Source: a virus
Direction: 5' to 3' (one strand)
Virus record (IMG/VR): IMGVR_UViG_3300023443_000674
Coordinates: 1-23,273 of that record
Length of the DNA: 23,273 nucleotides
Shown: positions 1 to 23,273 of the stretch, piece by piece
Layout of the letters: every line of letters starts with the position of its first letter
Position numbering within the stretch: position 1 is the first letter of the stretch
The notes under the pieces: generated by a model
Databases searched by the model: none
Told to the model about the DNA's origin: nothing
The model's input: only the letters and a program-made list of their open reading frames with translations
Program-made: the position numbers and the translations under genes

Positions 1-1
1 G

Positions 2-814
2 AAACTTCCTAAAGAGATGACTGAGCGCATTAAGTGGAAAGCGCGTGATAAGCCTTTTGAGCAAGAAGGTAAAATGGTTCAGCTGTTTACTAATGATCGT
101 GGAGAAGTCCAGTTACGCCCCATCGGAGGGATGTCGCCTGGGAAGGGCAGTGAGGTTAAATCCTCCACTATTCTTGAGGACGGCACTTCTATTATGATCA
201 TGAAGAATGGAAAGCGCCTTGTTAGGAATGCTGAGGGTACTAAGATAAAAGGTAAGGAAGCTCGGGAGGCTATTTTCCAAGCACAGGAGCAAGGAGCGTT
301 ATGGCAAGGTGAAAGATCGCAAAACCGACGCCAAGGCACTTTAACGGCTGATCAGTCCAATAGCGCGTTTAAGTCAATAATATCTACGAGGAAAAATATC
401 CGAAATTATGATCGGGCTATAGCTGAACTTGATAAGGGTGCTAAAACGGGCAAAATTACGCGGATGTTTCCAAGCTTTCAGGAGTCTACTATTCGGCTTG
501 AGCAAGCAGGGCGCGAACTCGGATTAGATGTCATTGGCTCAGTAACCTTTGGCGCTCTATCTGAAGGTGAGCTGAATTTGGCTATGGATACGGCTATGCC
601 CACCAATTTGGATTCGCCCGCATTGAGAAGATGGCTTGTTGATCGCAGAGACGCACAGACAAAACTGGCTAAGTACTATGAAGATGCAGCTGTTTATTTA
701 GGCACTCCAGGGAATACGACAGCTAGTTGGATAGCGTCTGGCCAGATGAAACAGTTAGAAGGGGAGAACCCTTCTGATGAGGCAGCCTTCCTTGCAGAAT
801 TTGGATTAGAATAA
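2..814 (+). CDS. Probable ejection/internal virion protein, 5'-truncated
   Basis: The reading frame is open to the left edge and reads KLPKE immediately before the first visible methionine at base 17, so the start probably lies outside the window. I assign no enzymatic function. The C-terminal half (about residues 115-245 counted from base 17) is an alpha-helical segment with phrases such as GLDVIGSVTFGALSEGEL and KRDAQ-like repeats. From memory these occur in proteins found near the ejection genes of podophages and prophages. The next gene begins directly after its stop, so the two are probably translationally coupled. Ejection or tail-associated function rests on position and this family impression. 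An alternative is a true start at base 17, but no good ribosome binding site is visible there. Confidence 0.6.
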   Translation, partial: KLPKEMTERIKWKARDKPFEQEGKMVQLFTNDRGEVQLRPIGGMSPGKGSEVKSSTILEDGTSIMIMKNGKRLVRNAEGTKIKGKEAREAIFQAQEQGALWQGERSQNRRQGTLTADQSNSAFKSIISTRKNIRNYDRAIAELDKGAKTGKITRMFPSFQESTIRLEQAGRELGLDVIGSVTFGALSEGELNLAMDTAMPTNLDSPALRRWLVDRRDAQTKLAKYYEDAAVYLGTPGNTTASWIASGQMKQLEGENPSDEAAFLAEFGLE

Positions 815-2641
815 ATGGCGACTCGGGCACAATTAGTAACAGCGGGGGGCCAAGCGAGAGCTGCGGGGAATAGAGTTGCGGCCGAACGTTTTGCTAATAT
901 GATACGAGAGGGACGCTTTGATCCTGATCCTGAAGATGTTCCTGTTATTGAAACCCCTCAGGAAGAACCACAAGATGCACGTTTGCCTGGAGAAAATCGC
1001 AGACAAAGACGCGGTACAGTGGCTGTAGATGATACCGCTCCAGTTGGGCCAGAAGAATCTTTGAAAGACTTTGGCGAGGATGCCTTAAATGTCATAGCGG
1101 AATTAGCCGCCTCGGCCAATCGGTCAGTGACAGAATTTATTGATTTTGTGGGTCCAGATACTCTAAATGCAATGTTGAGATTAGCTGGCAGTGATAGTCA
1201 GGTGCCCACTTTGACAGGTGCGCTTGAATCAACAGGTATTCAAGGAGGATTTATGGAGCCTGGGACGGGAAGGGATATTGTCCAAGCTCTCGGTCAAACT
1301 GTTACAGCGGGAGGAGGTCTCGTAGGGGTCGGAGCAAGGAATCTAACTAAGTTTCCGGGGATGGCTGCTGAATTTATTGGAGTTGGTACGCAGTCTCCGG
1401 TACGCGGAGCCGCTCATACAGCTACTAATCTTATTCCAGGTGTTAATACTGTCCCTCCCTCTCAAACAACCACTCCTCGGGATGTGAGTATTCCGTCTAA
1501 TCAACAACTGCTTCCTAGTGAGCAGGTTCAAAATATCCAACAAGATATTGCCCACGCAAGGGGGGATGTTTCCACAGCATCTACAAAAACCACCCCTGCT
1601 GGCGAAGTGGTGATGGATAAAAAGGCGCGCGAAGTTATAAAAGGAGGAATGAGTGAAGGTGCTGTGGCTATGATAAAGGCAGCTCCTCCTGCTGCTAAAT
1701 CAAAAATGCTTAAGATGGTGGATAGACTTGATGCTGGGCTCTCTAATCAGCGCATACGGCTCACAGAGCGCCCTGGGGACGTGGTAGGCAACTCTCTATC
1801 TCAGCGTATCAGGATTGTTAGTAAAGCCAATAAGAGAGCTGGTAAGCAGTTAGACAGCGTTGCTAAAGGACTCAAAGGACAAACTGTAGATGTTTCTTTT
1901 GTGGTGGATAAATTCTTGTCTCAGCTTGAAGGAAAAGGAATTACCGTTAAAAACGGTATCCCGAATTTTGAAGGCTCCGATATAGAAGGGGTAGATGAAG
2001 CTCAACGGATTGTTAAAAACCTTCTTAAGCGGATGTCTAAGACGAAAGCTCCAGATGCATATGATGTCCATAGAATGAAGAAATTCATTGATGAGCAGGT
2101 AGATTATGGAAAAGGCAAAGGTGGTCTCAGCGGTACTATGGAAAACATGGCAAAGGGTCTGCGCCGTGATTTAGATGAACTCCTTGATATTAATTTCCCT
2201 GATTATGATGCTGTCAACCAGAGTTATGCTGAAACCGTCTCTGTATTAAACGGGATTCAAGATATTGCGGGGAAGAAAATAGACCTTCTAGGCCCCAATG
2301 CTGATTCCGCAATTGGCACCCTATCCCGTAGATTATTGAGTAATGCACAAAGCCGAGTTCCTTTGCAGAATAATCTGGATGAATTGGATAAGGTCGCCCA
2401 GAAATACAATACGGATAAAATAGATCTGGATGATGACATTATTGTTCAGGTCGGTTTTGTTGATGAATTAGAAAAGCTCATGGGCCCCTCCGCCCCAACC
2501 TCTCTTTTCGGAGAGGTCGCTAAAGCTGGGATGGGAGGGGCACAGGAGAAACTGGGTGTAGCAGAACGCGGCGTAAAGGCTGTATTTGGAAAAGATGAGA
2601 AAAGGAAACTCAAAGATATTCGTGATCTATTGAGTGAGTAG
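815..2641 (+). CDS. Putative DNA-ejection / internal virion protein, 608 aa
   Basis: The ATG directly follows the stop of the preceding gene, suggesting coupling. The N-terminus (about residues 1-30) is alanine- and arginine-rich and helical. Residues 35-90 form an acidic, proline-rich linker. Residues 140-190 are glycine-rich and hydrophobic, and the remaining roughly 400 residues are predominantly helical with many charged residues. No enzymatic motif is visible. A long, helical, low-complexity protein at the end of the late operon fits the ejection proteins that P22-like phages deliver with DNA, but that is inference from size, composition and position. The gene ends 11 bases before the stop of a convergent gene, with no obvious terminator hairpin between them. 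Confidence 0.55.
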   Translation: MATRAQLVTAGGQARAAGNRVAAERFANMIREGRFDPDPEDVPVIETPQEEPQDARLPGENRRQRRGTVAVDDTAPVGPEESLKDFGEDALNVIAELAASANRSVTEFIDFVGPDTLNAMLRLAGSDSQVPTLTGALESTGIQGGFMEPGTGRDIVQALGQTVTAGGGLVGVGARNLTKFPGMAAEFIGVGTQSPVRGAAHTATNLIPGVNTVPPSQTTTPRDVSIPSNQQLLPSEQVQNIQQDIAHARGDVSTASTKTTPAGEVVMDKKAREVIKGGMSEGAVAMIKAAPPAAKSKMLKMVDRLDAGLSNQRIRLTERPGDVVGNSLSQRIRIVSKANKRAGKQLDSVAKGLKGQTVDVSFVVDKFLSQLEGKGITVKNGIPNFEGSDIEGVDEAQRIVKNLLKRMSKTKAPDAYDVHRMKKFIDEQVDYGKGKGGLSGTMENMAKGLRRDLDELLDINFPDYDAVNQSYAETVSVLNGIQDIAGKKIDLLGPNADSAIGTLSRRLLSNAQSRVPLQNNLDELDKVAQKYNTDKIDLDDDIIVQVGFVDELEKLMGPSAPTSLFGEVAKAGMGGAQEKLGVAERGVKAVFGKDEKRKLKDIRDLLSE

Positions 2642-2652
2642 GCCGATCCCTA

Positions 2653-3669
2653 TTAGATGAACAAGTAATCAGCAACTGTATCCAGTGTCTGATCAATATA
2701 TTCATTGGATTGAGTCATTGATACCAGTACGTCCCCCTGAGTAGATTCAGAACGTTCCAGTCTCTCTACCCAGAAATCAAACCCTGCTTGATCTGGCGAA
2801 CGACCGAACACTTCTTCATACATATGGGTGACAAATTCAGTACTGCTCACTGTTCCATTTTCGTTAGTGTCAGTGTTGCTAATAAACTCATCTGAATTAA
2901 CAAAGCCTGCAGCCATGCTTGGAAGTGTCTGGTCTCCCCACTCAATCTGATCAGCCCACCACTCAAAACCATTTTTGTCCGGAAGACGGCCTAATGCTCC
3001 CATATAGGTGCGGTAGAGCTGTGCATCCTCCGCGTCTACAACGAAACCTTGAGGACTCCAGATAGCATTGTCATAATTTGAGGTATCCGGATCTATGATA
3101 TAAGCCGTTTCCACCACAGGGGTCTCGTCAACAAGCGTATCGTCAGCAATTATGACCTCATCCACCACTTCATCCACGACAACATCTTGAACTTCCTGAT
3201 TGTCCACTCCTCCTATCAATACCACTCCCGAATCATTCCACGCGTAAGGAGCATTAATTGAAAGGTAAAACCATCCATCATTCTCAGGCATAAAATTTAT
3301 GAGACTGGCTTCATAGGGTTCACTGTAAGCATCTGATCCAGGCTGAGTTCGCATGAGATAACCGTCTGCATCGTAGAGAGAAAGGTCGGGGGACAGCCAA
3401 GACCATCCATTGGGGTTTTGTTGACCAACAATGAAGCTGTAAGTATCGCCTGCCGATAAATAAATTGGGGCTATATCTGTATCATCATCGCGACCAAAAT
3501 TATCTTTGCCACCGATTGTGAAATATCCACTCCACATATAATCAAAATCCCATCCGGGAGTATATTCTCCGTTCATAAAGATTAACTCATTATAGGATTC
3601 TTCCTCTGCTGAAAAAACTAGGAAGACTGCAGCATCTGTATCTGTCCAGCCGTTTACTCTATTGCTCAT
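2653..3669 (-). CDS. PPC-like / DUF4214-domain protein with EF-hand-like loop
   Basis: This acidic 338-residue protein has no signal peptide. Residues about 48-152 look like a bacterial pre-peptidase C-terminal (PPC) beta-sandwich, with YLSAGDTYSF, LSLYDADG and GWFYLSINA. An acidic Val/Asp/Glu linker follows (about 156-188). Two DUF4214-like units lie at about 214-264 (YRTYMGALGRLPDKNGFEWW) and 280-326 (MYEEVFGRSPDQAGFDFW). Between them, D267 to E278 fits a canonical EF-hand loop, with D1, N3, N5, G6, V8 and E12, so calcium binding is likely. DUF4214 is usual in secreted or surface proteins. Here it could be a lysogenic-conversion product or a virion appendage. The ribosome binding site AGGGG lies 8 bases upstream. 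The gene stands alone, convergent to the ejection genes, with a LexA-type box 55 bases before its ATG. Confidence 0.75.
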   Translation of the reverse strand: MSNRVNGWTDTDAAVFLVFSAEEESYNELIFMNGEYTPGWDFDYMWSGYFTIGGKDNFGRDDDTDIAPIYLSAGDTYSFIVGQQNPNGWSWLSPDLSLYDADGYLMRTQPGSDAYSEPYEASLINFMPENDGWFYLSINAPYAWNDSGVVLIGGVDNQEVQDVVVDEVVDEVIIADDTLVDETPVVETAYIIDPDTSNYDNAIWSPQGFVVDAEDAQLYRTYMGALGRLPDKNGFEWWADQIEWGDQTLPSMAAGFVNSDEFISNTDTNENGTVSSTEFVTHMYEEVFGRSPDQAGFDFWVERLERSESTQGDVLVSMTQSNEYIDQTLDTVADYLFI

Positions 3670-3694
3670 TATTATTTCCCCTTATTGAAAGGGC

Positions 3695-3712
3695 ATATCT
3701 AAACACAGATAT
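3695..3712. repeat. Small inverted repeat in the leader of the DUF4214 gene
   Basis: ATATCT and AGATAT are perfect 6-base arms around a 6-base spacer. The repeat lies between the LexA-type box and the start codon of the leftward DUF4214 gene, so it could be an operator or part of the 5' leader. AT-rich arms of this length can occur by chance. Confidence 0.3.
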
Positions 3713-3724
3713 AGATGCAGGGAG

Positions 3725-3744
3725 TACTGTGGTTATTAACAGTA
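3725..3744 (-). promoter_or_regulatory. LexA (SOS) box upstream of the DUF4214 gene
   Basis: The sequence is TACTGT-N8-ACAGTA. Both 6-base arms match the gammaproteobacterial LexA consensus exactly, including CTGT-N8-ACAG, and the spacer GGTTATTA is AT-rich. It lies in the only intergenic gap before the leftward DUF4214 gene, 55 bases upstream of its ATG, and downstream of the terminator that closes the early operon. The natural target is therefore the DUF4214 gene. I could not identify a strong matching -35/-10 pair, so the exact promoter is unresolved. Confidence 0.7.
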
Positions 3745-3749
3745 TGGAC

Positions 3750-3822
3750 AGATAAAAAGAAGGCTTACGACTGCCAGGATTCCCGCTAAAAAACCACTCC
3801 AGTTAAGGGACAGCCGTAAGCC
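3750..3822 (-). terminator. Large intrinsic terminator of the leftward early operon
   Basis: Read on the minus strand, GGCTTACGGCTG at 3822-3811 pairs with CAGTCGTAAGCC at 3773-3762. This gives 12 pairs including one G-U. Inside the 37-base loop, TCCC can also pair with GGGA. The stem is followed by TTCTTTTT. It begins 11 bases after the stop of the last early gene and precedes the LexA-controlled unit. The loop is longer than in most intrinsic terminators, so a structured small RNA is an alternative reading. Confidence 0.65.
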
Positions 3823-3833
3823 AGTAAACTTAA

Positions 3834-4121
3834 TCAGAATGGAATATCATCCTCTGGAAAATCACCTTCTGGCTGTTGGGGATGCTGAGAAGGTGAAGCA
3901 GCTTCCCGTGCAGGAATTATCCCATCATTATGTGCCTGTTGCTTAGGCTGCACTGAGAGGGACTGATACCTCACTCCCTTCTCTGAAGTGTTGGTCCAGG
4001 CTGATATCCAGTACTCAATACCAGCAACCATGATGCTCCCTTTCATGTGAGGGTGAGTATCGGTCTCGCGCTTATCATTCTTGAATAGTGCGCCTGAGTT
4101 GTCTTTTTGTTCATAAGCCAT
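3834..4121 (-). CDS. Small protein with SSB-like acidic tail
   Basis: A 95-residue protein. Residues 1-58 begin with a pattern (KDNSGALFKNDKRETDTHP, GSIMVAGIEYWISAW, GVRYQSLSVQPK) that I recognise from small beta-rich phage and proteobacterial proteins. A Gln/Pro/Ala-rich linker follows. The last residues, EDDIPF, match the acidic C-terminal tip of bacterial SSB, which recruits replication and repair partners. A single-strand DNA-binding role beside an annealing protein is a reasonable inference, but it is not a standard full-length SSB. The ATG lies one base after the stop of the annealing gene, so translation is probably coupled. It is the last gene of the leftward operon. Confidence 0.6.
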   Translation of the reverse strand: MAYEQKDNSGALFKNDKRETDTHPHMKGSIMVAGIEYWISAWTNTSEKGVRYQSLSVQPKQQAHNDGIIPAREAASPSQHPQQPEGDFPEDDIPF

Positions 4122-4122
4122 A

Positions 4123-4737
4123 TTACTTTACTTCCTTTAATAGTGATTTGATAGCTGCACGTTCTCGTGAGCCAATATGAGGCCAGATACCTTCTTTCTC
4201 ATCTGGCGTAAGATCAGCCCATATTCCTTGCACTGCTTCTGCATTTGCGTTAGCTACTTCAGGCAAAAGTCGCTCAAGGATGGGCTGTGCAAAATTATGA
4301 GTTAATACTTCGGCCTTATCATGCAAGGATTGCACATACCGATTATCTTCAAACATTCCAAGAAAAACATCAGCATTGAAGCCAAGCCGAGAAAGGGCTT
4401 TCGTGATCATGTCTGTCTCTAGTTTCTTCGCAAAGTCGCCGTCAATCTTTCCCTTCTCCGACACATAGGGAATAGAACTATTGACATAAAATGCTCCATC
4501 AGGAAATGAAAATAATCCCTGACTCATGCAAAGTTTTACATCTTCAATTAGTGTATGTGTAAGGCTTGATCTAAACCCCCACTCTTGACCATAAGGCCCC
4601 CATATCTTTGTAGCATGTTTGATCTGAGAGTAGGCATCAATAGCATTAAACTTACGCCCGAAACTTACTTCTTTAACAAAAGCGGGATCTGATTCTTGAA
4701 CCGATTCCCATAGGTCGAGACCTTTGTTTTCACTCAT
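4123..4737 (-). CDS. Putative Rad52/Sak-type single-strand annealing protein
   Basis: A 204-residue protein. The N-terminal two thirds contain FNAIDAYSQIKHATKIWGPYGQEWGF (about residues 30-55) and KLETDMITKALSRLGFNADVFLGMFEDNRY (about 105-134). This architecture, a fold-start motif followed by a DA.TKALS..GF segment, is typical of phage Rad52/Erf/Sak-like recombinases that anneal complementary single strands. The C-terminal 65 residues are a separate helical segment. The adjacent gene with an SSB-like tail supports a recombination pair. RecT/Red-beta is less likely because the length and motifs differ. I did not run a profile search, so the subfamily is uncertain. Confidence 0.55.
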   Translation of the reverse strand: MSENKGLDLWESVQESDPAFVKEVSFGRKFNAIDAYSQIKHATKIWGPYGQEWGFRSSLTHTLIEDVKLCMSQGLFSFPDGAFYVNSSIPYVSEKGKIDGDFAKKLETDMITKALSRLGFNADVFLGMFEDNRYVQSLHDKAEVLTHNFAQPILERLLPEVANANAEAVQGIWADLTPDEKEGIWPHIGSRERAAIKSLLKEVK

Positions 4738-4752
4738 CGTTTCTCTCCAAAA

Positions 4753-4968
4753 TTAGTAAGGTGGTACTTCTCTTTTCGCTTCCAGCTCATATTCGTGACC
4801 ATAACCTGCAAGGAATAGCTTAGACGCACTGGGAGGACACGGAAGGCCTCTTATGCAAGCATCCATCCCGTCAGCCCAGTCCCCATAAGATTGCTTGGTA
4901 GCCTCTGAGGCGTTATCTAGGGTATCTCTGAATATAGCGTCAAATGATGCTTCAAATGAATTATTCAT
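4753..4968 (-). CDS. Hypothetical 71-aa early protein
   Basis: I do not recognise this small protein. It has a helical N-terminal half and a short CPPSASKLFLAGYGHEYELE segment, and ends in VPPY. Its ATG overlaps the preceding stop as ATGA, indicating translational coupling within the leftward operon. It is followed 15 bases later by the annealing gene. The tight packing is the main evidence that it is real. Confidence 0.6.
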   Translation of the reverse strand: MNNSFEASFDAIFRDTLDNASEATKQSYGDWADGMDACIRGLPCPPSASKLFLAGYGHEYELEAKREVPPY

Positions 4969-5189
4969 AAATGTTTTATATTCCTCCGCTTCTTTTCTGC
5001 TCCAGTCATATGTAGTCGAGCAATAGAATCTACATTGCTGCTAACCCCAAAGGGTATTTTATGAATTCCACCACCACCGCTAAGAAAGTTAGCAACTTGT
5101 TCAGCTATTATCTTCTGCCTATCATGTGAAGGTTCAATGGCTTCAGTCATTTTCTTTCGGTTGACTATTTGGATTTCATGTCTTGTCAT
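4965..5189 (-). CDS. Hypothetical small basic early protein
   Basis: A 74-residue protein rich in Lys and Arg at the C-terminus (AEKKRRNIKHL). The central stretch ANFLSGGGGIHKIPFGVS resembles a short motif (FL..GG.I..(I/V)P.G) seen in small uncharacterised phage proteins. I chose the ATG at 5189 because AAGG lies about 8 bases upstream. An in-frame ATG at 5213 lacks a good site. It overlaps the upstream gene by 14 bases and the downstream gene by 4. DNA or RNA binding is possible from its charge but not shown. Confidence 0.6.
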   Translation of the reverse strand: MTRHEIQIVNRKKMTEAIEPSHDRQKIIAEQVANFLSGGGGIHKIPFGVSSNVDSIARLHMTGAEKKRRNIKHL

Positions 5190-5508
5190 CAGATAACCTT
5201 TCCTTAATCTCATCCCAGCTCAAACCAGCTTCCTCTTGCATGGCCATACGATCGGCTTGTGCTGAGAGCTTGTAGAGCATGTCATTGAAGAAATCGCTAG
5301 CAAAATAGGGATTACGAGCTGCATGGTTAAATAGGTCTTTAACGTGGCCCTCTTCATATGCCCACTCTTCCAGAAAACAAGACTGAGTATTTCTCAGCAT
5401 CCAACTTTTACGCTTCTGAGCATAGGCAAGTCTATCTAGGCATTCCTGGCCTGACATCTCTCTACCCCCATCGTATTCAATCTCGGCTAGTTCGTTAGCT
5501 GTTTGCAT
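5176..5508 (-). CDS. Hypothetical 110-aa early protein
   Basis: I do not recognise this protein. It is probably all-helical, with an aromatic-rich middle (FLEEWAYEEGHVKDLFNHAARNPYFASDFF) and an acidic C-terminus with SWDEIKERLSDD. It has no membrane segment or signal peptide. It overlaps the FinO/ProQ-like gene by 14 bases and the next gene by 14 bases, so it belongs to the same leftward transcript. Confidence 0.65.
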   Translation of the reverse strand: MQTANELAEIEYDGGREMSGQECLDRLAYAQKRKSWMLRNTQSCFLEEWAYEEGHVKDLFNHAARNPYFASDFFNDMLYKLSAQADRMAMQEEAGLSWDEIKERLSDDKT

Positions 5509-5893
5509 TGTTGTTTCCCTCCATCTTTACCAGTCGTAGACGGGCATAGGAGCGTTCTTCCTCAGTAATTTCTTGAGCCGGTGAGCCGTCAAAATTCATG
5601 CGATGAGTACATGTTTCAAACATAGCTAAGTAAGTAGGATGACTACAGCGCCTTGCGATTCTAAAATGCAAACGAGACCTCGATATTTCTTCTGGCTTTC
5701 CCTGCATGGCTTGATCGGAAAAGCCAATCGCCAGTGGAACCCACTCCTCCCAAGCCTGAGATACTGAGAGATAGAGGTGCTCTTTGGAAGCAGCCTTATC
5801 TGGGGACTTTTTCTTAGGAGGGACTGTTTCTTCCTCCCCTTTCAAGTCAAGATTATCTATCTGTTTTTTTAAAGATAAAGTTTCACGCGTCAT
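5495..5893 (-). CDS. FinO/ProQ-like RNA chaperone, divergent
   Basis: A 132-residue protein. The first 38 residues are a basic and acidic linker with a PPKKK patch. From about residue 39 it resembles the FinO/ProQ RNA-binding domain. The clearest part is residues 86-122: HPTYLAMF, HRMNFDGSPAQEITEEERSYARLRL, matching the family pattern YL..L..G..R.(D/N)(L/F)DG.P...(V/I)T.E...A...L. The upstream PLAIGF stretch may correspond to the family's PLKIGI segment, though it is divergent. Family members bind structured RNAs, often terminator hairpins with U tails. The ribosome binding site GGAG lies 8 bases before the ATG. It is the first gene of the leftward early operon, transcribed away from attP. 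Confidence 0.55.
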   Translation of the reverse strand: MTRETLSLKKQIDNLDLKGEEETVPPKKKSPDKAASKEHLYLSVSQAWEEWVPLAIGFSDQAMQGKPEEISRSRLHFRIARRCSHPTYLAMFETCTHRMNFDGSPAQEITEEERSYARLRLVKMEGNNNANS

Positions 5894-5930
5894 TTTTATT
5901 ACTCCGGAAGGTAGGTTTCAGGGTGAAAAA

Positions 5931-5943
5931 AAGTCCTACAAAA
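5931..5943 (+). repeat. Putative integrase arm-type site 1
   Basis: AAGTCCTACAAAA is the left-most direct copy of the arm repeat, on the P arm left of the tRNA core. Confidence 0.6.
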
Positions 5944-5984
5944 ACCATTCAAACCCGCATGGTTATTGGGGGGTATTTGGGGTA

Positions 5985-5995
5985 TTTTGTAGGAC
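5985..5995 (-). repeat. Putative integrase arm-type site 2, inverted
   Basis: TTTTGTAGGAC is the inverse complement of the repeat at 5931-5943 and shares its CCTACA form. It lies about 40 bases left of the core. Confidence 0.6.
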
Positions 5996-6033
5996 AAAAT
6001 GGCTTGAAAGCCGCGTATTTCCTCAATAGCATC

Positions 6034-6083
6034 CCTGGCTACGAACCAGGGGGTCGCAGATTCGAATTCTGCCGGGCGCACCA
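6034..6083 (+). other. 3' half of tRNA-Arg(ACG): attachment core
   Basis: The sequence contains anticodon stem CCTGG/CCAGG around the loop CTACGAA (anticodon ACG at 6041-6043), T arm GCAGA-TTCGAAT-TCTGC at 6056-6072, the 3' acceptor strand CGGGCGC at 6073-6079, a discriminator A and an encoded CCA at 6081-6083. The 5' acceptor strand and D arm are absent, so this is not a working tRNA gene. It is the segment that restores the host tRNA gene after integration. Identity with the host gene may begin a few bases earlier, around 6028. Confidence 0.85.
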
Positions 6084-6113
6084 TATAAGATACTGAATTA
6101 TAAAGATTTAATT

Positions 6114-6143
6114 TTAACATACTGGATATATCCACAGTATGAG
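6114..6143 (+). promoter_or_regulatory. LexA-box promoter of the repressor paralogue
   Basis: TTAACA at 6114-6119 (5 of 6 to the -35 consensus) and TATGAG at 6138-6143 (4 of 6 to the -10) are 18 bases apart. The gap is filled by TACTGG-ATATATCC-ACAGTA at 6120-6139. That differs from the LexA consensus arms at one arm base and has an AT-rich centre. The outer arms CATACTG and CAGTATG form a perfect inverted repeat, as do the inner bases GGATATATCC. LexA occupying the space between -35 and -10 is a standard SOS promoter design. The start of the downstream gene is 51 bases away. Confidence 0.6.
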
Positions 6144-6150
6144 TTTTAGA

Positions 6151-6175
6151 AAGTCCAACAAAAAGTCCAACAAAA
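6151..6175 (+). repeat. Tandem putative integrase arm-type sites 3 and 4
   Basis: Two direct copies of AAGTCCAACAAAA start at 6151 and 6163, exactly 12 bases apart. They lie on the P' side of the core and just downstream of the LexA-box promoter, so integrase binding could also affect transcription of the next gene. Confidence 0.65.
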
Positions 6176-6190
6176 ATGAAGAGGTAATAC

Positions 6191-6529
6191 ATGTCTAATC
6201 CTAAGTTAGCTACTTTTATTGATCGTCTTGAGGCAGTGATGCTTGACGCAGGCGTAGAGCCAGAACAGTTAAAAGCCACAATTTGTGCAATATGCGACAT
6301 ACCGTCAGTGGATGATTGGTTTAGTGGTTTCACGCAATCTCCCCCCGCTGAGAATGTTGCTGCTCTTTCTGTCTATTTCAAATCTGATTGTGTTTGGCTG
6401 ATCACTGGTAAATACTCTAGCGAACAAGTCGTATGTGACCGTCATACTGACGAGGTATTTTCTTGCACGTTGCTTAACCAAAGAATGGAAGCTAAAGAGC
6501 TGAAAGTCATACGAAATTATGAGGACTAG
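6191..6529 (+). CDS. Repressor paralogue, candidate LexA-controlled antirepressor
   Basis: A 112-residue protein. Residues about 7-80 align by eye with the phage repressor encoded at 9264-9656: RLEAVMLDAGV against RIEQLILEHGV, then the shared WF.G, and VYFKSDCVWLITGK against DHFHADPVWLLWGE. The segment that holds the recognition helix in the repressor (GLSKQALSKWF) is shortened and altered here (DIPSVDDWF), so normal DNA binding is doubtful. The ribosome binding site GAGGT lies 5 bases before the ATG. A LexA-box promoter precedes it. I infer that it could interact with the repressor and antagonise it after DNA damage. An independent regulator of integration is the alternative. Confidence 0.6.
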   Translation: MSNPKLATFIDRLEAVMLDAGVEPEQLKATICAICDIPSVDDWFSGFTQSPPAENVAALSVYFKSDCVWLITGKYSSEQVVCDRHTDEVFSCTLLNQRMEAKELKVIRNYED

Positions 6530-6562
6530 ATCAGAAGCTAAGTATTTTAGGAGAAATTTACT

Positions 6563-6796
6563 ATGAAAAAGAAGGCCACTCGAAAAGAAACTGCGGAATG
6601 GATGGCTAATCATGAAATGCTCACTTTGACTGAAATAGCATTGATATTGGGCGGCTTTAATCCGGCTGACATAGAAGTGGATAAAGACGGAAATCCAAAT
6701 CTATCCTCAGAAAAAAGTAAAATAAAATATAAAGAAGCTAGAGAGGAGGCTCTAGCGGCGGTCAACTCAGGAGAGTTAGGTTTCACTAATCGGTAG
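6563..6796 (+). CDS. Hypothetical 77-aa protein, possible small regulator
   Basis: AGGAG precedes the ATG by 9 bases. Residues 8-40 (ETAEWMANHEMLTLTEIALILGGFNPADIEVDKDGNP) resemble the short helical segment 'LTL.EAA.LL.G.DP' common in uncharacterised phage and prophage proteins, and the remainder is a charged helix. I cannot assign a function. It lies 33 bases after the repressor paralogue, probably on the same SOS-regulated transcript, and its 3' end overlaps the convergent integrase gene by 11 bases. Excisionase is possible from position but has no motif support. Confidence 0.6.
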   Translation: MKKKATRKETAEWMANHEMLTLTEIALILGGFNPADIEVDKDGNPNLSSEKSKIKYKEAREEALAAVNSGELGFTNR

Positions 6797-7838
6797 CTCC
6801 TATCTTCCGTAGCTTCCGGTTATAAACCTTGTGCATAAGAGGGGACTTATGACCGGCAAACTGTTCACCCTTCATATCTGAATAGCCCTTGGCCTTGAGA
6901 TCGTGGAAGGTGAAATGCTCACCACCTTGAGCCTCAACCTTGTCCATCAATCTACGCCATGCACTTTTAAAGCCAGACTCGTTGATAGGCTGTCCACGTT
7001 TGTTGTGGATTAGGTAGGCACCAGCTATCGGTGCAGGGGCACTACTATGGAGCGCTCTCGCAAAGCTGACAGCGCCCTCCAGTCGTTTCGTCCAGGTTGT
7101 AATTTCCCCCTCTGAGCCCTTATTCCTTGTGAGCGATATACCCTCCCTTCCAATATGTTTGTGGGTAAGACCCGCAATTTCTTTGCGTCTAGCCCGACAG
7201 AGGACAGCCAACTCCATGAAGGCAGCGATGTAAGGCGACCCTCCTTCCATTGCATAGCGGATAGCAACTGTATATTCATCGTCCGTAACATAACGTGTCC
7301 TCGGTTCCTCTTTGTTCAGCTTGACCTTCTCGCAAGGGTTATCCCTTACAGCGTCATAACGCTCTCTAGCCCAGTTGAAGGCAGATTTTAAATACTGGAT
7401 ATGGCGATTAGCGGCTACAGGTGCATGATCACCATTCGCTTTTCTGTAGTTGTCCAAGTATCCACGTATGGTTGTACGCTTGATCTTGGCATAGGGCATA
7501 TCACCAAACTTCCTACGGCGTACTACAGGGTAGGATAGGAGTTTGAGGCGGTATGCCTGATAATCTATCTGGGTTCTTGGGACCAATCCCTGGAACTGGG
7601 TGGAGTCGTGGTATACGCTCAGAAGCCATGAGAGCGTGTCTGTGGCTTGATCAGTGACCCGTAGGTAGTTCTCCCAGATTTGGGCATCTGTGGCTGGAGC
7701 CTTGCACAGTACTATCTCTTTAGCGCGTAGATAGCGGCCATCCACTTTGCCCAGATATTCCTTCCAGACAATGCGACCTTTTGACTCGTAAACATTTTTG
7801 GGCCACTTATTTTTACTGTGGGATCTCTTAGCGCCCAT
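6786..7838 (-). CDS. int: Tyrosine recombinase integrase
   Basis: A 350-residue site-specific recombinase that would join attP to the host tRNA-Arg gene. Residues 1-60 form the basic N-terminal part (likely arm-binding), about 62-165 the core-binding domain, and about 180-345 the catalytic domain. Catalytic residues visible are R217 in CRARRKEI, K240 in RNKGSEG, H312 in FHDLKAKG, H330 in FAGHKS and nucleophile Y339 in VYNRK. The second active-site arginine of the HxxR motif is replaced by lysine (K315), a variant I associate with phage integrases carrying HDLKAKG. GGGA lies 8 bases before the ATG, and the start overlaps the upstream DUF4224 gene by 11 bases. Confidence 0.93.
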   Translation of the reverse strand: MGAKRSHSKNKWPKNVYESKGRIVWKEYLGKVDGRYLRAKEIVLCKAPATDAQIWENYLRVTDQATDTLSWLLSVYHDSTQFQGLVPRTQIDYQAYRLKLLSYPVVRRRKFGDMPYAKIKRTTIRGYLDNYRKANGDHAPVAANRHIQYLKSAFNWARERYDAVRDNPCEKVKLNKEEPRTRYVTDDEYTVAIRYAMEGGSPYIAAFMELAVLCRARRKEIAGLTHKHIGREGISLTRNKGSEGEITTWTKRLEGAVSFARALHSSAPAPIAGAYLIHNKRGQPINESGFKSAWRRLMDKVEAQGGEHFTFHDLKAKGYSDMKGEQFAGHKSPLMHKVYNRKLRKIGATD

Positions 7839-8016
7839 GATCTAGATCCCAGTCGTTTTCTTCATTCAGGCTAGCATCTATCTGGGTAAGAGTAGTCAGG
7901 GGTTGGCCGCCTTTGCCTTTGCGCCACCTGATACCGCTATCCTCCAACCAAGCAATTATCCGGGCTTCTTGGTCAAAGCCGGTATATTCCTTCAGCGCTT
8001 GTAGGTTGTAGAGCAT
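7828..8016 (-). CDS. DUF4224 family protein, possible recombination directionality factor
   Basis: A 62-residue protein. NLQALKEYTGFDQEARIIAWLEDSGIRW followed by a basic GKGGQP matches the DUF4224 pattern: a short helix-turn-helix-like protein that usually lies directly upstream of phage integrases. I chose ATG 8016, preceded by a GGA, because the family begins just before this LxxLxxxTG motif. A longer form would need a TTG at 8055. It overlaps the integrase start by 11 bases, so both are translated from one leftward mRNA. An excisionase-like or integrase-regulating role is inferred from position. Confidence 0.7.
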   Translation of the reverse strand: MLYNLQALKEYTGFDQEARIIAWLEDSGIRWRKGKGGQPLTTLTQIDASLNEENDWDLDHGR

Positions 8017-8046
8017 GGGTCCAGTAAACCAAAGTGGACTCAGGTA

Positions 8047-8062
8047 GTCAAACAAATTTGAC
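8047..8062. promoter_or_regulatory. Palindrome upstream of the integrase operon
   Basis: GTCAAA and TTTGAC are perfect 6-base arms around CAAA, about 31 bases upstream of the DUF4224 ATG. On the minus strand, TATAGT at 8066-8061 resembles a -10 element and overlaps one arm. No good -35 is visible. An operator for the integrase operon is plausible. Confidence 0.35.
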
Positions 8063-8092
8063 TATAAATAATAAATATTTTTCTCCAGGCAT

Positions 8093-8114
8093 AAAAAAGC
8101 CCTCCGAAGAGGGC
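8093..8114 (-). terminator. Intrinsic terminator after the repressor-protease operon
   Basis: On the minus strand, GCCCTC (8114-8109) pairs with GAGGGC (8104-8099) around a TTCG tetraloop, followed by TTTTTTAT. This is a compact, strong intrinsic terminator 20 bases beyond the stop of the last exported-protein gene. It separates the operon from the integrase unit. Confidence 0.85.
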
Positions 8115-8133
8115 GCAAATGGACATCTGGTTC

Positions 8134-8640
8134 CTATTCAGCTGTGGTGCTGTTCCCATCACTACGATAAATGCCCAGTTTGTTAATCATGAATTGCCCA
8201 GCATTCAATCCTGTAATTCCATAGATTTTCGTGCCAGTGCTTTCTTCAGTCTCATATGCGTCATACATATAAAGCCTATATTTTTTCCCGACGATGAGTC
8301 GAGGAACCCCTTCATATTTTTTATCGACTAGATTGCCCCACTGACGCACGAATATACGGTCACCTGTTAACACAGGCTGGATGTTGCCGTTAGGCTCTAT
8401 GTTATGGCCACGCTGTACATTATCGATTGTGGCGGAGTGGAGCATGTAATTTTCAGTGAATTCACCATTTGCGCCAATGTAGTGAATCTTATGGCCGTCT
8501 AACGAATAGTCCACGGTGACATCAGCTATTATTTGCGCCTTCCGATCAACTTTGGCCATTGTCGTCATAATCATGTGATTTGGAATGCTCTCAGCCGCGA
8601 TTGGTGAACTGATAGCTAGTAGTAAGATGAGATATTTCAT
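8134..8640 (-). CDS. Exported protein downstream of metzincin protease
   Basis: A 168-residue protein. The N-terminus MKYLILLLAISSPIAAES is a signal peptide with probable cleavage after IAA. The mature part appears beta-rich (QIIADVTVDYSLDGHKIHYIGANGE, LIVGKKYRLYMYDAY) with no cysteine pair or enzymatic motif, and I do not recognise the family. I chose ATG 8640 because AGGAG lies about 7 bases upstream and the signal peptide begins there. An upstream in-frame ATG would bury it. The ribosome binding site overlaps the stop region of the protease gene, so the two are coupled. It may assist, inhibit or be a substrate of the protease (inference). Confidence 0.7.
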   Translation of the reverse strand: MKYLILLLAISSPIAAESIPNHMIMTTMAKVDRKAQIIADVTVDYSLDGHKIHYIGANGEFTENYMLHSATIDNVQRGHNIEPNGNIQPVLTGDRIFVRQWGNLVDKKYEGVPRLIVGKKYRLYMYDAYETEESTGTKIYGITGLNAGQFMINKLGIYRSDGNSTTAE

Positions 8641-8648
8641 AATTTCTC

Positions 8649-9227
8649 CTAGTAGGCTCGGTCTATTACGTCTTTTGCTTGTTCGGTAATCCCGCAATGA
8701 TGTGCTGGAGTAATACCAGGGCATCCAGATGCGTGCATGAGTTCTGCTTGTGAGATATCGACATCCTCATCGTCTCGGTCATCTACATATTCGTGGTCGT
8801 TGTGATCTAATCCGTAACAGTGACCTAATTCATGTAAAACCAACATGTACTTGAAGGCAGCAGATTTGTTGTTCGCATTCGTACCTATATTTATGGAGCA
8901 CTCAATGTCATTACTTCGATTGACTGAGGCGCAGGCAAAGCCGGGTATACAGGCACTCGGCATTTGGTCATCATCTTGGAAAATCCTAACGCGCTCAAAG
9001 CCTGCATCAATCATGACAGGGTTGATATCTGCTTCTTCGGCCCAGTCATTGACGGCTGATATGACAACATTCGTCCAGTAGCCGGGTAGTGTTTCCTCGC
9101 TGTTTGTCGTGATGGCTACACCTAGTGACGAAGTGGTAGCTCTGCCCGCCGAGAGATTCCAGTGCTGCACTGCGAAAGCAGGGGTAGAAATGGGGATTAG
9201 TAGGCTGGCAAGTATAAGTATTTTCAT
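8649..9227 (-). CDS. Secreted metzincin (matrixin-like) zinc metalloprotease
   Basis: A 192-residue protein. MKILILASLLIPISTPAFA is a signal peptide with cleavage predicted after A19. HELGHCYGLDH at residues 132-142 is the complete metzincin zinc motif HExxHxxGxxH, with E133 as general base. M164 in ELMHASG is a good Met-turn. Six cysteines (93, 99, 110, 137, 169, 178) suggest disulfides outside the cytoplasm. The small size fits a catalytic domain without a clear long propeptide. AGAGGAAA precedes the ATG. It starts 36 bases after the repressor stop with no terminator visible, so it should be expressed in the lysogen. The substrate is unknown. Confidence 0.85.
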   Translation of the reverse strand: MKILILASLLIPISTPAFAVQHWNLSAGRATTSSLGVAITTNSEETLPGYWTNVVISAVNDWAEEADINPVMIDAGFERVRIFQDDDQMPSACIPGFACASVNRSNDIECSINIGTNANNKSAAFKYMLVLHELGHCYGLDHNDHEYVDDRDDEDVDISQAELMHASGCPGITPAHHCGITEQAKDVIDRAY

Positions 9228-9263
9228 TTTTATTTCCTCTTAGGTGATGGTGAATTCTATTAA

Positions 9264-9656
9264 TTATGCCAGTTTGAGATCGGGCGGCATATATCCATAG
9301 AAGTGGGCCGTTTGAATACTCCCTACATTAACTGGAACTCCCTGATCCAGATGCTCTCCTATGGCTTGTTTCCGCTGCTCATCATACTGAGTAGATGTTT
9401 CCCCCCATAGAAGCCAAACCGGATCAGCATGGAAATGGTCCGTTATAGCTTTAATGTGGTCAACAGTAGGAGTAGCCGTATCGCCATTAAACCATTTACT
9501 CAAGGCTTGCTTGCTAAGGCCAGTAATTTCCGTAATTTTGCTTCTTACCTTATCGGGTGGTACTCCGTGTTCAAGTATTAGCTGTTCAATCCGCTGCGTG
9601 ATTGGCCCGGGAATGGTAGTTGAATCAGTCATTTTTAATACCGCTTTGTTAGTCAC
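9264..9656 (-). CDS. Short phage repressor (CI-like, no cleavage domain)
   Basis: A helix-turn-helix protein with RIEQLILEHGV and ITGLSKQALSKWFNGDTATPTVDHIKAITDHFHADPVWLLWG. The helix-turn-helix is ITEITGLSKQALSKWFNG. The remaining tail is about 45 residues, so there is no room for the S24/LexA-type self-cleavage domain of lambda CI. It lies divergent to a Cro-like gene, the normal position of the lysogeny repressor. The start is either GTG 9656, with AAGGA about 10 bases upstream (130 residues), or ATG 9632 (122 residues) with a weaker site. It is the first gene of the unit encoding the metzincin and the exported protein. A paralogue lies at 6191-6529. Confidence 0.8.
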   Translation of the reverse strand: MTNKAVLKMTDSTTIPGPITQRIEQLILEHGVPPDKVRSKITEITGLSKQALSKWFNGDTATPTVDHIKAITDHFHADPVWLLWGETSTQYDEQRKQAIGEHLDQGVPVNVGSIQTAHFYGYMPPDLKLA

Positions 9657-9689
9657 AGTTGTATTTTCCTTCTTTGTTCGTCCACTGTC

Positions 9690-9719
9690 GTTGCCCTAGC
9701 GGGTCAACTTTGGTAGACT
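9690..9719 (+). promoter_or_regulatory. Rightward early promoter (PR-like) with operator
   Basis: TTGCCC at 9691-9696 and TAGACT at 9714-9719 are 17 bases apart and lie 26 bases before the Cro-like start. An imperfect palindrome GTTGcCC-N5-GGgtCAAC at 9690-9708 overlaps the -35. On the opposite strand TTGACC (9707-9702) could be the -35 of a weak repressor promoter with a poor -10. This is the expected position for repressor and Cro operators. Confidence 0.5.
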
Positions 9720-9744
9720 GGCTCGAAATTGAATGGAGTCATCA

Positions 9745-9921
9745 ATGACTATTAAGCAACTTATTCGATATTACGGGGACAATAGGACGGCGGCTTCTGC
9801 AATTGGGGTTACTAAGCAGTCTCTTTCCAAATGGAAGAAAACCGGTATCCCAATTTTGCGCCAGCACTATATCCAGTCCCTTACTAATGGGGATCTGAAG
9901 GCTGTTAAGAAATCCCCATGA
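9745..9921 (+). CDS. cro: Cro/YdaS-like antirepressor of the lysogeny switch
   Basis: A 58-residue protein. RTAASAIGVTKQSLSKWKKTGIPILRQHYIQSLTNGDL has the Cro/YdaS pattern: helix-turn-helix AASAIGVTKQSLSKWK followed by IP.LR...I..LT.G.L. I chose ATG 9745 because GGAG lies 6 bases upstream. The ATG at 9733 overlaps that site. It is divergent from the repressor and first in the rightward early operon, as in lambda. It would repress the repressor promoter and favour lytic growth. Confidence 0.8.
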   Translation: MTIKQLIRYYGDNRTAASAIGVTKQSLSKWKKTGIPILRQHYIQSLTNGDLKAVKKSP

Positions 9922-10133
9922 AAGATATCCCCGTAAAAGCGCTTCTCACCCCAGGCCAATACAGGCGCATGAAGATTGTTATGGAAGCGCGAGGATTTAG
10001 TGAATCTGGCTATATCCGACATGTGATTCTCAATGATATCTCCGGAACTGAAGAGCTAGTTTCTCAGATGCAGCGGCTTACCGGCAGTACTGAAAGAGAC
10101 ATGAAACAGTCCATAAAAAGGACTGGTAAATAA
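9918..10133 (+). CDS. Small ribbon-helix-helix-like protein in the cII position
   Basis: A 71-residue protein overlapping cro by ATGA. The N-terminus (VKALLTPGQYRRMKIVMEARGFSESGYIRHVILNDI) looks like a ribbon-helix-helix fold, a beta strand followed by two helices, typical of small DNA-binding regulators. The C-terminus is a charged helix. It occupies the place of lambda cII, between cro and the O-like gene, but shows no CII sequence features I can recognise. A regulatory role is inferred from fold and position. Confidence 0.6.
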   Translation: MKDIPVKALLTPGQYRRMKIVMEARGFSESGYIRHVILNDISGTEELVSQMQRLTGSTERDMKQSIKRTGK

Positions 10134-10136
10134 AAG

Positions 10137-10925
10137 ATGTCCTTATTGTTCACAGCTATGAAAGCCGAAATTCCTAATGGAGTGGCTAAATCTGTGTTTA
10201 TCCATCTGGTTGATCGGGCCAATAAGCAAAACCAATGCTATCCAGGGATGGCAAGATTGGCGAAAGATTCGGGGTTCCACCGCGCCACTGTTATTCGTTC
10301 AATCCAGTATTTAGAGGAAAATGGATTTATTTCCATCCAGCACCGCTTTGAAAATGGCATAAAAATAACCAATCTGTATACCATTTCAACTCCCATAAAC
10401 ACCGTAGTAGCAGAGAGCGACAACGTAGTAGCAGACAGCAACCACGTAGTAGCAGACAGCAACCAGGGTAGTAGCACAGAGCAACTAGGGGTAGTAGCAG
10501 AGAGCTACATAGAACCTCCCATTAAACCTCCCAATGAAACTCCCATTAAAAGAATAGATCAATCTGCGCTTGATCCGGACTATTTTGAAATGTTCTGGAA
10601 TGCTGGAATGAACAAGGTAGGAAAGAAAAAAGCTTGCCTGGCGTTCAAGAGAACAATCAAGACAAGTAATCAAGCGTCCGAAGATTTCACTAACATGCTT
10701 ATTCGAGATATTGAGAAACGATTGGCGACTGATCAACTGGGGTTTGCTGAAATGCATCCCACTACGTATCTCAATGGTGAGCGCTGGGCGGATGAATATC
10801 ATAGTCCCCAAGCTACAGACAGTACCCGCGTTAGAAGTTTGGCTGATGATTTGAATGATAGAAGCTGGGCTGATAAATCCCCTCCCACTGAGTCATATAT
10901 TAAGGAATCAACTTATGAACACTGA
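10137..10925 (+). CDS. O-like phage replication initiator
   Basis: A 262-residue protein. Residues 3-85 form a winged-helix DNA-binding domain (YPGMARLAKDSGFHRATVIRSIQYLEENGFI). Residues 89-124 are a low-complexity linker encoded by DNA iterons. Residues 140-222 match the C-terminal part of many phage O-type initiators: YFEMFWNAG, KVGKKKACLAFKR and HPTTYLNGERWADE. In lambda, O binds iterons inside its own gene and recruits the helicase loader, and the same architecture is visible here. It follows cro and the ribbon-helix-helix gene. The next gene starts 11 bases before its stop. Confidence 0.8.
   Translation: MSLLFTAMKAEIPNGVAKSVFIHLVDRANKQNQCYPGMARLAKDSGFHRATVIRSIQYLEENGFISIQHRFENGIKITNLYTISTPINTVVAESDNVVADSNHVVADSNQGSSTEQLGVVAESYIEPPIKPPNETPIKRIDQSALDPDYFEMFWNAGMNKVGKKKACLAFKRTIKTSNQASEDFTNMLIRDIEKRLATDQLGFAEMHPTTYLNGERWADEYHSPQATDSTRVRSLADDLNDRSWADKSPPTESYIKESTYEH
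10404..10560. other. ori: Putative replication origin: five iterons and AT-rich repeats
   Basis: Five 18-base copies of GTAGTAGCA(G)A(C/G)AGC(A)AC begin at 10404, 10425, 10446, 10468 and 10491, spaced 21-23 bases apart. The fourth copy is out of frame with the others yet keeps 16 of 18 bases, so selection appears to act on DNA and not on the protein repeat. Short repeats of the form CTCCCATTAAA follow at 10516-10550 and could form the unwinding region. The place, inside the O-like gene, and the 18-base size parallel the lambda origin. Confidence 0.7.
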
Positions 10926-11496
10926 ATTAACACAATCTGGTGGAACAATTATTGAAGTAAACGATATTCCGTTGGCTGAGTTAGCTGAGAGAATAAAAAT
11001 ATTGCTTGAAAGGATTAGGACAAATTCAGGCAACGATATTTGGGAGGTTGGAGAGTTATTAAGATTAGCTAGATTAGATATGCCGAGTAACGAGTTATTT
11101 GGTAATTGGTGTTCGCTAAATTTTAGCGGACATTCTCGCCCGACACTCTATAACTATTGCCAGTTAGCGGATCAATTTGGTGATCGTAAGGAGTTAGCAG
11201 ATATCATTCCTCAGTCGGGATTATATTTATTGGCTCAAGATAAATGTGATGAATTCAGGGAAGAAATTATTGAGGAATTCCAGAGTGAAGAAAAGGTTAG
11301 TTATAAGCAAGTCCAGGACGCTATCAAATCCCATAAGCCTACTGTTGAGAAAGTAGAAACTACCAAGTCCTACAAGTTAACCCATCCTCAAATATTTTTG
11401 ATTTGGAAGGCACTGAACATGATGGAACTGGGCGCTTCAGAAGACGACAAGATTTTGATCACTGAGATTAAGGGAATTCTTGGAGAACCGTTATGA
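10915..11496 (+). CDS. DUF3102-like protein
   Basis: A 193-residue protein starting at ATG 10915, with AAGGA 8 bases upstream. An in-frame ATG 60 bases earlier has no such site. Residues about 40-95 (NDIWEVGELLRLARLDMPSNELFGNWCSLNFSGHSRPTLYNYCQLADQFG) resemble DUF3102: a helix, then W....F..S..T..NY. The rest is helical. It lies where lambda has the helicase loader P, but has no P-loop and no visible similarity to P or DnaC. Its function in replication or partition is inferred only from context. Confidence 0.6.
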   Translation: MNTELTQSGGTIIEVNDIPLAELAERIKILLERIRTNSGNDIWEVGELLRLARLDMPSNELFGNWCSLNFSGHSRPTLYNYCQLADQFGDRKELADIIPQSGLYLLAQDKCDEFREEIIEEFQSEEKVSYKQVQDAIKSHKPTVEKVETTKSYKLTHPQIFLIWKALNMMELGASEDDKILITEIKGILGEPL

Positions 11497-11921
11497 ATCC
11501 TGTTTACCACGCCATAACGAATACTGATAGCCTCCTAGCTGCTCATCAAGAATTAGATATTATTTGTGGCCAACATCCGCTGGTAGAAATGGTATTGACT
11601 ACGGATCAGAAAAGGTCTGTTCAGCAGAACAAATATATCTATTCACTCTACTCTCTGGCTACCCATACTCCCAAAGGGGAAGGACATAAGGCTTTAGATA
11701 TTCGTTGTATTTGTAAGCTGACAAAGGGAGTGCCAATCCTCTACACGGAAGATAAGGAATTTAGAGAGATGTATCAGGCTAATATCAAGGCATTTTCCTA
11801 TGAAGATAAGATTAGGATTATGAGCTTTTTCCCGGTTACTTCCCGTATGACACTCCCTCAGCTATCCCAATACATTGATGCCATTATTGAAGAGTATGAA
11901 CTACCGAAGACTCAATCATGA
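11493..11921 (+). CDS. NinB-like recombination protein
   Basis: A 142-residue protein overlapping the previous stop as ATGA. The segments KRSVQQNKYIYSLYSLA and PVTSRMTLPQLSQYIDAIIEEY correspond to the two typical NinB/Orf family signatures (R(S/T).(Q)QN....(L/M) and (T)S(K/R)M...(Q/E)(L/F)S..I(D/E).I). Lambda Orf/NinB binds single-strand DNA and assists recombination. Immediate linkage to NinG supports the call. Overall similarity is modest, so it could be a separate family with the same role. Confidence 0.6.
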   Translation: MNPVYHAITNTDSLLAAHQELDIICGQHPLVEMVLTTDQKRSVQQNKYIYSLYSLATHTPKGEGHKALDIRCICKLTKGVPILYTEDKEFREMYQANIKAFSYEDKIRIMSFFPVTSRMTLPQLSQYIDAIIEEYELPKTQS

Positions 11922-12484
11922 GAAAGTGTAAAGTCTGTGACGGGGAGTTTGAACCTAAATACAACACTACTCAGCGAGTTTGCGGGGTGCCATGCGGTAT
12001 AGTCGATGGCAGAAATAACAAGCGCAAGAAAGCTGATAAGGCTCACGCCAAGCGCAAGAAGGAATTCAAGCTTAACGATGTTGCCGCTCAGCACAAGTTA
12101 ACGCAGCCCAGGTTCAATCTAATGAGGCGCATGGAAGAAGCAGCATACTATCAACGTATGGGGAAGAGGCTCGCATGTATATCATGTGAACGCGCTGCTA
12201 CGCTTTTCCAAGGCGGCCATTTTAAGCCCGTAGGATCTCATAGTGAACACAGATATGAGCCCAAGAATGTCCATCTCCAGTGCATACCCTGCAATAACTA
12301 CAAGAGCGGGAATTCAGAAGGCTACATCAAGGGATTAGCCAGACGATATGGTGATCATGAGGCACTCCTGATCATTGATATGCTGGAGCAGCGTAAAGTC
12401 AAGAAGTGGACAGGCCCTGAGTTAGTGGCTATGCGGAAGGAATTCAATGCAAAAATCAGAGAATTGGAGTTAGCCCATGAATAA
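11918..12484 (+). CDS. ninG: NinG/Rap Holliday-junction endonuclease
   Basis: A 188-residue protein overlapping NinB by ATGA. Residues C4, C7, C22 and C26 form an N-terminal zinc site, and a Lys/Arg-rich helix follows (31-50). The C-terminal HNH-like zinc nuclease part has C87, C90, GGHFKPVGSHSEHRYEPKNVHLQC (H101, N117, H119, C122, C125) and NNYKSGN, followed by W164 and a terminal helix. This order matches lambda NinG (Rap), which resolves branched recombination intermediates, and the length is normal. It forms a recombination pair with NinB. Confidence 0.88.
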   Translation: MRKCKVCDGEFEPKYNTTQRVCGVPCGIVDGRNNKRKKADKAHAKRKKEFKLNDVAAQHKLTQPRFNLMRRMEEAAYYQRMGKRLACISCERAATLFQGGHFKPVGSHSEHRYEPKNVHLQCIPCNNYKSGNSEGYIKGLARRYGDHEALLIIDMLEQRKVKKWTGPELVAMRKEFNAKIRELELAHE

Positions 12485-12608
12485 GGTAAAATACGCTATG
12501 AATATTGAAGACTCAAGACGCGAAGGACTACACCTCCTGGAAGCCTCATTCATACTGTATATCGCAGCCCTTGTAGTAATAACCAAAGAGATTTGGAGTA
12601 AGTGGTGA
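12477..12608 (+). CDS. Small single-span membrane protein
   Basis: A 43-residue open frame starts in the last codons of ninG and overlaps its stop. The likely membrane segment is LLEASFILYIAALVVITKEIW, with a charged N-terminus (NIEDSRREG). An internal ATG at 12498 would give 36 residues. AAGG lies in the overlap, about 12 bases before the second ATG. I do not recognise a family. The overlap with ninG and a clear hydrophobic helix support a real gene. Confidence 0.45.
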   Translation: MNKVKYAMNIEDSRREGLHLLEASFILYIAALVVITKEIWSKW

Positions 12609-12630
12609 GGGATTGAAATATCTACTTCAC

Positions 12631-12738
12631 ATGACAATGCTCAGTGCAGTAGTTACCCTATTTGTTATACTAGGTGACATAGATCTCATATGGGATTTAA
12701 TCGACAAGCTTCAGGAGTTGTTTAGATATGCCCCATAA
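12631..12738 (+). CDS. Possible small hydrophobic protein
   Basis: A 35-residue frame from ATG 12631 (or 41 residues from TTG 12613, which is only one base from a GAGGG). The N-terminal half, LSAVVTLFVILGDIDLIW, is hydrophobic and the C-terminal half is amphipathic. It overlaps the start of the next gene by 11 bases. With no family and only short coding evidence, this is tentative. A holin-type role is conceivable but unsupported. Confidence 0.35.
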   Translation: MTMLSAVVTLFVILGDIDLIWDLIDKLQELFRYAP

Positions 12739-12880
12739 ATACCCCGGAAAAGGTGAACGTATGAAGACTAACCACGGTAAGAAAGGCAAGATGTCCGCAG
12801 CTAGCTACGCCAAGATGGACAAGAAGAAAGGCAAGAAGAAGACCGGTAAGAAGAAATCTGGCGGTATGAGCTATACATAA
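12728..12880 (+). CDS. Lysine-rich small basic protein with GGMSYT tail
   Basis: A 50-residue, strongly basic protein. Lys and Gly dominate (GKKGKMSAASYAKMDKKK), and the C-terminal tail reads GGMSYT. The last base of its stop is the first base of the next ATG (TAATG). Composition suggests nucleic-acid binding, perhaps an internal head protein, but that is inference. The next gene also ends in a basic run plus GMTYS. Confidence 0.6.
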   Translation: MPHKYPGKGERMKTNHGKKGKMSAASYAKMDKKKGKKKTGKKKSGGMSYT

Positions 12881-13122
12881 TGGCTAAGCTCAACGCTAAA
12901 GCCCGCAAGAAGATACCCAAGGGGGAGTTTGGCTTACCAGGCTCCCGTAAATATCCGATGCCAGACAAGTCTCACGCTGCTAACGCGAAGGCTAGAGCTA
13001 CTCAGATGGTCAATAAGGGTAAGCTGTCCTCATCAGCCAAGGCTCAAATAGACGCCAAGGCCAACAAGATACTGGGTAAGAAGAAAAAGCCTAAGAAGTC
13101 AGACGGTATGACTTACAGCTGA
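12880..13122 (+). CDS. Basic 80-aa protein of the KYP.PD.SHA.NA.AR type
   Basis: An 80-residue protein. FGLPGSRKYPMPDKSHAANAKARATQMVNKGKLSSSAKAQIDAKANKIL matches a short helical domain (FGLP..RKYP.PD.SHA.NA.AR) that occurs in many phage proteins and that I associate with DUF6582-like families. The C-terminus is KKKKPKKSDGMTYS. It overlaps the preceding stop as TAATG and converges with the next gene, their ends overlapping by 10 bases. The role is unknown. The basic character suggests DNA or scaffold contact. Confidence 0.65.
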   Translation: MAKLNAKARKKIPKGEFGLPGSRKYPMPDKSHAANAKARATQMVNKGKLSSSAKAQIDAKANKILGKKKKPKKSDGMTYS

Positions 13123-13472
13123 GCTGCAACAGCCTCTTCTTCCTCTTCAACAACAGGATTCACTTGCTCCATCAGATAGTCCAGGAGCTCCTGGGTCCTC
13201 TCTTCAGACAATTGAATAGCTTGATCCTTAGAGAACCACTCAATAGAAAGAGCGCCAGTACTCTTACCATATTCAAAGGTCGCGTAGTTATTACTCAACC
13301 CCTCAGAGTTCAGTGATATCTTTACATCATCCAGAACCCCACTGATCTGTTCATACTTAGCCTTCCAGGACGCCTCTTTAGCTTGAGACTTCTCTAAACG
13401 CTTAGTCAGTTGAACAACCAATTTCTTATCAGTCTTGAGCTGAAGTATCTGATCTTTAGCTGTAATTCTCAT
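13113..13472 (-). CDS. Coiled-coil hypothetical protein on the opposite strand
   Basis: A 119-residue protein. Residues 1-55 form a coiled coil (KDQILQLKTDKKLVVQLTKRLEKSQAKEASWKAKYEQI), a short beta segment follows (TFEYGKSTGALSIEWFS), then a helix and an acidic tail with five consecutive glutamates. AGGT lies about 8 bases before the ATG. It is a lone leftward gene between rightward units, so it may have its own promoter and be expressed at a different time. I do not recognise the family. Confidence 0.6.
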   Translation of the reverse strand: MRITAKDQILQLKTDKKLVVQLTKRLEKSQAKEASWKAKYEQISGVLDDVKISLNSEGLSNNYATFEYGKSTGALSIEWFSKDQAIQLSEERTQELLDYLMEQVNPVVEEEEEAVAAQL

Positions 13473-13511
13473 GTCTAATACCTGTAGTGGTGAATTAACC
13501 TAATAATGTGT

Positions 13512-13530
13512 AGTATAATAGGGATATACT
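13512..13530 (+). promoter_or_regulatory. Putative late promoter with palindrome
   Basis: A perfect TATAAT at 13514-13519 lies 131 bases upstream of the small terminase start. AGTATA and TATACT form 6-base arms around 7 bases (13512-13530), overlapping the -10. A -35 is weak: TGAATT, 17 bases upstream. The gap between the leftward coiled-coil gene and the late operon is the natural place for a regulated late promoter. A 21-codon frame at 13555-13620 in the same gap has no good ribosome binding site. Confidence 0.4.
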
Positions 13531-13650
13531 CTAATATTAAGCGATTTATAGCCTATGAGCATTTCAAAGGAAGATCACGAAAAATATGCGGCGTTATCCC
13601 CACTTAGAAATATTCTTTAAAATCAATCACTTGGGAATAAAGTATCCATT

Positions 13651-14004
13651 ATGAGTAGAGCTCCAGGAATCCCCAACAAGAACAAGCAACGTCTTCTCAA
13701 TGCGGCCCGGGCTGAATACGGTGATGATTTCGATCCTGTCATGCAGATGATCAAGAATGCCTCCACTATGCAGCTACTGACGGATGGTTACGTAAGCGCT
13801 CTGGAAGAAACAGCTTCAGTTGATCAGATATCAAAGGTCACTGATGCGTTGAAAGATGTGATAGAGGCTTGGAACAAAGTAGCTGTCTACATAACGCCCA
13901 AGCTTAAGGCTATTGAGCATACTGGCGCTGATGGTGGCCCCATTGATATGCACTGGACAGTTAACGTCTGTGAGGTGAAAGAACCTTATGAGGTTCCTGC
14001 TTAA
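13651..14004 (+). CDS. Terminase small subunit
   Basis: A 117-residue protein. The start (SRAPGIPNKNKQRLLNAARAEYGDDFDPVMQMIKNA) and end (WNKVAVYITPKLKAIEHTGADGGPIDMHWTV) match the pattern of phage small terminase subunits, with a basic G.PNK N-terminus, helices, and P(K/R)L.AIE..G.DGGPI. This subunit recognises packaging sites and loads the large subunit. Its stop overlaps the HNH gene start as TAATG. The large subunit is about 6 kb downstream rather than adjacent. Confidence 0.75.
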   Translation: MSRAPGIPNKNKQRLLNAARAEYGDDFDPVMQMIKNASTMQLLTDGYVSALEETASVDQISKVTDALKDVIEAWNKVAVYITPKLKAIEHTGADGGPIDMHWTVNVCEVKEPYEVPA

Positions 14005-14534
14005 TGCCTCAACCTAGACCTATAGATGAATGTTGCACCTATGAAGAAGCTAATCATTGGTTGAGACATGACTATAGTTTGGGTCAATTGTTTTGGCGGT
14101 TCTCTACAGGCCCAGTCAAAGCTGGGTCTCGGTTCGGTCACATGAATGATGCTGGATATCAGCGCGGCCAGCTCAATGGGCTCCCCTACCTCGAACACCG
14201 ACTTATCTATTTACTTGTCCACCATAAATGGCCAGATGAATTAATTCTGCATGAGGGAGGAAAAGAGGGCGGCAATCATATAGCAGGTCTTTCTAGCGGA
14301 TCTAACCGAGAGAACTCGCTGAATCAATGTATACCCATCAATAATATGAGCGGTGTTATGGGTGTTTGCTGGATGAAAGATAGAGATTTGTGGCGCGCTC
14401 AAATAAGGGTTCACTACCAACAAATAAATTTAGGTGCCTTCGAGAACTTTGAAGACGCCGTAAAAGCCCGTAAGGAAGCAGAAATTGAATACGGCTTCCA
14501 TCCTCTACACGGTAGGTTAGCCGCTAATGGCTAA
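14004..14534 (+). CDS. HNH/AP2-domain protein, probably homing endonuclease-like
   Basis: A 176-residue protein. YLEHRLIYLLVHHKWPDELILHEGGKEGGNHIAGLSSGSNRENSLNQ (63-108) follows the layout of phage HNH endonucleases, HRLI...(I)DH..G....N.I.NL....R.N..N. Here the usual Asp before the catalytic His (H83) is Leu and the later NL is GL, so the nuclease centre may be weakened. Residues 116-165 (SGVMGVCWMKDRDLWRAQIRV, LGAFENFEDAVKARKEAE) form an AP2 DNA-binding domain. It lies between terminase genes with TAATG coupling. Homing endonucleases often sit beside terminases, but some packaging HNH proteins do too. Confidence 0.75.
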   Translation: MPQPRPIDECCTYEEANHWLRHDYSLGQLFWRFSTGPVKAGSRFGHMNDAGYQRGQLNGLPYLEHRLIYLLVHHKWPDELILHEGGKEGGNHIAGLSSGSNRENSLNQCIPINNMSGVMGVCWMKDRDLWRAQIRVHYQQINLGAFENFEDAVKARKEAEIEYGFHPLHGRLAANG

Positions 14535-14676
14535 CACTATCCGTGGAGCTATCACCAACACAATCAAGATGGATATCGTCATTCCCATCGTCCTCATCGT
14601 ATCTGCTTGGATCCTACGCACAGGTAACTGGGATGATACGGGTCATTGGGAAGACGAACAGAACTGGATAGATTAG
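14527..14676 (+). CDS. Small membrane protein with Trp-rich tail
   Basis: A 49-residue protein overlapping the end of the HNH gene by 8 bases. Residues 15-31 (MDIVIPIVLIVSAWILR) form a membrane segment. The C-terminus NWDDTGHWEDEQNWID is acidic, with Trp spaced every six residues. It ends 9 bases before the next start and supplies AGGA for it. I do not know its function. The short overlap and membrane helix support a real gene. Confidence 0.55.
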   Translation: MANTIRGAITNTIKMDIVIPIVLIVSAWILRTGNWDDTGHWEDEQNWID

Positions 14677-14685
14677 GAATCATAT

Positions 14686-17600
14686 ATGGCTACAATTGAC
14701 CAAATTGCTGATGGCGAATCAGGCCTATCCGTAAGAGAAAAGCTTAATCAGGTCCATGATCAGATAGTAGAGATCAGCGCTGGTTACATACAGGTCCAGG
14801 CTGATGATGTAGTGATCGGCACAGCAGCCGTAGCATTCGACATTGATTTACTGTCTGTTACAGCTGCTCCTCCATCTGATGCCATCAAAGCTCTGACAGT
14901 CTTTAATCTCCCTGGATCAGTAGCAGATATCACATTACTCCCATTTGGTGCTGAGACCATTGACGGACTTACAAGTCTGGTCATCACGCCTGGTATGGTT
15001 GCCACGATCACGCCGACGAGTACTGAATGGATTACTCACCCGGGTGGTATCGTTGATTCAGTGAATGGTTCAACCAATATCACTATCAGTGGTCCAGCTG
15101 AAGACCCTATTGTTAGCTTGAATACTGAGATTACAGGTACTCGAGTTAATGGTGTGATGCTCAGTAGTACGGGGAGTGCGGGTGACTTTCTACAGGCAGA
15201 CGGCGGTTATTCACTGATTAACACAAGTGTTACCGGTGGAAACAACATCACTAACAGTGGCACAGCAGCAGCTGCCGTATTGGATTTAGACTCTATTATT
15301 ACAGGTATGACGGTTAATGGAGTTGTCCTCAATTCTGCAGGGGATAACTTCGAGTATCTGGCTGAGGATGGCCAATATACGGTGCCTACGGGCAATATCG
15401 TTGAGGTCAGCACTGCATACACTCAAGTAGTCCGAGATGATGTGATCATAGGTACGGGTGGCGTAGCCTTTACGATTGACCTAATTCTCTTATCAACAGC
15501 GGTAAAAGCCATCACGATCCGCAATGATGCCACTGCGACAATCACGCTTGATGGTAATGGCGCTGAGACCATTGAAGGGAATGCTACCTTTGCTCTTGCG
15601 CCTGGAACCAGCATTATCCTTGTGCCTACGAGTGGTACTGACTGGGTTGAGGTAGGTGAAGCGGGTATTCAGAGTGTGCAGGCTGGCACTAATATCAGCG
15701 TAGACAATACTGATAGCGCCAATCCTGAGGTCTCTGTTATTGCCAACATGCAGAATCAGGCTGTCAATAACGTGACATTGACTGACGCTGGTTCAGGAGG
15801 TGTGAACTATCTGGATGATAACGGTGATTACAGCATCCCTCCTCAGACCGGAGCGCAGAAAGCCTTACTGACCCTCCAGGCCTTCACTGAACAGGACATC
15901 ATTGATGAGTTAGGATCTGGTCCAATATGGAATCTATCTGGATATAACCTTCAGATAATGGCCAACATCACGCTGAGTACGAACAATAACTTCCTGATTG
16001 ATACCGCTGGGGCAACTGTTGAGGGTGTTGATAGGAATCTCTCGTCTATTACAGGTGATAGCGGGCAAGCATTATTTAACTTCACAGCTGATAGCGCCTC
16101 GGATACTGATCTTCAGTTTCGTCTAAGCAACGTGACTCTTACTCAAAGTGGAATAGGAGGGCTGTTAAGGCAAGATGGTACGCGCTTCATTGTAGAGTTC
16201 GACAACTGCGGGCTCACTGGCAATACGACTGGCGGTAATATCACTTTATTCAATGGTCAGTTTATTGGCTTTAGTGATGGTGTTCTTCAAGGAGGGTCCA
16301 GCATTACGCAAGGTGACGGCACAAGTGGTAGCCCAGGGGTTGAGTTCATATTCTTCCGTAAGAACTTTTTAGGCATCACTGATCTATTTGCTAATGACCA
16401 GCGCTTCATTGAATTGCTCCCTAATTCAGTTACCAAGCGCATATCTGCTGAGACATTCTCAATTCAGATCAATCCTGACTTTGGCTTTACAGCTCAGCGG
16501 ACGGGCGGGATTGGACTCTATATCCATAAGGGCGCTCAGGTAGACATCCTTAACTATATGGGTGGGGGCTTTAATCCATTGCATGCCAGTTCTCGACAGA
16601 TTGCTGTAGAAGATCCTAGTTCTGTGAAGTTTGGCCTGATGGGAGGTAATACATTTGAGGGCGCTGGCGAGTTGTATCAGTTTGAATCATCTACCCCGGA
16701 TTCCACGATTGCATTAGATAATGTATGGGGACTGGGATTTGATGGAACCAATCTGCTGGCCACCTCTGATGACAATAGTGGCAGTTCTACGCTGGTTCAA
16801 TATACGGGACTGACTTCTACCCCTTTGAGTACGATCGCCTCTCCTGATAATCGGCCTACTGATGTAGATTGGTTAAGAGGCAATATGATTAGTCTGGGTA
16901 AGGAGACTACGCAAGGTATTGTTTATCTACATGACGGTTTTAGCACTACGATTGATGATCAGGTGAGTCTCTCCGCAGTGGGGATTGCTTTTGGACGCGG
17001 ATTAACCACAGACGGCACCAATATTATTATTGTTGATTCTATAGCGCGAGAGGTTCATGTATTTGGTGCTGATTTCTTCACGGCCACTACGCCTGTTGCA
17101 ATAAAGATTTTCACTGTCCCTGGCACAGGCACGTTAAATGGATGCAGTTATGACGGCATTAACCTCATTCTGAGTGACTTTGGTAACAATACTATTCTCG
17201 TTATGAAAGGTATCAGCCCTATTATCCAATATGAATTTGCCTCTCAAGCAACAACCCTATTGGGTGTTACAGTTTTACCTACTGGGTATGCGGAGTCTGA
17301 TGAAGTAGCTGAAACTATTGATATATTCGATGAATCTCTCACCTTTGACCAAAGCTCTCCTAATTGGGAAATAATGGGGAATGTTGGAGACCAGGAGCAG
17401 ATTAAGGTCGATCCTATCAATGACACGCTCTGGACTACGAGCAATAGCGGTACTGTCGATGATACGGGCGCTGTCTTGACGCTGACTAACGGAGCTGCTG
17501 CGGTAGGTACGGCAGACTTCCCTCTTGAATGTGTTCCCGGTCATACCTATCGTGTAACGAATGGCTATACGCCTGGAACCTCAGCTACTGCGGGCTTTGC

Positions 17601-18249
17601 CATTCTTGATGAAGCGCTTGCTACTGTGGTCTCTGATACGGTGTCGGTTGCTGGTGATGTTGTGTTGACGTTTAAGGCCCCTGATCAGGCTATGACGTTT
17701 AGATTCACTAATCCTCCTGCAGTGAGTGGAGAGACCTCCATCCTTACCTCTCTCACTCAGATTGATGAGAGTTATAAGATTATTGAGTCCTCCGATAAGG
17801 GCGGTAGCATCTTTAACGATGTAACTGCTAGACCGTTCTCGCCTGTTCTCGCCCAGAATGTTCTCTCGGATGTCAGTGATGGAGGAACCGATATCTTCTA
17901 CGGGCCCTTTACATCCCGAGAGAAAGGACGGCTATCTGATGAGGCCAATGGCACTGTGACGATTACCAGTGTGCGAGACAGCGGCCAGACCATTCAAGGC
18001 TCCTTTGTTGCCATGATTGCATCGGCTGGAACAAATCAATATGAGGCCCTCATTACCATTAATGGAGAGCCTCAAGAGGATAGTGTGGGGACGAATGTCT
18101 GGATTGGTAATAACGATGTCCGCACAATTACGACCCAAGCGATCACGCGAGATGTGACCGACACTGACGAGATCAAGCTTCAGGTAAGACCGATTGGTCA
18201 GTCCAACAACTTATCAGTGCTTAGATGCGCTGTCTCCCATACGGAGTAG
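14686..18249 (+). CDS. Large tail-fibre/appendage protein, 1187 aa
   Basis: AGGA lies 7 bases before the ATG. Two tandem beta-rich domains (about 33-180 and 243-388) share the pattern DDV.IGT..VAF.IDL and GAETI.G. About 400-660 looks like a beta-helix or sandwich region. About 663-870 has propeller-like repeats: NVWGLGFDGTNLLAT, GLTTDGTNIIIVDS and SYDGINLILSDF. The C-terminal 300 residues are beta-rich, ending in a small domain with ITINGEPQEDSVGTNVWIGNND. The architecture fits a tail fibre, tailspike or other host-contact appendage, though no polysaccharide-lyase signature is visible. It is not an enzyme that I can name. Confidence 0.75.
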   Translation: MATIDQIADGESGLSVREKLNQVHDQIVEISAGYIQVQADDVVIGTAAVAFDIDLLSVTAAPPSDAIKALTVFNLPGSVADITLLPFGAETIDGLTSLVITPGMVATITPTSTEWITHPGGIVDSVNGSTNITISGPAEDPIVSLNTEITGTRVNGVMLSSTGSAGDFLQADGGYSLINTSVTGGNNITNSGTAAAAVLDLDSIITGMTVNGVVLNSAGDNFEYLAEDGQYTVPTGNIVEVSTAYTQVVRDDVIIGTGGVAFTIDLILLSTAVKAITIRNDATATITLDGNGAETIEGNATFALAPGTSIILVPTSGTDWVEVGEAGIQSVQAGTNISVDNTDSANPEVSVIANMQNQAVNNVTLTDAGSGGVNYLDDNGDYSIPPQTGAQKALLTLQAFTEQDIIDELGSGPIWNLSGYNLQIMANITLSTNNNFLIDTAGATVEGVDRNLSSITGDSGQALFNFTADSASDTDLQFRLSNVTLTQSGIGGLLRQDGTRFIVEFDNCGLTGNTTGGNITLFNGQFIGFSDGVLQGGSSITQGDGTSGSPGVEFIFFRKNFLGITDLFANDQRFIELLPNSVTKRISAETFSIQINPDFGFTAQRTGGIGLYIHKGAQVDILNYMGGGFNPLHASSRQIAVEDPSSVKFGLMGGNTFEGAGELYQFESSTPDSTIALDNVWGLGFDGTNLLATSDDNSGSSTLVQYTGLTSTPLSTIASPDNRPTDVDWLRGNMISLGKETTQGIVYLHDGFSTTIDDQVSLSAVGIAFGRGLTTDGTNIIIVDSIAREVHVFGADFFTATTPVAIKIFTVPGTGTLNGCSYDGINLILSDFGNNTILVMKGISPIIQYEFASQATTLLGVTVLPTGYAESDEVAETIDIFDESLTFDQSSPNWEIMGNVGDQEQIKVDPINDTLWTTSNSGTVDDTGAVLTLTNGAAAVGTADFPLECVPGHTYRVTNGYTPGTSATAGFAILDEALATVVSDTVSVAGDVVLTFKAPDQAMTFRFTNPPAVSGETSILTSLTQIDESYKIIESSDKGGSIFNDVTARPFSPVLAQNVLSDVSDGGTDIFYGPFTSREKGRLSDEANGTVTITSVRDSGQTIQGSFVAMIASAGTNQYEALITINGEPQEDSVGTNVWIGNNDVRTITTQAITRDVTDTDEIKLQVRPIGQSNNLSVLRCAVSHTE

Positions 18250-18254
18250 AGACT

Positions 18255-18836
18255 ATGAATAAATATGTAATAGGTTTGATGATGATGCTTACAGCGTCAT
18301 TTGGATTTGCCGATTCTAGTGCGAATGGGAAGATGGAGGTGAGTGATTACTATATCCATGATGGCATGTATGTGACTGACACTACGGGCCTTTATGTGGT
18401 GGATTCCCGCGTAAAAGGAATAGCCCCTGGATGGCCACTTTCTGTTATTGAATATGAACTTGCTGACGACTATATAGGTTTAATCCCTATGACAGCTCAG
18501 ATGGGCAATGGAGCCAATTATATTGAGACTGGCGAGTGGATCTCCTGGAGTTATACGGAGGGATATTATAAAGACCCGGACTGTACAGATGATTATGTAG
18601 CCCCTCAGTTTTATGAAGATGATGTGGTGTTTATACGGCGAGAAGGCGCTGAGCGTACTTATTCTTTCTATTTGATAGATCGTACGGCAGATATGATTAG
18701 TACGGATGTCTATTACATTAAGCTCTCCAAGAGCTGTAAAGGACCCCTGCTTGCTGATGTTCTGATTAATTTTTATTACGTCACGGCTATTTTGGATGAG
18801 ATTCCCGATTTGAAGTTTACAATTTCGGCGCACTAA
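18255..18836 (+). CDS. Exported protein in the late operon
   Basis: A 193-residue protein. The ATG at 18255 has GGAG 8 bases upstream and begins a signal peptide (MNKYVIGLMMMLTASFGFA), with cleavage expected before DSS. An earlier in-frame ATG at 18225 would lie inside the fibre gene. The mature protein is aromatic-rich and beta-rich, with two cysteines (in DPDCTDDY and SKSCKGP) that could form a disulfide. No lipobox is present. A secreted protein among virion genes is unusual. It may be a host-envelope or exclusion factor, but I cannot assign a function. It overlaps the next gene as TAATG. Confidence 0.7.
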   Translation: MNKYVIGLMMMLTASFGFADSSANGKMEVSDYYIHDGMYVTDTTGLYVVDSRVKGIAPGWPLSVIEYELADDYIGLIPMTAQMGNGANYIETGEWISWSYTEGYYKDPDCTDDYVAPQFYEDDVVFIRREGAERTYSFYLIDRTADMISTDVYYIKLSKSCKGPLLADVLINFYYVTAILDEIPDLKFTISAH

Positions 18837-19342
18837 TGACTGCTCCCATCATCATTGAAGAGTTCACTTTCAAAGGCGCTGCGTCTATTGAAATCCCTCT
18901 GACTAAGAAAGAGATATATCCTCGTTATAAACTATCAGTAACGAAACTAGCTCTGGATGATGAGGCTAGTATTGAGATGCTATGGGGACAGAATTCGGGT
19001 ACTCATATTCCTAGTTATGTCACAGATGTAACCTGGGAAGCGAATCAGGGTGATGATGGCAAGCGAGTGACATGTCCTATTGCTGAGAGCATTGATCTTG
19101 TTGGGCGTCCCATTGAGAAAGACCTCCCTCATCAAGTTATCCTCTTGATTGATATTGAAAGAACCAAAGATGGTGAGATTACAATGACGTGGGAGACTGC
19201 ATTTTGCAGTGCTGAGGGTAAGTTCTTCGCCAGTAAAGGGAAGGCCTTCACAAACTTTCGGCGCATTAATCATATGAGAATATTCCCCTCTATTCCTACG
19301 TGGATGGATGGAAATATGAAACTAATTGGATACACAAAGTGA
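18836..19342 (+). CDS. Hypothetical beta-rich late protein, 168 aa
   Basis: The start overlaps the preceding stop as TAATG. The sequence alternates hydrophobic and polar residues in a beta-sandwich style (IIIEEFTFKGAASIEIPL, DGEITMTWETAFCSAEGKFF), with no catalytic or membrane features. Position between appendage genes and terminase suggests a virion accessory protein. I do not recognise its family. Confidence 0.65.
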   Translation: MTAPIIIEEFTFKGAASIEIPLTKKEIYPRYKLSVTKLALDDEASIEMLWGQNSGTHIPSYVTDVTWEANQGDDGKRVTCPIAESIDLVGRPIEKDLPHQVILLIDIERTKDGEITMTWETAFCSAEGKFFASKGKAFTNFRRINHMRIFPSIPTWMDGNMKLIGYTK

Positions 19343-19351
19343 GGACATTTT

Positions 19352-19714
19352 ATGTCGAATAAGAACGGTGTAATTTCATATGTTCTGGGAGGATCAACAG
19401 CAGCCTTTACTATTCCTCCTACCGCTGCTGATGGTCAGCCGGGAATCACCTATTCAGGTGAGAATGTCCGAGTGACTCTTAGCGGTGATTTTTTGCCTAC
19501 AGCATTGCGGGTAACAGTGCAGGAAAACATGGGTCTGGGAGGATGGGTAGACCATATTGATGATAATCAAGCTGATGCAGTTTTTAGTGCGGTAGGAGGC
19601 GCAGTGTTTCAGCTCCCGGCAGGCAATCAAATTCGCTTGAGTATCACGGGTGCAGACAGTACCACTAGCTCCGGTACTAGCGCGCTTTATTACCGCATAA
19701 CAGATATGGCATAA
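19352..19714 (+). CDS. Small beta-sandwich protein A, paired with the next gene
   Basis: A 120-residue protein. Its middle and end (VRVTLSGDF, LRVTVQENMGLGGWVDHI, FQLPAGNQIRLSITGADSTTSSGTSALYYRI) share a pattern with the next protein: L.GDF....V.LE...G..G.V, then F..G..IR....GA.G.T...Y.I. This suggests a small decoration or fibre-tip fold arising by duplication. The call is from pattern and position only. Confidence 0.65.
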   Translation: MSNKNGVISYVLGGSTAAFTIPPTAADGQPGITYSGENVRVTLSGDFLPTALRVTVQENMGLGGWVDHIDDNQADAVFSAVGGAVFQLPAGNQIRLSITGADSTTSSGTSALYYRITDMA

Positions 19715-19726
19715 GGAGAGAGTAGA

Positions 19727-20026
19727 ATGTCTAATCTTAAAGGATTAACGGGTTTAATAACTGGCGATGGGCAGTCTAGTGAACATCAGATTGCCGCGGG
19801 CCCTTGCAATATATTTTTAGATGGTGACTTTGACGGGGCGACTGTTGCCTTAGAAACCACTGTTGGCGATTCTGGTTTTGTGCCGACTCTTGATGGAACT
19901 AACCCTATTACTTTTATAGAAAGTACTGGAAGTGCCTACAACTTTTTTTCCGGACAATTCATCCGTTTTTCTACGACTGGTGCCGGTGGTAGCACTTTAA
20001 TTAATTATCAGATCAATATGGGCTAA
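19727..20026 (+). CDS. Small beta-sandwich protein B, paralogue of the preceding gene
   Basis: A 99-residue protein with GGAGAG upstream. CNIFLDGDFDGATVALETTVGDSGFVPT and FFSGQFIRFSTTGAGGSTLINYQI align by eye with the preceding protein. Its stop overlaps the large terminase start as TAATG. A virion decoration or appendage role is likely but not demonstrated. Confidence 0.65.
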   Translation: MSNLKGLTGLITGDGQSSEHQIAAGPCNIFLDGDFDGATVALETTVGDSGFVPTLDGTNPITFIESTGSAYNFFSGQFIRFSTTGAGGSTLINYQINMG

Positions 20027-21519
20027 TGCCAGCACTCTTTATCGCCAAGCCTCTCCTCCCATTCATGGAGAAGAAGAAGCGCTATAAAGTAGCGTTAGGT
20101 GGCAGAGGAGGGAGTAAGTCGATTGCATTTGCTGATCTGTGCTTAATGGATGCGCAGATGCATGGGATTAAAACATTATGTTGCCGTGAATATCAGAACA
20201 CTATTGAAGATTCCGTCCATTCTCTTTTGAAAAGACGAATTTCCCATTTAGGCTTACAGGGATTTGATGTTAAAGACAAATATATTACCTATAACGGAAA
20301 AGTCGTTTTTAAGTTTAGAGGATTAGCTCGAAATCCAGAAGGTGTTCAATCTTATGACGATTTTCAGAGGGTATGGATTGAAGAAGCTCAAACTATCAGC
20401 TACCGATCACTGCGCGCTCTTGAGCCTACCTTGCGCAGCATCGGATCAGAGATATGGATTAGCGGTAATCCGCGCAGTATGGCTTCTCCTTTTTGTCAGA
20501 ACTTTCTTAAGCCCTTTGAAAAAGAATTAAGGCGTGATGGTTATTATGAAGATGATGACCATCTAATTGTCTGGATAAATGTCGAGGATAATCCTTTTCT
20601 TAAAGAGGATGAACATGGAAACCCTCTAGGTTTAGATGAGGAAGGGAAGCAAATAATCCATCCTCTTTTAAGACAGCGTGAAATACATAGGAAAAAGATG
20701 TCCAAAGCCGAGTTTGACCATACGTGGAAAGGAGAAACCTACGATGAAGTGGAAGGCTCAATTATCCCTGTTGAATGGTTTGATGCAGCGATTGACGCTC
20801 ATAAGAAGCTTGGCTTTGAACCTTCAGGCAGTAAGTTTGTAGCCTTTGACCCATTCAATGGTGGTGCTGACGCTCATGGTTATGCGTATCGTCATGGCTC
20901 AGTCTATTTGGATATTTGTGACAATCCTGAAGGTGATGCTAATTCTGGTATGGCCTGGGCGGCTAATAGGGCGATGAGTGTTCAAGCTGATCACTTCCGA
21001 TACGATGCTACGGGTGCTATGGGCTTAAAGCTCCAGGTTGATGACTTATTCAAGCACAATAAGGTCAAGTATCACCTATTCAACGGTGGAGAGACCCCTG
21101 ATGATCCTGCTCTTATCTATGAACCTGTTGACGATGAGAGCATAGGCAATCGCAAGTCCAACAAGGACACATTCATTAACAAGCGGGCTCAAGGGTATTT
21201 CCGGCTTGCCGATCGCTTCTTACGGACTTACCAGGCTGTCACCCGATTTGACGAGGGACTGCCCCCTATCAGTGTAGATCCCGAGAAGATGATCAGCCTG
21301 AGTTCAGACATAAAGGCGTTGGATGCACTGCGAGCTGAAATATGCCGAATCCCACAGAAGATCAATCCCAATGGTAAGAAGCAAATATTGTCCAAGCCAG
21401 AGATGGCTAAAAAGCCTTATGAGCTACCCTCACCCAATATGGCTGACTGCATGATGATGAACGAGTTCGTTCCTGAAGTTGTATTACCAATCAAACCCAT
21501 GTTCTTTCACGGTGGCTAA
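20026..21519 (+). CDS. terL: Terminase large subunit
   Basis: A 497-residue packaging motor and nuclease. The ATPase domain has a variant Walker A, GGRGGSKS (25-32), and Walker B with catalytic glutamate, VWIEEA (116-121). SGNPR (146-150) is a coupling motif. The C-terminal RNase H-like nuclease has acidic residues D275 (FDPFNGG), D327 (YDATG) and D474 (MADC). The length is typical of the PBSX/Terminase_3-like group. It starts with TAATG overlap and the portal follows after 2 bases. The small subunit lies well upstream, separated by appendage genes. Confidence 0.94.
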   Translation: MPALFIAKPLLPFMEKKKRYKVALGGRGGSKSIAFADLCLMDAQMHGIKTLCCREYQNTIEDSVHSLLKRRISHLGLQGFDVKDKYITYNGKVVFKFRGLARNPEGVQSYDDFQRVWIEEAQTISYRSLRALEPTLRSIGSEIWISGNPRSMASPFCQNFLKPFEKELRRDGYYEDDDHLIVWINVEDNPFLKEDEHGNPLGLDEEGKQIIHPLLRQREIHRKKMSKAEFDHTWKGETYDEVEGSIIPVEWFDAAIDAHKKLGFEPSGSKFVAFDPFNGGADAHGYAYRHGSVYLDICDNPEGDANSGMAWAANRAMSVQADHFRYDATGAMGLKLQVDDLFKHNKVKYHLFNGGETPDDPALIYEPVDDESIGNRKSNKDTFINKRAQGYFRLADRFLRTYQAVTRFDEGLPPISVDPEKMISLSSDIKALDALRAEICRIPQKINPNGKKQILSKPEMAKKPYELPSPNMADCMMMNEFVPEVVLPIKPMFFHGG

Positions 21520-21521
21520 CT

Positions 21522-23273
21522 ATGACAGATTATGATGATCACAATGCTGTCATTCTTCTCCTGCAGAACTCTCAAGATGCCTCTGAGGATATGCGCCAAG
21601 CTGCCAGGGATGCTCACTTATTCACTGATAAGCGTGATGGACAGTGGGAGCCTTACTGGTGGAATGAGGTGGGAGGATTTGACGCGAGCGCCGGGGATGC
21701 CAATACTCCTACTTTCCGGCCAAGGCCTCGTTATACCTTTGATCTAACGAGTAAGTATGTGAATCAGGTAGCTGGTTCGCTAGAGAAGTCAGATTTTAAT
21801 ATCCAGGTGCGTCCGTCTGGTGGAGAGGCCACTAAAGAACTGGCTAAGACTCTGGACGGTCTCATTCGCAACATTGAGAACATCTCTAACGCCACTAGAA
21901 TATACAACTCTGCCGCCAGGAATATGATCAATTGTGGACTGGATGGCTGGTGTGTTCGGACTAAGTACATTGAGGAAGATTCCTTTGATCAGGATCTGGT
22001 GATTGAGCGGGTTAATAATTTCATAGACCGCGTATGGTTTGATGATAACTCGCTCATGCAGGATCACAGTGATGCGCGGTGGGGATTCTTACTCCATGCC
22101 TTAACGCTGGATGCCTACCAGGAACAGTTTGGCGATGTACGTGAGGATGGTCCTCCTAGTGCTCAATCTGTCCCTGAGAGTAAGCAGGCGACGGCTTTCT
22201 GGCGTGGTCCCAAAGATCAGGTCATTACGGCTGAATTCTATTATGTCAAAGAAGAGAAGAAAGAGATCGTCCTGATGACTAATGGGGCAGTCTATGAGGT
22301 TAATGATGACTTCAAGAAAGTAGAGGATGATCTACAAATGCTGGGCGTTACCCGCGCTCGTCCCACTCGAATCATAAAAAAACCTCGATTTCATATGCGT
22401 AAGATGGACGGTGCGGGATGGTTAAGCGATTCTAAAGAGACCGGCTTTGATCAAATTCCCTTAGTGCCTACCTTTGGCAATTTTAAGGTGTTTGAGAACA
22501 AGATTATCTTTCACGGTGTTGTTGAAAAGCTGCTTGATGCTCAGCGTGTGCTTAACTACTCCAAGAGTCGGGAGATTGAAGAGGGCGCATTAGCTCCCCG
22601 CGCTAAATACTGGGCAACTAATAAGCAGGTCGCTGGCTATGAGGAGGAATTAGCTACGCTGAACACCAATAATTCCCCCATTCAGCGCTATAACAATGAT
22701 CCAGAGGTCCCGGGCCCTCCTCAGCAGCAAGGCGGAGCGCAAATCAACCCGGGGCTTAATGATCTCTCCAATACGATGCTGACGATGATGCAGGAGCAGT
22801 CAGGGCTGTTTGACGCCAGTATGGGGGATAGTCCCGGCTTACAGTCAGGGATAGCCATTGAAAAGCTCCAAGATAAGGGCGATACCGGCACTATTCATTA
22901 CTTTAGCGCTCAAGAAGTCGCTATCTGTCAGACCGCTAAACTCCTGATTAGAGCTATTCCACAAGTTTATGATACTGAGCGCCAGATTCGTATATTGAAT
23001 GAAGATGGCACTTTTGAGATGACTACTATCAACGAGCCTATTATTGATGAGGAAACAGGCAAACCGATTACCCTCAATGATTTATCTCAAGGCACCTATG
23101 ACGTTACCTGTAGCGCTGGTAAAGCCTTTAAGAGTCGCCAAGACCAAACCCTATCTTCCATGCTTGAGATCGCCCAGTACCTCCCTGAGACGCTTGAGGC
23201 GGGTTCTGACATCATCTTTGGCTCAATGGATGACCCGGGCGCTGATCTGATGGCTGAAGGGATGCGTCTAAAG
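21522..23273 (+). CDS. P22-type portal protein, 3'-truncated
   Basis: The frame is open for 584 codons to the right edge without a stop, so the gene is incomplete. RPRYTFDLTSKYVNQVAGSLEKSDFNIQVRP (about residues 68-98), the LVPTFGNFKVFENKIIFHGVVEKLLDAQRVLNYSKSREIE stretch (about 323-362), QSGLFDASMGDSPGLQSGIAIEKLQDKG and the following helices match the P22-type portal family: a dodecameric head-tail channel through which DNA is packaged and ejected. P22 portal is about 725 residues, so roughly the last fifth is probably outside. The location directly after the large terminase is the usual one. Confidence 0.88.
   Translation, partial: MTDYDDHNAVILLLQNSQDASEDMRQAARDAHLFTDKRDGQWEPYWWNEVGGFDASAGDANTPTFRPRPRYTFDLTSKYVNQVAGSLEKSDFNIQVRPSGGEATKELAKTLDGLIRNIENISNATRIYNSAARNMINCGLDGWCVRTKYIEEDSFDQDLVIERVNNFIDRVWFDDNSLMQDHSDARWGFLLHALTLDAYQEQFGDVREDGPPSAQSVPESKQATAFWRGPKDQVITAEFYYVKEEKKEIVLMTNGAVYEVNDDFKKVEDDLQMLGVTRARPTRIIKKPRFHMRKMDGAGWLSDSKETGFDQIPLVPTFGNFKVFENKIIFHGVVEKLLDAQRVLNYSKSREIEEGALAPRAKYWATNKQVAGYEEELATLNTNNSPIQRYNNDPEVPGPPQQQGGAQINPGLNDLSNTMLTMMQEQSGLFDASMGDSPGLQSGIAIEKLQDKGDTGTIHYFSAQEVAICQTAKLLIRAIPQVYDTERQIRILNEDGTFEMTTINEPIIDEETGKPITLNDLSQGTYDVTCSAGKAFKSRQDQTLSSMLEIAQYLPETLEAGSDIIFGSMDDPGADLMAEGMRLK

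Follow-up and report, generated by a model that had tools for sequence, protein, structure and literature searches.

Organization of the locus

The window, by which is meant the whole stretch of 23,273 bases that was analysed, displays the gene order of a lambda-like temperate phage. Its principal features are the following:

6114..6143, plus strand: putative sigma-70 promoter (-35 TTAACA at 6114-6119, -10 TATGAG at 6138-6143, spacer 18)
6120..6139, plus strand: LexA (SOS) box TACTGGATATATCCACAGTA, position-matrix score 21.7 bits, matching the search pattern with one mismatch
6180..6185, plus strand: ribosome-binding site AGAGGT of the small gene, read from the sequence
6191..6529, plus strand: the small gene, a candidate SOS antirepressor of 112 aa, with a CI/C2-type helix-turn-helix (HTH) of shortened turn and a poorly modelled tail
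6563..6796, plus strand: 77-aa gene, second in the presumed SOS operon, its end overlapping the end of int
6786..7838, minus strand: tyrosine integrase (int; phrog_1 E 8.8e-41, PF00589)
7828..8055, minus strand: excisionase (xis; phrog_1266 E 8.3e-7)
9264..9656, minus strand: prophage repressor without a self-cleavage domain, 130 aa
9733..9921, plus strand: Cro, divergent from the repressor (PF14549 P22_Cro, E 5.9e-15)

Genes for replication, NinB and NinG follow beyond Cro, and the other side of the window carries a recombination module that includes a single-strand binding protein. No near DNA relative of the window was found in the phage collection and no relatives of int in viral_contigs, and a search for the host with the phage's tRNA sequence as query found none in genome_contigs or viral_contigs.

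An earlier reading of this DNA, made from the sequence only, had described the repressor as devoid of a self-cleavage domain; domain searches agree, finding HTH_3 above its cut-off and no peptidase domain. Directly downstream of the repressor (8649-9227, minus strand) lies a metzincin-like gene with an HExxHxxGxxH motif and a signal-peptide-like start. Because of that start, and because no match to an ImmA-type family was found, its product is probably exported, possibly as a protease carried as a lysogeny gene; an ImmA-like protease route acting through this gene was considered and rejected for the same two reasons.

The 112-aa frame of the small gene is intact, and is the sole one of six with coding-like codon use over 6191-6529. 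Its ATG at 6191 stands 51 bases downstream of the LexA box, as had been proposed. The 77-aa gene starts 33 bases after the small gene, with a strong ribosome-binding site, and has no relatives in phages or viral_contigs. Single-protein scans for orthologues of the small gene found none in viral_contigs, phages (where only CI repressors were returned) or plasmids, making its product a singleton across all collections searched.

A LexA-type box in a putative promoter inside attP

The sequence-only reading had recognized a LexA box, TACTGG-N8-ACAGTA, at 6120-6139, and had proposed that it be scored with a LexA position matrix. The box (core CTGG-N8-ACAG) is of the gammaproteobacterial kind, CTGT-N8-ACAG-like and overlapping a promoter, and its score of 21.7 bits, obtained with a matrix of 16 E. 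coli boxes that may not represent the motif of the host, falls inside the range of those 16 sites (12.9-25.5). None of 400 Markov shuffles of the window reached that score; the next site in the window, which is not LexA-like, stands at 9.3 (a second box at 3725-3744 aside), and about 600 kb of other phage DNA yielded few sites of 17 bits or more. When placed on a common scale, the two boxes of the window score 22.5 and 17.8, the annotated tum box of phage 186 scores 27.6, a site of Gifsy-1 scores 23.2, and two sites of N15 score 24.3 and 21.1. By these measures the element at 6120-6139 is a LexA-type box, and it would probably be bound by LexA. It had been described as filling the space between TTAACA and TATGAG; that placement is correct, except that the box does not end before the -10 hexamer but covers its first two bases. 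The promoter at 6114-6143 is not listed by a sigma-70 consensus scan, its hexamers being plausible but weak and its -10 weak.

Across 5932-6174, a tRNA-derived core of 56 bases is flanked on each side by two copies of AGTCCNACAAA, four in all:

5932..5942, plus strand: putative arm-type site AGTCCTACAAA (P arm)
5985..5995, minus strand: putative arm-type site, inverted (P arm)
6028..6083, plus strand: putative attP core, the 3' part of a tRNA-Arg(ACG) up to CCA (alignment to E. coli argQ; weak Rfam tRNA match)
6152..6162, plus strand: putative arm-type site AGTCCAACAAA (P' arm), within the small gene's leader
6164..6174, plus strand: putative arm-type site AGTCCAACAAA (P' arm)

By analogy to the lambda integrase family, this arrangement would correspond to the anatomy of an attP with its arm-type sites. 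The LexA promoter of the small gene lies within it, between the core and the right arm sites. Since that promoter is outside the tRNA core, it would be expected to survive integration intact, and would then be found 36 bases behind the host tRNA-Arg gene. No terminator was detected between the tRNA end of attP and the small gene, so that transcription started at the host tRNA-Arg promoter could run on into the small gene and express it in a lysogen; this speaks against tight control, unless such transcription is halted by LexA or Rho. The placement of the promoter inside attP, the separate xis and the second LexA box had all been missing from the sequence-only reading.

A repressor-type domain with a damaged helix-turn-helix

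Residues 9-73 of the small protein are homologous to the N-terminal domain of CI/C2-type repressors. Its proposed relationship to the repressor of the window is upheld by a pairwise identity of 30% over 69 aa (E 1e-14); identity is 39% to the repressor of a phage designated L003, and 35-39% to the CI repressors of Pseudomonas phages (E ~3e-7 against the whole phage collection). An alignment scan found Pseudomonas-like CI repressors and, as the sole exception, a phage whose repressor is short (L003/L007). The structural comparison that had been suggested for the two proteins likewise favours a relationship: the model of the small protein consists of five helices, is confident for residues 9-72 only (mean pLDDT 68), and has the C2 repressor of phage P22 as its best PDB match (probability 1.00, TM-score 0.75 by target, E 0.024), which points to a fold of the repressor N-terminal type. 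Nothing in that structure search passes E 0.001, as is usual for a domain so small.

The turn of the HTH is two residues shorter in the small protein than in its relatives. Among the cleavable relatives, the segment spanning turn and recognition helix follows a pattern like G-[IV]-x-x-P-[AS]-V-x-x-W-[FI]-S-G-K-T-K, a length that both short repressors share; the corresponding segment of the small protein is D-I-P-S-V-D-D-W-F-S-G-F-T-Q, in which the lysines are gone, the GKTK of most relatives has become GFTQ, and the conserved basic residues have been lost. Helix 3 is modelled with 4 residues in the small protein versus 8 in the window repressor. The small protein has a pI of 4.5, and the net charge of its domain is -7, where the window repressor has -1 and the cleavable relatives have between +3 and +6. 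The degraded recognition helix that had been described earlier is therefore evident in the deleted turn, the GKTK replacement and the shortened helix 3, and the intact HTH of CI/C2-type repressors is absent. Considering the lost turn residues, the halving of the modelled recognition helix and the acidic charge, we infer that the small protein does not bind DNA specifically.

The further suggestion that the small gene had arisen by duplication of the window repressor did not find support. In a tree of repressor relatives (67 columns only), the window repressor and the L003 repressor, which are 47% identical, form a clade (96/93) with the small protein outside, so that the closest relative of the small protein is not the repressor encoded beside it. 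Forcing the small protein into a position next to the window repressor is 7.1 log units worse and is marginally rejected (p-AU 0.047). Because the window repressor groups with that of L003 to its exclusion, the small gene does not appear to be a recent duplicate, and duplication within this phage is, by a marginal test, not favoured. No LexA box was found in the L003 phage.

A candidate SOS-controlled antirepressor

We consider it slightly more probable than its negation that 6191-6529 encodes an SOS-controlled antirepressor of this temperate, lambda-organized phage. While the phage is dormant as a prophage, the small gene would be kept off by host LexA sitting on the box at 6120-6139, and DNA damage would remove LexA and allow the small protein to be made. 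Its CI/C2-type domain, which keeps the framework of helices 1, 2, 4 and 5, would be unable to read DNA; the protein would most likely bind the 130-aa non-cleavable repressor, either by pairing with it in mixed dimers or by masking the surface with which the repressor reads DNA. The repressor would then leave its operators, cro and the lytic genes would be expressed, and the separately encoded Int and Xis would excise the prophage.

The expectation that such a device should exist follows from the repressor itself, which lacks a cleavage domain and so cannot be inactivated by RecA in the fashion of lambda, and which would thus be expected to respond to SOS by some other route. Prophages of the Gifsy, 186 and N15 types, which also possess non-cleavable repressors, employ LexA-controlled antirepressors (PMC3121763). 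Furthermore, the Mor protein of TP901-1 is an HTH-motif protein with no DNA binding of its own, and the complex that it forms prevents CI from binding both half-sites (PMC11149083), which establishes that CI can be disabled through complex formation by an HTH protein unable to bind DNA alone.

Several observations were counted in favour of the antirepressor reading: (i) the LexA box is far beyond chance, with a score like those of known SOS-controlled prophages; (ii) the product has a repressor fold with a specifically damaged HTH; and (iii) the coding frame is intact, and its promoter would survive integration. Counted against it were: (i) that the small protein is not the closest relative of its would-be target; (ii) that no orthologue is found in viral_contigs, phages or plasmids; and (iii) that read-through from tRNA-Arg may occur in the lysogen. 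The earlier proposal of an SOS antirepressor hence stands as the best reading, on the strength of the box, the non-cleavable repressor and an apparently DNA-blind repressor fold, and has been parted from the duplication with which it was first put forward.

A more specific version of the mechanism can be offered as a tentative suggestion, which we regard as rather doubtful in its entirety: a repressor N-terminal domain would have been made dominant-negative by the two-residue deletion in its HTH turn and put under LexA control inside attP, damage would be turned into induction by way of mixed dimers, and recombination might also be restrained by LexA seated in the P' arm until that same damage signal arrives.

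Alternative explanations

The stretch of the small protein that contains the HTH is identical to that of cleavable Pseudomonas phage CI repressors at 8 of 13 positions, versus 4 of 13 for the window repressor. That resemblance, together with the known action of some antirepressors upon non-cognate repressors (PMC3121763), would suit a small SOS-controlled protein that is aimed elsewhere (at a host regulator, or at a repressor belonging to another prophage or to a superinfecting phage), with local induction occurring by another route. Such an assignment appears unlikely, given that no further candidate for SOS induction of the non-cleavable repressor was found in the window, and that the only other gene under a LexA box, which encodes a DUF4214 protein, has a product that does not resemble a regulator.

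The loss of HTH residues, the lack of orthologues and the poorly modelled tail might also be understood if the small gene were a decaying copy of a repressor gene that retains a LexA box and has no present role, an explanation that is open to consideration because only one sequence is known. The intact frame, the ribosome-binding site, the coding-like codon use, the near-consensus LexA box and the preserved framework of the domain all argue against decay, and we consider it improbable.

Fractionally less probable again is a role for the small protein as an SOS-induced regulator of recombination, or as a Cro-like DNA-binding regulator, that acts at attP in the manner of Apl of phage 186 or Cox of P2. 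The promoter and leader of the small gene do lie within attP, and Apl is an HTH protein that serves as both excisionase and repressor and binds attP (phage 186 annotation). An Apl- or Cox-like assignment would fit a phage without another excisionase, whereas here a separate xis (7828-8055) adjoins int and matches an excisionase family, which makes it unlikely that the small gene encodes that function; a shortened recognition helix in a strongly acidic domain further argues against any DNA-binding regulator.

Least credible by far is that the box primarily serves attP, with LexA between the core and the P' arm hindering the integrase complex until SOS frees excision and the gene being secondary: the box does fall between the core end (6083) and the arm sites at 6152 and 6164, but it coincides with a promoter whose downstream gene, 51 bp away, is intact, which is where LexA boxes are usually located, and a limited literature search found no precedent. 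A direct role of LexA at attP in addition to the antirepressor gene is possible.

Comparison with known antirepressors

As a candidate antirepressor, the small protein may be compared with the Gifsy antirepressors of Salmonella (GfoA, GfhA and GftA), which are likewise small, SOS-controlled and encoded outside of the immunity region; like theirs, its proposed action is the inactivation of a lambdoid repressor that is short and non-cleavable. It differs in being a repressor-type HTH domain and in being encoded at attP rather than beside dinI. Phage 186 shares with the window a LexA box placed over an antirepressor promoter, whereas Tum is a protein of 146 aa with a DinI-like half (PMC3121763) that displays no similarity to the small protein, and p95/tum lies far from attP (phage 186 annotation). 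AntC of N15 also belongs to the SOS regulon, and the Rem and DicA proteins of Qin similarly form a pair of antirepressor and non-cleavable repressor; the window repressor is weakly similar to DicA, whereas Rem has no credible similarity to the small protein. Mor of TP901-1 is an HTH protein that disables CI through a complex (PMC11149083), as the small protein is presumed to do; it differs in being expressed from the lytic promoter in the position of cro and in not being under LexA, while the phage described here has a separate Cro.

Translated searches (tblastn) with the small protein gave no credible match in the regulatory stretches of Gifsy-1 (limited to 36601-41500), 186, N15 or Qin, and no significant similarity was found in the TP901-1 switch region. 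N15 did give a match of 37 aa, which was rejected as an antirepressor and ascribed to chance, since it coincides with the beginning of a DNA methyltransferase frame. Judged by such comparisons, the small protein is outside of the GfoA, Tum, AntC, Rem and Mor families and has no similarity to known antirepressors (GfoA, Tum, AntC), although it may work as one of those proteins does; the repressor that it would act upon does resemble the partners of GfoA, Tum and AntC, being a protein of 130 aa with HTH_3 only and no self-cleavage domain. The repressors of the CI/C2 type (P22 C2, 434 and the Pseudomonas phage CI proteins) have the same five-helix fold, at 30-39% identity over 64-75 aa, and are distinguished from the small protein by its two missing turn residues, its lost basic residues and its lack of a C-terminal domain.

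Short repressors that resist cleavage are common among prophages and, to our knowledge, few of the means by which such prophages sense DNA damage are known outside of Gifsy, 186 and N15. If the antirepressor reading is true, then a simple evolutionary route to a damage sensor would consist of breaking the DNA-reading helix of a repressor domain and adding a LexA box. It would also supply a searchable signature, namely a short, HTH-defective relative of CI behind a LexA box and outside of the immunity region.

Other LexA boxes in the window and near att sites

A further LexA box in the window precedes a gene of the accessory kind:

2653-3669, minus strand: DUF4214 gene, 338 aa, with the second LexA box upstream
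3725..3744, minus strand: second LexA box TACTGTTAATAACCACAGTA (matrix score 16.75, expected 0.015 per window)

This second box sits behind a terminator-like inverted repeat, and the DUF4214 gene is a candidate SOS-controlled accessory gene.

A recurrence search for LexA boxes located just after tRNA-derived att sites returned 31 matches, none of which precedes a small repressor-like gene, and about half of which correspond to the 3' region of a tRNA-Pro that carries a terminator of its own. In many viral contigs (L060, L061, L063, L064, L066, L070, L072, L073, L075, L077, L080, L082, L083 and L085), a terminator follows the 3' end of tRNA-Pro, and between them, at constant spacing from the tRNA, stands a conserved palindrome that is LexA-like, CTGTAT-N6-ACAG; that palindrome may be either a LexA site or part of the tRNA 3' region. 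In phage mEp390 (L054, 3987-4926), the region beyond int and attP contains a HumD-like gene as well as a LexA box, scoring 23.0, ahead of a DinI-like gene, a layout which indicates that SOS genes near attP occur in a lambdoid phage as well.

Follow-up and report, generated by a model that had tools for sequence, protein, structure and literature searches.

The window analysed here is an IMG/VR virus record of 23,273 bases, taken over its whole length, and it represents a temperate phage whose layout is roughly P22/APSE-like (several gene names were assigned by eye), with ejection-type genes, recombination genes, attP, int, xis, repressor/cro, replication genes, a NinG-like gene, a fibre-like gene and a terminase. 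On its minus strand a repressor gene (9264-9656) is followed by the gene for a secreted protease of the metzincin type (8649-9227), by that of a second exported protein, referred to below as the partner (8134-8640), and by an intrinsic terminator (8114-8099), with intergenic gaps of 36 and 8 bases. The first-pass annotation of this DNA had described a repressor, a signal-peptide metzincin and an exported partner as co-directional and separated by these gaps, and its coordinates, strand and motif all proved correct.

The repressor operon and its phage

The operon begins with a cI-like repressor of 130 aa that starts with GTG and contains an HTH_3 domain (9264-9656, minus strand; Pfam HTH_3, 1.5e-5; PHROG repressors down to 5e-10); no peptidase (S24) domain was detected in it. 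Divergent from the repressor lies a Cro protein of the P22_Cro family (9733-9921, plus strand; Pfam P22_Cro, 5.9e-15), and between the two genes we located the palindrome GTTGCCCTAGCGGGTCAAC (9690-9708), an exact match to GTTGNCCN5GGNCAAC. This pattern, which was picked after the palindrome had been seen, occurs only once in the window at up to two mismatches, with a mean of 0.67 occurrences expected by chance, and the palindrome is a possible operator.

Clear Shine-Dalgarno-like sequences were found for both the protease and the partner, the latter starting at the ATG at 8640 (the open reading frame listed with a start at 8724 extends it upstream). When codon statistics were trained on the remaining genes of the window, the annotated frame scored 0.07 for the protease and 0.18 for the partner, whereas none of the five alternative frames exceeded -0.30, indicating that both are real genes. 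The terminator that ends the operon consists of a UUCG hairpin and a run of six T (GCCCTC-TTCG-GAGGGC-TTTTTT; hairpin at 8099-8114, minus strand; fold -12.2 kcal/mol, z -2.45). A scan for sigma-70-like promoters found none on the minus strand within the operon; this negative is weak because the scan also missed the divergent repressor/cro promoters.

With two genes co-directional with the repressor, close behind it and closed off by a terminator, the locus forms a genuine and well-formed cargo operon. The position behind cI is an established site of morons; in characterised prophages, accessory genes at this site are transcribed during lysogeny, at least one of them, bstA of phage BTP1, from the cI promoter (PMC7067206). 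Such transcription of accessory genes from a cI promoter leads us to expect that the protease and the partner are likewise made in lysogens, which on this analogy is likely. The gene order also agrees with the rexAB-like position that had been proposed for the pair. Both rexAB of lambda and bstA of BTP1 resemble the present locus in that cargo genes are placed for transcription with the repressor (shown for bstA, PMC7067206), but their proteins differ from those of the window and neither system is an exported protease pair. No match to a defence-system family was found.

An excisionase-like gene (DUF4224) occupies the next transcription unit (7828-8055, minus strand; PF13986, 4.3e-5; phrog_1266, 8e-7), and at its start lies a perfect 8-base inverted repeat with a 4-base spacer (TAGTCAAA-4-TTTGACTA, 8045-8064), a possible site for Xis or a regulator. 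A tyrosine integrase is encoded at 6786-7838 (minus strand; PF00589, 9e-8; phrog_1, 9e-41; 32% identity to the integrase of phage ZF40). The attP-like core (6027-6083, plus strand), read directly from the sequence, is the 3' half of a tRNA-Arg(ACG) from the anticodon arm to the CCA end; ARAGORN reported no complete tRNA, and an exact 50-base match to the core is absent from the genome contigs searched, so that either the tRNA of the host has a different sequence or those contigs do not include the host. Three further genes were observed: adjoining attP, a second protein of the phage repressor's family with a degenerate-looking HTH (6191-6529, plus strand; phrog_2328, 0.001); on the strand opposite to the late genes, with the ejection-type genes on one side and the recombination genes on the other, a 338-aa DUF4214 protein (2653-3669, minus strand; 2e-23); and, behind the fibre-like gene of the late region, a 203-aa signal-peptide protein with no clear family match (18225-18836, plus strand). 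The large terminase shares about 40% identity with the terminases of Gram-negative phages and up to 57% with those of environmental viral contigs, and from these identities and the P22_Cro family membership we infer that the host is probably Gram-negative and probably gammaproteobacterial.

A minimal metzincin and an exported partner

The protease (8649-9227, minus strand) is a secreted minimal metzincin of 192 aa with a classic Sec signal peptide (residues 1-19; ...ISTPAFA|VQHW, read by eye), six Cys and no propeptide. It carries the zinc-binding and catalytic motif HELGHCYGLDH at residues 132-142 (8802-8834, minus strand), which conforms to the metzincin signature HExxHxxGxxH, and behind the third zinc His the Met-turn ELMHAS, recognised from sequence, so that the motifs noted in the first-pass annotation are indeed present. 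The Met of this turn (Met 164) lies 22 residues past the third zinc His, compared with 8-11 residues in the Mtz metzincins of Firmicutes. HExxH starts at residue 113 of the 173 residues of the mature protein, leaving no room for a propeptide, which in turn makes an external regulator plausible, and the six Cys fit an oxidising compartment. The Pfam matches of the protease are weak (Reprolysin_3, 0.0014; M10, 0.011; astacin, 0.038), and the scores for the matrixins (M10), the astacins (M12A) and the reprolysins (M12B) all lie under the gathering cut-offs; a PDB search returned tolloid/BMP1 astacins, not significantly. Judged by its motifs and profile scores, the protein is a metzincin of no assignable subfamily. 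Nor was it retained as an Mtz: it scores 19 bits against the Mtz profile and ranks about 97th of 148 phage metzincins by HMM and 85th of 133 by alignment z, and by these measures Mtz is no nearer to it than to phage metzincins in general.

The partner (8134-8640, minus strand) has 168 aa, a classic Sec signal peptide of the SPI type (about residues 1-16; ...SSPIAA|ESIP, read by eye), no lipobox and no Cys. In the classical TIMP mechanism, the N-terminal Cys (Cys1) chelates the zinc of the protease; in a protein devoid of Cys this mode of inhibition is excluded, and the candidate of a classical TIMP was rejected on this ground and because the partner has no match to Pfam TIMP (PF00965) at E 10. 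Structure prediction gave no view of a TIMP-like (OB) fold, since the AlphaFold models of the partner (pLDDT 39 with no alignment rows and 37 with three rows) are too poor for use; Foldseek with the first of these poor models returned no match.

The partner was also compared with Tim, the TIMP-like partner of Mtz. Its gene lies 8 bases downstream of that of a secreted metzincin, as expected of a Tim, and its product is exported with an SPI signal peptide, one of the two export modes of Tims, which have a lipobox in Listeria and SPI signal peptides in other Firmicutes (PMC8235301). Residues 49-175 of the Tim profile align collinearly with residues 30-158 of the partner, nearly the whole mature protein, at 4.3 bits, and the Tim pattern (I.V, GY/EG, G.(K)Y.L, G...G.) is present in the same order. 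Among about 2200 background proteins the partner ranks third against the Tim profile, and the two above it are themselves metzincin partners (from the viral contigs L209 and L096). When signal peptides were trimmed, it ranked 8th, 3rd or 1st of 2194 depending on the members included in the profile, and 134, 61 or 22 of 5000 shuffles scored as well against the trimmed profiles; hhalign gave a p of 0.024. Global alignments with the Tims of L302, L303 and L304 yielded z values of 4.1-4.7, unmatched by any of 1000 shuffles, and in the summed global alignment z the partner came first of 1178 proteins (18.9), ahead of an unrelated HNH protein (17.5). Local searches of the partner reached no significance, whether with single Tims (phmmer) or with a subset profile, the best E being 3.4 among 3841 proteins, and the homology to Tim is for this reason suggestive only. 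On these comparisons we give about even chances to the partner being a divergent member of the Tim (TIMP-like) family.

The mtz-tim precedent and other phage metzincins

The combination seen here has a published precedent in Listeria, where a cI-cro pair of phage origin adjoins mtz, encoding a secreted metzincin, and tim, encoding a TIMP-like lipoprotein (Boichis et al. 2021, PMC8235301). Mtz cleaves Tim, and the two together sensitise cells to lysis and wall-active drugs; the genes follow Cro and are induced on deletion of the CI-like repressor; and other Firmicutes carry comparable pairs close to integrases and phage genes (PMC8235301). We recovered the published Listeria locus (L305) and seven similar pairs (L294, L298, L301, L302, L304, L209 and L096), with members beyond Listeria in Metabacillus, Cytobacillus, Priestia, Brevibacillus, Bacillus badius and the viral contigs L209 and L096; the metzincin always comes first and the partner second, with gaps of 3 to 32 bases. 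Two further Listeria loci near mogR (L297 and L300) encode a Tim-like exported protein unpaired with a metzincin, so that proteins of this type may also function independently. Three of the Listeria records (L299, L300 and L305) are PLSDB 'plasmid' entries that contain genes of the chromosome and seem to be chromosomes, complete or in part.

The present locus shares with mtz-tim a phage-derived cI-cro switch and a small secreted metzincin with an exported partner immediately behind it. It differs in that the pair lies behind the repressor, whereas mtz-tim lies behind Cro; this position, and the expression in lysogens expected from it, would be the opposite of the Listeria wiring. The protease differs from Mtz in its six Cys and in a longer acidic loop before the Met-turn. 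Listeria Tim has an N-terminal stretch that Mtz cleaves, whereas the partner is neither a lipoprotein nor N-terminally extended, and the step by which Tim is released in Listeria has no counterpart here. Finally, the window phage looks to be of Gram-negative type, whereas mtz-tim is known from Gram-positives. The suggestion that the pair forms a new module holds for its arrangement behind the repressor and not for its kind, which has been published as mtz-tim (PMC8235301). What looks new is a variant of the metzincin-partner module that sits on the repressor arm, in a phage of Gram-negative type.

Metzincins are paired with proteins in other settings too, as in vertebrate MMP-TIMP and in the alkaline protease of Pseudomonas and its inhibitor. 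Vertebrate TIMP has Cys1 chelation and the TIMP Pfam domain, neither of which is found in the partner; the Pseudomonas inhibitor was compared with it through the Pfam scan only.

Searches of phages, plasmids and viral contigs returned no direct homologue of the protease or the partner, nor was one of the protease found in genome contigs, and with neither gene traced elsewhere these searches gave no case of conserved linkage of these exact two. Motif scans of viral contigs yielded about 200 metzincin open reading frames, among them no orthologue of the window protease. Most phage metzincins have no exported neighbour, and a general pairing trend was rejected, an exported downstream neighbour being present for 11 of 77 phage metzincins and 10 of 80 other exported open reading frames (Fisher p 0.46), which makes adjacency alone weak evidence. 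Pairing of a metzincin with a partner is a trait of certain lineages, including some Bacteroidota-like phages. Six contigs that by eye are of Bacteroidota-like phages (L223, L264, L280, L175, L262 and L126) encode a small metzincin and then, at a spacing of -4 to 19 bases, a small protein (88-121 aa) that is exported or is a lipoprotein. In L223, L264 and L280 these partners seem to form a single family, and the contigs represent a second lineage of metzincin-partner pairs in phages.

Function of the pair and significance

We favour, with middling confidence, the reading that the locus is a cargo (moron) operon of the lysogeny arm whose exported protease and cognate partner act on the envelope. 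Repressor, protease and partner would be transcribed as one unit that begins at the repressor promoter and stops at the terminator (8114-8099), and the minimal metzincin, made without a propeptide, would pass via Sec to the periplasm or beyond. The soluble partner would be exported with it and would most likely be its cognate binding protein, either a regulator or a processed substrate, and possibly a divergent Tim. By analogy with Listeria Mtz-Tim, we conjecture that the pair acts on the envelopes of the lysogen and of neighbouring cells and alters the response to phage or wall-active stress; lysogenic conversion or exclusion by the pair is plausible.

It is possible, if rather doubtful, that a stand-alone secreted protease and an unrelated exported neighbour merely share the repressor transcript and do not act on each other, as the scarcity of exported neighbours behind phage metzincins in general and the non-significant local match of the partner to Tim would allow. 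The eight-base gap, the export of both products, the same gene order as in mtz-tim and the collinear Tim-like alignment count against unrelated neighbours. For Listeria prophages, where mtz-tim is located behind holin-lysin, a lysis-helping function has been proposed (PMC8235301), and the sensitisation to lysis by Mtz-Tim would suit a pair expressed on induction in the window phage as well; the repressor-arm position of our genes, opposite to Cro and the late genes, makes this very unlikely.

A more specific form of the favoured reading, which we consider improbable as it stands, is a repressor-driven protease-inhibitor pair serving to keep out superinfecting phages or to maintain the prophage. 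Exported in a Gram-negative lysogen, the protease would remodel the periplasm or outer membrane by trimming a protein there, for example a phage receptor, and the Tim-like partner would restrain it and shield the host, resulting in superinfection exclusion and, if the partner decays faster, in prophage maintenance at the level of the envelope. The rexAB/bstA position speaks for such a pair, an inhibitor is to be expected for a protease without a propeptide, and a metzincin with its own inhibitor has precedent in bacteria, for example in the alkaline protease of Pseudomonas (PMC8235301). The absence of an N-terminal Cys from the partner, however, excludes classical TIMP zinc chelation, and defence-family matches are lacking.

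In the literature searched, Mtz-Tim is the only phage-linked pair of a metzincin and a TIMP-like protein described, and it is known from Gram-positives, where it lies on the lytic arm. The locus raises the question of what an exported metzincin expressed in a lysogen would cut, and whether its partner would restrain it. Finding a counterpart on the repressor arm, in a phage of Gram-negative type, would point to protease-partner pairs as a more widespread means by which phages change the host envelope, and dormant phages may install such a pair there.
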